Assembly: GCA_031274295.1 (NCBI GenBank)
Contig: JAISQI010000071.1
Span: forward strand, 1-47,651
Direction of reading: 5' to 3'
Source: Holosporaceae bacterium
GTDB lineage: Bacteria > Pseudomonadota > Alphaproteobacteria > UBA3830
DNA length: 47,651 nt
Below, piece after piece: positions 1 through 47,651 of this stretch (position 1 is the stretch's first letter; each line of letters begins with the position of its first letter). The position numbers were made by a program, and so were the translations under genes. The notes beneath the pieces were generated by a model. It saw nothing but the letters and a program-made list of their open reading frames with translations. It was not told where the DNA came from and did not search any database.

Positions 1-2
1 TG

Positions 3-911
3 TTGGAGGGAGGTAAAAATATTTATAGAATTGAAAGCAGAACTGATCCCATTTCAATTGCTCCATCCATCGAAGTTTCTAAAACTCATCACCTATTCAT
101 TGGCGCAAAAGAAATCAAAACGCTAGACATGTATGAGGAGAAATTAAAGGTTCAACATTTCGATCTGGCCATTGACTTCGGCTGTCTGTACATACTTACG
201 AAACCGCTTCTATATGCCCTAGCCTACACAAAGGATCTGGTGGGTAACATGGGACTGGGAATTATATTAATTACGCTGCTAATTAAACTATTGCTGTTCC
301 CATTGGCGAATAAATCCTACCGTTCGATGAACCGCATGAATATAATTCAACCTAAAATCCAAGAACTTAAGAAAAAATATGAGGGAGACAACGTAAAATT
401 CGGTCAGGCGGTTTCGGAAATATACAAAAAAGAAGGTGTAAATCCGCTCGGAGGATGTTTACCTATTCTGCTTCAATCTCCCGTATTATTTGCCCTGTAC
501 AAAGTTCTGTACATATCGATGGAAATGAGACAAGCGCCTTTCATATGGTGGATCCATGATTTATCTTTACCCGATCCATCGACTGTATTGAATTTATTCG
601 GATTAATCCCCATAAACCTTCCTGGATTTTTGCAAATTGGGATTTGGCCATTGCTGATGGGACTCTCCATGCTGCTGCAGCAAAAAATGAGTCCCGCTCC
701 GGCTGATCCATCTCAGGCGAAGGCAATGCTGATTATGCCTCTAATGTTTACGTTTATGTTTGCTCAATTACCGTCTGGATTGGTCATTTATTGGACTTTC
801 AGCAATATTTTGGGAATCGTCCAGCAATATGTAATCAAAAAACTAGACAGTAATCGTAATAATAACGAAGATCGAAACAGCAAAAAAAAGATTAAGGCTC
901 AAAAATCGTGA
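3..911 (+). CDS. yidC: Membrane protein insertase YidC (5' partial)
   Basis: This is the C-terminal part of the Oxa1/YidC/Alb3 insertase, which inserts and folds inner-membrane proteins with or without SecYEG. The reading frame is open to the left window edge, so the first TTG is not a true start and the N-terminal TM1 and part of the periplasmic domain lie outside. Visible are the conserved membrane core starting around residue 65, the cytoplasmic coiled segment with QPKIQELKKKY, the NPLGGCLPILLQSPVLFALY segment and a lysine-rich basic tail. The stop overlaps the engB start by four bases (GTGA), so the two are translationally coupled, an order common in alphaproteobacteria. Identification is secure. 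Confidence 0.96.
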   Translation: MEGGKNIYRIESRTDPISIAPSIEVSKTHHLFIGAKEIKTLDMYEEKLKVQHFDLAIDFGCLYILTKPLLYALAYTKDLVGNMGLGIILITLLIKLLLFPLANKSYRSMNRMNIIQPKIQELKKKYEGDNVKFGQAVSEIYKKEGVNPLGGCLPILLQSPVLFALYKVLYISMEMRQAPFIWWIHDLSLPDPSTVLNLFGLIPINLPGFLQIGIWPLLMGLSMLLQQKMSPAPADPSQAKAMLIMPLMFTFMFAQLPSGLVIYWTFSNILGIVQQYVIKKLDSNRNNNEDRNSKKKIKAQKS

Positions 912-1510
912 CAACATTGAAGGGATTATTCAGCTCTCCGTGTAAGTTTATTGCCGGAGCCGCCTCAATTGATCAAATTCCTCGTAATTTCATTAAAGAA
1001 ATAGCTTTTGCGGGAAGATCTAATGTAGGGAAATCGTCTCTAATCAACGCCGTCGTTGGACAAAAAAATTGTGCGCATGTTTCTAAGTTACCAGGACGCA
1101 CTCGGCAGATTAATTTTTTCACGCTGATGGATAAGATTTCCCTAGTGGATCTGCCGGGATACGGCTACGCTAGCGTTTCAAAAAAAACCAGGAAATTGTG
1201 GGACGATTTAATACTAAATTACCTGATCGGCAGACCCAATCTTCGGCGAATATTTCTGCTAATAGACTCTCGCCGCGGTATCAAAAAAATCGATGAAGAA
1301 ATTATGGACGTTTTAGATAATTCCGCCGTGACATATCAAATAGTTCTCACGAAAATTGATAAAATCAAAGATAAAGACGTCCCTACGCTTAAAACGCAAA
1401 TAGAATCGCAGATCACAACTCGTACGGCCGCATATCCATCTGTTATATCGACCAGTTCAGAGAAATTTTTGGGAATACAAGATGTCCAATCTGAAATTAT
1501 GTCATTATAA
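908..1510 (+). CDS. engB: Ribosome biogenesis GTP-binding protein EngB (YsxC/YihA)
   Basis: A 200-residue TrmE-Era-EngA-EngB-like GTPase that acts in assembly of the large ribosomal subunit. All G motifs are present: G1 GRSNVGKSS at residues 36-44, the G2 threonine near residue 65, G3 DLPGYG at 81-86 and G4 TKID at 148-151. Length matches the family. The GTG start lies inside the yidC stop codon (GTGA overlap), which supports coupling to yidC and this start choice. Nothing looks degenerate. Confidence 0.96.
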   Translation: MTTLKGLFSSPCKFIAGAASIDQIPRNFIKEIAFAGRSNVGKSSLINAVVGQKNCAHVSKLPGRTRQINFFTLMDKISLVDLPGYGYASVSKKTRKLWDDLILNYLIGRPNLRRIFLLIDSRRGIKKIDEEIMDVLDNSAVTYQIVLTKIDKIKDKDVPTLKTQIESQITTRTAAYPSVISTSSEKFLGIQDVQSEIMSL

Positions 1511-1587
1511 AAGCCATTAAAACTATTGTTGTTTGCTCGCAAGACTACTAGAGTAGCTTGGTGAGTTTTGGTACGGAGAAGTATGTC

Positions 1588-2670
1588 ATGTCAAAATTTT
1601 ATAAAATTATGCTTATGTCGGCGATGCTATTGTCTACGTCGAATCAAGCCATGTATGAGGCAACCGTCGCCGAAAAACAAGTCGAAGTTAAGAATTCAAA
1701 GCCTCCATCTAAGGTCAGAATCGATGAAGTCTCCCCCTCTTATGACAGAATAGCTCCGCAAAAAGGATGGAACAGATTCTCCGGCGACTCTGCTCGCTCT
1801 CTAAAAGGTTGGGTAAGATGGTGGAAATATCTTTTCATGAAAAAGCCGATTGTTATGGAATGGATAGACGGCTTGATTTTAAGAATTCATCCTAAAAATG
1901 AAATATATAGATCTATCTTTGTGAGGGGAATCTACGATCCTAATTTAGTGACCATAATAAATACGCTGTTTCCTAAGGACGGAATCTTCATCGACGCCGG
2001 AGCTAATATGGGATACGTTTCTTTACTTGTTAGCAGAGCAATCGGTATTGGACATATTTTCGCTCTGGAACCAAGCAGTCGCGACTTCGACAGGCTGGAA
2101 GATAACATAAACATAAACGGTCTTGGAGATATTATTTCGCCGTATAGGCTGTCTGTTTCAGATAAAAACGGCAAAGCTCAATTGCTAATAGCAAATGAAG
2201 AAAGAAGCGCCCTCAACACTCTTGGATTCGAAATCAGCTGTAAGGGCGTAGAAAAAATAGGAGTTGAAGAAGTTGACACCATAACCCTGGACTCGTTTGT
2301 TGAGAAAGAAGGGATAAAGCAAGTTGATGTGTTAAAATTGGACATAGAGGGCAGCGAGTTCCATGCTCTAAAGGGAGCAAAAAACGTCATCGAAAAATAT
2401 CGCCCGTCATTGATAATCGGCATCAATGGTAATTCTCTTAGAACCTGCGATGCAGATTGTGATAAATTGCAGAAGATAATTGGCGAAATGAGATATTACG
2501 CCTATAAAGTGGTTGAAACTCCCTTTTTATCATTGGAAAAAGTAGAAAATCTTTCTGCTGTCAATGCAGGAATTATAATCTGCTTACATGAGAGCATCGT
2601 TCCTCCCGCTTTACCCCAACCGGAAAAGCGTTCCATTAAGGAGCGTATCTCCGATTTTTTCCTGAGGTAG
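1588..2670 (+). CDS. FkbM-family SAM-dependent methyltransferase with N-terminal signal peptide
   Basis: A 360-residue protein. The start is the ATG at 1588 because GGAG lies at 1575-1578 and the resulting N-terminus is a signal-peptide-like stretch (basic residues 3-6, hydrophobic core 8-16, possible cleavage near 21-25). The longer TTG frame lacks this support. Residues 105-300 form an FkbM methyltransferase domain: SAM motif I DAGANMG at 136-142, the acidic ribose-binding residue E161, and LDIEG at 251-255 followed by a typical LKGA helix. FkbM enzymes O-methylate sugars or polyketides. A secretion signal on a SAM enzyme is odd because SAM is cytosolic, so this may instead be a membrane anchor or an exported effector. 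The substrate is unknown. It is followed by envelope lipid genes. Confidence 0.8.
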   Translation: MSKFYKIMLMSAMLLSTSNQAMYEATVAEKQVEVKNSKPPSKVRIDEVSPSYDRIAPQKGWNRFSGDSARSLKGWVRWWKYLFMKKPIVMEWIDGLILRIHPKNEIYRSIFVRGIYDPNLVTIINTLFPKDGIFIDAGANMGYVSLLVSRAIGIGHIFALEPSSRDFDRLEDNININGLGDIISPYRLSVSDKNGKAQLLIANEERSALNTLGFEISCKGVEKIGVEEVDTITLDSFVEKEGIKQVDVLKLDIEGSEFHALKGAKNVIEKYRPSLIIGINGNSLRTCDADCDKLQKIIGEMRYYAYKVVETPFLSLEKVENLSAVNAGIIICLHESIVPPALPQPEKRSIKERISDFFLR

Positions 2671-2673
2671 CGA

Positions 2674-3351
2674 TTGATTAAATTTTTAAAAAGGATTCGC
2701 AACAGGAAACGATTCGAAGTTATTTTATCTAAAATAATGGCATTTCTACTAAAATTATCCTTTTATACGACGCGATGGACAGTAATTGGAGGAAACATTC
2801 CAGATTCGTATCACAAAAAAAACACCCCCTTTATTGCGTGTTTATGGCACGATAGACTCATGATCGCCCCCTGTGTTTGGAAATGGGAAAAGACCTTGCA
2901 CGTATTAGCTTCAAGTCACAGGGATGGACGTCTAATGGCGGCAATTGTAAAAAGTTTTTCCATGCCGGCCGTTTTTGGATCCACTAAAAAAGGCGGAATG
3001 GCCGCCGCAAAAAAATTAGTTCAGCTGGTAAAGGCGGGAGAATACATAGCGATAATTCCGGACGGTCCTAAGGGGCCTCGCCACAAATTGGCGCCGGGAG
3101 TGGTTGCAATTTCAAAATTAACTAAAGCAGATATATTACCCTTTAGTTTTTGTGTAAAAAGGTATTATCGTTTTAATTCCTGGGATAAATTCATTTGGGT
3201 CTGGCCGTTTAATAGAGGAGTCATCGTATGGGGAAAACCAATTTCTGCGGAGGAACTAAAGACCATGTCTAAAGAGGAATCAATTAAATACGCAGAATCG
3301 AGAATCAACGCAGCGTCTCAAAAAGCATACGAGATACTAACAAATGCTTAG
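2674..3351 (+). CDS. DUF374 / lysophospholipid acyltransferase-like protein
   Basis: A 225-residue member of the COG2121/DUF374 group, related to lysophospholipid and lipid A acyltransferases. Visible hallmarks are WHDRLMIAP near residue 58, which corresponds to the catalytic HX4D region, and IPDGPKGPR near residue 127. The TTG start is chosen because GAGG at 2664-2667 ends seven bases before it; the first in-frame ATG further down would cut the N-terminal helix. It sits between the FkbM gene and waaA and overlaps waaA by eight bases, which suggests a role in lipid A or LPS building. The acyl acceptor cannot be told from sequence. Confidence 0.82.
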   Translation: MIKFLKRIRNRKRFEVILSKIMAFLLKLSFYTTRWTVIGGNIPDSYHKKNTPFIACLWHDRLMIAPCVWKWEKTLHVLASSHRDGRLMAAIVKSFSMPAVFGSTKKGGMAAAKKLVQLVKAGEYIAIIPDGPKGPRHKLAPGVVAISKLTKADILPFSFCVKRYYRFNSWDKFIWVWPFNRGVIVWGKPISAEELKTMSKEESIKYAESRINAASQKAYEILTNA

Positions 3352-4609
3352 TGTTTATAAAATCTTAGCCTTTATTCTTTCTCCATTTTGGAAGGTATAT
3401 TTTTATCTAAGGTGTCTCTGGGGAAAGGATAGAATAGAAAGTGTTAGGAATCATTTTGGAGTGGCAACAATTAAAAGACCTGCAGGAAAACTGATTTGGA
3501 TACACGCCGCCAGCATAGGAGAATCCACAGCGGCATTAACCTATGTTAATCATGTTAAAAAACAATTTCCCGAACTAAATATATTGCTAACCACAATCAC
3601 CGTTACGTCAGCCGATATATTATCGGCCAAAATTACGAAAATTCGGGGATGTCATCATCAATTTGCGGTGGCTGACAATCCAATATGGACTGAAAAATTT
3701 CTAAATTATTGGAACCCTAGCGCCGCTTTTTTTTTGGAGTCTGAAATTTGGCCTAACATAATAGACTCCATCTACAAACGCAAAATACCTCTTTTCCTTT
3801 TAAATGCAAGATTATCTACAAAATCATTCGGCAGATGGAAGTTGTTTGAAAAATTCTTCAGAACTACCTTGGAAAAATTTACATGCATCTTAGCTCAATC
3901 TGAAATAGATGAAAAAAAATATCGTTTTTTTTCTCCCGAAAACACAAAACGTATTGATAACCTGAAATATGCCAATGACCCCCTTCCCTGCAATAACGAT
4001 CTCTTTAATGCCTTCCAAAACATATGTAAAAACAAAAGGATTTTTGTCGCCGCCAGTACTCATGAAAAAGAAGAAGAAATAATTTTGGAAGCGCATAAAA
4101 AGCTCAAATTAAAATTTAACCTTATAACCGTTATCATTCCGAGACATTTAACTCGAGTGAAAAAAGTATGTGAAATCCTCGAAAATCATAACGTTAAATT
4201 TTCACTAAGATCCGAAAACCATTTCTCTTCGGACGCCGAGGTTTTCTGCGTAGATACGTTTGGAGAAGTTGGAACATTTTTCCGATTGGCCGACATATGT
4301 TTTGTGGGAGGCTCTCTTGTTCCAATAGGCGGACATAACATCTACGAACCCGCGGCGCTGGGAAAACCGGTTTTACATGGACCTTTCATGGATAGCGCTT
4401 TGGAAGTAGCGGATATGCTGCAAAGAAAACAAATAGCCTTTGAAGTGAAAAACGCAGATGAAATCTATGCAACTTGTTCTGAGCTTTTACTGGATTCAGA
4501 AAAATTAGAAAAAATTTCTAAGCTCGCCCTAGACGTAACCAAAAACAAATCCCTGGAGCAAATAGATGACGCTGTCCCATTGCAAAAAATTCTTGAATCC
4601 TCCGCTTAA
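3344..4609 (+). CDS. waaA: 3-deoxy-D-manno-octulosonic acid (Kdo) transferase
   Basis: A 421-residue GT30 glycosyltransferase that transfers Kdo from CMP-Kdo to the lipid IVA precursor on the cytoplasmic face of the inner membrane. It has the N-terminal membrane-associated helix, WIHAASIGES near residue 50, the FFLESEIWPNII segment near residue 130, and the C-terminal CMP-Kdo site GGSLVPIGGHNIYEPAALGKPV near residues 324-345. Length is typical for WaaA. The ATG lies inside the end of the DUF374 gene. Its presence means the organism makes at least a Kdo-lipid A core, unlike several Rickettsiales families. Confidence 0.95.
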   Translation: MLSVYKILAFILSPFWKVYFYLRCLWGKDRIESVRNHFGVATIKRPAGKLIWIHAASIGESTAALTYVNHVKKQFPELNILLTTITVTSADILSAKITKIRGCHHQFAVADNPIWTEKFLNYWNPSAAFFLESEIWPNIIDSIYKRKIPLFLLNARLSTKSFGRWKLFEKFFRTTLEKFTCILAQSEIDEKKYRFFSPENTKRIDNLKYANDPLPCNNDLFNAFQNICKNKRIFVAASTHEKEEEIILEAHKKLKLKFNLITVIIPRHLTRVKKVCEILENHNVKFSLRSENHFSSDAEVFCVDTFGEVGTFFRLADICFVGGSLVPIGGHNIYEPAALGKPVLHGPFMDSALEVADMLQRKQIAFEVKNADEIYATCSELLLDSEKLEKISKLALDVTKNKSLEQIDDAVPLQKILESSA

Positions 4610-4657
4610 CTCTATAAGACCAGCTGGAATTTTTACAAAATTGCATTCATGCAACAT

Positions 4658-4697
4658 AAAATCACCTGTCCATAAGTTTTGTGATTTTCGATTTTTT
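4658..4697 (+). terminator. Possible rho-independent terminator after waaA
   Basis: An 8-bp inverted repeat, AAAATCAC at 4658-4665 and GTGATTTT at 4681-4688, has a 15-base loop and is followed within a few bases by six T residues (4692-4697). The stem is AT-rich and the loop long, so this is a weak candidate. The right arm and T-run lie within the proposed tRNA-Val promoter. Confidence 0.35.
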
Positions 4698-4707
4698 GTG
4701 CTAATAA
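4679..4707 (+). promoter_or_regulatory. Putative sigma-70 promoter of tRNA-Val
   Basis: A -35-like TTGTGA at 4679-4684 and -10-like TAATAA at 4702-4707 are separated by exactly 17 bases. Transcription would begin about five bases before the tRNA. Assignment rests on motif and spacing only. Confidence 0.5.
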
Positions 4708-4718
4708 ATAGTTGTTGA

Positions 4719-4793
4719 GAACGCTTAGCTCAGCGGTAGAGCACTACATTCACATTGTAGGGGTCACAGGTTCAATCCCTGTAGCGTTCACCA
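4719..4793 (+). tRNA. tRNA-Val(CAC)
   Basis: A complete cloverleaf. The acceptor GAACGCT pairs with AGCGTTC, the D arm is GCTC/GAGC, and the anticodon stem CTACA/TGTAG encloses loop TTCACAT with anticodon CAC. The T arm is ACAGG/CCTGT with a TTCAATC loop, and the CCA end is encoded. CAC reads GUG valine codons, which a UAC isoacceptor can often also read. Confidence 0.95.
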
Positions 4794-4813
4794 TTATTTC
4801 TGGATGTCTGATT

Positions 4814-6040
4814 TCAACTCCACAGTGCGGCGATCGGTACTGCCCAGAGTCCATCCCCAAAAGAAACGGTGTCTTCACCCGAATATAAAATTATAGAAAT
4901 TACGTTTTGATTTTTTGCGATATTATTTTTGAACCACCGAATATGTTTGAAATCATTTTTAGAAACGACTGACCCTGATTTTACTTCAATACAAGCTATA
5001 ATTCCGTTCGAACTCTCTATAATGAAGTCTATTTCGCGATTTTCCCTATCTCTGTAGTGATAAATATGGCAGCCGCAGATATCGGATTGTATGGACAATT
5101 CTTTGAAGACTAATGTTTCGACTATCTTTCCTGACCTTTCGGGATTTAGGCGTACTTCTTCGAAATTCCAATTTAAAACGCTAGCCATAATTCCCGTATC
5201 GGTAACGAAGATTTTATCTTTGCGTCCAACTCCAGAATAATCAGTCTTGCTCCATGGACTGACGCGTTCAAATAAATATAGAGCTTCCAGCACGCCGACA
5301 TAACTGTCGAAAGTAGTTCGCGCGATGGCCAATTTGCTACACATACCAGGAATATCCAAGAATTTACTTGACCATGCCGTCAGGATTTTTACCTGTTCTT
5401 GAAGAGCCGTGTTGCGTCTTATGTTTGCTATGTTTTTTAAATCTCTTGTAAGCAGAGTATCCACGTAATCAAGATGCCAATCTTTTCTGTCGACGTCGGA
5501 GAAATTTACAACTTCCGGATATCCTCCACGAAAAGCTATCTTTAAAATTTCAGTTTTGTTGTAGCCTTTTATTTGGGCGGGAAATTCATTGTTAAACAGC
5601 ATTTGTATAAATTTCGGCTCGTTCTCTAATATTTCTCCATTTGCAAGAGTTCTCAGACGAATGTTTTTTATTCGGCCAGCTAAACTTTCAGAAACTTGAG
5701 GCAAGTTTTTGATGTCAGCCGATCCGGTCAGTAAAAATTGTCCCGTTCGACTATCGAGATCAACAGTCTGCTTGATGGCCGATAATAATTGTGGAGCTTT
5801 TTGGACTTCATCGATTATCATTGTGCCGTGTGAATGCTTGATGAATTCTTTCGGATCGTCGATTGCCGCCTTCAAAAGCGTAACGTCGTCTAAAGATCTA
5901 AAAATAGAGTCTTTAAGCTCGATTTGCTTAGACAACGTAGTCTTCCCGCACTGTCTTTCCCCGGAAATCACAACAATTCTTCTCTTATCAAGAGCTCGTT
6001 TTAAAGACTCAGACATCCACCTCTTATATTGCTTACTCAT
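4814..6040 (-). CDS. AAA family ATPase with DUF4143 domain
   Basis: A 408-residue protein of the widespread AAA_14/DUF4143 ATPase family, whose cellular role is unsettled. The P-loop GERQCGKT is at residues 27-34, Walker B MIIDEVQ at about 74-80 and the sensor-like LLTGSAD near 104. The C-terminal DUF4143 part carries EIDFIIE followed by IACIEVKSGS, resembling a PD-(D/E)XK nuclease core. The start is set at the ATG at 6040, with GGAT nine bases upstream; two earlier codons (GTG CTG) are alternatives. The gene stops 20 bases from the tRNA-Val 3' end and is preceded by a 23-bp tandem repeat array, so it looks like an accessory insertion at a tRNA. Such genes are often multicopy in intracellular alphaproteobacteria. 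Confidence 0.85.
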   Translation of the reverse strand: MSKQYKRWMSESLKRALDKRRIVVISGERQCGKTTLSKQIELKDSIFRSLDDVTLLKAAIDDPKEFIKHSHGTMIIDEVQKAPQLLSAIKQTVDLDSRTGQFLLTGSADIKNLPQVSESLAGRIKNIRLRTLANGEILENEPKFIQMLFNNEFPAQIKGYNKTEILKIAFRGGYPEVVNFSDVDRKDWHLDYVDTLLTRDLKNIANIRRNTALQEQVKILTAWSSKFLDIPGMCSKLAIARTTFDSYVGVLEALYLFERVSPWSKTDYSGVGRKDKIFVTDTGIMASVLNWNFEEVRLNPERSGKIVETLVFKELSIQSDICGCHIYHYRDRENREIDFIIESSNGIIACIEVKSGSVVSKNDFKHIRWFKNNIAKNQNVISIILYSGEDTVSFGDGLWAVPIAALWS

Positions 6041-6069
6041 CAGCACGATCCAAATTGTTTTAGGGTAAT

Positions 6070-6098
6070 AGTATAATCAAATATCCGCAAAAGTGCAA
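6070..6098 (-). promoter_or_regulatory. Putative promoter of the AAA/DUF4143 gene
   Basis: On the minus strand, -35-like TTGCAC (plus positions 6093-6098, inside repeat unit 1) and -10-like TATACT (6070-6075) are separated by 17 bases. They lie about 30 bases upstream of the proposed ATG. The motif match is good, but no expression evidence is available. Confidence 0.55.
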
Positions 6099-6268
6099 TT
6101 AGAATCGTCACAAAAGTATAAATAGAACTGCCACAAAAATATAAATAGAATTGCTGCAAAAGTGCAATTAGAATTGTCACAAAAGTATAAATAGAACTAC
6201 CGCAAAAGTATAATTAGAATTGCCGCAAAAGTATAAATAGAACTGCCACAAAAGTGCAATTAGAAAAT
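6085..6268. repeat. Tandem array of eight 23-bp repeats
   Basis: Eight consecutive 23-bp units run without spacers. Each has the frame C-[CT]-[AG]-C-AAAA followed by either a GTGCAATTAGAA or a GTATAAATAGAA type core. Units 1, 4 and 8 are the GTGCAA type; 2, 3, 5, 6 and 7 are GTATAA-like (unit 3 ATATAA, unit 6 GTATAATTAGAA). Read on the minus strand, the two cores become TTGCAC and TATACT. A TTGCAC unit followed by the next TATACT-type unit therefore gives a promoter-like pair with an 18-base spacer. The unit length is not a multiple of three and stops occur in it, so it is not coding. It is not CRISPR because there are no unique spacers. Confidence 0.93.
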
Positions 6269-6374
6269 CCGTATTCTTGCTTTTATGAGACTCCATCAAT
6301 GAATAAGCTCTGTATTTAGAGCAGTGGATAGATTTTCACTTCGCGAGACGTCCGTTTCGCCGTCTTTAGGTTAT
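6269..6374. other. Gap between the repeat array and the HIT gene
   Basis: No gene is seen here. The minus strand holds a small hairpin (GCTCT/AGAGC around six bases) and a second weak one (AGACG/CGTCT) downstream of the HIT stop. These could help terminate the minus-strand pilus/HIT transcript, but neither has a clear T-run. Confidence 0.3.
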
Positions 6375-6713
6375 TTATAATCGCTCGCCACCGAGAATAT
6401 GCACATGAAAATGCTCAATTTCCTGTCCGGAATCATGTCCGGTATTACTCAGTATGCGGTATCCGCTCTCGGCAATATTCAATATGTGTGAAACTTTGGA
6501 AACTGTACCAAAAAAATCTTTAACTTCCTGAGCGGATGCATTGGATATAAAATCGTTAAAATTTGAGTACAATCCCTTTGTAATTACCAAAGCATGAACC
6601 TTTTTCAGCGGACATATATCATAAAAAGATAAAGCTACGTCATTTTCATATATAATTTTTGCTGGAATTTCAGATTTTAAAATTTTATAAAATACATTGT
6701 TTTTATTATACAT
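6375..6713 (-). CDS. HIT family nucleotide-binding protein (HinT-like)
   Basis: A 112-residue histidine-triad protein. The signature HFHVHILGG gives the triad at H101, H103 and H105, and the N-terminal FYKILKSEIPAKIIYEND is typical of bacterial HinT purine nucleoside phosphoramidases. Length fits the family. The ATG at 6713 is preceded by an AGGTGG ribosome binding site. It is last in a minus-strand run after two prepilins, with which it has no obvious functional link. Confidence 0.92.
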   Translation of the reverse strand: MYNKNNVFYKILKSEIPAKIIYENDVALSFYDICPLKKVHALVITKGLYSNFNDFISNASAQEVKDFFGTVSKVSHILNIAESGYRILSNTGHDSGQEIEHFHVHILGGERL

Positions 6714-6752
6714 AGCTTAACCACCTAACGCATAGCGAAATATAGCATTCTT

Positions 6753-7466
6753 CTAAATTAAATTAAATCGACCGTCCGGAGTAGAATTCTCTGCGCTACG
6801 CCTTTGTTCTTTTTTGCAGGGACAATTTTTCAGATATTGCATCAGAAGTCTATCTCTGGAAATCCAACTGGTGTATTTGGAAACAATAACGTCGATCTTC
6901 TCAGATATTCTCGGATAGTTATCGTTTGTATCTATTACAAATGCAATGACATCCGGTAGTAAATTCGCGACTTTATCAATCGCGATAACTGGATTAATAA
7001 CTCCGCGGCAAAAATAATTATTCTCTATTCCCGTTTCGTATATGCTTACACAATTAGAAGTCAGAACGGGTTCCACAGTGTAAACCAATGGCCTTCCCTG
7101 GCCGTCAAGGGCAATTTTCGCTGGTATTCCGAGCGTATGAAATGGAACCCTCCCGACAAAATTTGATAGAACCATCTCCGTCTCTAAATTTTCACGTCCA
7201 TCACCGTTCAATGACGGCCTAGGCAATCTGCTGTGATTTGCTATAAAAGAAGCCAAAGCAATGGTTACCGTTTCGATATTGTTTTTTGTGATTTGCACGC
7301 GCATGGCTCTGCTGGCTGTAATTGTTTTAGTAATAAAAAACCCGGAAATTAATCCAATAATTGATATTGCTATTGCAATTTCCAGCAGAATTGACCCATG
7401 TCTACCAGATTTTGAATAGAAGTACGCAATCTTTGTTTTTATTTTTGATATTGTATCGTGAACCAA
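6753..7466 (-). CDS. Type IV prepilin-like protein (second of the cassette)
   Basis: A 237-residue protein with a class III (prepilin) signal. A 24-residue basic leader ends in G24, followed by SILLE with E at mature position +5 and a hydrophobic helix to about residue 45. The body is not recognisable at family level and has several Cys residues (near 130, 140 and 205) that could form disulfides. The TTG start has GGGAG about nine bases upstream and overlaps the preceding prepilin gene by 65 bases. The predicted role is a minor pseudopilin of a type IV pilus or type II secretion-like machine, processed by PilD-type peptidase, which is not in this window. Confidence 0.7.
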   Translation of the reverse strand: MVHDTISKIKTKIAYFYSKSGRHGSILLEIAIAISIIGLISGFFITKTITASRAMRVQITKNNIETVTIALASFIANHSRLPRPSLNGDGRENLETEMVLSNFVGRVPFHTLGIPAKIALDGQGRPLVYTVEPVLTSNCVSIYETGIENNYFCRGVINPVIAIDKVANLLPDVIAFVIDTNDNYPRISEKIDVIVSKYTSWISRDRLLMQYLKNCPCKKEQRRSAENSTPDGRFNLI

Positions 7467-8040
7467 TAAAGCATTCTCCCGATGCGTCTGAAGATTTTAT
7501 TGCTTGAATTTCTCCGGTTGAGCAATTTCCCGTGTCGTTATTTTTATCTATATAATAGGCCTCTTCGGGCGACAAAACCCCCTTGAAATTTTGATTATCA
7601 CTGGTATCTTTACACAAAACGATCCAAACTCCCGGATGATCTTGAATTTGAGAAGATACGGTATAATATCCGCCGACCTTGCTGCGGGGATATCCGTTTA
7701 TCAGCTCCAAGCTAATTAAATCTGACGCCACCAAATGCTGCCAAAACCGTTTTGCGTCTTCGATGGAGGATATTACGCCGTCTCCTCTACCATTCCGCGA
7801 AGAACTACCAATCATCTCTTCCGCGTTGTTAAAATCCCCCGGCAATACCCCGTATTTATCCGTAAAACTTTGAACCGCTATCCTAAATGTATTTACTTGA
7901 TCAACGACCGATCTCAGTCTAGCAGCATTTATTAATTCTTTACCTTTCAATGCAAAACCAGCGATCAAACTGATTACGACAATCGCAATGGCCACCTCTA
8001 TGAGAGAAAATCCTCTATTTCTATTGGAAAACTTCATCAT
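7402..8040 (-). CDS. Type IV prepilin-like protein (first of the cassette)
   Basis: A 212-residue protein starting with a classical short prepilin leader: G10 followed by FSLIEVAIAI, with E at +5 and a hydrophobic N-terminal helix. The globular part contains a YGVLPGDFNNA stretch like that seen in type II/IV pseudopilin-family proteins, and paired cysteines near its C-terminus. Its ATG overlaps the stop of the secretin gene (ATGA), so the secretin and this prepilin are translationally coupled. It is probably a (pseudo)pilin subunit; which pilus system it serves cannot be decided from this segment. Confidence 0.8.
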   Translation of the reverse strand: MMKFSNRNRGFSLIEVAIAIVVISLIAGFALKGKELINAARLRSVVDQVNTFRIAVQSFTDKYGVLPGDFNNAEEMIGSSSRNGRGDGVISSIEDAKRFWQHLVASDLISLELINGYPRSKVGGYYTVSSQIQDHPGVWIVLCKDTSDNQNFKGVLSPEEAYYIDKNNDTGNCSTGEIQAIKSSDASGECFIGSRYNIKNKNKDCVLLFKIW

Positions 8041-9663
8041 TTTTTAAAGTCCAGCGGTCTTGGATCATGGGCGAAAACGTTGTACATTTTTTTGTCAGCT
8101 TCATGATGAGCTTTGCTTTTTTTTCGCAAAATAGTAGCCTTTAGAAAAATAACCAATTCCGTAATTCTTGTCGATTTTGCGTTACTTCCCGCGATAAAAT
8201 CAGCCTCTTTAAATCCCGGCAATCCATCTCTGTCATTACTGGATGATTCCTGCATTAATCCGCCCATAACTACTATTTGTCCCGAATTAAGCTTCAATAC
8301 GGAATCCAACTCCCTTACGTCGACAATTGGAATTTCATGATATTGTACGTCTTTTTCAGCTGCGTTGCCCAACGCATTACTCACGGAAGACGTAGTGTGG
8401 TAAAAAAATGGCACCTTCTTATACTCTGCAATTCTGGAAATTGTAGGGCGCAGACTCAGCAGGATTGTATTATTCTTTTTATCAACGGACGGCAAAACAG
8501 ATATCATTAGCCCGACAGGAATCGTGCGAATCGTTGTAGAAAGAAAATCAGTGCTGCGATTATCCGATACTGTCGCATATTGTCTCTGCAACTCAGGAAT
8601 ATAAATTACTTCATTTTGAGCAACCTTTAGTATGGCCGGCTGATTATTCAAAACTGTAATTCTTGGGCTCGATAGAGTTTTAACCGCTCCAAACCTCTCG
8701 ATTAATCCCGCAACTATGCCCAAGCCAGCTCTATCTATACCAAAAGAAAGTAATCCATCCTTGTCGCCGGGAAAATACCTTTTCGAGTTTTACGCCTCTA
8801 CGAGGTAAAATGCTCCAGTTAATGCCGCTTTTATATTCGTCTTTCAAATTAACTTCCAGTATCTTGGCTTCGATTAAAACCTGAGATTCGGTAGTGTCCT
8901 TTAGCAATCGCAGATATTTCTGAACTTCGTTATGTTTGCTCTGGGTTGTGTAAACCGTTATTAACCCACCCTGTCTATGCAAAGAAAGGTATGATCCCTC
9001 ATTTTCTCCGATGATGATTTTCAGAGAGGCTTCGAGCTCCTGCCAAAAATCATTTTTTGTTACTCCAGCGATTAAGCTACTAGATCCATTATTGTTTGAC
9101 TGTCCAAGCGTCGACGTTTCCCCTTTGGTACCTACGGCCTGATTCATAAATATATCTGTCGAAACGGATACGGTACTTTGAGTATCCCGCTGAATATTCA
9201 AAAATTGTACATTGTATACCTTAAGTGTCGGCGTATCTATTTCAATTTTGACCGAGTTTCCGTCAATTGAATACTTAAGGTCTGCGCCGCTGCAGATGTC
9301 CTTCAGTATGTCGAGAAACGGGCGATTATTAGCCGAAAAAGAGATTTCTCCCTCAACATCGTGAACGATGAAAATGTTAATTCCAGCCAAATTGGCCATT
9401 TGCGTTAAAACTTCTCGCATTTTCATATTTTTTGTGACGGAGATCGAAATCGGTTTATAAAAATTTTCATTTATTATAGGTTCTCTGTCGATTTCATCTT
9501 CCAGGAATTCTTCCGTGTCCAAATCGGAAATGAAATCGTCCACCGGAGAAGATATCGTATTAAAAATTTTAGGATCTAAGTTCTTCTGCTGAGGAACTAT
9601 TGCATCATCAACTGAAACACAGCCTAGCAGGAGCAAAAACACTATCCATAAAAATCGATGCAC
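8037..9663 (-). pseudogene. Lipoprotein secretin (MshL/PilN/GspD type) with an apparent frameshift
   Basis: Two frames together make one secretin, the outer-membrane channel of type IV pilus/type II secretion machines. The 5' part (9663 to about 8731) has a GTG start, a lipoprotein signal with lipobox LLLGC (C15), an STN-like domain at about residues 70-150 and an SSLIAG loop followed by an N-domain. The 3' part (from about 8775 to 8037) has the secretin core with SSPRITVLNNQPAILKVA and VMGGLMQESSS. The frame changes at a TTTTCCC run (plus 8769-8775). Removing one T joins them smoothly as VFPGDKDGLLSFGIDRAGLG. It may be a real inactivating insertion, a programmed shift or a sequencing error. 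The neighbouring prepilins are intact and coupled to it. Confidence 0.85.
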
Positions 9664-9789
9664 CAGATTACCTGCAACAAAATATTAAAATTAGTTTAAA
9701 TTACTATAAAAAGAAGAATTAAAATTGTACAGAGAAATATTTTAGATCCTGTCTGATCCAAGCCGATACCGTTCTGTCGTACAAATTAT

Positions 9790-10242
9790 TTATTTTTTAC
9801 GAAAGCTATCAAAGCTTATTATCTTTCCATCCGATTCATTTGTATCTTTGTCGGACTTTTTTTCGGATCCTTCGGGAGACGGATTGCTGCCAAAAGACGG
9901 CGTAAATTGCAGCGCAAATTTTACAGAAGGATCAACAAAAGCAGTCAAGGCTGAAAATGGTACAACAATAGTTTCTTGAATCCCATTGAAACTCAAACTT
10001 ACGGAAAATTTGTCATCGGAAACTTTTAAATCCCAAAACTGATATTGAATTACTATCATGACCTCTTCCGGATGTCTTTCCTTCAAAAAAGTAGGAATTT
10101 TAACCCTCGGATGATCAGTGCGAAATCTAATGTAGAAATGATGATTTCCCGGCAATCCATGTAAAGAGACATTTTCCAAAACTTCTTTAACCACGGCGAT
10201 AAGAGCTTTCTGCACTAATTCATCGTATCTAAAGTTATTCAT
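9790..10242 (-). CDS. sspB: SspB family ClpXP adaptor (alphaproteobacterial type)
   Basis: A 150-residue protein of the SspB family, which delivers ssrA-tagged proteins to ClpXP. The conserved core is seen as [15 protein letters not shown], then [22 protein letters not shown] and [18 protein letters not shown], followed by an acidic/basic disordered tail that in SspB docks to ClpX. The start is the ATG at 10242, with GGAG just upstream. The longer open frame runs back through the tRNA-His gene and is an artefact. Only 25 bases separate it from the tRNA-His CCA end, so it is probably transcribed with that tRNA. Confidence 0.9.
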
Positions 10243-10267
10243 TTCTATCTCCAGAACATCAATATCA

Positions 10268-10345
10268 TGGGGCGAGTGATCGGAATCGAACCGACGACCT
10301 CCAGAGCCACAACCTGGCGCTCTAGCCGATTGAGCTACACTCGCC
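10268..10345 (-). tRNA. tRNA-His(GTG)
   Basis: A cloverleaf on the minus strand. Acceptor GCGAGTG pairs with CACTCGC, with an extra encoded G at -1 facing C73. The anticodon stem CCAGG/TCTGG has loop TTGTGGC and anticodon GTG, the T arm is GTCGG/CCGAT, and CCA is encoded. The encoded G-1:C73 is the ancestral bacterial state. One large alphaproteobacterial clade is reported to have lost it, so this points away from that clade. Confidence 0.96.
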
Positions 10346-10356
10346 ATAACATCATT

Positions 10357-10385
10357 TTTGTACAGTCTAACAAACGAAAGGTCAA
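10357..10385 (-). promoter_or_regulatory. Putative sigma-70 promoter of tRNA-His and sspB
   Basis: On the minus strand, TTGACC (plus 10380-10385) and TACAAA (plus 10357-10362) are separated by 17 bases. Transcription would begin a few bases before the tRNA. No separate promoter is evident in the 25-base gap before sspB. Confidence 0.6.
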
Positions 10386-10471
10386 TAGTAAAAAGCCTAA
10401 CTAACAGATTCCCTGTGAACTATTGGAAGAATCTTACGGAATTTTTCTCGAATTAAAATCCTGTCTTTATA

Positions 10472-11368
10472 TTAAAAGATCGCGATCGTAAATTTTTGAT
10501 AATTTTTGCTGGTCGCGGCTTTCCATTCGATTGATCTGACATATTTTTGTATTTTCAGAAAGGCGTTTTTTTCGATCTGACGCACTCGTTCTGCTGATAT
10601 GTTCATTTTCTCTCCAATTTCTCGTAAAGTCTTCGTTGGAGAATGCAACCTGTATGAGCACACGATATCGTATTCCTTTTTAGAAAGTGTATTTAGAGCA
10701 TTGTGTAAAACTTTTCTTCTGTATTCGAATTCTTGCTTTTCCAATATACTAGACTCTTGAGAATCGTTCGTTTCCGCGAGAAAATCCTGCCAACTGGATT
10801 TTTCATCGTTCCCCAAGGTTGTATTGGTCGAAAAATCCTTATGGGTAAAACGAGTTTCCAGAGTGAGAACGTCTTTAGCACTGACATTCATTTTATTGGC
10901 TACGATGTCTGCATTTTCCTCTGATATGAGATCTAATCCCAGCATATTTTTAACCTTTTTCAATCCGAAAAACAGTTTTCTATGACTCTTGCTTGGGCTA
11001 AGTTTTACAATGGACCAATGACCGTATATAAAATCGAGAATTTTCGACTTAACCCACCAAATTGCATAGGTGGAGAACCTATATCCCATATTTGGATCGA
11101 AATGTTGAATGGCATGCATTACGCCCAAATTTCCTTCGGCTATAAGGTCGGCTTTGGACATTCCATAGCCAGAATAGCCGTTGGCTACTTTTACCACCAA
11201 CCTAAGATGACTGGCAATAAGCTTTTCCATAGCTCTTTTATCGCCTTTTTCTTTCCATTTGGTGGCTAATTCAAATTCCTCATCCTTACCCAGCATAGGG
11301 AATTTCTTGATCCCGGATACGTATGTTGTTAGAGACTCCTCATCCAAAAAACCACGTAACGAAACCAT
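10472..11368 (-). CDS. rpoH: RNA polymerase sigma-32 factor (heat shock)
   Basis: A 298-residue sigma-70-family factor that directs transcription of heat-shock genes. Region 2 contains LVVKVANGYSGYGMSKADLIAEGNLGVMHAI and the RFSTYAIWWVKSKI promoter-melting segment. The RpoH-specific box appears as HRKLFFGLKK at about residues 129-138. Region 4 ends with LREIGEKMNISAERVRQIE. The ATG at 11368 is chosen over upstream TTG/GTG codons; GAGAG lies about ten bases before it. It stands alone with its own promoter. In alphaproteobacteria rpoH is usually controlled by mRNA structure and DnaK, which cannot be judged here. Confidence 0.95.
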   Translation of the reverse strand: MVSLRGFLDEESLTTYVSGIKKFPMLGKDEEFELATKWKEKGDKRAMEKLIASHLRLVVKVANGYSGYGMSKADLIAEGNLGVMHAIQHFDPNMGYRFSTYAIWWVKSKILDFIYGHWSIVKLSPSKSHRKLFFGLKKVKNMLGLDLISEENADIVANKMNVSAKDVLTLETRFTHKDFSTNTTLGNDEKSSWQDFLAETNDSQESSILEKQEFEYRRKVLHNALNTLSKKEYDIVCSYRLHSPTKTLREIGEKMNISAERVRQIEKNAFLKIQKYVRSIEWKAATSKNYQKFTIAIF

Positions 11369-11401
11369 CTGCACTGCTCTCAATATCTGTGAATCTGGCG
11401 G

Positions 11402-11430
11402 AGTGTAGCATGCCTCCGGGCAAATGGAAA
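11402..11430 (-). promoter_or_regulatory. Putative extended -10 promoter of rpoH
   Basis: On the minus strand, TTTCCA (plus 11425-11430) and TACACT (plus 11402-11407) are 17 bases apart, with TGC directly before the -10 (an extended -10). It would start transcription about 25 bases before the rpoH ATG. Confidence 0.45.
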
Positions 11431-11467
11431 GTTCAACTTTTTAATTAAAAGCTCAGAATTATTAAAA

Positions 11468-13105
11468 TCACAAAAAATCTTTTAGATAACTATCGGACAG
11501 CCAATTCAGAACGCTGGCTTGTAATTTTAAAGTGGAGATTATACTTCGGTTATATCTTTGTAGCCAATACATGTCTTCTTCCGTCAATAGATTTTTATCA
11601 ATGAACTTACTATCAAATGGTATAAGGGATATGACTTCGAAAAACATGGAACCACTCTTTTCCGCTACCAACATCATGTTTTCCAAACGAATTCCAAAGC
11701 TGTTTTCCTGATAATATCCCGGTTCATTGGATAAAATCATGCCCGACTGCAGCGGAACATTGTTGCTTTTAGATATAGCAATTGGCCCTTCGTGGACATG
11801 CGACATGTAGCCGATACCGTGTCCCGTCGAATGGCTGTAGTCTTTCGAATGTTGCCACAAAAACCGTCGCGCCAGCGAATCAAGCTGGGCTCCTTTTGTT
11901 CCCGATGGAAATTTGGCTGTTGCCAAAGCAATATGCCCCTTTAACACCAGAGTATAGAAAAATTTTTGCTCTTCCGTAGGATCAAATCTGGATAATGTGC
12001 GAGTAATATCAGTAGTTCCGTGCTTGTATTGTCCTCCGGAATCAATAAGTAGAATATTATCAATTGTTTTATTGGAATTTACGTTAGGATAATAGTGAAC
12101 CATTGCGGAATGCTCGTCGGCGGCAGCAATTGTTTTAAAGCTTTCCCCCACAAATCCTTCCCGTTGTTTTCTGAAATATAATATTTTTTCCACAACCGTT
12201 AATTCTGTGATTTTTTCCGTGTTATTATGAAACCAATACAAAAAATTAATTATTGCCACGGAATCTTCAATGCAGGCAAGCTTCATGTGATCGATTTCTA
12301 CCTTGCTTTTCAGCGATTTAGGAAGTATGCACGGGTTTTTTAGGTCAACAAAATTACGGTGTTTAATATGATATGAAGTTTGCGATCTATCAATTCCAAT
12401 CCGAGAATACTTCAACAAATCTTTTTTAAGATCATTTTCAAATTTAAATTGATTGCAAAAACGATATCGGTTATCCAGGTATAAAAATTTTCGAGAATCT
12501 TTGGTAACCAATAAATTGCACGCCACAACGGGAGTGTATTTTCGATTTAGGTCGCGAATATCTAATAGCCAGGCAATACTGCATGGATCACACAATAGAT
12601 ATGCGTTCAGGTTATTTTTTTCTATTACTTCCATCACCCATAGTAATTTGCCGCCACTGTTATTTAGGCGATAAATTTCAAAATCAAACTGTTGGGGTGG
12701 TATTTTTAATGTCCTTTCCAAATCTATGTTGACGAACTTGAAGTTCTTCCAGTTGTTAGTAAAAATGGCTATTTCATCATGGGTATAATATCTGTAATCG
12801 AGGGCTATTTGACTGTTTCGGGGTAGATTTTCTTTTGCCCATTTTATAATTTCGTCGTTTCTTAAATTTAGAATTTCAAATTTATCGAGATTGGCCTGCT
12901 GTTTTGCCGCAAGAGTATAACGCCCATCGACGAATATAGCCGATTTTTTACGCGAAATAATAACGGCTCCGTCGGAAGATTCTATTCCCGCCATCAATTG
13001 AAATATATCTTGGGATTCATCCGACAAACCGGGACGTTCGCTATTTTTTTTATAGAGGATGGCGTCTACATTTTTGGGTAAAAATCTAGAATCCATGTCA
13101 TTCAT
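11468..13105 (-). CDS. pepP: Xaa-Pro aminopeptidase (M24B family)
   Basis: A 545-residue aminopeptidase P that removes N-terminal residues preceding proline. The C-terminal creatinase/pita-bread fold retains its metal ligands: LLIDSGGQY and TTDITRTL (two Asp), HSTGHGIGYMSHVHEGP (His), and SNEPGYY plus IRLENM (two Glu). The N-terminal creatinase domains occupy roughly residues 10-280. It is last in the proS-lolC-lolD-dnaE-yqaA-dsbB-pepP run and overlaps the dsbB-like gene by eight bases. The ATG start yields a normal family N-terminus. Confidence 0.93.
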   Translation of the reverse strand: MNDMDSRFLPKNVDAILYKKNSERPGLSDESQDIFQLMAGIESSDGAVIISRKKSAIFVDGRYTLAAKQQANLDKFEILNLRNDEIIKWAKENLPRNSQIALDYRYYTHDEIAIFTNNWKNFKFVNIDLERTLKIPPQQFDFEIYRLNNSGGKLLWVMEVIEKNNLNAYLLCDPCSIAWLLDIRDLNRKYTPVVACNLLVTKDSRKFLYLDNRYRFCNQFKFENDLKKDLLKYSRIGIDRSQTSYHIKHRNFVDLKNPCILPKSLKSKVEIDHMKLACIEDSVAIINFLYWFHNNTEKITELTVVEKILYFRKQREGFVGESFKTIAAADEHSAMVHYYPNVNSNKTIDNILLIDSGGQYKHGTTDITRTLSRFDPTEEQKFFYTLVLKGHIALATAKFPSGTKGAQLDSLARRFLWQHSKDYSHSTGHGIGYMSHVHEGPIAISKSNNVPLQSGMILSNEPGYYQENSFGIRLENMMLVAEKSGSMFFEVISLIPFDSKFIDKNLLTEEDMYWLQRYNRSIISTLKLQASVLNWLSDSYLKDFL

Positions 13106-13613
13106 TGCTATTCTGATCAGAGATTCTAAAGCAACAAAATAAATATACCCCTAAAAAAACAAATATTAATAAAATATATGCAGTGTCCGGTAGGCCAAAT
13201 ATCGTAAAATTGATATTCGCACAGGATTCCATCTGACTTTTTTGAAAAATGGATTCGAGTTTTTCTATCGCAATATTTTGCGGTATATCTATCTGAAAAA
13301 ACTCCGCTTCGGATACAATTTTATATTGGAACATCAGCTTACATAGAGTCACCGCGCCACCAATAAAAATCCCCGCACATGAAAAATTTACTAGCTTTTT
13401 GTAAACGGATGGACGATCTCTAAGCAAAAGTGCCATAGTAATAAGTATTATGCAGGCTATTACGCTATATCTTTGCGCCAATTGTAGTTTGCACAAAGCG
13501 TAATCTGAAAAGTACTCCAATAAAAATGAATAAGAAAAAACAGCATATAAAATAAAAAGACTAATGGGGAGACCAAATTGCGGTCTGGACATTTTTTCGA
13601 AAAGTTCTTTCAT
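13098..13613 (-). CDS. DsbB-like disulfide bond formation protein, two redox cysteines missing
   Basis: A 171-residue inner-membrane protein with four predicted membrane helices (about 16-33, 46-64, 76-95 and 144-162). The segment YALCKLQLAQRY at residues 38-49 matches the DsbB quinone-linked motif CxxCxxxxQR, but the first Cys is replaced by Y38, leaving only C41. The second periplasmic loop has only C131 before NINFTIFGL, with no partner Cys in residues 92-130. DsbB normally uses both pairs to reoxidise DsbA, so this copy may be inactive, repurposed or use an unusual mechanism. The ATG at 13613 has GAGGGA just before it. The family call is by motif and topology and is fairly but not fully secure. 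Confidence 0.65.
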   Translation of the reverse strand: MKELFEKMSRPQFGLPISLFILYAVFSYSFLLEYFSDYALCKLQLAQRYSVIACIILITMALLLRDRPSVYKKLVNFSCAGIFIGGAVTLCKLMFQYKIVSEAEFFQIDIPQNIAIEKLESIFQKSQMESCANINFTIFGLPDTAYILLIFVFLGVYLFCCFRISDQNSNE

Positions 13614-13620
13614 ATTTCCC

Positions 13621-14202
13621 TCACACAAACAACTTTACCAATAAGAATCCTACAATAACGCTAATAATTACCAAAAGTAACGTAATTTTTTTATATTTTT
13701 CTATAAAAGCTAACACTTTTTCTCCGAATGTTTTGCAGATAAAAGACAATAGAAAAAATCTCATACTTCTCGTAAGTAACGATGCAATTGCAAATGTGCA
13801 TAAATCGATTTTCGCTAATCCGCTGGCAATGGTAACTACTTTATAGGGAATAGGGGTTAAACCCTTGGCGCATATAATCCAAAATGCCCATTTATTTAAT
13901 TCGGTGGCGAATTTTTCAAAATTTTCCAATTGCCCGTAGTAGCTAATTATCGACGATCCTATCGTCTCAAAAAAAGCATATCCTATGTAATACCCTAGAA
14001 ACCCTCCCAGCACCGAAGCTATGCTGCACACCAGCGCGTAATATATCGCTCTGTCCTTATTTTTAGCCACCACAATGGCAAGAACCGGATCCGGAGGAAG
14101 AGGAAAAAATGAGCTTTCCACAAAAGATATGAGAGCCAACACCCAAACGGAGTTTTTGCTTTCAGCTTGTTTTATCATCCAATTGTAAAGTTTTTCTATC
14201 AT
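13621..14202 (-). CDS. YqaA/DedA-like VTT-domain inner membrane protein
   Basis: A 193-residue polytopic membrane protein of the YqaA branch of the SNARE-associated/VTT superfamily. Typical features are SFVESSFFPLPPDPVLAIVVAK near residue 27, GGFLGYYIGYAFFE near 66, and the conserved AKGLTPIPYKVVTIASGLAKI near 112, followed by two more helices. Family members are linked to lipid scrambling and membrane homeostasis; the exact substrate here is unknown. Its start lies 41 bases inside the 3' end of dnaE and it almost abuts the dsbB-like gene, so it is part of the same operon. Confidence 0.85.
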   Translation of the reverse strand: MIEKLYNWMIKQAESKNSVWVLALISFVESSFFPLPPDPVLAIVVAKNKDRAIYYALVCSIASVLGGFLGYYIGYAFFETIGSSIISYYGQLENFEKFATELNKWAFWIICAKGLTPIPYKVVTIASGLAKIDLCTFAIASLLTRSMRFFLLSFICKTFGEKVLAFIEKYKKITLLLVIISVIVGFLLVKLFV

Positions 14203-17200
14203 CGTAATTCTTTATTATTTCAATCACATTATTAATGCCGATGGCGTTTCGGAGGCCGAGTATATCATAGGAAGTAAGGAAGTATTTATCCGGCAGCAAA
14301 ATTTTTTTATTTTCTGGTAATATTAATTCAATGGAATGGCTTCCATTTTTCCTAAAATTATCGATTAGGCTTTTAATTGCCGTTAATTCTTTTTTACCGT
14401 CGATTTTTATTTGGAAAATCTTTGAAACTGAAGGCGCGCTCAGAGCGCCAGATGGCGTTTTGGGGAGAATTGGTTTCATAGAAATTTTAACCGCTTTACT
14501 CGCATCAAATTTTTGTACTTTATCTATTACTATTCGCACTCGCTCTTCATTTTTTTGACAGACGACGTCCAGTATAACTATATTTCCAACTTCGATTAGA
14601 TCGCGATATGCTGTAAATGTTTCGGAAAACATTGTTGCTTCAGAAATCATTGAAGTGTCCGAAATTTGCAGTATGCAAAACTTATTTTGCGTTTTGGTGG
14701 TTTTGAACGAAAAATCGTTAATAATTACTACAATTCTTGATTTAAAAAGTTCCTTCGCCTCCGCCAAGGGAGTAAAACTACTTTGTTTTAGCACATTTTC
14801 ATACTGTTGTATCGGGTGTGATGATATATAAAACCCTATTGCAGAAAATTCATTCTGTAATTTTTCCGTCTGACCCCATTCTTCGGCTTCGACAAGTTTC
14901 GGATAATATTTCTCAAATAAAACCTCCTGTTCCGATGATAGTTTGACGGACAAAATTATATCGAGCGATTCCAATAATTGCTTTCTGTTCTGGTGTAATT
15001 TATCAAATACGCCCGATTTTATGAAATTTTCTATAAACCTTCTATTTAGGATTTTCCGAGGCTCCAGACGCTCTATAAAATCAAAAATTGATTGGTAGGG
15101 ACCATTGGTTTCGCGTTCCTTTACTATCTCTTGCACCACATGATCTCCGCTTCCCTTGATGGCCGCAAGACTGTATATGATCGCATTGTTAGAATAGTCT
15201 ATAATAAACTCGCTTTTCGACACATTGATATCAGGAGGAATAATCTTTATTTTATTTTTTTGAGCATCCTGACAGCTGGCGCATAACTTGTCAGTATTAT
15301 TCATATCGAGCGTCATAATCGCCGCAAAAAATTCTTTTGTATAGTTCGCTTTTAAAAAAGCAGTTTGGTAAGTGAGCAATCCATAGGGAGTAGAGTGTGA
15401 TTTGTTAAAACCGTACCCGGCAAATTTATTCATCTGCTCAAATAGACGCTTTGCTATGTTAAGCGCAATACCTCGTTCCACAGCTCCGTCGACAAAACGT
15501 TTTTTTTGCGAGAGCATTTCGTCTTTATTTTTCTTTCCCATCGCTCGTCTTAGGATATCCGCCTGCCCCAGAGTATACCCGCCTATAGACTGCGCAATCT
15601 GCATAACCTGCTCCTGATAAACCATAACTCCGTAAGTTTCTTCAAGAATTGGCTTTAATTTTTCATGCAAATAGGTAATGGGTTCCATTCCATGCTTACA
15701 TGCTATGTATTTCGGAATGTCATCCATAGGTCCCGGACGATAAAGAGCCACCAAAGCGATGAGATCCTCCACTCTGTCCGGCTGCATTTTTTTTAGAACA
15801 TCCCGCATGCCTCCGCTTTCTATCTGAAACACGCCCACACAATTTACTTTTTTTAGGAGTTCAAACGTTTTTTTATCGTCCAGCGGAATTTCCTGCGTTG
15901 TCAAGTTGATGCCGACTTTCTTTAGGAGATCAAGAACTTTCTGAATAACGGTGAGCGTCTTCAATCCAAGAAAATCAAATTTTATAAGGCCGGCGCTCTC
16001 GATGTACTTCATCGAGAATTGCGTTATGGGCATGGTTGACTTTGAGTCTTTATAGAGAGGAATCATCTCCTGCAAATTTCTGTCTGAAATGACAACGCCA
16101 GCCGCATGAACGCTGGGATGACGATACAATCCTTCGAGTTTTAATGCGATTTCCATTAAATTTTTCACTTGGGGATCCGAATCCATCAAATCTCGTAACA
16201 ACTGTTCTGAATCTATTGCTTCCCGCAGCGTAAGTGGACTTGCCGGATTAAACGGTATCATCTTGGAAATTTTATCGATAAAACCATACGCCATCGCCAG
16301 CACTCGTCCGACATCCCTCACCACGGCTTTCGCCTGTAATTTCCCAAATGTTATAATTTGCGCGACGGATTGGTATCCGTATTTTTTTTGGACGTAGTCG
16401 ATAACCTCGTCTCTTCTTTCCTGACAGAAATCTATATCAAAATCCGGCATAGAAAGACGATCTGGATTCAGGAATCTTTCAAAAAATAATTTGAATCTTA
16501 TGGGATCAATGTCCGTAATTTCGACCGACCAAGCTACAATTGAACCGGCTCCCGAACCTCTTCCCGGTCCAACGGGAATATTCTGTAACTTGGCCCATCC
16601 AACATAATCTGCAACTATCAAGAAATATCCGCTAAATCCCATTTTTTGGATCATACTTAATTCGTACTCTAGTCTCTTAAAGTACTCCGTTCGAATTTCA
16701 CTGTAATTTTCTTGATCTTTGAACTTTTTCAGCCTTGCTTCTAATCCCTTAACGGCTATGTCTCGCAATTCCTCGTCCTGATTTTTTTCGCTCTTCGGCT
16801 TGAATACGGGCAGCATCGGCTTTCGTTTTTCCAGCATAAAATGGCAGCGCCGAGCGATATTTACGGTATTTTCGATTGCCTCCGGAAGATCAGCAAACAG
16901 CGTCGTCATTTCTTCCGGGGTTTTAAAGTAAAACTCCGGAGAAGAAGTTTCCCTTTCAGAATCATATATGGTGCGCCCCTGGGCTATGCATATTAAAACG
17001 TCGTGCGGATTAAAATCCTGCTGCTGTGGATAGCAAACATTGTTAGTTGCTAGAATTGGTAAATTAAGACCGTAGGCTAGAGAAATGGCTCTCTCTTCTA
17101 TTTTGTTTTCCCGCTCATTTCCGTGACGGGATAATTCCACGTACAGCCTATTGTTAAAATAACCACCTAGAAAATTCAGATATTCCTTAGCGCCCGCCAC

Positions 17201-17638
17201 GTTGTCTTCTAGTAACAGTGCTCCCAGCGATCCGTATATTCCTCCGGTCGCCAGGATTAGATCCTCGGAATATCGTGAAAGAAGATCCAACGAAATTTCC
17301 GGATATGTTGGAGAAGAGGAAGATAAATAGGCATTTGAAACCAACTGAATTAAATTTTGGTAGCCATTTTTATTTTTTACATACAGCAGAACGCTCGTGG
17401 GACGATTTATTTTCTTTGTGTGTTGAATATTCAATTGGCAGGCTATAATTGGCTGAACTCCACGATCGGCGCATTTGGTAGAAAATTCTATGGCTCCGAA
17501 GAGATTGTTGGTATCAGTTACTGCAACGGCGGGCATTCTGTTTTCTTCACATAGCTGCACAAGCTTGTCTATTTTTATAGCCCCCTCCGAAAGAGAGTAT
17601 GCCGAGTGCAGTCGAAGATGAACGAATTGTTTGCTCAT
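14162..17638 (-). CDS. dnaE: DNA polymerase III alpha subunit
   Basis: The replicative polymerase, 1158 residues, close to the usual length for proteobacterial DnaE. The N-terminal PHP domain begins FVHLRLHSAYSLSEGAIK. The palm has PGRGSGAGSIVAW and the aspartate motif MPDFDIDFCQERR, followed by YGYQSVAQIITFGKLQAKAVVRDVGRV. Helix-hairpin-helix and OB-fold regions occupy the last third. Its ATG overlaps the lolD stop (ATGA) and its end overlaps yqaA. DnaE in an operon with lolCD occurs in other alphaproteobacteria. Confidence 0.97.
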   Translation of the reverse strand: MSKQFVHLRLHSAYSLSEGAIKIDKLVQLCEENRMPAVAVTDTNNLFGAIEFSTKCADRGVQPIIACQLNIQHTKKINRPTSVLLYVKNKNGYQNLIQLVSNAYLSSSSPTYPEISLDLLSRYSEDLILATGGIYGSLGALLLEDNVAGAKEYLNFLGGYFNNRLYVELSRHGNERENKIEERAISLAYGLNLPILATNNVCYPQQQDFNPHDVLICIAQGRTIYDSERETSSPEFYFKTPEEMTTLFADLPEAIENTVNIARRCHFMLEKRKPMLPVFKPKSEKNQDEELRDIAVKGLEARLKKFKDQENYSEIRTEYFKRLEYELSMIQKMGFSGYFLIVADYVGWAKLQNIPVGPGRGSGAGSIVAWSVEITDIDPIRFKLFFERFLNPDRLSMPDFDIDFCQERRDEVIDYVQKKYGYQSVAQIITFGKLQAKAVVRDVGRVLAMAYGFIDKISKMIPFNPASPLTLREAIDSEQLLRDLMDSDPQVKNLMEIALKLEGLYRHPSVHAAGVVISDRNLQEMIPLYKDSKSTMPITQFSMKYIESAGLIKFDFLGLKTLTVIQKVLDLLKKVGINLTTQEIPLDDKKTFELLKKVNCVGVFQIESGGMRDVLKKMQPDRVEDLIALVALYRPGPMDDIPKYIACKHGMEPITYLHEKLKPILEETYGVMVYQEQVMQIAQSIGGYTLGQADILRRAMGKKNKDEMLSQKKRFVDGAVERGIALNIAKRLFEQMNKFAGYGFNKSHSTPYGLLTYQTAFLKANYTKEFFAAIMTLDMNNTDKLCASCQDAQKNKIKIIPPDINVSKSEFIIDYSNNAIIYSLAAIKGSGDHVVQEIVKERETNGPYQSIFDFIERLEPRKILNRRFIENFIKSGVFDKLHQNRKQLLESLDIILSVKLSSEQEVLFEKYYPKLVEAEEWGQTEKLQNEFSAIGFYISSHPIQQYENVLKQSSFTPLAEAKELFKSRIVVIINDFSFKTTKTQNKFCILQISDTSMISEATMFSETFTAYRDLIEVGNIVILDVVCQKNEERVRIVIDKVQKFDASKAVKISMKPILPKTPSGALSAPSVSKIFQIKIDGKKELTAIKSLIDNFRKNGSHSIELILPENKKILLPDKYFLTSYDILGLRNAIGINNVIEIIKNYDDRKTLQLDDKTS

Positions 17639-18306
17639 TTTTCTAATAATCTGCCTTCGGAAAGTAAAATTTTTCTGTTCATTTTTTCTGCAAGTTCGTA
17701 ATTGTGCGTAGCCATAATAACGGACAGTTCCGTCTCCCGCATAACCCGCATTAGATCATCAAACACGAGAAATGCCGTTTCCGGATCGAGATTTCCGGTC
17801 GGTTCGTCGGCCAACAGCAGTATCGGATCGTTGGCCATGGCGCGCGCGATCGCCACCCGTTGTTTTTGCCCTCCGGAAAGTTCCGACGGAAAGGAATTTA
17901 GCTTATCTCCCAATCCAAAGCGATGCAACAGGAAATAAGATTTTTCCCGGGCGATCTCTTTTGATACTCCTTTAATTAATTGTGGCAACATAACGTTTTC
18001 AGTCGCGGAAAATTCCTGAAGCAGGTGGTGATACTGATAAACGAATCCGATTTTCGACAATCTGAGAGCTGTTTTTTCTTCGTCGGACATTGCTTTGGTG
18101 TTTTTACCTTCAATAAACGCTAATCCGTCCGTCTGCGCATCCAATAATCCGGCAATGTGCAACAGAGTTGATTTTCCAGATCCTGAAGGCCCTAACAATC
18201 CTATAAATTCAGATTTCTCTACGGATAATGAAATGTCTTTCAACACAAAAGCGTCGTTTTTACAATACTGCTTACTTATGTTTTCCAGTGATATAATATT
18301 CATCAT
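17635..18306 (-). CDS. lolD: Lipoprotein-releasing ABC transporter ATP-binding protein
   Basis: A 223-residue ABC ATPase of the LolCDE complex, which extracts mature lipoproteins from the inner membrane and hands them to LolA. Walker A is GPSGSGKST near residue 38, the signature LSGGQKQRVAIARAMA near 143, and Walker B LLLADEPTGNLD near 163. It sits directly after the lolC/E permease gene with a four-base overlap, and the same overlap to dnaE follows. Lipoproteins seen in this window (Pal, the secretin) would be its cargo. Confidence 0.95.
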   Translation of the reverse strand: MMNIISLENISKQYCKNDAFVLKDISLSVEKSEFIGLLGPSGSGKSTLLHIAGLLDAQTDGLAFIEGKNTKAMSDEEKTALRLSKIGFVYQYHHLLQEFSATENVMLPQLIKGVSKEIAREKSYFLLHRFGLGDKLNSFPSELSGGQKQRVAIARAMANDPILLLADEPTGNLDPETAFLVFDDLMRVMRETELSVIMATHNYELAEKMNRKILLSEGRLLEK

Positions 18307-19541
18307 GAGTATCTTAGTATTTCAGTCGGATTTAATTTGCTGGCTTTCTTCGCCGGATAAATAGTAGCTAAACATGACAATGAAAGCGAAACCAATACCG
18401 TAATAACCACATCCATAGGATTTAACAACGATGGTAAATGGGTTAAAAAATAAACCTCCGGTGAAAAAACTTTTGTATTCAGAATGATATCCAAAAATTT
18501 TTGTATTTTCTGAATATTAACCGAAAAAATTATACCGACCAGAGTACCCATCAAAGTTCCAGACACTCCAATAGACGTTCCCGCCATGAAAAATATCCGC
18601 GTGATCGCCGCCTGTGTTAATCCAATTGTTCGAAGTATCGCTATGTCCTTTTCTTTATCCTTCACAAGCATAATCATACAGGCAATTATGTTAAAACTCG
18701 CCACCAGAGTAATTAGCGTAAGGATCAGAAACATTACGTTTCGCTCGATTTCTACTGCTTTCATGAATGAACTATTGCTCGATTGCCAATCCGAAATTCT
18801 GTATTCGCCGGAAAGCCTGTCCGCAATTTTCTTTTTTAGAACGGATAATTTTAAAGGATCGACAACAAAAACAGAAATGCCTGTAACGGCGTTCTGCATT
18901 TTAAAAAGTTTTTGCGCCATATCCAATGATATATACGACACCGAATTATCATACTCATGCATTCCAGAATTAAAAGTTGCCACCAGTCTAAAAGTTTTTT
19001 TACGGGGCATAAATCCAAAACCAGTTTCGTCCATTTCCGGAGCGATCAGAACCACTTCATCTCCAAGCCCAAGATTTGATCTCCGAGCTAATGCTTCTCC
19101 CAAAATTATTGCTCCCTCGCGCTTAAAACTCTTTAGATCCCCGCTGACTATGTTTTTTGCGATTAAATCTTTTTTCATCAAATCAGCATATAAAATGCCG
19201 TAGGTTAGGGATCCTTTAACGACTCTATTACTAGATATCAGAGACTGCCTTTCGACGACGGGAATCGCCTGCGTTACTTCTCCTAGAGATAAAATTTGTT
19301 CCGACGCTACACCATAATTCGACGAAGTGCCAACTGGATGCAGTACGATATGTCCATTAAACCCTATTACCCTCTCGGTAAATTCTTTTCGAAAACCGTT
19401 CATGACGGACGTAACAATAATAAGCGTCGCAACGCCTAAAATAATACCAATAATGGAAAATCCTGCTATTGCGGAAATAGCCTTTTCCTTTCTTTTGGAT
19501 TTTAGATATCTCCAGGCTAACAATAACTCTGCATATGGCAT
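18303..19541 (-). CDS. lolC: Lipoprotein-releasing ABC transporter permease LolC/E
   Basis: A 412-residue permease with one N-terminal membrane helix after AWRYLKSKRKEKAISAIAGFS, a large periplasmic MacB-like domain (about residues 50-250) and three C-terminal FtsX-type helices ending in a short cytoplasmic tail. This fits LolC/LolE. Only one such gene is present beside lolD, as is usual in alphaproteobacteria, so it may form a homodimer with LolD. Its ATG overlaps the proS stop by one base. Confidence 0.93.
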   Translation of the reverse strand: MPYAELLLAWRYLKSKRKEKAISAIAGFSIIGIILGVATLIIVTSVMNGFRKEFTERVIGFNGHIVLHPVGTSSNYGVASEQILSLGEVTQAIPVVERQSLISSNRVVKGSLTYGILYADLMKKDLIAKNIVSGDLKSFKREGAIILGEALARRSNLGLGDEVVLIAPEMDETGFGFMPRKKTFRLVATFNSGMHEYDNSVSYISLDMAQKLFKMQNAVTGISVFVVDPLKLSVLKKKIADRLSGEYRISDWQSSNSSFMKAVEIERNVMFLILTLITLVASFNIIACMIMLVKDKEKDIAILRTIGLTQAAITRIFFMAGTSIGVSGTLMGTLVGIIFSVNIQKIQKFLDIILNTKVFSPEVYFLTHLPSLLNPMDVVITVLVSLSLSCLATIYPAKKASKLNPTEILRYS

Positions 19542-20806
19542 TATTTTAAAAATCCATCTATCACTTTGTCCGAGGACATTTCGATTATTTCTCCCGTTTT
19601 TCTGTTTTTTAGCTCCACGACTCCATTATCTACTTTTTTCTGACCTATGATGATTTGCCACGGAATTCCTATTAGATCAGCATCCGCCAGCTTCTCTCCT
19701 ACGGTAATATCACGATCGTCATAGAGCACTTCCTTCTTAAAAGATATCGCTTCGTAAATTTTAAGCGCTACGCTACAGCATTTACTATTTTTCAAATGCA
19801 AATTTAGAATAACAACGTCGAAAGGAGACACGGCTTCAGGCCAAATAATTCCGCGATCATCATGAGACGATTCAATAATAGCCGCCACCAGTCTAGAAAC
19901 CCCAATTCCATAGGATCCCATTTCAGGAAAGACTTTTTTCCCTTTTTCGTCCAGAACAAACGTATTCATGGCTTTCGAATATTTAGTACCGAAATAAAAA
20001 ACATGACCAACTTCTATCCCTTTGGAAATCATCAGTTCTTCTTTCGAAATGATAGACTTTTGAGAATCGTATTTCTCGTCCGACACGGCAAATGTGGTCA
20101 TCAATTCATCATCCGACGCTGAGAGTAACTTTTTATCATAATAGAGCGTGCTTTCTCCGGTATCTGCTAAAATATGAAACTCGTGACTCATATTTCCTCC
20201 GATAGCCCCCGAATCGGCTTGAACTGGTATTGGAATTAATCCCATTCTTTTAAACGTTTGGACATATGATTTGAAAACTTTTTCATAGGTTTTTTTTGCG
20301 CTTTCAAAATCTATATCAAACGAATAGGCGTCTTTCATTAGAAATTCCCGTCCTCTCATCACGCCGAATCTCGGGCGGATTTCATCTCTGAATTTCCAAT
20401 GTATTTGGTATAAAATTGTGGGAAGCCCCCTGTAACTTTTAACGTATTTTCTAAAAACGTCCGTGGCTTGCTCCTCATTGGTGGGGCTATAAAGGAAGTT
20501 TCCGCCTTTACGATCTTTAATGCGCAACATTTCTTTGCCGTAGGCGTCGTAACGGCCGCTCTCTATCCATAAATCAGCCGACTGAATCGTTGTAAAATAG
20601 ACACGATTTCCTCCAATTTTATCCTGCTCTTCGCAAATGATTTTGGATATTTTTTCAATGACACGCACGGCAACGGGAAGCCAACAATATATTCCCGACG
20701 CAGTTTGAGAGATCATGCCGGAACGCAGCATTAATTTATGCGAAATTATAGCCGCGTCGGCGGGATCTTCCTTGGATGTTGGAGCAAAAAATTTTGAAAA
20801 CAGCAT
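19541..20806 (-). CDS. proS: Prolyl-tRNA synthetase (short alphaproteobacterial form)
   Basis: A class II aminoacyl-tRNA synthetase of about 421 residues, shorter than the E. coli enzyme because the large editing insertion is missing, as in many alphaproteobacteria. Motif 2 region FRDEIRPRFGVMRGREFLMKDAYSF and motif 3 region GSYGIGVSRLVAAIIE are clear, and the C-terminal anticodon-binding domain contains VGEKLADADLIGIPWQIIIG. The ATG at 20806, starting MLFSKFFAPT, is preceded by GGA and fits the family better than the longer frame. It is first in the operon running to pepP. Confidence 0.95.
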   Translation of the reverse strand: MLFSKFFAPTSKEDPADAAIISHKLMLRSGMISQTASGIYCWLPVAVRVIEKISKIICEEQDKIGGNRVYFTTIQSADLWIESGRYDAYGKEMLRIKDRKGGNFLYSPTNEEQATDVFRKYVKSYRGLPTILYQIHWKFRDEIRPRFGVMRGREFLMKDAYSFDIDFESAKKTYEKVFKSYVQTFKRMGLIPIPVQADSGAIGGNMSHEFHILADTGESTLYYDKKLLSASDDELMTTFAVSDEKYDSQKSIISKEELMISKGIEVGHVFYFGTKYSKAMNTFVLDEKGKKVFPEMGSYGIGVSRLVAAIIESSHDDRGIIWPEAVSPFDVVILNLHLKNSKCCSVALKIYEAISFKKEVLYDDRDITVGEKLADADLIGIPWQIIIGQKKVDNGVVELKNRKTGEIIEMSSDKVIDGFLK

Positions 20807-20830
20807 AATTCCATTTATATAAGATCGCCT

Positions 20831-20860
20831 ATTATAGCAAGCTGCTAAAGAAAAAAACAA
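20831..20860 (-). promoter_or_regulatory. Putative sigma-70 promoter of the proS-lolCD-dnaE operon
   Basis: On the minus strand, a perfect -10 TATAAT (plus 20831-20836) lies 18 bases downstream of TTGTTT (plus 20855-20860). It is about 25 bases before the proposed proS start. No other good promoter was seen between here and pepP. Confidence 0.6.
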
Positions 20861-20961
20861 TTAAAAGACGAAACCCATCGCCATTAGCTTTTCCATTGAT
20901 AGATGAAATTCTATTTTATAATTTTCCAGATCGACCAGCTGTATTGGCAATCTTTCGCGTC

Positions 20962-20990
20962 TTGACCTTCTTCAATAATGTATATAAATA
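20962..20990 (+). promoter_or_regulatory. Putative sigma-70 promoter of tRNA-Cys
   Basis: TTGACC at 20962-20967 and TAAATA at 20985-20990 are separated by 17 bases (TATAAA two bases earlier is an alternative -10). The tRNA begins at 21004. The TTGACC box is the same as that before tRNA-His. Confidence 0.6.
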
Positions 20991-21003
20991 TAGTATCCAG
21001 CGA

Positions 21004-21077
21004 GGCTGGGTGGCAGAGTGGCTATGCAGAGGACTGCAAATCCTTGTACGTCGGTTCGATTCCGGTCCTAGCCTCCA
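21004..21077 (+). tRNA. tRNA-Cys(GCA)
   Basis: A cloverleaf with acceptor GGCTGGG/CCTAGCC (one G-T pair), anticodon stem GAGGA/TCCTT and loop CTGCAAA with anticodon GCA. It has a discriminator U and an encoded CCA. The D arm with GGCTATGC and the T loop TTCGATT are normal. Confidence 0.96.
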
Positions 21078-21113
21078 TTTCATTTACCTACACGAAAACT
21101 GGATTGGTCAAAA

Positions 21114-21821
21114 TTAGAAATAGCAGACCTTTGATATACTCTCAATCGGAAGGGACGCGAATTCACAAAGTTCGATAAACGGAGTTATTGGCTCTTGGCG
21201 ATTTCCAAATGGAGCCGTAAACAAAAATCCTTGCCCGACGTCAACATTGGCATTTTTTACACAATCAAGTTGATCTTGCGTTTCTATTCCTTCTGCGACA
21301 ACCTCACACCCGATATCATGAAAAACCTGTGTGCAAAAATTCAGCAACGCCTGCGATTTTTTACTCCAAGGAGCCTCCTGTACGAATTTTTTATCTATCT
21401 TTACTATGTCAACGGGAAGTTCTTTTAAAAACAACATACTCGAATACTCTGTTCCAAAATCATCCAGAGCAATTTTAATGTTATAATTACGCAGTGAACT
21501 CAAGACCTGTTTAGCGGAATCCAAATTGTCCGGATGAGTATTTTCGCTAACTTCGAGGACTATATTGGAGCCGTCTATACATTTTTTTTCGAGAACATTC
21601 AAAAAAGATCTACAAAAATTTTTGTCGACTATATCTTTTTCCGTCATGTTAATGAATAACTGAAAATTATTTCTATAATCGCAGGACGACGACACGCTAT
21701 CCAACATGCAGGATGCACTCGGATATGTGGAGGCGCCTTCTTTTCTATATAGAGCTTCGTAACCATAAACCGTGTTATCGCTTAGATAAACTAGCGGTTG
21801 CAATCTTATTCTATTTACCAT
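21114..21821 (-). CDS. Stand-alone EAL-domain cyclic-di-GMP phosphodiesterase
   Basis: A 235-residue protein that is essentially one EAL domain, with no GGDEF, sensor or membrane segment. Catalytic residues are complete: E22 of the EAL motif (22-24), N58, E90, D120 and D121 in ALDDFG, K141 in VKIDKKF, E177/E180 in AEGIE, and Q197 in GQGF. It should therefore hydrolyse c-di-GMP to pGpG. It lies just downstream of mutL on the same strand with a short gap and converges on tRNA-Cys. No diguanylate cyclase is in the window. C-di-GMP control would fit the pilin cassettes here, which is inference. Confidence 0.9.
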   Translation of the reverse strand: MVNRIRLQPLVYLSDNTVYGYEALYRKEGASTYPSASCMLDSVSSSCDYRNNFQLFINMTEKDIVDKNFCRSFLNVLEKKCIDGSNIVLEVSENTHPDNLDSAKQVLSSLRNYNIKIALDDFGTEYSSMLFLKELPVDIVKIDKKFVQEAPWSKKSQALLNFCTQVFHDIGCEVVAEGIETQDQLDCVKNANVDVGQGFLFTAPFGNRQEPITPFIELCEFASLPIESISKVCYF

Positions 21822-21864
21822 TATTTCCTCATTTTTTTATTATATAAGGACGTCTAGGAAATTA

Positions 21865-23649
21865 TCAATATCTTTCGAAAAATTTATTTAAATTTTTAAC
21901 GGACAGTGTTACGTAAGAGGGTCTTCCGTGGCAGCATTGCGCAATGTTCGCTGAGTTTTCCATCTGACGCAATAGATGATTCATTTCTTGAATGGATAAC
22001 TTCTTGCCGGCGCGCAAACTTCCATGACACGATATGGTGGATAAAATATGATGTATCTTTTCATCCACTGAATAAGTCTCTCCAAACGTTGCTAATTCAT
22101 CTGCCACGTCGTTTATTAGAGATTTCGCTTCACAAGTTCCAAGAATCGACGGAAGAGCGTTCACCGATATCAAATCATGGGCTAATTTTTCATAGTGAAT
22201 GCCAAATTTCAATATTATATCTTTGTTTTTCTCTAGCTGCTCGATTTGTGACTCTTGCAGCGGGCAAATTTCCGGTAGCAGCAGCGTTTGCGAATCCAGC
22301 GAAAGATTACTTTTCAGTTTTTCGAGGGTAATTCTTTCCGCCGCAGCATGCTGATCTACAATGATCAGGTCATCTCCATTTTCCGCAATTATATAGGTAT
22401 TATCAACCTGATGAATAGCATTTCCCAACGAGACGCCCGACTCTGAACTCTGCGGCGTAAATTGTTCGTCCATGGTTTTTTGATCGGGAGGGCTCTCTTC
22501 TGCAGCGCGATTTTCCAAGACATTACGACTGGTCGAATCTCTTGAAAAAAATTTATGACTGGCTTCAGAACTTGCGTATCTTGGAGTAGTTGAACGCGCC
22601 GGAGTTGAAAAAAAATGATTCTTCGAACGAAATTTATCGACAATTTCCGTTGTCGATTTCATCGCCCCAAATGACGAAAGCGACTTCTTCAATTCTGATA
22701 GGATAAAAAATCTTACTTTTTCGCTATCCTTAAATCTAACTTCAACCTTGGCCGGATGAGCATTCACATCCACTTCATCATATGGCATATCAAGGAATAA
22801 AATAGCTACCGCATATCGTCCCGCAGGAACAAGTCCAGAATACGCTGATTTCAGCGCATAGGTAAAGTTTTTGTCCTTTACAAATCTGTTATTCACGAAA
22901 AAATATTGAGAATTCATGGAGGCTTTATTGAACGTCGGCACTCCGATAAAGCCATGTAATCGAAGTCCGTCTTTTTCAACATTTATTTCGGACGTATTCT
23001 TGGCAAAAGACTCTCCCAAAACACTTTGTACGCGTTCGTATGGATTATCTGTTTTTTCATAGGAAAACTTTTCTTTACTTCCATCGAAAAATTTGAAAGC
23101 AATGTTATGGAACGCCAACGCAAATCTATGGAAAACATTACAACAACTCTCGAGTTCTGACGCATTTGATTTTAAAAACTTCAAACGCGCCGGCGTAGCG
23201 AAAAATAAATCTCGCACCTCCACTGTGGTGCCTTGTTTACGAGTGGCCGGAGTCACCCCCTTATTGTTTGCTCCTTCTAGATTTACAGTCCAAGCCTCGG
23301 AAGACGAATTGTTCGCCGACGTGATGGAAAGACGCGAAATGGACGCAATCGATGGAATGGCTTCTCCCCGAAAGCCAAAAGTATGTATGTCAAATAAATT
23401 GTCCGAGTTTAATTTGGACGTAGCATGGCTAAGTATACAAAGCTCCAACGATTCTTTATCCATGCCACCGCCGTCATCGCAAATCGATATAAAATTTTTC
23501 CCTGCGTCGACAACTTTTACAATAATTTCCTTAGCTCCGGCATCAATGGAGTTTTCCACGAGTTCTTTAATGACAGATGCAGGACGCTCCACGACTTCGC
23601 CCGCTGCAATTTGATTAATTAGATTTTGCGATAATAGCTTTATTGTCAC
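21865..23649 (-). CDS. mutL: DNA mismatch repair protein MutL (endonuclease-type)
   Basis: A 594-residue GHKL ATPase that couples MutS mismatch recognition to strand removal. N-terminal motifs are INQIAAGEVVERPASVIKELVENSIDAGA, DDGGGM and GFRGEAIPSIASIS. The C-terminal domain retains DQHAAAERITLE, which satisfies the DQHA(X)2E(X)4E metal-binding motif of nicking MutL proteins, and CHGRPSY near the end. The start is the GTG at 23649 with GGGAG nine bases upstream; the longer frame has a non-homologous extension. It is transcribed divergently from the FlbD-like gene. Confidence 0.95.
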   Translation of the reverse strand: MTIKLLSQNLINQIAAGEVVERPASVIKELVENSIDAGAKEIIVKVVDAGKNFISICDDGGGMDKESLELCILSHATSKLNSDNLFDIHTFGFRGEAIPSIASISRLSITSANNSSSEAWTVNLEGANNKGVTPATRKQGTTVEVRDLFFATPARLKFLKSNASELESCCNVFHRFALAFHNIAFKFFDGSKEKFSYEKTDNPYERVQSVLGESFAKNTSEINVEKDGLRLHGFIGVPTFNKASMNSQYFFVNNRFVKDKNFTYALKSAYSGLVPAGRYAVAILFLDMPYDEVDVNAHPAKVEVRFKDSEKVRFFILSELKKSLSSFGAMKSTTEIVDKFRSKNHFFSTPARSTTPRYASSEASHKFFSRDSTSRNVLENRAAEESPPDQKTMDEQFTPQSSESGVSLGNAIHQVDNTYIIAENGDDLIIVDQHAAAERITLEKLKSNLSLDSQTLLLPEICPLQESQIEQLEKNKDIILKFGIHYEKLAHDLISVNALPSILGTCEAKSLINDVADELATFGETYSVDEKIHHILSTISCHGSLRAGKKLSIQEMNHLLRQMENSANIAQCCHGRPSYVTLSVKNLNKFFERY

Positions 23650-23742
23650 TTTGTAATCTCCCTTGCGATCATGATACGCCAAAACGATTTTGTTTACCAA
23701 TTTTTCATAAAGCAAATACTAGACTAAGCGCCGGAGGTTTAT

Positions 23743-24924
23743 ATGAAAATTATAGTTGTTGGCGACAAACTCGAGCGTTCCATGTTTGAAATCGTTTCCA
23801 CATCAAGAATATTTGATTGCAACACCTTATTTTTTAAGGAACACATCAAAGCCCCCATAGGTCCGAAGGACGTCATAGTAATCGATGGCGATCTGATTCA
23901 CGCATTACCTCAAGATATAAAAAATACAGTTATATCCGTTGTTACTTCCACAAATTACGCCGTATCACTAGAAAACGAAGTAAGCATATGTCCGCATGAG
24001 CTTAAATCCATAGCCGGAATAATTAGAAGCAAAACCGCCAACTATCCCATTCCGATAGCCGTTGACCCTATAACCAAAAGTGTCTTTCAAATTGCCGATA
24101 GAATTGCCACCACAGACGCCACGGTCCTCATAACCGGGGAAACCGGAACAGGCAAGGAAATCATGGCCAGATATATCCATAAAAACAGCAGCCGAGCTTC
24201 TGAACATTATGTAGCCATCAATTGCGCTGCCATTCCGGAAACACTGCTTGAATCAGAACTGTTTGGCCATGAAAGAGGAGCTTTTACAAATGCGATTCAA
24301 CGAAGAATTGGAAAATTCGAAGAAGCTAATCGGGGAACTATTCTGCTGGATGAAATAAGCGAAATCCCCCCCTATCTGCAATCGAAACTTCTAAGAGTTA
24401 TCCAGGAAAAAGAGATCTCCCGATTGGGAGGAAATGGAACCATAAACATAGACATCAGAATTATCGCCACCAGCAACTGCGATTTATTTAAAGCCGTGTC
24501 CAATGGAAAGTTTCGAGAAGATCTTTTCTATAGATTAAATATTATTCAAATCGAAATGCCAACATTGAATGACCGTTCTCTGGATATTGAACCGCTCGCA
24601 AAATTTTTCTGCGATAAATACTCTGCGGGACAAAAGTCACTATCTCCTCGTGTAATTGCGATGATAAAAAAACATTCCTGGAAAGGAAACATTCGAGAAT
24701 TGGAGAATTTCATACATAGATCCGTTTTGCTTTCGCCGGGTAAGATTATTGATGATTTTATCGTTAACCCGCATACTCGAACTAAAACTCTCATGCAAAT
24801 GGAACAGGAAACCATTCTAAACACGATAGAAAAATTCAACGGGAATAAAACCCTAACTTCCAAAGAGCTGGGAATTCCCCTCCGCACTCTCTACCATAAA
24901 CTTAACTCCTACAAGGCGAGTTAA
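23743..24924 (+). CDS. FlbD-like sigma-54-type transcriptional regulator with altered GAFTGA loop
   Basis: A 393-residue regulator. Residues 1-100 form a degenerate receiver-like domain without a clear phospho-Asp, as in FlbD. An AAA+ enhancer-binding domain follows with Walker A GETGTGKE (132-139) and Walker B TILLDEISE (199-207). The C-terminal Fis-type helix-turn-helix is at about 355-390. The run RRIGKFEEA after the loop closely matches Caulobacter FlbD, which controls flagellar genes. The sigma-54 contact loop reads GAFTNA at 179-184 rather than GAFTGA. The ATG has GGAGG upstream. Orthology to FlbD is likely but unproven; NtrC/NtrX-type regulators are the alternative. Confidence 0.82.
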   Translation: MKIIVVGDKLERSMFEIVSTSRIFDCNTLFFKEHIKAPIGPKDVIVIDGDLIHALPQDIKNTVISVVTSTNYAVSLENEVSICPHELKSIAGIIRSKTANYPIPIAVDPITKSVFQIADRIATTDATVLITGETGTGKEIMARYIHKNSSRASEHYVAINCAAIPETLLESELFGHERGAFTNAIQRRIGKFEEANRGTILLDEISEIPPYLQSKLLRVIQEKEISRLGGNGTINIDIRIIATSNCDLFKAVSNGKFREDLFYRLNIIQIEMPTLNDRSLDIEPLAKFFCDKYSAGQKSLSPRVIAMIKKHSWKGNIRELENFIHRSVLLSPGKIIDDFIVNPHTRTKTLMQMEQETILNTIEKFNGNKTLTSKELGIPLRTLYHKLNSYKAS

Positions 24925-24926
24925 AT

Positions 24927-25649
24927 CTATAATTTGCCGTTATTGCCTTTGATGATCGCAAAAAATACGCAATAGTTTAATTTTATTTTGTGACCACGCA
25001 ACAAAGATACGACGTTTCCCTTATATTGACGCGCCCCTGCTCCTAGTTTTTTAAAGTATCTTACCAACCCGAACGGAGTATCAAATAAAAGATCATATCT
25101 TTTTACTTCGTATTCCATTAATTGGCCCCGCTTTTGGCAAATGCGGATTATTTCATCAATTGATGGATAACATGAAACGGAGACGCCGTATTGACGTAAA
25201 AGATTTTCGTAATCATAAAAACTTTCGTCCAGTAATGTAGAAAAAGCAAAGTACTCACAGTTCTTTAGAATCTTTTCTAAAAAAAGATCGACGGATTCAA
25301 ACCATTGCATAGTTAAATTCGAAACGGCAAGGTGGTATTTTTCGGTAAAGTTGTATCGTTCCGCATCCCCAACGATGTAATTGGCGCTTTTAATCTTCAT
25401 ACGGGAACGGCGGATCATGTTTTCCGAAATATCGCATAACGTATAGACAGCGGCGGGATATACTTTCATCAGTTCAAGGGAGGTGTTGCCCGTACCACTT
25501 CCTATATCCAGGATTTTAGCTATTTTAAGTGGCAGAGTAGATTTTTTCAGCATTTCGACAAGATGAGCTGACGATAGAGTTTGTACTTCAGATACCGAAT
25601 CATATGTTTCGGATGCAGAGTCAAAGGAGGATTTTATTTTTTCTTTCAT
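24927..25649 (-). CDS. bioC: Malonyl-ACP O-methyltransferase BioC
   Basis: A 240-residue SAM-dependent methyltransferase that caps malonyl-ACP (or CoA) as a methyl ester so that fatty acid synthesis can build the pimelate moiety. Motif I is ILDIGSGTGN near residue 46, followed by VGDAERYNF and VSNLTMQWFES, which are typical of BioC. The ATG at 25649 lies within the end of bioH (29-base overlap), so translation is coupled; a TTG two codons earlier is possible. It is last in the biotin operon. The C-terminal half is divergent. Confidence 0.88.
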   Translation of the reverse strand: MKEKIKSSFDSASETYDSVSEVQTLSSAHLVEMLKKSTLPLKIAKILDIGSGTGNTSLELMKVYPAAVYTLCDISENMIRRSRMKIKSANYIVGDAERYNFTEKYHLAVSNLTMQWFESVDLFLEKILKNCEYFAFSTLLDESFYDYENLLRQYGVSVSCYPSIDEIIRICQKRGQLMEYEVKRYDLLFDTPFGLVRYFKKLGAGARQYKGNVVSLLRGHKIKLNYCVFFAIIKGNNGKL

Positions 25650-26247
25650 CAACAAAATCTTTGATTTTTTCTGAGACTTCTAAGGCCCTAGCGAATCCTA
25701 ACGAATGAGGGACTCCGTTTATTTTTTCGATGACTACGTTGGAAACAGAGCTAAAATTATCATTTACAATGGATACGGGAACTATTTGGTCTTCATCGCT
25801 GCTAATAATTAAAGTCGGACAGCCGCAATGGAGGTACGATTTCTTCATAGATAATAAGTCCGATATCAGATCCTCCACAATGATATTTTCCGGAATTGAA
25901 TGCGGATATTGGCATGCATTGTAAAATGTTTTTAGAGTCTGGGAAGCATCCTTAAGAAACATTTTCACCAGACGGTCAACGTTTTTCTCCCGCTGTTCTC
26001 TTTCATCAGGGTTGCGGCCACAAAAATTTAAAAATCCCTGCAATCCAATGAGAAAATCAAATTTCATTCCAGAATTATTCAATTTTTGAAAACCTATGGA
26101 GTGGCCAATTCCTATATAATGCTTTGTGTCATCAACCACATAATTGTCGTCGAAAAAAGCTACGTCGCCGACAAGCAATGGCGCAAGATTTCTCCAATAT
26201 TCATGAGAAATCCCGAATCCATGGCACAGCAGATATGTGTATTTCAT
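25621..26247 (-). CDS. bioH: Pimeloyl-ACP methyl ester esterase (BioH-like)
   Basis: A 208-residue alpha/beta hydrolase, shorter than E. coli BioH. The nucleophile elbow GHSIG gives S50, the acid is probably D153 in SSDEDQIVP, and the catalytic histidine is H181 in NGVPHSLGFA. The N-terminal LLCHGFG is the oxyanion region. It lies between bioF and bioC with overlaps at both ends. It is therefore expected to cleave the methyl ester of pimeloyl-ACP and end chain elongation. BioG, BioJ and BioV are analogous enzymes in other bacteria, so the symbol describes function rather than proven orthology. Confidence 0.82.
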   Translation of the reverse strand: MKYTYLLCHGFGISHEYWRNLAPLLVGDVAFFDDNYVVDDTKHYIGIGHSIGFQKLNNSGMKFDFLIGLQGFLNFCGRNPDEREQREKNVDRLVKMFLKDASQTLKTFYNACQYPHSIPENIIVEDLISDLLSMKKSYLHCGCPTLIISSDEDQIVPVSIVNDNFSSVSNVVIEKINGVPHSLGFARALEVSEKIKDFVDERKNKILL

Positions 26248-27401
26248 TTTTTCAGAACCTCGATTACGCGATTTAAATTTTCCTCGCTATGAGTCGCGTT
26301 AACGGCAAATCTGATCCTCGACGTAGGAGAAGCCGGAGGTCTGACGGCCGATGCTAGTATTCTGTTTTTCAATAATTTAATATTTAAATCAAGCATGGCA
26401 TTAATGTTATCAAAGATGATTGGTACGATATTTGTATCGGCTCCGCCTGCTTTGTATCCTAAACCGCCGATGTTATGGCGAAAATTATTCGCAAACTCAA
26501 TGATACGCCCCCGAGTTTCTTTGAATGTTTTTAACAGATTCCAATTGTGCATGGCGACTCCCATACAAAATGGAGACAGTGCCGTAGAATAGATAAAACC
26601 CTTACTCCGGTTTATGAGATACTTTTTCATCAATTCGCTGCAGGCAACATACGCTCCAGACGAGGATAAAGCCTTGCCAAAAGTTCCCATAACAACGGTT
26701 AGAGACTGATCTAATTCGAAATCCGCCGATATGCCGTATCCATTTTTTCCGTATAATCCGGTTGCGTGAGCTTCGTCTAAAAACAACAGAGCTCCGTACT
26801 TTTGCGACAGCTGCGCCAGAACCTTTACATCGGCGATGTCCCCATCCATTCCAAAAACCGTTTCGGAAGCGATGATTTTATTTTTGTGGGAATTGCATTT
26901 TTTAAGAATATCCTCCAGTTCGTTGTAATTCAAATGCTTATACCTGACTAATTTGGTTTTCGCGGAATCTATTCTTTCATACATGCTGGCGTGGTTAAGC
27001 TTATCGAAAATAAAAATTGTTTCCGGAATGCAAAGAGACGATATCACACTGGAATTGGCGATAAATCCTGAATTAAATATGAGAGAAGATTCGAATTTTT
27101 TATCCCGCGCTATCTGGCTCTCGAATTTTTCGAAAATTTCTGCATTGCCGGATAATAATCTGGATCCGGTGCTGCCGGATCCGTAAAGAACCGCCGCTTT
27201 GTAGCCAGCCGCTATGGAGTCTTTATTGTGAGAAAGTCCCAAATAGTCATTGCTGGAGAAATTAAGGTGATCATTCGCATCGCCACTGCAAATCGCCTCG
27301 CTTTCATTTGCAATCGGTCCGTCGATGCGATTTCCTACGTTTCTATACAAATTTTTCGTTTTAAGGTCGTTAACATAATTCTCAATGTAACTCCTAAACA
27401 T
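26244..27401 (-). CDS. bioF: 8-amino-7-oxononanoate synthase
   Basis: A 385-residue PLP enzyme of the alpha-oxoamine synthase family, which condenses pimeloyl-ACP with L-alanine to form KAPA. The N-terminal FSSNDYLGLS (48-57), GSGSTGSRLLSGN (74-86), NHASMYER (136-143), LDEAHATG (208-215) and PLP lysine K243 in GTFGKALSSSG are all present. Its start overlaps bioB by eight bases and its stop overlaps bioH by four. It appears fully functional. Confidence 0.96.
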   Translation of the reverse strand: MFRSYIENYVNDLKTKNLYRNVGNRIDGPIANESEAICSGDANDHLNFSSNDYLGLSHNKDSIAAGYKAAVLYGSGSTGSRLLSGNAEIFEKFESQIARDKKFESSLIFNSGFIANSSVISSLCIPETIFIFDKLNHASMYERIDSAKTKLVRYKHLNYNELEDILKKCNSHKNKIIASETVFGMDGDIADVKVLAQLSQKYGALLFLDEAHATGLYGKNGYGISADFELDQSLTVVMGTFGKALSSSGAYVACSELMKKYLINRSKGFIYSTALSPFCMGVAMHNWNLLKTFKETRGRIIEFANNFRHNIGGLGYKAGGADTNIVPIIFDNINAMLDLNIKLLKNRILASAVRPPASPTSRIRFAVNATHSEENLNRVIEVLKK

Positions 27402-28338
27402 AATTTATTTTCTCTATTTTTATGTTTAACCTATCAAATAAATTTTTATCCGTTCCATTTTTTACATTATCCACGGTCAACAATTTTTCACCAGAGAACA
27501 ATGCATTAGCTCCGGCAAAAATGCACAAGGCCTGCGTCGATTCGGAAAACGTGTTGCGGCCAGCGGCTATTTTTACGTAGGATTTAGGCATTAAAATTCT
27601 CGCAAGAGCTATTGTTCGGACAAAATCAAAATCGTCTATGGGACGGGAATCGTCCACTCTTGTTCCGGGAATTTTTACAAGCTTGTTGATCGGCACGCAC
27701 TTTGGCGGCGTTGAAAGATTTGCTAGAAGAACCAGCATTTTTATGCGATCTTCATTGGTTTCTCCCATTCCGACGATTCCGCCGCAGCATACGTTAATAC
27801 CAGCCCGTTGAACTATCTCTATGGTTCTGATGCGATCGTCCATTGTGCGAGTGGAAATAATGTTGGAGTAGAACTCCGGGGACGTATCCACATTGTGATT
27901 ATAGTAGTCCAGCCCAGATTTTTTTAATTTTTCCGCCTGTTGTTCAGTTATAAAACCGAGAGTGACGCAGGTTTCCAGTCCCAAACCTTTTACCTCTCTC
28001 ACCATTTCGCATACTTTTTTAAATTCTTCATCGGAGGACAAACTGCGGCCGGACGTACTCATGCAGAATCGACTGGCGCCGCGCTTCCGGGCATTGTGCG
28101 CTGCGTTTATCACGGTTTCCAGGTCCAACATTGGCTGCTTGGGCATTTTCGTTCCATTTCGAACAGATTGAGCGCAATAGGCGCAGTCTTCTGAGCATCC
28201 TCCAGTTTTAACGCTCAAAATATCGCTTATTTGCACCAGTTGCTCATCGAAATTTTGCCTATGGACTTCATGAGCCTTTCTCAACAGCTTAAAAAAAGGA
28301 TAGTTAAAAATATCCGTGGCTTCCTCAAAAGTAGCCAT
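27394..28338 (-). CDS. bioB: Biotin synthase
   Basis: A 314-residue radical SAM enzyme that inserts sulfur into dethiobiotin. The 4Fe-4S cluster motif C48-x3-C52-x2-C55 lies in GGCSEDCAYCAQS. Conserved FCMSTSGR, GLDYYNHNVDTS, GIVGMGE and IKIAAGRNTF-like segments follow. The start is 12 bases after the bioA stop with GGAGG between. It is third in the operon. Confidence 0.97.
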   Translation of the reverse strand: MATFEEATDIFNYPFFKLLRKAHEVHRQNFDEQLVQISDILSVKTGGCSEDCAYCAQSVRNGTKMPKQPMLDLETVINAAHNARKRGASRFCMSTSGRSLSSDEEFKKVCEMVREVKGLGLETCVTLGFITEQQAEKLKKSGLDYYNHNVDTSPEFYSNIISTRTMDDRIRTIEIVQRAGINVCCGGIVGMGETNEDRIKMLVLLANLSTPPKCVPINKLVKIPGTRVDDSRPIDDFDFVRTIALARILMPKSYVKIAAGRNTFSESTQALCIFAGANALFSGEKLLTVDNVKNGTDKNLFDRLNIKIEKINYV

Positions 28339-28350
28339 CAGTAGTCCTCC

Positions 28351-29586
28351 CTATAGAAATTTGTTGATTATATCATACGTTCGGGATAAATCTTCATCGC
28401 TCACACAATACGGAGGAAACAAATACAGTGTTCTCCCCAGAGGCCTCAAAAAAATTCCATTTTCCCAGGCTTTGTTTATCACATGGTTCGCCGCATCTTC
28501 GGAATTCGCATCAAAAGCCGTAACGGCGCCGATACTTCTTCTTTTGGCAGCCCGGGGAATCGAGTGGCAACGGTGAAATTGCGAAATTGCGCCGATTCGA
28601 TCAACGGTTTCCTGACGCAACAGAATTTCCAGAGATTTACATGCCGCCGCGCAGGCAATGGGATTCGCCGTATAGGAATGCCCATGAAGAAAGGTTTTCT
28701 TTTTATCCCCGGACAGAAAAGCATTATAAATTTTATCGGAGGCGATGGTCAGAGCCAACGGCAAAAATCCTCCGGTGAGTCCCTTCGATAGACAAATGAA
28801 ATCCGGAAGCACATTTGTATGCTCAAGGGCGAACATTTTTCCGGTACGAAAAAATCCGGTCAACACCTCGTCGAAAATCACCAAAATGCCGTATTCTTTA
28901 ACTTTATTGACCAATCTTTCCAGAAATTCCGGCCGATACAATCTCATACCGAAAGATCCCTGTAGAAGCGGCTCCAAAATGAGCGCACAAATTCTATTTC
29001 CAACGCTTTTTAATTTTTTCTCCAGGTCGTCGATTATGTCGTTTTCCTTTTCTTCGATGGATTCGACGCCGTCATAGTATTCCGGCACGTCAATCATTAG
29101 CGTTTTGAAAAATAAATCCGAAAAAGTCGCGTGATATTTTGAATTAACTCCGGAAACGCTCATGGCTCCGAACGTGTCCCCATAGTATCCCCCCTCCAGT
29201 GAAAGAAAAACATTTCTGTTTTCTTCTCCGATATTTATAAAGTACTGAAAAGCCATCTTGAGAGCGACTTCCACCGCCGTCGATCCGTTATCCGAGAAAA
29301 AATATCTATTTAATTCCGGCGGAACGATATGTTTCAATCCCTCCACTAGTTTTTCAGCCGGCTCATGGGTAAATTTGGTAAAAATAACATGCTCCAACGT
29401 CCTGGCCTGATGACTGATGACTTCCGCCATCTCTGGGTTGGCATGGCCATGCAGATTGACAAACCAGCTGGAAATCATGTCCACATATTTATCTCCGTTT
29501 TCCGCAAATAAATAGGCGCCTTCTCCCTTCGTTATTTTTACCGGAGGGGGAGTAGTTTTTTCCTGAGTAAACGGTCTCCATATCAT
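28351..29586 (-). CDS. bioA: Adenosylmethionine-8-amino-7-oxononanoate aminotransferase
   Basis: A 411-residue class III PLP aminotransferase that converts KAPA to DAPA, normally with SAM as amino donor. It starts MIWRPFTQ and carries SDNGSTAVEVALKMA (98-112), EGGYYGDTFGAMSVSG (131-146), FDEVLTGFFRTGK (238-250), the PLP lysine K268 in LSKGLTGG and LHGHSYTANPIACAAA. The start overlaps the bioD stop by four bases (ATGA). All family landmarks are present. Confidence 0.96.
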   Translation of the reverse strand: MIWRPFTQEKTTPPPVKITKGEGAYLFAENGDKYVDMISSWFVNLHGHANPEMAEVISHQARTLEHVIFTKFTHEPAEKLVEGLKHIVPPELNRYFFSDNGSTAVEVALKMAFQYFINIGEENRNVFLSLEGGYYGDTFGAMSVSGVNSKYHATFSDLFFKTLMIDVPEYYDGVESIEEKENDIIDDLEKKLKSVGNRICALILEPLLQGSFGMRLYRPEFLERLVNKVKEYGILVIFDEVLTGFFRTGKMFALEHTNVLPDFICLSKGLTGGFLPLALTIASDKIYNAFLSGDKKKTFLHGHSYTANPIACAAACKSLEILLRQETVDRIGAISQFHRCHSIPRAAKRRSIGAVTAFDANSEDAANHVINKAWENGIFLRPLGRTLYLFPPYCVSDEDLSRTYDIINKFL

Positions 29587-30182
29587 TTTATTATCTCTAA
29601 AATTTCCTGCGGGATGCTCGCGCGTCGTAGAGTATCCCCTAAATCATCGCTATATGGAATAACGGCAAGTATTTTTGCGTTGGAAAAATTTTCAATGGTG
29701 GATTTTATGTTACTTTCTACCTTCCCGTTGATTATTATTCCTAAAACGTCGATTTTTCTCATTTTAAGAACTTCCACCGTCATTAGCGCGTGATTAATCA
29801 TTCCCAGTTGGGATTTTATGACGATCAATGCTCGAGCGTTACACTTATTTATAAGATCCGCCATGAAAAAATTTTTCGCTATTGGAACCAACGCGCCGCC
29901 CGCTCCCTCTATGACGGTATTTTCAATATGCCGTCCCAAAGATTCTGCGTCTATTATTTTATTTTCGAGATTTGCTGCATCGTATGGAGACAAAGGCGCT
30001 TTTAATTTATAAGCCTCCGGTATGATTCTTGTATGAGGAGAGAATTTCTTCACCATATCTTTGTCAAAATCGTCCCCCGTCTGAATAGGCTTCCAGTAAT
30101 CTGCTCCCGTGTGCATGCAAATCCACGAAGAAATCGTTGTTTTCCCAACAGCCGTATCCGTTCCCGTGATAAAAACGTTCAT
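29583..30182 (-). CDS. bioD: Dethiobiotin synthetase
   Basis: A 199-residue P-loop enzyme that closes the ureido ring of DAPA with CO2 and ATP. The P-loop GTDTAVGKT is at residues 7-15, followed by KPIQTGDDFD and VEGAGGALVPI. The start is set at the ATG at 30182 because AAAGGAGA lies directly upstream; the longer frame begins in the intergenic region. It is the first gene of the six-gene biotin operon and diverges from a secreted hypothetical gene. Confidence 0.95.
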   Translation of the reverse strand: MNVFITGTDTAVGKTTISSWICMHTGADYWKPIQTGDDFDKDMVKKFSPHTRIIPEAYKLKAPLSPYDAANLENKIIDAESLGRHIENTVIEGAGGALVPIAKNFFMADLINKCNARALIVIKSQLGMINHALMTVEVLKMRKIDVLGIIINGKVESNIKSTIENFSNAKILAVIPYSDDLGDTLRRASIPQEILEIIK

Positions 30183-30278
30183 GAAGGTCTCCTTTGCATT
30201 TGCGATAATAAAATCAAAAGATAACAGCAAACACAGTTTTTTTATGCTTTATTGGTCTTTGGTAATAATTTGTTTGCT

Positions 30279-30298
30279 TTTTAGTAGTATAACTAAAA
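30279..30298. promoter_or_regulatory. Inverted repeat between divergent bioD and hypothetical gene
   Basis: A perfect 7-bp inverted repeat (TTTTAGT and ACTAAAA around AGTATA). It overlaps a -10-like TATAAC on the plus strand (30288-30293) and TATACT on the minus strand (plus 30286-30291), the latter 15 bases from a TTGCCT. Its place suggests an operator for one or both genes. It does not resemble the known BirA operator or the BioR box. Confidence 0.4.
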
Positions 30299-30314
30299 CT
30301 AACGGGAGGCAACA

Positions 30315-30905
30315 GTGAGAACAAAAGCTCTATTATTTTCAACGACTATTTTTTTAAATTTCTGGGTTTGCGGCATTCCAATAGAAACTCCAGAATTTGA
30401 CGAAAGAAATGAATTCGTAATAAGGTCGCCAGAGGGGTGGGGATATCGGACTTTCAACGGAAAAAACGGATTGATAGGAGTTCTATGGCCATCGGGAACC
30501 AGTTTTAACTCCACGGACACAATAGCTTTTGTGTTTGTGCAAAATGATAATGAAAAATTACCCGAAAAGCCTGCCAATATAGATATTTTTAATGAAAAAT
30601 GTCCCGGAGCCGGCTTTAAATTCGCCAAAGCAAAAGATGAAGAAAACGACACGCTATCAATAGCGGAGACCTATTTCTCCGGGCGATGCGGTCGTACCAT
30701 GATTCTTTTTAAAGAAAGCGTAGAAAACTACACCGTAATCGTCGCCTTCGTATCGGCTAAGCCTGTTCTCCAGAAACAACTCACCGCCGTAAAACAAATT
30801 GCGCCCGCTTACAAAAAAGAAATAGAAAATTATTTAAAGATTATGACCGAGAAAAGCGAGTCCAGCAATTCAAGTGATCCTGCAACAGCAACAAAGCCTG
30901 ACTGA
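30315..30905 (+). CDS. Secreted hypothetical protein
   Basis: A 196-residue protein that I do not recognise. The GTG start follows a strong GGGAGG (30304-30309). Residues 1-20 form a signal peptide (basic R2/K4, hydrophobic core, then CGIP). The body has mixed alpha/beta character with two further cysteines (C96, C125), which could form a disulfide in the periplasm, and a Ser/Asn/Thr-rich C-terminal tail. No membrane helix follows the signal. It diverges from bioD and ends at a strong terminator shared with pal. A periplasmic or exported role is likely, but the function is unknown. Confidence 0.75.
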   Translation: MRTKALLFSTTIFLNFWVCGIPIETPEFDERNEFVIRSPEGWGYRTFNGKNGLIGVLWPSGTSFNSTDTIAFVFVQNDNEKLPEKPANIDIFNEKCPGAGFKFAKAKDEENDTLSIAETYFSGRCGRTMILFKESVENYTVIVAFVSAKPVLQKQLTAVKQIAPAYKKEIENYLKIMTEKSESSNSSDPATATKPD

Positions 30906-30923
30906 TTTCAATCTAAAGAAACT

Positions 30924-30951
30924 AAAAAGGCCCTCGCTGGAGGGCCTTTTT
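30924..30951. terminator. Bidirectional rho-independent terminator
   Basis: A 12-bp perfect hairpin, AAAAAGGCCCTC/GAGGGCCTTTTT, with a GCTG tetraloop. The stem is GC-rich at the loop side, with T-runs on both strands. It lies 18 bases after the hypothetical gene and 18 bases from the pal stop, so it can serve both convergent genes. Confidence 0.93.
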
Positions 30952-30968
30952 AGCTACAGATCAACTAT

Positions 30969-31448
30969 TTATTCAATAACCGAAATAGAAACTCTGTTCA
31001 TTCTATAAATTTCTTCCTGAGATCCATTGGCGGCTATAGGACGATCCTTACCATAGGAAATTGTCCTTACGCGATCCGCACTAATTCCTTGATTGATCAA
31101 GAACCTAGCGGCAGAATCAGCCCTTCTCTCTCCCAGTCCAAGGTTGTACTCCCGAGTACCGCGCTCGTCGCAGTGTCCTTCTATAAGAACCTTTCTCGAC
31201 TCATGCTGTCTCAGCCAATCGGATTGGCGCTTCAAAGTAGCCACGGCTTCAGGAGAAAGATTCGATTTATCGAACGCGTAGAAGACTCTGTCTCCCGCAT
31301 TAGCAATAAAATCAGCCGCCGTTCCCCTCAGCGCTTCGTCTTCTATGACCTCAAGCTTATCGCCCTGACTGGTAGTATCGCACTCGCAGGCAACCAAAAA
31401 AGCTAAACCCACAAGAGAAATCAGGTTCTTTGTTTTTTTCTTATTCAC
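30969..31448 (-). CDS. pal: Peptidoglycan-associated lipoprotein Pal
   Basis: A 159-residue outer-membrane lipoprotein of the Tol-Pal complex, which links the outer membrane to peptidoglycan at division sites. The lipobox is LVAC with lipidated C21. The OmpA-like domain is at residues 50-159 and contains the peptidoglycan-binding segment LIEGHCDERGTREYNLGLGERRA. The start is GTG with AGGAG upstream. It is monocistronic here, whereas in many alphaproteobacteria pal is directly followed by cpoB; cpoB lies about 5.5 kb away on the other strand. Confidence 0.96.
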   Translation of the reverse strand: MNKKKTKNLISLVGLAFLVACECDTTSQGDKLEVIEDEALRGTAADFIANAGDRVFYAFDKSNLSPEAVATLKRQSDWLRQHESRKVLIEGHCDERGTREYNLGLGERRADSAARFLINQGISADRVRTISYGKDRPIAANGSQEEIYRMNRVSISVIE

Positions 31449-31483
31449 TTTACTCTCCTAAAAACTTACACATTACCGTACGC

Positions 31484-31512
31484 ATTATATTAACTAAGAG
31501 TTGCGGCTTCAA
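31484..31512 (-). promoter_or_regulatory. Putative sigma-70 promoter of pal
   Basis: On the minus strand, TTGAAG (plus 31507-31512) and a perfect TATAAT (plus 31484-31489) are exactly 17 bases apart. They lie about 35 bases upstream of the pal GTG. This is one of the best consensus promoters in the window. Confidence 0.72.
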
Positions 31513-31618
31513 GAATTCTTTTGGTATTTCCAAAAATATTTTGCATTTTAAGTAAGTAGTGTTGTTTTTCGGCCAAAAAGATTTTCGTTTAAGTTCTGGC
31601 GCGTATGTGAAAGAATAC

Positions 31619-32593
31619 ATGATAAACGTTGATATAGAACTGGAGATTGATACGGAATTGTCCATAAAAAACCTTATAAAAGCGTGGATGGATGAATTAA
31701 TTGTCCAGAGACATTATTCGCCGCATACTATTAATTCTTACAAACGAGACCTCATGAATTTTCAAAACTTTCTTTTGGAACATACGGGAGAAGGCTTTTC
31801 GATAGAAATCATTAAAAATTTAAAAATAGCAGACTTCAGATCCTGGTTCTCCCGTAGAATAATGAACGGATTTGCCGCCCGCTCAAATGTTAGAGCTTTA
31901 TCGGCTGTAAAGTCGTTTTTTAATTATCTTGCCCAAAGAGATTTAATCGAATTGAAGGCCATCAACGCCGTAAAACGTCCGAAATTATCTGTGCTCTTGC
32001 CCAAACCAATACAGGAGAAAACTATTCTCGACTTTCTTAATTCCGACGCTTTCTTTGACAGGGATCCGAGTTGGATAACATGTCGGGATAGAGCGCTTTT
32101 CTCGTTGTTATATTGTTGCGGATTAAGAATAAACGAAGCTTTGAACATTAAAACAAAAGATCTGGCGTACGAAATTAAGATTCTGGGAAAAGGGAAAAAA
32201 GATAGAGTAGTAGTACTACTTCCATTGGTTTTTGAAAGAATACAAACATATATCGCAAATTGCCCGCATGATTTGAGCAATGGATATTTGTTCATCGGAT
32301 TAAGGGGAAAAAAATTGCACGCATCTCTGGTAGACAACCGTCTTCAAAAACTCAGGGCGATACACCATCTTCCGGATCATGCCAGCGCTCACGCATTCAG
32401 ACACAGTTTCGCCACGCACCTCATACAGCGCGGAGCAGATCTTCGTTCCGTGCAAGAATTGCTGGGACACGAGTCCCTATCAAGCACGCAAATATACACC
32501 GACGTGGATGACTACAATCTATTAAAAGTATATGAAAAAACTCATCCACTGGAAATTTCTAACTGCAAACTCCGACGCCTCTCCCGTGGATAA
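31619..32593 (+). CDS. xerC: Site-specific tyrosine recombinase XerC
   Basis: A 324-residue tyrosine recombinase from the ATG at 31619. The N-terminal SAM-like domain occupies residues 15-110. The catalytic set is complete: R170 in CCGLRINEAL, the KGKKDR beta-hairpin lysine near 193, H258 and R261 in HAFRHSFATH, H284 in LLGHESLS, and Y293 in TQIYT. The C-terminal LLKVYEKTHP favours XerC over XerD. It resolves chromosome dimers with XerD at dif. The longer frame starts in poorly supported sequence. Its last 35 bases overlap the convergent TadE-like gene. Confidence 0.92.
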   Translation: MINVDIELEIDTELSIKNLIKAWMDELIVQRHYSPHTINSYKRDLMNFQNFLLEHTGEGFSIEIIKNLKIADFRSWFSRRIMNGFAARSNVRALSAVKSFFNYLAQRDLIELKAINAVKRPKLSVLLPKPIQEKTILDFLNSDAFFDRDPSWITCRDRALFSLLYCCGLRINEALNIKTKDLAYEIKILGKGKKDRVVVLLPLVFERIQTYIANCPHDLSNGYLFIGLRGKKLHASLVDNRLQKLRAIHHLPDHASAHAFRHSFATHLIQRGADLRSVQELLGHESLSSTQIYTDVDDYNLLKVYEKTHPLEISNCKLRRLSRG

Positions 32594-33179
32594 TGTATTT
32601 GCCTTCTCCTCTTGAGCCCTTTGCGCCGATAAAAATTCTTTTTACAAGATCGTTTGAAAACTGATAGTCACAGACAACTGTTAAAACAAATGCTTTGCCG
32701 CTTAACGTTTGAAACTTAGTATCCGAATTATCTAGGGAAAAACTTGTCTCCGGAGTTTTATAACTGACCAGTTTGATGATATTGCCATTTTCACTCTGTA
32801 TTGTGTTTTCGCTTGAAGGCCAATAGATTTTATTATTATCGTTGGATTTTTCACTATCCGCGGTTGACAGATCTTTATTATCGTTAGAATCTTCACTATT
32901 CATGGTTAGCAGATCTTCATATACATAAAAATACCATGTGATTTTATTCTCTGAGATATATGGCGGCTTGTATTGGTTAACTATTTCGTCGAAATTATCG
33001 GTATTTCTGGAGGCCATAAATGCAAACGCCATTTCCGTAGCGATGGAATCGGCGGCTATTTGAGTATCATTTATCTTCATTATTTCTAATATAAAAAATA
33101 TAAGGTAACAAACTATGGGAAAAGTTAGCGCCGCTTCCACCGCCACGGAACCACGATATTTTCTCGTAAAAAGCTTCAT
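32559..33179 (-). CDS. TadE-like pilin-family membrane protein with internal duplication
   Basis: A 206-residue protein from the ATG at 33179. The N-terminus KYRGSVAVEAALTFPIVCYLIFFILEI is a TadE/TadG pattern: a class III cleavage site after G10 and E15 at position +5, followed by a hydrophobic helix. The middle contains a 14-residue repeat, EDSNDNKDLSTAD then EKSNDNNK, encoded by a tandem 42-bp duplication. The C-terminal half is not recognisable. TadE-type pseudopilins belong to Flp/Tad pili; no other tad genes are in this window. It converges on xerC with a 35-base overlap. Confidence 0.72.
   Translation of the reverse strand: MKLFTRKYRGSVAVEAALTFPIVCYLIFFILEIMKINDTQIAADSIATEMAFAFMASRNTDNFDEIVNQYKPPYISENKITWYFYVYEDLLTMNSEDSNDNKDLSTADSEKSNDNNKIYWPSSENTIQSENGNIIKLVSYKTPETSFSLDNSDTKFQTLSGKAFVLTVVCDYQFSNDLVKRIFIGAKGSRGEGKYIIHGRGVGVCS
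32833..32916. repeat. Tandem 42-bp intragenic duplication
   Basis: Two directly adjacent 42-bp copies (32833-32874 and 32875-32916), both beginning TTATTATCGTT and ending CAGATCT or GCAGATCT, with about eight differences. The length is a multiple of three, so the TadE-like reading frame stays open and a 14-residue acidic, Asn/Ser-rich segment is doubled. Confidence 0.88.
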
Positions 33180-33330
33180 AAAACCATCACATCGGTACGT
33201 TGTGTGAACAACCATACGTTAAAGAAAAAGAGTTAACAAAATATTTACAAAAATCTCCAAAAAATTGTTGGGATTTATGATTTATATACGTTTTATGTAT
33301 AAGATTTACAACAATTGATTGGAGAATATA

Positions 33331-34218
33331 ATGCCCAAAGAATTCAAATTCCTCGCTGGAGCTAGATTAAAAAATAAGTACTTAAGATTTGCGTTCGTCA
33401 TTGTTATTATATTAACTATCAGTTCCGTATTTATTTCTTTATTCAAACGATACAAAATTAACCTAAAACAAAATGAAAACGGAATTAATTTTTCCGATGA
33501 AATTGTTTTCGACGATATCAAAGTTCACATAAATAATGATTCGTTTTCCCACGATTCCCTAAAGGAAGAGACTCACCATAACGAGGTGGCCGAATATCTA
33601 AAAAAGAATCTGAAAAAGGGAGATACCGTTATAAATATTGCTCATAATGCGGGTATACAAACACTACTCATTGCTAAAATAATCCAGCAATCCGGCAGAG
33701 TTTATTTTTACAACCCAAGCAAAAAATATATCGATTCTATAAAATCAAGCGCTCGGGCAAATGGATTTGAAAACAGAGTTTTTGCGCATGCCTTTGGTAT
33801 ATCTGATCATAGTTTTAATGGATTATTGGTGCACAAAAATAATTTCCCCGATATAACCGGAAAAATTGAACCGGACGACTATAAAATTCCGCTGGGATAC
33901 AGCGCCATGACCATAAAAGTCTCATCCATCGATGAGCAATTGCCCAATCTGCAGAACGTTAACCTAATGATAATCAACGTCAATGAAGACTGTTCCAACA
34001 TAATAAATGGAGCCATTAATCTGATAAAAAAATCAGGGGAACTCTCCATAATCGTCAATTATAACAGAGCGATTCTCGCGAATTCATCCGCATTTCATAC
34101 GCTGTTAAACATTGGATTTAGCCTCCACGTCGTTCAAACGGATGGATCTCTTAAATCATCAGATATTAATGAAATTAAAAAGCTAAACAAGTGTTTTTTG
34201 CTTTTTAAGAGAAATTAA
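33331..34218 (+). CDS. Membrane-anchored FkbM-like protein with degenerate SAM site
   Basis: A 295-residue protein from the ATG at 33331, with GGAG upstream. One membrane helix is at about residues 18-37, preceded by basic residues. Residues 85-290 have the layout of an FkbM methyltransferase, but the acidic SAM-binding positions are changed. The motif I region is INIAHNAG (101-108) where DIGANxG is expected, the strand-2 acidic residue is Asn in YFYNPS (near 128), and the LDIEG region reads INVNED (215-220). It is therefore probably not a methyltransferase, or binds another ligand. The fold call is from pattern only. Its last 36 bases overlap the convergent cca gene. Confidence 0.6.
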   Translation: MPKEFKFLAGARLKNKYLRFAFVIVIILTISSVFISLFKRYKINLKQNENGINFSDEIVFDDIKVHINNDSFSHDSLKEETHHNEVAEYLKKNLKKGDTVINIAHNAGIQTLLIAKIIQQSGRVYFYNPSKKYIDSIKSSARANGFENRVFAHAFGISDHSFNGLLVHKNNFPDITGKIEPDDYKIPLGYSAMTIKVSSIDEQLPNLQNVNLMIINVNEDCSNIINGAINLIKKSGELSIIVNYNRAILANSSAFHTLLNIGFSLHVVQTDGSLKSSDINEIKKLNKCFLLFKRN

Positions 34219-35403
34219 TGGCTCCCGACATGACTCAAGACATGCAACGGCGTATTTTTTGCACTCGTTGGGTGATACATTATTGTTAATCCAAAATTTT
34301 TTGGTCGACTGCATAACATGTTTTAATTCTTCTCTAGTGGGATGGTATTTCTTCAAATCGCAGGACGTTAATTTAAAATCCACCTGTTCCGATCTACAAA
34401 AGTTCAACAGTTTTTTCAAAACTTTTTTTACGTCTTCTCCGGAAGCGTTTAAATATGAGTTCACCGCCCAAAATTTTGCATAAAAAATTCTATAATCCTT
34501 TTTGATCTGTTTCAACTGCATGAATATTTGCTGATAATCGACGGATTTTAGTAAAATCATCTCGCTAATATTCTTGGGAAAATTATACATGCGCGTTAAA
34601 TCGCTGAAGTTGGAGAATTTTAGCAGCATCGCCAATCTTTCGACACTGGATAATGATTTAAATATTCCGAGCTTCACACAAACGTCAAGGGAATTAAATT
34701 GCAGCGCAAATAATTCATTTAGGATCTCCATCATTTGAGGAATAATTCTATTCGAATGTGGAACATCGAGAATTTTTATGAGTTCGGTAACAATTCTTTC
34801 GCTGGAAAGTAATTTTACGTTGGATTTCAATTGAGAAATTACTTCCAGATACTCTTGGTTATACTTATAATTCCCGCAGGCGGCTACAAATCTGAAATAT
34901 CTAAAAATTCTCAGATAATCCTCCGTGATTCTTTTTCGTGCATCTCCAATAAATCTTATATTTCGAGAACGAATATCCTCGATTCCCGAGTGATAATCGT
35001 AAATTCTTCCGTCTTTATCCATATAAATCGCGTTGATCGTAAAATCACGTCGCCTGGCATCAGTTTTGAAAGACTGGGAAAATTCCACCTCCGAATGGCG
35101 GCCGAACGTTTTTATATCGCGACGTAGCGTAGTTATTTCGTATGAATTATGATCGTAAATGGCCGTCACGGATCCATATTTTATTCCAACGGGAACAACA
35201 GCCACCCCATGCCGCCTGCAAATATCAATTATTTCTGCCGGATGCGCGTCGGTCGCCAGATCCACGTCTGATATTTTCTTTTTCAAAAGGAAATCCCTTA
35301 CGGCTCCACCGACAATGCGAGCCCTAAATCCACATTTTTCAATCAAATCTAGAATAAAAAAGATATTTTCATCTATGAGAGAATTATTTTTCTTATGGCC
35401 CAT
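34183..35403 (-). CDS. cca: CCA-adding tRNA nucleotidyltransferase / poly(A) polymerase family protein
   Basis: A 406-residue class II nucleotidyltransferase. The head has VGGAVRDFLL (31-40) and the catalytic DVD at 46-48, then RRRDFTINAIYMD and the EDYLRIFRYFRF helix that forms part of the nucleotide-binding region. In alphaproteobacteria this family normally repairs or adds tRNA CCA ends. All three tRNAs here encode CCA, so repair would be its main role. Poly(A) polymerase activity cannot be excluded from sequence alone. It diverges from xseB. Confidence 0.9.
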   Translation of the reverse strand: MGHKKNNSLIDENIFFILDLIEKCGFRARIVGGAVRDFLLKKKISDVDLATDAHPAEIIDICRRHGVAVVPVGIKYGSVTAIYDHNSYEITTLRRDIKTFGRHSEVEFSQSFKTDARRRDFTINAIYMDKDGRIYDYHSGIEDIRSRNIRFIGDARKRITEDYLRIFRYFRFVAACGNYKYNQEYLEVISQLKSNVKLLSSERIVTELIKILDVPHSNRIIPQMMEILNELFALQFNSLDVCVKLGIFKSLSSVERLAMLLKFSNFSDLTRMYNFPKNISEMILLKSVDYQQIFMQLKQIKKDYRIFYAKFWAVNSYLNASGEDVKKVLKKLLNFCRSEQVDFKLTSCDLKKYHPTREELKHVMQSTKKFWINNNVSPNECKKYAVACLESCREPLISLKKQKTLV

Positions 35404-35459
35404 TGTTTTAAATCCATATACTTATGTATCCTATAGCATAGTTAATGGAAGAGTATAAC

Positions 35460-35699
35460 ATGGCACCAAACGAAGATATTGACCAAATGGAATTTGAAGA
35501 AGCATTGAAAGAGTTAGAAGATATCGTCAAAACCATCGAGGAGGGGAAATCTTCTCTCCGCGAGTCTGTCGACCTATATGAGCGTGGAACTATGCTAAAA
35601 AAACGCTGTGATACTATATTAGAATCCATACAATTAAGAATTAATCAAATATCTTGTGATAAAGATGGAATTGTATCTCAAAGTGAAATGGAGTTGTAA
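35460..35699 (+). CDS. xseB: Exodeoxyribonuclease VII small subunit
   Basis: A 79-residue helical subunit that partners XseA in single-strand DNA degradation. The family pattern MEFEEALKELEDIVKTIEEG, then SLRESVDLYERG and LKKRCDTIL, is clear. The ATG at 35460 is preferred because GGAAGAG lies just before it; an ATG at 35445 would add five residues. Its stop abuts the yggT start (TAA then ATG). XseA is not in the window. Confidence 0.92.
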   Translation: MAPNEDIDQMEFEEALKELEDIVKTIEEGKSSLRESVDLYERGTMLKKRCDTILESIQLRINQISCDKDGIVSQSEMEL

Positions 35700-36002
35700 A
35701 TGGATATTATTTTAGTTCCCCTACTGTTATTGTGCAAAACTGTAATTAGCCTAGCTGAAATTGTGGTTATAGCCGACGTTGTAATGGGATGGCTCGTTAT
35801 GGCGAACATTCTTAACACGACCAACCAGTTTGTTCACGCTATTTTGGACTCGATCTCTAGAATTTCTGAATTCATGCTGCGTCCAGTCAGAAAAAGAATA
35901 CCTATAAATGCCGGAGCACTTGACATATCTCCGGTTATTCTTCTTTTACTTCTGAAGTTTATTGAGTATATAATAGATCGCATCTACCTAAAGTTTTTCT
36001 AA
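35700..36002 (+). CDS. YggT family inner membrane protein
   Basis: A 100-residue protein with two hydrophobic segments around VVMGWLVM and the conserved ISRISEFMLRPVRKRIPINAGALDISPVILLLLLKFI block, diagnostic for YggT. Family members are linked to cell-division or osmotic phenotypes, without a fixed biochemical role. It starts directly after the xseB stop and precedes folD by 16 bases, so the three form an operon. Confidence 0.9.
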   Translation: MDIILVPLLLLCKTVISLAEIVVIADVVMGWLVMANILNTTNQFVHAILDSISRISEFMLRPVRKRIPINAGALDISPVILLLLLKFIEYIIDRIYLKFF

Positions 36003-36018
36003 TTTTTATAGGATACTT

Positions 36019-36870
36019 ATGGCGAAAACAATAAACGGAAGAGAAATCGCAGACGAGTTTTGCGCTCATATTAAAGAGAGAACAGCAGAAATCAAAGAAC
36101 GCGGAATAGAACCGCATATTGCTCTTATAAATGCGGGAGAAGATCCCGCCAGTGAAATATACATATCCAAAAAAGAAAAATTGGCGACGTCGGTTGGAAT
36201 TTCCTCCACCGTTTATAAGTTTAATAATTACGTAAAAGAAAATGAAATCTCCGATTTAATAAATAAATTAAACAACGATAAAAAAGTTCATGCCATTTTG
36301 CTTCAATCGCCGCTGCCCAAGAGTTTTCAATTTCGCAAACTTATCAATTTGATTCATCCGGACAAAGACGTCGACGGATTAACGACCCTTAATCAGGGAA
36401 GATTGTTTTCCGGCGAGCCGGGAGTTGCGCCTTGCACTCCGTCTGGCGTTTTACATTTATTGCGAACAGTTCATGATAACATTGCCGGACTACACGCTGT
36501 GGTCCTTGGGAGATCATCCATCGTAGGACGACCCCTTGCCCAGTTGTTGTTAAATTCCAATTGCACTGTCACGTTGCTTCACTCGTATTCAAAGGATTTG
36601 CCGGCCATATGCAGAACCGCCGACATATTGGTTAGCGCCATTGGAAAACCGCTTTTTATTGGAAAAGAATTTATAAAACCCGGAGCCACCGTTATAGACG
36701 TCGGAGTAAACAAAATTGAGAAGAATGGATCGAAAAAAATCGTTGGAGATGTAAAATTCGATGAGGTCGCCGAAATTGCCGCAGCTATTACGCCTGTCCC
36801 CCACGGCGTCGGACCAATGACCGTCGCCTACTTGATGCACAATACATTGAATTTGGCGTGTTGTTACTAA
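36019..36870 (+). CDS. folD: Bifunctional methylenetetrahydrofolate dehydrogenase/cyclohydrolase
   Basis: A 283-residue FolD that interconverts 5,10-methylene-, methenyl- and 10-formyl-THF using NADP. The catalytic lysine lies in SEIYISKKEKLA near residue 52, with VHAILLQSPLPK and PDKDVDGLTTLNQGRLF after it, then VVLGRSSIVGRPLAQLLL for nucleotide binding. The C-terminal motif reads PVPHGVGPMTVAYL; the usual form is PGGVGPMT, so one glycine is a histidine here. It supplies one-carbon units, for example for formyl-Met-tRNA. Confidence 0.96.
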   Translation: MAKTINGREIADEFCAHIKERTAEIKERGIEPHIALINAGEDPASEIYISKKEKLATSVGISSTVYKFNNYVKENEISDLINKLNNDKKVHAILLQSPLPKSFQFRKLINLIHPDKDVDGLTTLNQGRLFSGEPGVAPCTPSGVLHLLRTVHDNIAGLHAVVLGRSSIVGRPLAQLLLNSNCTVTLLHSYSKDLPAICRTADILVSAIGKPLFIGKEFIKPGATVIDVGVNKIEKNGSKKIVGDVKFDEVAEIAAAITPVPHGVGPMTVAYLMHNTLNLACCY

Positions 36871-36916
36871 AAATAAAAATATGATAGTCTTAGAAAAACA
36901 TATTTAGGGGTTAATC

Positions 36917-37519
36917 ATGAAAAAAGTAATTTATTTTCTATCGTTTATTGTTTTGGCCGTTGAAACCAGCGTGGGAAGTGATGATTTCAATGAGCTATCA
37001 GATTCCGTCAGAGAAAACACCGGAAAAATCGAAGAGCTCAGCAAAACCATCGCCGAATTGCAAAAAAGAATATCTTTGCTGGAAGATACTTTGAATAAAA
37101 AAAATCAAGAGGAAGCCAATCAAAAAACAGTAGAAATAATTTCCCAGAAAACTCCGGAAGAAATTCTAAAAATATCCCGCGACATGATCGAAGAAAATAA
37201 CATGGATGACGCTCGAAAAATGCTAAACGCTTTCATAACTAAAAATCCAACCAGCATATATTGCGGAATGATGTTATTTTATGTAGGAAATAGTTATTTT
37301 ATCGAAAAAGATTACAAAAACGCAGCTCTGGAGTATATGAAAGGATTCAAAGCGAATTCGGCCGGATCCAAATCAGCGGAAACATTGTATAAATTAGCTT
37401 TATGTTTTAAGCAATTACAACAAATGAACAAGTACGAATCGACTTTAAAGAAAATAGTAGAGGATTATCCGGGAGAATTTGCCCAAAAAGCTTCCGCCGA
37501 GCTTAAAAAAATTCAGTAA
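36917..37519 (+). CDS. cpoB: Tol-Pal system protein CpoB (YbgF)
   Basis: A 200-residue periplasmic protein. It has a signal peptide at residues 1-20, a coiled-coil at about 25-65 (ELSDSVRENTGKIEELSKTIAELQ) that mediates trimerisation, then TPR repeats (YVGNSYFIEKDYKNAALEYMKGFK and following). It coordinates peptidoglycan synthesis with outer-membrane constriction together with Tol-Pal. The ATG has AGGGG upstream. Its stop overlaps the tilS start (TAATG), and cpoB-tilS-ftsH order is conserved in alphaproteobacteria. Confidence 0.92.
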   Translation: MKKVIYFLSFIVLAVETSVGSDDFNELSDSVRENTGKIEELSKTIAELQKRISLLEDTLNKKNQEEANQKTVEIISQKTPEEILKISRDMIEENNMDDARKMLNAFITKNPTSIYCGMMLFYVGNSYFIEKDYKNAALEYMKGFKANSAGSKSAETLYKLALCFKQLQQMNKYESTLKKIVEDYPGEFAQKASAELKKIQ

Positions 37520-38673
37520 TGTCGATAGTTGATAATTTCGTAGACGCTTCATCAACCTTTGACGCTTTTAATGAAGAAATGCTTCGACTGGTTGAGTTTT
37601 ATATGAAGCTCTACAAAACCAAACCGTTGGAACGAATATGCGTCGCCGTTTCCGGCGGATCGGACAGCATGTCGTTACTGGTAATGGCGGCCGAATGGTC
37701 TCAAAAACATCAAGTTTCCATCGATTGCGTCACAGTAGATCACAAACTTAGAGAAGAATCCTTAGCGGAAGCAAAATTTGTCGAAAACTTTTGCAAATCC
37801 ATTAGCGTAAATCATAGAATTCTCGAATGGAACAGAGGGGAAGATAAAGTTACCCCTGGCAAGTTGGAAAATCTTGCCCGGGACGCTCGCTACAAGCTAA
37901 TTTCTGAATTCTGTGAAAGCAACTCCGTTCCCCTTGTATTGGTTGGACACACCTGGAATGATCAGCTGGAAACCTTCGAAATGCGACTAAACAAAGGAAG
38001 CTCCGCCGGCGGACTGGCGGGCATGAGCCAAATCCGATCCATCACCGATCGAGTAAAGCTTATCCGACCGATATTACATTTCACCAAAGAGCACCTGGAG
38101 CATTTTTTAAAAAGTAAAAATATTCTCTGGAAAATTGATCCCATGAATCATCAGGAAACTTTTCTGCGGGTTTTTCATCGCAAAAAAATTTCTCGCTATA
38201 GCAGTGATAAAATTTTGGACATTTCCAATAGGATCGTCCGTTTGGGAACGAAAAGAAATGAAATCGAAACGTCCGCCGTGTGTTTTCTAAAAAGTTTTTG
38301 TGAATTTCCGAAACGAGGGCATGCTATTATCGACAAGAAACAATTGCTGCTGGAAGAAAAAACGATTCAAGCGGAAGTTCTAAAGCGAATAATTTGGAAC
38401 GTTGGAGAAAAGAAATATGCTCCCCGCATAAACGAGGATCTTTGCGATAACATTCTCCGTCAAAAAATAAATACCCTCGGCAGATGTCTATTGAAAATAA
38501 AGAAAGAAAAAATATTCGTACTCCGAGAAAACAGAAATGCTAAAGCTCAGAAAGAACTGCCCGGGGGGTTGCCTTGCACATTTCAAAATCATAGAATGAC
38601 GTACGAAATCAACGAATCGTCGAATGATTTTTCGTGTTTTAAAAAAATAAATCTGTTCGACGTGTTCTTGTAA
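37519..38673 (+). CDS. tilS: tRNA(Ile)-lysidine synthetase
   Basis: A 384-residue PP-loop ATPase that converts the wobble C of the CAU tRNA-Ile to lysidine so that it reads AUA. The PP-loop SGGSDS is at residues 45-50. The [29 protein letters not shown] region follows the family pattern, which is usually GHHxxDQ; here it reads GHTWNDQ. The C-terminal domain is shortened compared with E. coli TilS. The start overlaps the cpoB stop. Confidence 0.93.
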
Positions 38674-38687
38674 ACGCACGGAGTAAA

Positions 38688-40610
38688 ATGATGAATAAAA
38701 ATTATAAAAATTTATCCATTTGGATCGCCGTTGGCTGTTTTATATTTTTATTGTTTCAAGCGTTGAGCAACAGCAAAGAAAATGTCACTCCTATTACTTA
38801 TTCTGATTTTTTGAGCGACGTTGACAATGGAAAAATATCAAGCGTAACAATTCGAGGATTTACCATCGAAGGTACTACTCTAGACGGCCGTGTGTTCACG
38901 ACCTATGATCCCCGCGATCCGGAACTCGTAAAGAAACTAATTGCAAAAAACGTGAAAATTACAGCTGGCCCCAGCGAAGAGCATTCCACATTGTTTCATT
39001 TATTCATCAGTTGGCTTCCGCTGTTAATTTTGGGGGGAATATGGTTCTTCGCCCTAAGGCAGATGCAAGCTGGAGGGAATAGAGCGCTCGGGTTTGGAAA
39101 ATCAAAAGCGAGATTACTTAGCGAAAAAATTGGAAAGGTAACCTTCAATGACGTTGCCGGCATAGATGAAGCGAAATCCGAGCTGGAAGAAATAGTAGAT
39201 TTCTTGAAAGACCCGAACAAATTTAAAAAACTCGGAGGAAAAATTCCGAAGGGCGTTCTACTTGTTGGATATCCCGGAACTGGAAAAACCCTGCTGGCTC
39301 GAGCGATTGCCGGAGAAGCTAACGTTCCGTTTTTCAGCATTTCCGGATCAGAATTTGTGGAGATGTTCGTGGGAGTCGGAGCGAGTCGTGTTCGAGATAT
39401 GTTCGAACAAGGGAAAAAGAGCGCTCCCTGCATTGTCTTTATAGATGAAATCGACGCCGTCGGACGGCATCGCGGATTCGGACTCGGCGGAGGAAACGAT
39501 GAGCGAGAGCAGACTCTTAATCAATTGCTCGTGGAAATGGATGGATTTGAAGAAAACAACGGAGTCATAATTATATCGGCCACCAACAGACCCGATGTGC
39601 TAGATCCCGCGTTGTTAAGGCCTGGAAGATTCGATCGACAAGTGATAGTACCGCTTCCAGATCTCAATGGAAGAGAAAAAATTCTTCGGGTTCATTTGAG
39701 AAGAGTACCCCCTTCCTCCGATGTGGATCCCATGGTGCTGGCTCGCGGAACTCCAGGATTTTCCGGAGCAGATCTTGCGAATCTGGTTAACGAAGCCGCT
39801 CTGTTGGCGGCTAGAAGAGGTAAACGCGTCGTCGGGATGGACGAATTGGAGGATGCAAAAGATAAGGTAATGATGGGTGCAGAGCGTCGTTCCATGGTCA
39901 TGTCCGAAGAAGAGAAAAAGTTAACCGCCTACCACGAGGCCGGACATGCTATTGTTGCGCTGAACATTCCAGAATCCGACCCCATTCACAAGGCAACTAT
40001 TATTCCAAGAGGTCAGACCTTGGGAATGGTTATGCTTTTGCCGGAACAGGATAGAGTTTCAAAATCTCGTGCCGAGCTAGAGGCCAGCTTATCTGTTTCA
40101 GCTGGCGGAAGAATTGCCGAAGAAATGTTTTTCGGAACCGAAAAAATTACGACCGGAGCGTCGAGCGACATAAGCGCAGTAACTAAAATAGCAAGACGTA
40201 TGATACTCGAGTGCGGAATGAGTGAAAAACTTGGGTTTCTATCCTACGCCGGAGATAGAGCACAGGAGGTATTTCTTGGACACTCGACCTCCGCTAGTAA
40301 AAGTATATCCAGTTCAACTGCCAAGCTAATAGACGAAGAAATCCGCGCCCTTGTCGATAAAACCTACGCCAGGGCGAAAAAAATTCTCGAAGACAATCGG
40401 AATGCGCTGGAGCTTTTGGCCCATGGATTACTTGAACATGAAACTCTAACCGGAGAAGACATAAAAAAGATCGTGGATGGTCAAAAAATCGTAAAACAAA
40501 AAAGAACTCCGATCATTAAGACGTCTAAAAAATCAAAAATGCCATCCTCCGAATACGTAAAGAAAATCGATAAATTATCACCCAAAACCAAAAAAGCAAA
40601 AACGGTGTAA
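38688..40610 (+). CDS. ftsH: ATP-dependent zinc metalloprotease FtsH
   Basis: A 640-residue inner-membrane AAA+ protease that degrades membrane proteins and regulators such as RpoH and LpxC. Two membrane helices are at about 9-25 and 103-122. Walker A is GYPGTGKT (194-201; usually GPPGTGKT), the pore loop MFVG is near 226-229, Walker [10 protein letters not shown] near 251-259, and the zinc site HEAGH at 416-420. The start has two ATGs; GGAG at 38680-38683 suits the second (38691) slightly better. The stop is three bases before the proposed ATT start of rluD. Confidence 0.97.
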
Positions 40611-40612
40611 AT

Positions 40613-41560
40613 ATTAGAGAACTATCCGTAGTAATAGACATAAAAAAAAACAGACTGGATAAATTTCTAGCATCTGAAATTAAAGAGCTGTCCCGCAGCA
40701 AAATACAAACCCTCATATCGACTAAACGCGTTCAGGTTAATTCTGTTTTTATAACGGACGCCAATTATAATTTAAAAATCAACGATAAAATCTCCGTAGA
40801 CGACCATTGGGAAATAGAAAAGCCCGACTTATCACCGGACGATAGCGTAGAATTTCTTGTTTTATATGAAGATGAAGATTTACTCATTATTGATAAGCCA
40901 GCTGGCATAACGGTTCATCCCGGAGCGGGAAACCGCTCGCATACGCTAGTTAACGGACTTATTCATCACTGCGGACAATCGTTATCCGTTGGCAGCGGCC
41001 AATACAGACCCGGGATCGTTCACAGAATAGATAAAGATACCAGCGGAATCCTCGTGGTTGCTAAAAATGACTTCTCCCATTGCAAACTCGCCAAACAGTT
41101 TGCAACACACTCTCTAACAAGAAAATATATTTGTTTTTGCTATTCTACTCCTCATCCCTCTTGGGGAAAAATTACAACCCTCATCGCAAGGGATAAAAAC
41201 AACCGACTAAAAATGTCAGTTTCAAAAAATGTCGGCCGAAACGCTGTGACATTTTACAAAACTCTTCAAACATTTTCACAATTTGCATCAAAAATAGAAT
41301 GCGAATTGAAAACCGGTCGCACGCATCAAATAAGAGTTCATATGTCCCATCTTAAGTGCTCCCTAATTGGAGATTCACTGTATAAAGTGAAGAACTACGC
41401 CATTCCCAATGAAATAGCTAACTTTGTTAACCGTTTCCCTCGACAAGCACTTCATGCCTACTTTTTGGAGTTTGTACATCCGCGTTCGCAAAAAATCATG
41501 CGCTTTGAGAGCGACCTTCCGGAGGACATGAAAGAACTAGAGAAAATCTTGCTTTGTTAG
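40613..41560 (+). CDS. rluD: Pseudouridine synthase, RluD family, with no canonical start codon
   Basis: In the frame after ftsH, a full RluA-family enzyme can be read. It has an S4 RNA-binding domain (RLDKFLASEIKELSRSKIQ at about residues 15-35), then YEDEDLLIIDKPAGITVHPG, the catalytic HRIDKDTSG with its aspartate near residue 140, and TGRTHQIRVHM. It modifies U residues in helix 69 of 23S rRNA if it is RluD. The frame opens after a stop at 40571. It contains no ATG, GTG or TTG before the GTG at 41054, which lies past the catalytic aspartate. The ATT at 40613, three bases after the ftsH stop, gives the expected N-terminus. The 3' end overlaps the convergent ruvX by 24 bases. Confidence 0.85.
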   Translation: MRELSVVIDIKKNRLDKFLASEIKELSRSKIQTLISTKRVQVNSVFITDANYNLKINDKISVDDHWEIEKPDLSPDDSVEFLVLYEDEDLLIIDKPAGITVHPGAGNRSHTLVNGLIHHCGQSLSVGSGQYRPGIVHRIDKDTSGILVVAKNDFSHCKLAKQFATHSLTRKYICFCYSTPHPSWGKITTLIARDKNNRLKMSVSKNVGRNAVTFYKTLQTFSQFASKIECELKTGRTHQIRVHMSHLKCSLIGDSLYKVKNYAIPNEIANFVNRFPRQALHAYFLEFVHPRSQKIMRFESDLPEDMKELEKILLC

Positions 41561-42043
41561 AACGGAGTTTCTGTTTAGGAAGTCAATGGCTCCCTGGAGA
41601 ATGTAGACGGCCGCGCTTTGATCGACAGCTTTTTTGCGTTTTTTGCGTGATAAATCAGCCTGTATCATAAGATCGTCCACCACTTTGGTGGAAAATCTCT
41701 CGTCCCATCGCGCGAAATCAGCGTTAATATATTTAGATAGCCGTTCTGTGAATTCCAAGGTTTTTTCACATTGTTTTCCAGGTAATCCGTTCATTTGAAG
41801 AGGCCACCCGAAAATTATCAACCCTATTTTATAATGACTAACGGCGTCCATTAGGAAATTAAAGTCCCTGTCCGTTCCATTTCTTGAAACGGTCGCCAGA
41901 CCACTTGCAATTTTTATTCTGCTGTCGGATACGGCCACGCCAACGGTTTTATCTCCAATATCAAGTCCGATTATCACTGCTTTGGAGGCAATTAGTTCAT
42001 CTATTTTCACCTTCAATATATCTTTTATAAAAAAATTCGTCAT
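41537..42043 (-). CDS. ruvX: YqgF/RuvX family RNase H-fold nuclease
   Basis: A 168-residue protein of the YqgF family, proposed Holliday-junction resolvase or 16S rRNA maturation nuclease. The active-site acids are D28 in GLDIGDKTVGVAVSD, E115 in RWDERFST and D141 in VDQSAAVYILQ, and the GWPLQMNG substrate loop is near 79-86. It is slightly longer than usual because of an N-terminal extension of about 20 residues. It converges on rluD with a 24-base overlap. Confidence 0.92.
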   Translation of the reverse strand: MTNFFIKDILKVKIDELIASKAVIIGLDIGDKTVGVAVSDSRIKIASGLATVSRNGTDRDFNFLMDAVSHYKIGLIIFGWPLQMNGLPGKQCEKTLEFTERLSKYINADFARWDERFSTKVVDDLMIQADLSRKKRKKAVDQSAAVYILQGAIDFLNRNSVLTKQDFL

Positions 42044-42064
42044 TTTAATATTTCTTTAAACTAA

Positions 42065-42093
42065 TTGGTGTAGCATCTCTGTACCTAGATAAA
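42065..42093 (+). promoter_or_regulatory. Putative promoter of the small 64-residue gene
   Basis: TTGGTG at 42065-42070 and GATAAA at 42088-42093 are 17 bases apart, about 15 bases before the ATG of the small gene. The match is moderate. Confidence 0.4.
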
Positions 42094-42107
42094 CATTAGG
42101 TTATAAC

Positions 42108-42302
42108 ATGTTATCAAGACAATCTTTAGACATATTACTTGATCTAGTAGAAATAAAGCTAAGCGCAATCATGATCTTGGATAAGGATGACGCCAAAGAA
42201 GTACAAAGATTGAAAATCTGTAGAAACGAATTGCTTACTTCCAGAAAGGCCACCTATACAAAGAAAATAAATGATGATAGCGGAATAGCGATTATTTTCT
42301 AG
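42108..42302 (+). CDS. Small conserved alphaproteobacterial hypothetical protein
   Basis: A 64-residue protein with an AGG ribosome binding site seven bases before the ATG. The pattern LSRQSLDILLDLVEIKLSAIMILDKDDAKEV resembles a short hypothetical that I recall from other alphaproteobacteria (LSRQ..LD.LVEIKLS...DREDAREV). This match is from memory and not searched. It is predicted to be mostly helical and soluble, with a basic C-terminal part. The function is unknown. It has a plausible promoter of its own, and a perfect AT-rich palindrome starts at its stop codon. Confidence 0.7.
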   Translation: MLSRQSLDILLDLVEIKLSAIMILDKDDAKEVQRLKICRNELLTSRKATYTKKINDDSGIAIIF

Positions 42303-42320
42303 ATATATAGATATATATCT
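42301..42320. repeat. AT-rich perfect palindrome at the end of the small gene
   Basis: A 9-bp inverted repeat, AGATATATA and TATATATCT, with a two-base spacer begins within the stop codon region of the 64-residue gene. It could form a hairpin or be a protein binding site, but it has no following T-run. Confidence 0.6.
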
Positions 42321-42343
42321 TATCGATTTAGAAAAATTCCAAA

Positions 42344-42366
42344 GGCCGAAATTTTTATAATCGGCC
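42344..42366. terminator. Possible terminator hairpin between the small gene and hppA
   Basis: A 6-bp GC-rich stem, GGCCGA and TCGGCC, with an 11-base loop lies 15 bases past the hppA stop on the minus strand. A loose T-rich stretch follows in that direction. It may end the hppA transcript. Confidence 0.45.
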
Positions 42367-42381
42367 AATAGAATACAATTC

Positions 42382-44475
42382 CTAAGACATCATTTTCGAC
42401 AACAACGCCAACAACAAAATTGCTACAATGTTGGTTATTTTAATCATCGGATTTATTGCCGGACCAGCGGTATCTTTATATGGATCTCCGACGGTATCTC
42501 CGGTCACCGCTGCCTTGTGAGCATCGGATCCCTTTCCACCAAATTTTCCATTTTCTATGTACTTCTTGGCGTTATCCCACGCACCACCGCCAGACGTCAT
42601 TGAAATAGCCAGGAAAAGTCCTGTCAGGATAGTTCCCATGAGCATTGCTCCAACGCTCTTGATACCGGCGCCATGTCCTCCAAAATATAAAATGATAAAA
42701 TATAGCAAAAAGGGAGATAAAATCGGTAACAACGAGGGCAACATCATCTCTTTTATTGCCGCTTTTGTGAGCATATCAACGGCTCTTTTGTAATCCGGTT
42801 TTGCTTTCCCTGTCATAATGCCTTTAATTTCCTTAAATTGTTGCCTAACCTCAACAACTATTGATCCGCCGGCTCGCCCCACTGCCATCATACAGCTAGC
42901 ACTAAATAAATAGGGCAATAACCCGCCTATAAACAACCCAATGACCACGTAGGGGTCTCCCAATTCAAAACGAACAAATAATGAAGGAAAATAATGGGCA
43001 ATATCCTGCGTATACGCTGAAAATAACACCAAAGACGCCAGCCCGGCAGATCCAATTGCATATCCCTTGGTAACGGCCTTGGTAGTGTTACCAACGGCAT
43101 CCAATTTATCTGTTACCTGACGGACTTTATCCGGCAGTCCAGACATTTCTGCAATACCTCCTGCGTTGTCAGTGATTGGTCCATAGGCATCAATTGCGAC
43201 AATCATACCCGCCAAGGCCAGCATCGACGTCGCGGAAACTGCTATGCCATATAATCCCGCCATCATATAGGAAGCTAAAATCGCGGAGCAGATGATAATC
43301 ACCGGCACGGCAGTTGCTTCCATGGAAACGGCCAACCCTTGGATAATATTAGTTCCATGCCCTGTTTCAGATGCCTGAGCGATACTAATAACAGGTCTGT
43401 ATGAATAGGACGTGTAATATTCGGTAATGAACACAAGTAAAATGGTGACCACCAGTCCAACGATGCCACATCCAAAAATTCCATATCCAGAAAATGACAC
43501 GGTACTTCCACTTATTTGAAACACGGTATTTAGATCGAACATTTTCACCGTAGTGCAATACATAAATAAAAGAGAAAAAATGATGGTTGCCCATAATCCT
43601 TTATAAAGGGCGTGCATTACGTTTTGATTTTTTCCTAATTTAACAAAGACGGTGCCCAAAATAGATCCCAGAATACATACTCCGGAAATTACCAACGGAT
43701 ACATCATTAAAAGATCCTTGGCGGCATCTCTAAAGAAAATTCCCGCTAAAACTATTGTTGCGGCGATCGTAACAACATAGGTTTCGAAAAGATCGGCGGC
43801 CATACCGGCACAATCTCCTACGTTATCGCCGACATTATCTGCGATGACAGCGGGATTTCGGGGATCATCTTCTGGAATTCCAGCTTCAATCTTTCCGACC
43901 AAATCTGCACCAACGTCTGCTCCTTTGGTAAAAATTCCTCCTCCGAGACGAGCAAATATAGAAATGAGAGAAGCCCCGAAACTCATGGTAATAAGAGATT
44001 CGGACACTAGGCGCGCATCATTTACAAAAGCTTTGAGATAGAAAAAATATAACGCTATTCCCAGCAATCCAAGTCCCACCACCAGAAATCCAGTAACTGC
44101 TCCAGACTGGTAGGCGACCGATAGCGCGCGTTCAATTCCTTTTTTGGCTGCTTCGCAAGTCCTGACATTCGCTCTTACGGAAATATTCATTCCGACATAT
44201 CCGGCAACTGCGGATAAAACCGCTCCCAGAATAAATCCAATGGCCGGATATAATCCCATAAACACAGCAATAAAGCTCACAATCACTATGCCAACCAAGG
44301 CAATGGTCTTATATTGTCTGTCCAAATATGCAGACGCCCCTTCCTGGATGGCACCAGCAATCTCTCGCATTTTTTCATCACCGCTGCTTAACTTTAGCAT
44401 GCGCCCAGCGTTTATGGCGCCGTATATCAGAGCGAAAACCCCAGATATAATAACTATAAGTTCCCAACAACACAT
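42382..44475 (-). CDS. hppA: Membrane-bound proton-translocating pyrophosphatase (K+-independent type)
   Basis: A 697-residue protein with about 16 membrane helices that hydrolyses PPi and pumps H+. The signature [11 protein letters not shown] is at residues 187-197, and the acidic [10 protein letters not shown] lies at 213-222. The C-terminal substrate loop with [14 protein letters not shown] is present. The K+-dependence position in GNTTKA is Lys (K466), the form found in K+-independent H+-pumping enzymes such as that of Rhodospirillum. The ATG at 44475 has GGAGG eight bases upstream; the longer TTG frame is not needed. It conserves energy from biosynthetic PPi. Confidence 0.96.
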
Positions 44476-44505
44476 ATTCAAAGCCTCCAACACAAAAACT
44501 TCTCG

Positions 44506-44534
44506 ATTATCTCACAATGTATAACAAATATCAA
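44506..44534 (-). promoter_or_regulatory. Putative sigma-70 promoter of hppA
   Basis: On the minus strand, TTGATA (plus 44529-44534) and GATAAT (plus 44506-44511) are 17 bases apart. The expected start site lies about 25 bases before the hppA ATG. Confidence 0.65.
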
Positions 44535-44636
44535 ACTGATAACGCTAAAATTATATTGCGAAATTACCCTTGAAAAAGAACAAATTCTTACGAAACAATA
44601 TCGGATACGTCTTTTATTTAAGGAAAATACTATGCT

Positions 44637-47207
44637 TTATCTTAGACATATATCGGACACCACATTAACTTCGAGTGGAACAGATAATTCAACGGCATGT
44701 TCCATTATGTCTTTTATTACCGGAATGAATTCCGATACCAATTCGTCTTTGGTTTCCAAAACTAATTCGTCATGTATTTGTATTAACATTTTCGAGTGAA
44801 AGTCCTCAAGTTTGGGAAAAATCTTTATCATTGCAATTTTTACCACATCGGCTGCGCTGCCCTGGATTGCCGCATTTACCGCTTGTCTCTCGCTAAATTG
44901 TCGTAGCAAATAGCTGGATGACTGTATGTCCTTTGTGTAACAGCGTCTTCCGGTAATCGTTTGTATAAACCCGTGTTTTTTTGCAAACTGCAACGTATCG
45001 GCTTTGAATTTTCCAAACTCAGGAAATTGCGCCCAATAGCCGCTGATGTATTCGTCAGCTTTTCCAACTGGAATACCAAGAGCCCTCGACAAACCAAAGG
45101 GAGACATCCCGTATATTATTCCGAAGTTGATAACCTTGGCGCTGGATCTCATCTCTTCCGTTACTTCATTTATGCCAACTCCGAACATATTGGCCGCCGT
45201 TATCGTATGTATATCTTTGTTGTCTATAAAAGCTTGTTTTAACAATCTTACGTCCGCCATGTGGGCTAAAATTCTCAATTCTATCTGAGAATAATCAAAA
45301 GAAACCAGCTTGCTCCCTTTTTCACTTACGAACGCCTCCCTAATTCGCTTGCCGTATTCGGTTCTGTGTGGAATATTTTGTAAATTTGGATTGGACGACG
45401 ACAGTCTTCCGGTTATGGTGGACGTCATATTAAATGTGGAATGAAGTCTATTTGTCGTTGGATCGATGAGTTTGCACAACGAATGGGTATAACTGGACAG
45501 CAGTTTAGATAACCTGCGCCATTCTATAACTAACGCTGGAACAGGACTGTATACCGATAATTCCTCTAGACTTTCCACATCCAAAGAGTTTGTTCTTTTG
45601 GGTTTGGGAATATTTAATTTGGAAAAAAGAACATCGGCTAATTGATTAACCGAGCCAATGTTAAAATTACACCCGGATATTCCGAAAATCTTACCCTCGA
45701 TTTCCGATATTTTTCCAGAGAATTCACCGGCAAGATCGTTCAGTTTTTGAGGCGAGATGGCGATGCCATTCTCTTCCATGTTTTTCAATATATTAATCAA
45801 AGGACGGTCTATTTTCTGATAAATCTCCAGAAGATTATTTCTTTCGAGATCCGCTAGAATTTCATCATAACCATCATAAATAAGCTCTGATATTTGGCAA
45901 ATTTGATCGATTTCGCAGACATTTTTAAAGGATAATTTGCAGATGGGAAGATTTGTATCCCCACAAACATCACCGACTTTATCTCCAACTGTCCCGCGGA
46001 GCAAATAGGACATCACCGCCAGATCGTCGTACGATTTAAAATCGACGTTTTTGAAATATCGAAGTTCGTTTCTTATGCCTATTTTTTTTATATTAGGATT
46101 TTCAAAATACGGTTTTAGCGCGGCGCAAATTTCCTCAAAAGTAATATTCTGATTGAACAAATCAGATTTGTTTGGCGCAGAAAAAATACAATACGCCGTT
46201 TTCAAACCGCAGCACATGGCTAGTACGTTATTTCCATCTGCGCAGGAAGAAAGGAAAAAACTCAATTTTTGAATTCTATTTAGTTCAAAAAAATTCTTTA
46301 ATTCTCTAGACGATGCGATGATCTGTCGGTTCCGGACTTTGTCCGCGGATTGGAGAGATGGAGAGCCCAATCTTTTCACCAAAGAACTAAATCCCGCCGA
46401 TTCTAAAAAATCAACAACTCTGTCACGATTATAGGACACCCTCAAATCGGAGAAATTTTCTTCGACGTTAACATTTTTATCGAGAGTTACCAATCTCAAA
46501 GAGGTGTCCAGTAATTCTTTCTGACTCACAAGAAGTTCTCTGATCTTTTGTGATTTTATGGCATCGATATTTTGATAAATAGCGTCCAATGTTTTAAACT
46601 CGTTGATAAGATTGGCCGCCGTCTTGGGGCCAATGCCTCTAATACCTGGAATATTGTCGGAAGCGTCTCCCATAAGAGCCTGTAAAAACACCATCTGCGA
46701 TGGTAAAACACCATATTTTTCAAGAACTTCTTCGGTTTTTATTACTTTCGATTTTATGGGATCGAATAATGAAATATTATCCGTCACCAGCTGCATTAGA
46801 TCCTTGTCGGACGAAATTATTCTTACGTCGTATCCGCGCTCGGACAATTTTTCCGAATATGTTGCGATTATATCGTCGGCCTCAAATCCTTTTTTACTTA
46901 TTGTTGGAATACCAAAGGCGCTACACACGTCATTCAACATTGGCATTTGAGATTTCAAATCTTCCGGAGTTTCATTGCGATTGCTTTTATAGGCGGCGTA
47001 TATTTCCGAACGAAAAGTGTTTCTACCACTGTCCAGCACGACGCAAAACAAATCTGATTCATGCTTTTTTAGCAACGAGATAAGCATAGAACAAAATCCG
47101 TAAACCGCTCCGATCGATTGTTCGTGCTCATTCGTTAATTGCGGCAAAGCATAATAGGCTCGATAGATAAAACCAGAGCCATCTACTAGTACTGCAAGCT
47201 TATTCAT
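44637..47207 (-). CDS. polA: DNA polymerase I with degenerate proofreading domain
   Basis: An 856-residue family A polymerase for Okazaki fragment processing and repair. The N-terminal 5'-3' exonuclease is intact (LVDGSGFIYRAYYAL, FEADDIIATYS, GIRGIGPKTAANLI). The polymerase has DYSQIELRILAHMA, the RSSAKVINFGIIYGMSPFGLSRAL O helix and IQIHDELVLE. In the middle domain (about residues 300-450), the exonuclease I motif DxE is absent (SFFLSSCADGN) and the position matching D424 of E. coli reads F (ELRYFKN), so 3'-5' proofreading is probably lost. The ATG start is the family N-terminus. It follows secB by three bases on the same strand. Confidence 0.95.
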   Translation of the reverse strand: MNKLAVLVDGSGFIYRAYYALPQLTNEHEQSIGAVYGFCSMLISLLKKHESDLFCVVLDSGRNTFRSEIYAAYKSNRNETPEDLKSQMPMLNDVCSAFGIPTISKKGFEADDIIATYSEKLSERGYDVRIISSDKDLMQLVTDNISLFDPIKSKVIKTEEVLEKYGVLPSQMVFLQALMGDASDNIPGIRGIGPKTAANLINEFKTLDAIYQNIDAIKSQKIRELLVSQKELLDTSLRLVTLDKNVNVEENFSDLRVSYNRDRVVDFLESAGFSSLVKRLGSPSLQSADKVRNRQIIASSRELKNFFELNRIQKLSFFLSSCADGNNVLAMCCGLKTAYCIFSAPNKSDLFNQNITFEEICAALKPYFENPNIKKIGIRNELRYFKNVDFKSYDDLAVMSYLLRGTVGDKVGDVCGDTNLPICKLSFKNVCEIDQICQISELIYDGYDEILADLERNNLLEIYQKIDRPLINILKNMEENGIAISPQKLNDLAGEFSGKISEIEGKIFGISGCNFNIGSVNQLADVLFSKLNIPKPKRTNSLDVESLEELSVYSPVPALVIEWRRLSKLLSSYTHSLCKLIDPTTNRLHSTFNMTSTITGRLSSSNPNLQNIPHRTEYGKRIREAFVSEKGSKLVSFDYSQIELRILAHMADVRLLKQAFIDNKDIHTITAANMFGVGINEVTEEMRSSAKVINFGIIYGMSPFGLSRALGIPVGKADEYISGYWAQFPEFGKFKADTLQFAKKHGFIQTITGRRCYTKDIQSSSYLLRQFSERQAVNAAIQGSAADVVKIAMIKIFPKLEDFHSKMLIQIHDELVLETKDELVSEFIPVIKDIMEHAVELSVPLEVNVVSDICLR

Positions 47208-47210
47208 AGG

Positions 47211-47651
47211 CTATTGCAAAACTTGGTTTTTGGATTCTTTTTGCTGCTGATACAAATCTGCAAAGTTAACCGGAGCCAAATATAATGGCGGGAATCCGCC
47301 TTCGCTTACCGTATTTGCAATAATACTTCTGGCAAAGGGAAATAATAATCGAGGACATTCTATATATAGGATAGAATCTAGCATATCATCGGCAAACCCA
47401 TTGATAATAAATTCTCCCGTATAATTTAATTCCATAATAAATAAAGGGTTATCTAATTTTGCATTGATTTCTGTTATCAATGATACGTCGAATTTATTTT
47501 TTTCCTTTCCCTTTTCAAAATTGATCTTTAATTGTACATCTATTTGAGGCTGCTTGTTGGAAGATTCTATTTTGGAAATTGGATTTATATTCTCGAATGA
47601 TAAATCTTTTATGTATTGAGCTACTATGCCCAAAGTTTGGTTATTATCTTC
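47211..47651 (-). CDS. secB: Protein-export chaperone SecB (5' partial)
   Basis: SecB keeps preproteins unfolded for SecA/SecYEG. Visible are YIKDLSFEN at the N-terminus, the preprotein-binding strands, and the conserved YIECPRLLFPFARSIIANTVSEGGFPPLYLAPVNFADLY at about residues 90-128. The frame remains open to the right window edge (codons for EDNNQT precede the TTG at 47633), so the true start lies outside and the internal TTG should not be used. It is cotranscribed with polA. Confidence 0.93.
   Translation of the reverse strand, partial: EDNNQTLGIVAQYIKDLSFENINPISKIESSNKQPQIDVQLKINFEKGKEKNKFDVSLITEINAKLDNPLFIMELNYTGEFIINGFADDMLDSILYIECPRLLFPFARSIIANTVSEGGFPPLYLAPVNFADLYQQQKESKNQVLQ

Follow-up and report, generated by a model that had tools for sequence, protein, structure and literature searches.

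A 23-bp direct-repeat array carried with PDC-S01-type ATPase-nuclease genes across several phyla: a probable operator for the encoded protein

What keeps a series of short direct repeats in place immediately upstream of a single gene, and which protein recognizes them? This question is raised by positions 6070-6271 of the window (the whole stretch of DNA analysed, 47,651 nucleotides from a Holosporaceae bacterium), where a tandem array of eight 23-bp direct repeats and a degenerate ninth lies upstream of an AAA_14/DUF4143 gene. TRF called the array at 6070-6265 with a period of 23 and scores of 203-267, also returning periods of 46 and 69, and at lag 23 the array gave 51 matches in 60 positions, against a maximum of 34 in shuffled sequence. 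The preliminary description of eight spacerless 23-bp units with two core types upstream of the ATPase gene is confirmed. In the CAAAA register the units start at 6088, 6111, 6134, 6157, 6180, 6203, 6226, and 6249, the last being diverged in its 3' portion. These eight direct repeats (6088-6271, minus strand; TTCTAaTTATACTTTTGtGGCAa on the gene strand) are the proposed operator units, and their period is kept in homologs. The degenerate ninth unit, of 22 bp (6070-6091, minus strand; AGTATAATCAAATATCCGCAAA on the plus strand), is the source of a -10-like TATACT, and its phase matches a -10 peak in the homologs.

The units carry either a GTGCAA core (6093, 6162, and 6254) or a GTATAA/ATATAA core, agree pairwise at 15 to 23 of 23 bases, and are grouped by a 69-bp superperiod. 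They abut directly, with no CRISPR-type spacers. A CAATT-AG-AATTG dyad had been ascribed to some of the units; the exact dyad occurs in only one (6165-6176), and it was rejected as a repeated feature, its near matches in the window being not above chance. Another tandem repeat of the window, at 32833-32926 (42 bp, 2 copies, overlapping a 22-bp period), is unrelated to the array. No match to the unit was found elsewhere in the 1.05-Mb genome with up to 3 mismatches allowed; the repeat thus does not recur at many unrelated places, as the preliminary description had considered, and belongs to its own gene only. Searches with the array DNA in 11 congeners gave no match, and no copy was found in viral contigs.

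The array sits between a HIT-family gene (6375-6713) and the AAA_14/DUF4143 gene, both read from the minus strand. Between the HIT gene and the array is a terminator-like hairpin with a T-rich tail (6307-6322, minus strand; 1 found, 0.1 expected), so that transcription of the DUF4143 gene probably starts from a separate promoter within or adjoining the repeats. Other neighbours are pilin-like genes, tRNA-Val, and a glycosyltransferase-like gene; the prepilin-like and secretin-like genes beside the HIT gene (6753-9663) perhaps belong to a type II secretion or type IV pilus system. No replication initiator gene, which would mark the iterons of a plasmid replicon, adjoins the array. In congeners no close full-length homolog of the gene was found, only proteins of 27-54% identity or fragments, and the glycosyltransferase-like and HIT genes lie there on separate contigs. 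A second, distant DUF4143 gene of the same genome (L204, G000:C69:539-1042) is without the N-terminal part, probably through decay or truncation at the contig edge.

The gene downstream of the array (4814-6046, minus strand, starting at GTG 6046 or ATG 6040) encodes a protein that joins an AAA_14 ATPase, a predicted winged helix, and a PD-(D/E)XK (DUF4143) domain. Its product matches the PADLOC PDC-S01 profile PDLC04790 over the full length (418 bits, residues 1-408), a match by which it is classed as a member of the very common single-gene phage-defence candidate PDC-S01; homologs bearing arrays match the same profile. PDC-S01, here a candidate, is reported to rank fourth in frequency among defence systems over all prokaryotes, with about 39,500 instances, and its antiviral validation is described as pending, as for most such candidates (PMC12988326). 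The invariant residues are G32, K33, and T34, D77 and E78, and E336, D338, E352, and K354; P-loop and Walker B residues are present, and the last four residues keep the PD-(D/E)XK motif intact.

An AlphaFold model of the protein (pLDDT 90.9, pTM 0.91) shows an AAA+ domain and, at about residues 205-290, a helix-turn-helix with a wing, whose predicted recognition helix comprises residues 238-253 (codons at 5282-5329, minus strand). Residues 1-290 were closest in structure comparison to 2QEN (Z 15.3, rmsd 4.9, 251 residues) and 2FNA (Z 14.3), followed by NLR, CED-4, and Avs5 proteins. The C-terminal domain modelled alone resembled McrC (Z 10.2, rmsd 2.6, 117 residues), and also Can2 and restriction endonucleases; Foldseek alone gave no match for this domain under E 0.001, and a sequence search returned no solved structure for the protein. 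No relatives were found in viral contigs, and phage records held eight homologs only, all of them distant. The closest homologs of the gene sit in other phyla, consistent with horizontal transfer.

The distribution of the array was followed by measuring the period on the 260 nt upstream of each gene start, with the best lag scored by p-value. Among homologs of at least 44% identity, whose hosts include Endomicrobia/Elusimicrobiota, Synergistota, Mucispirillum, Verrucomicrobia, and several Proteobacteria, the best lag was exactly 23 in 19 of 20 at p<=0.05 (18 at p<=0.01), the sole exception being an Asticcacaulis gene split into two ORFs. At 31-43% identity the best lag was 22 or 23 in 22 of 39 loci and 44 in two; below 31% (n=55) four loci had lags of 23-24 and eight had lags of 31-33, many of these distant paralogs having no detectable direct-repeat array. 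Control windows from the same loci gave 22 or 23 in 2 of 300 cases; the homolog loci behind these counts are partly non-independent, several coming from one genus or one order. In most of the closest-homolog loci TRF likewise detected a 23-bp array immediately before the gene, with unit sequences that differ between loci. Arrays of 22 bp occur with plasmid homologs in Agrobacterium, Rhizobium, Salipiger, and Sulfitobacter, and one of 23 bp with a Bacteroides ovatus plasmid homolog. The array is thus a feature carried with the PDC-S01-type gene family across several phyla, and since the unit sequence has diverged with the period kept, selection on the period or on the repeated site is the simplest reading.

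Within the Rhizobiaceae, similarity between different plasmid contexts starts at the outer edge of the array, an edge that marks the boundary of a transferable module. Unit cores are better conserved there than linkers (0.926 versus 0.848, p=0.006), and the number of recognizable units looks constant among the copies compared, except for one copy replaced at its outer end.

Several variants of this arrangement were observed. Distant PDC-S01 paralogs (L155, L157, L168, L186, L187, L189, L190, L195, and L196) have upstream repeats of period 31-33; those of L157 are 32-bp units, each of them an inverted repeat in its own right, GACTATTT...AAATAGTC. In a plasmid homolog from Moraxella bovis (L110:1340-1489) one long near-perfect palindrome just upstream takes the place of a direct-repeat array. 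In a Synergistaceae genome (L060:2881-3306) a clean 23-bp array runs straight into what is left of the C-terminal part of the gene, which starts near codon 310, the intervening part being lost. Genomes of Leucothrix (G418) and Verrucomicrobia (G417) each yielded more than a dozen PDC-S01 paralog hits, mostly with no detectable arrays. After the array-bearing gene of Sulfitobacter sp. BSw21498 (L107:1507-4224) come a gene for a restriction endonuclease and one for QatA, a component of the Qat anti-phage system.

The protein that binds the repeats was sought by comparing unit similarity with the identity of protein segments in a Mantel analysis of 14 loci of the 23-bp clade. Unit similarity followed winged-helix identity (r=0.425), with a partial r of 0.47 given the rest of the protein (p=0.0002); for the rest of the protein given the winged helix the partial r was -0.25. 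The correlation peaked at residues 221-270 in a sliding window over the protein, and the recognition helix (238-253), the segment that tracked the array sequence best, was the strongest secondary-structure element (partial r=0.41, p=0.0005). Other 86-residue blocks gave values from -0.22 to 0.10. When each locus was left out in turn, r stayed at 0.34-0.55 with p<=0.018, and with a period-free similarity measure the correlation held for the 23-bp clade as well as for the combined set (0.32, p=0.0003). A second group, of Rhizobiales and Gammaproteobacteria, gave a strong correlation of 0.69, yet one inseparable from overall phylogeny and not domain-specific. This co-variation with the recognition helix makes the encoded protein the likely binder of the array, although it could also reflect a purpose of the array other than repression, such as activation or assembly.

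The reading favoured here, at a probability of roughly two in three, is that the array serves the gene downstream as a multi-site operator, bound by the encoded protein and overlapping the promoter, so that the gene is autoregulated. The PDC-S01-type AAA/STAND-like ATPase-nuclease would bind each 22-23-bp unit through its winged helix, the bound protein would cover a promoter embedded in the array, and its own synthesis would be held low until the protein is released or consumed, for example on the arrival of phage or plasmid DNA. An operator array had been offered in the preliminary description as an alternative to stacked promoters, and it is this alternative that the family-wide occurrence of the array in several phyla and the co-variation with the winged helix support.

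The same co-variation would also fit a tentative second explanation, in which the main job of the array lies in defence: the ATPase would assemble on it as an inactive store or sensor, and phage replication or transcription would displace it, releasing active nuclease. The nearest folds belong to AAA+ proteins of the STAND-like kind, NLRs and the Avs5 filament among them, which act by oligomerisation, and about one helical turn separates the periods of 22-24 bp from those of 31-33 bp, in keeping with proteins bound side by side along one face of the DNA. The array, with about two helical turns per unit and three in some branches, might then be a co-evolving private dock that moves with the gene as a working part of defence, sensor or store, and not only an operator; this too is regarded as possible rather than probable. 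Against it, simple autoregulation would itself give an array overlapping the promoter of its own gene, and a multimer on the DNA is hypothetical.

For autoregulation through a multi-site operator, the position of the promoter matters. The -10-like TATACT lies at 6070-6075 (minus strand), by consensus only, 17 nt from the TTGCAC of the nearest unit, a -35-like hexamer at 6093-6098 (minus strand) that lies inside the gene-proximal full unit and agrees with TTGACA at 3 of 6 bases. This spacing of 17 was reproduced, as were the two spacings of 18 reported earlier, from TTGCAC (6254-6259) to TATACT (6230-6235) and from TTGCAC (6162-6167) to TATATT (6138-6143). A sigma-70 scan of 5990-6400 passed 0 sites, with 1.3 expected by chance. 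With 15 homologs anchored at their last intact unit, the -10 score was on average highest at a 17-bp spacer, one period, after TTnACA, a result that is supportive only, the anchors having been placed by eye. In the Rhizobiaceae a TTGACT is invariant in 10 of 10 sequences and is present in one unit only. A promoter at the gene-proximal end of the array is plausible, if weak by consensus in the window.

The preliminary description had gone further, proposing stacked sigma-70 promoters in which each pair of units supplies a -35 and a -10 element and the copy number sets expression. The period lends itself to this proposal, as 23 equals 6+17 and hexamers in the same phase thus acquire promoter spacing; a -10-like hexamer does lie one period past the last intact unit, and TATACT recurs in the window. 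The weak match of TTGCAC to the consensus and the empty sigma-70 scan nevertheless speak against it, as do the single Rhizobiaceae unit with TTGAC at -35, the conserved core bases that lie outside the hexamers, and the 31-33-bp periods of related arrays, which are unfit for promoter spacing. The apparently constant number of recognizable units in the Rhizobiaceae likewise argues against a promoter tuned by copy number. Of the earlier promoter reading, then, a gene-proximal promoter stands as plausible, whereas stacking found no support and is considered improbable. Since the 31-33-bp arrays of distant homologs are longer by about one helical turn, the period is better explained by protein binding than by promoter spacing, and a single promoter with many operator-like sites lying over it fits the evidence better than a promoter ladder.

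A separate regulator, encoded elsewhere in each host, might bind the array instead, and defence genes can indeed have separate repressors, such as RptR (PMC12255303). It would have to account for an equal period in hosts of several phyla and for paralogs of one genome that differ in their units: in two genomes with two clade members each (for example G409: L037/L172) the units differ between the paralogs, and in a 5-Mb Leucothrix genome with more than 20 paralogous hits the exact core of one unit was found only in its own array. The homolog neighbourhoods compared shared no conserved gene that might act as a regulator. Some widely shared "neighbour" ORFs were rejected, being frames within the PDC-S01-type gene itself. 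With the co-variation tracking the protein's own recognition helix, a separate regulator seems unlikely indeed. A neutral minisatellite is hardly credible, for although slippage yields tandem repeats and might have left the 69-bp superperiod, one gene family keeps the exact period in its upstream DNA from phylum to phylum despite diverged sequence, the unit is absent elsewhere in the genome, and the window units, 65-96% alike with only one identical pair, indicate that the array is old.

The proposed operators, paired with their winged-helix sequences, form a natural library useful for orthogonal regulators. The conserved cis element also offers a concrete handle on PDC-S01, with a predicted DNA target and a predicted recognition helix. 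In the open-access literature searched, no description was found of a 22-23-bp array tied to a PDC-S01 effector gene, and the available portions of the literature on PDC-S01, DUF4143, and COG1373 contained no mention of a regulatory array or repeats. No more than a lead comes from Thermus thermophilus, where an AAA_14/DUF4143 gene changed 6.6-fold in cells carrying a plasmid (PMC4406477); it hints at a response of such genes to foreign DNA, but the Thermus homolog analysed has no array.

Among known systems, the gene is a full-length member of PDC-S01, with an ATPase fused to PD-(D/E)XK (PMC12988326). The archaeal AAA+ ATPases SSO1545 and PABY2304 (2FNA and 2QEN) likewise have an AAA+ domain followed by helical and winged-helix parts and align to model residues 1-290 with Z of 14-15, but share only 13-18% sequence identity with the protein. 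Control of defence promoters through direct repeats is already known from RptR of the RRDM phage-defence island, which represses its own promoter by binding direct repeats that overlap a phage-defence promoter (PMC12255303). The likeness lies in a short series of direct repeats over such a promoter and in a repressor that regulates itself, as proposed for the array; RptR, however, is a dedicated 9-kDa repressor acting on three 9-bp repeats around a TAGCTA palindrome (PMC12255303). The array described here has units of 22-23 bp, up to eight or more of them, and the effector is the one candidate for binding them. Plasmid iterons offer a classic case of autoregulation by tandem repeats; they are direct repeats of about 17-23 bp that stand beside the gene of a winged-helix binder and often over its promoter, leading to autorepression. 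The array resembles iterons in its tandem direct repeats beside the gene of a winged-helix protein; unlike them it is chromosomal, stands beside no replication initiator gene, belongs to a family with several paralogs per genome, and precedes the gene of an ATPase-nuclease.
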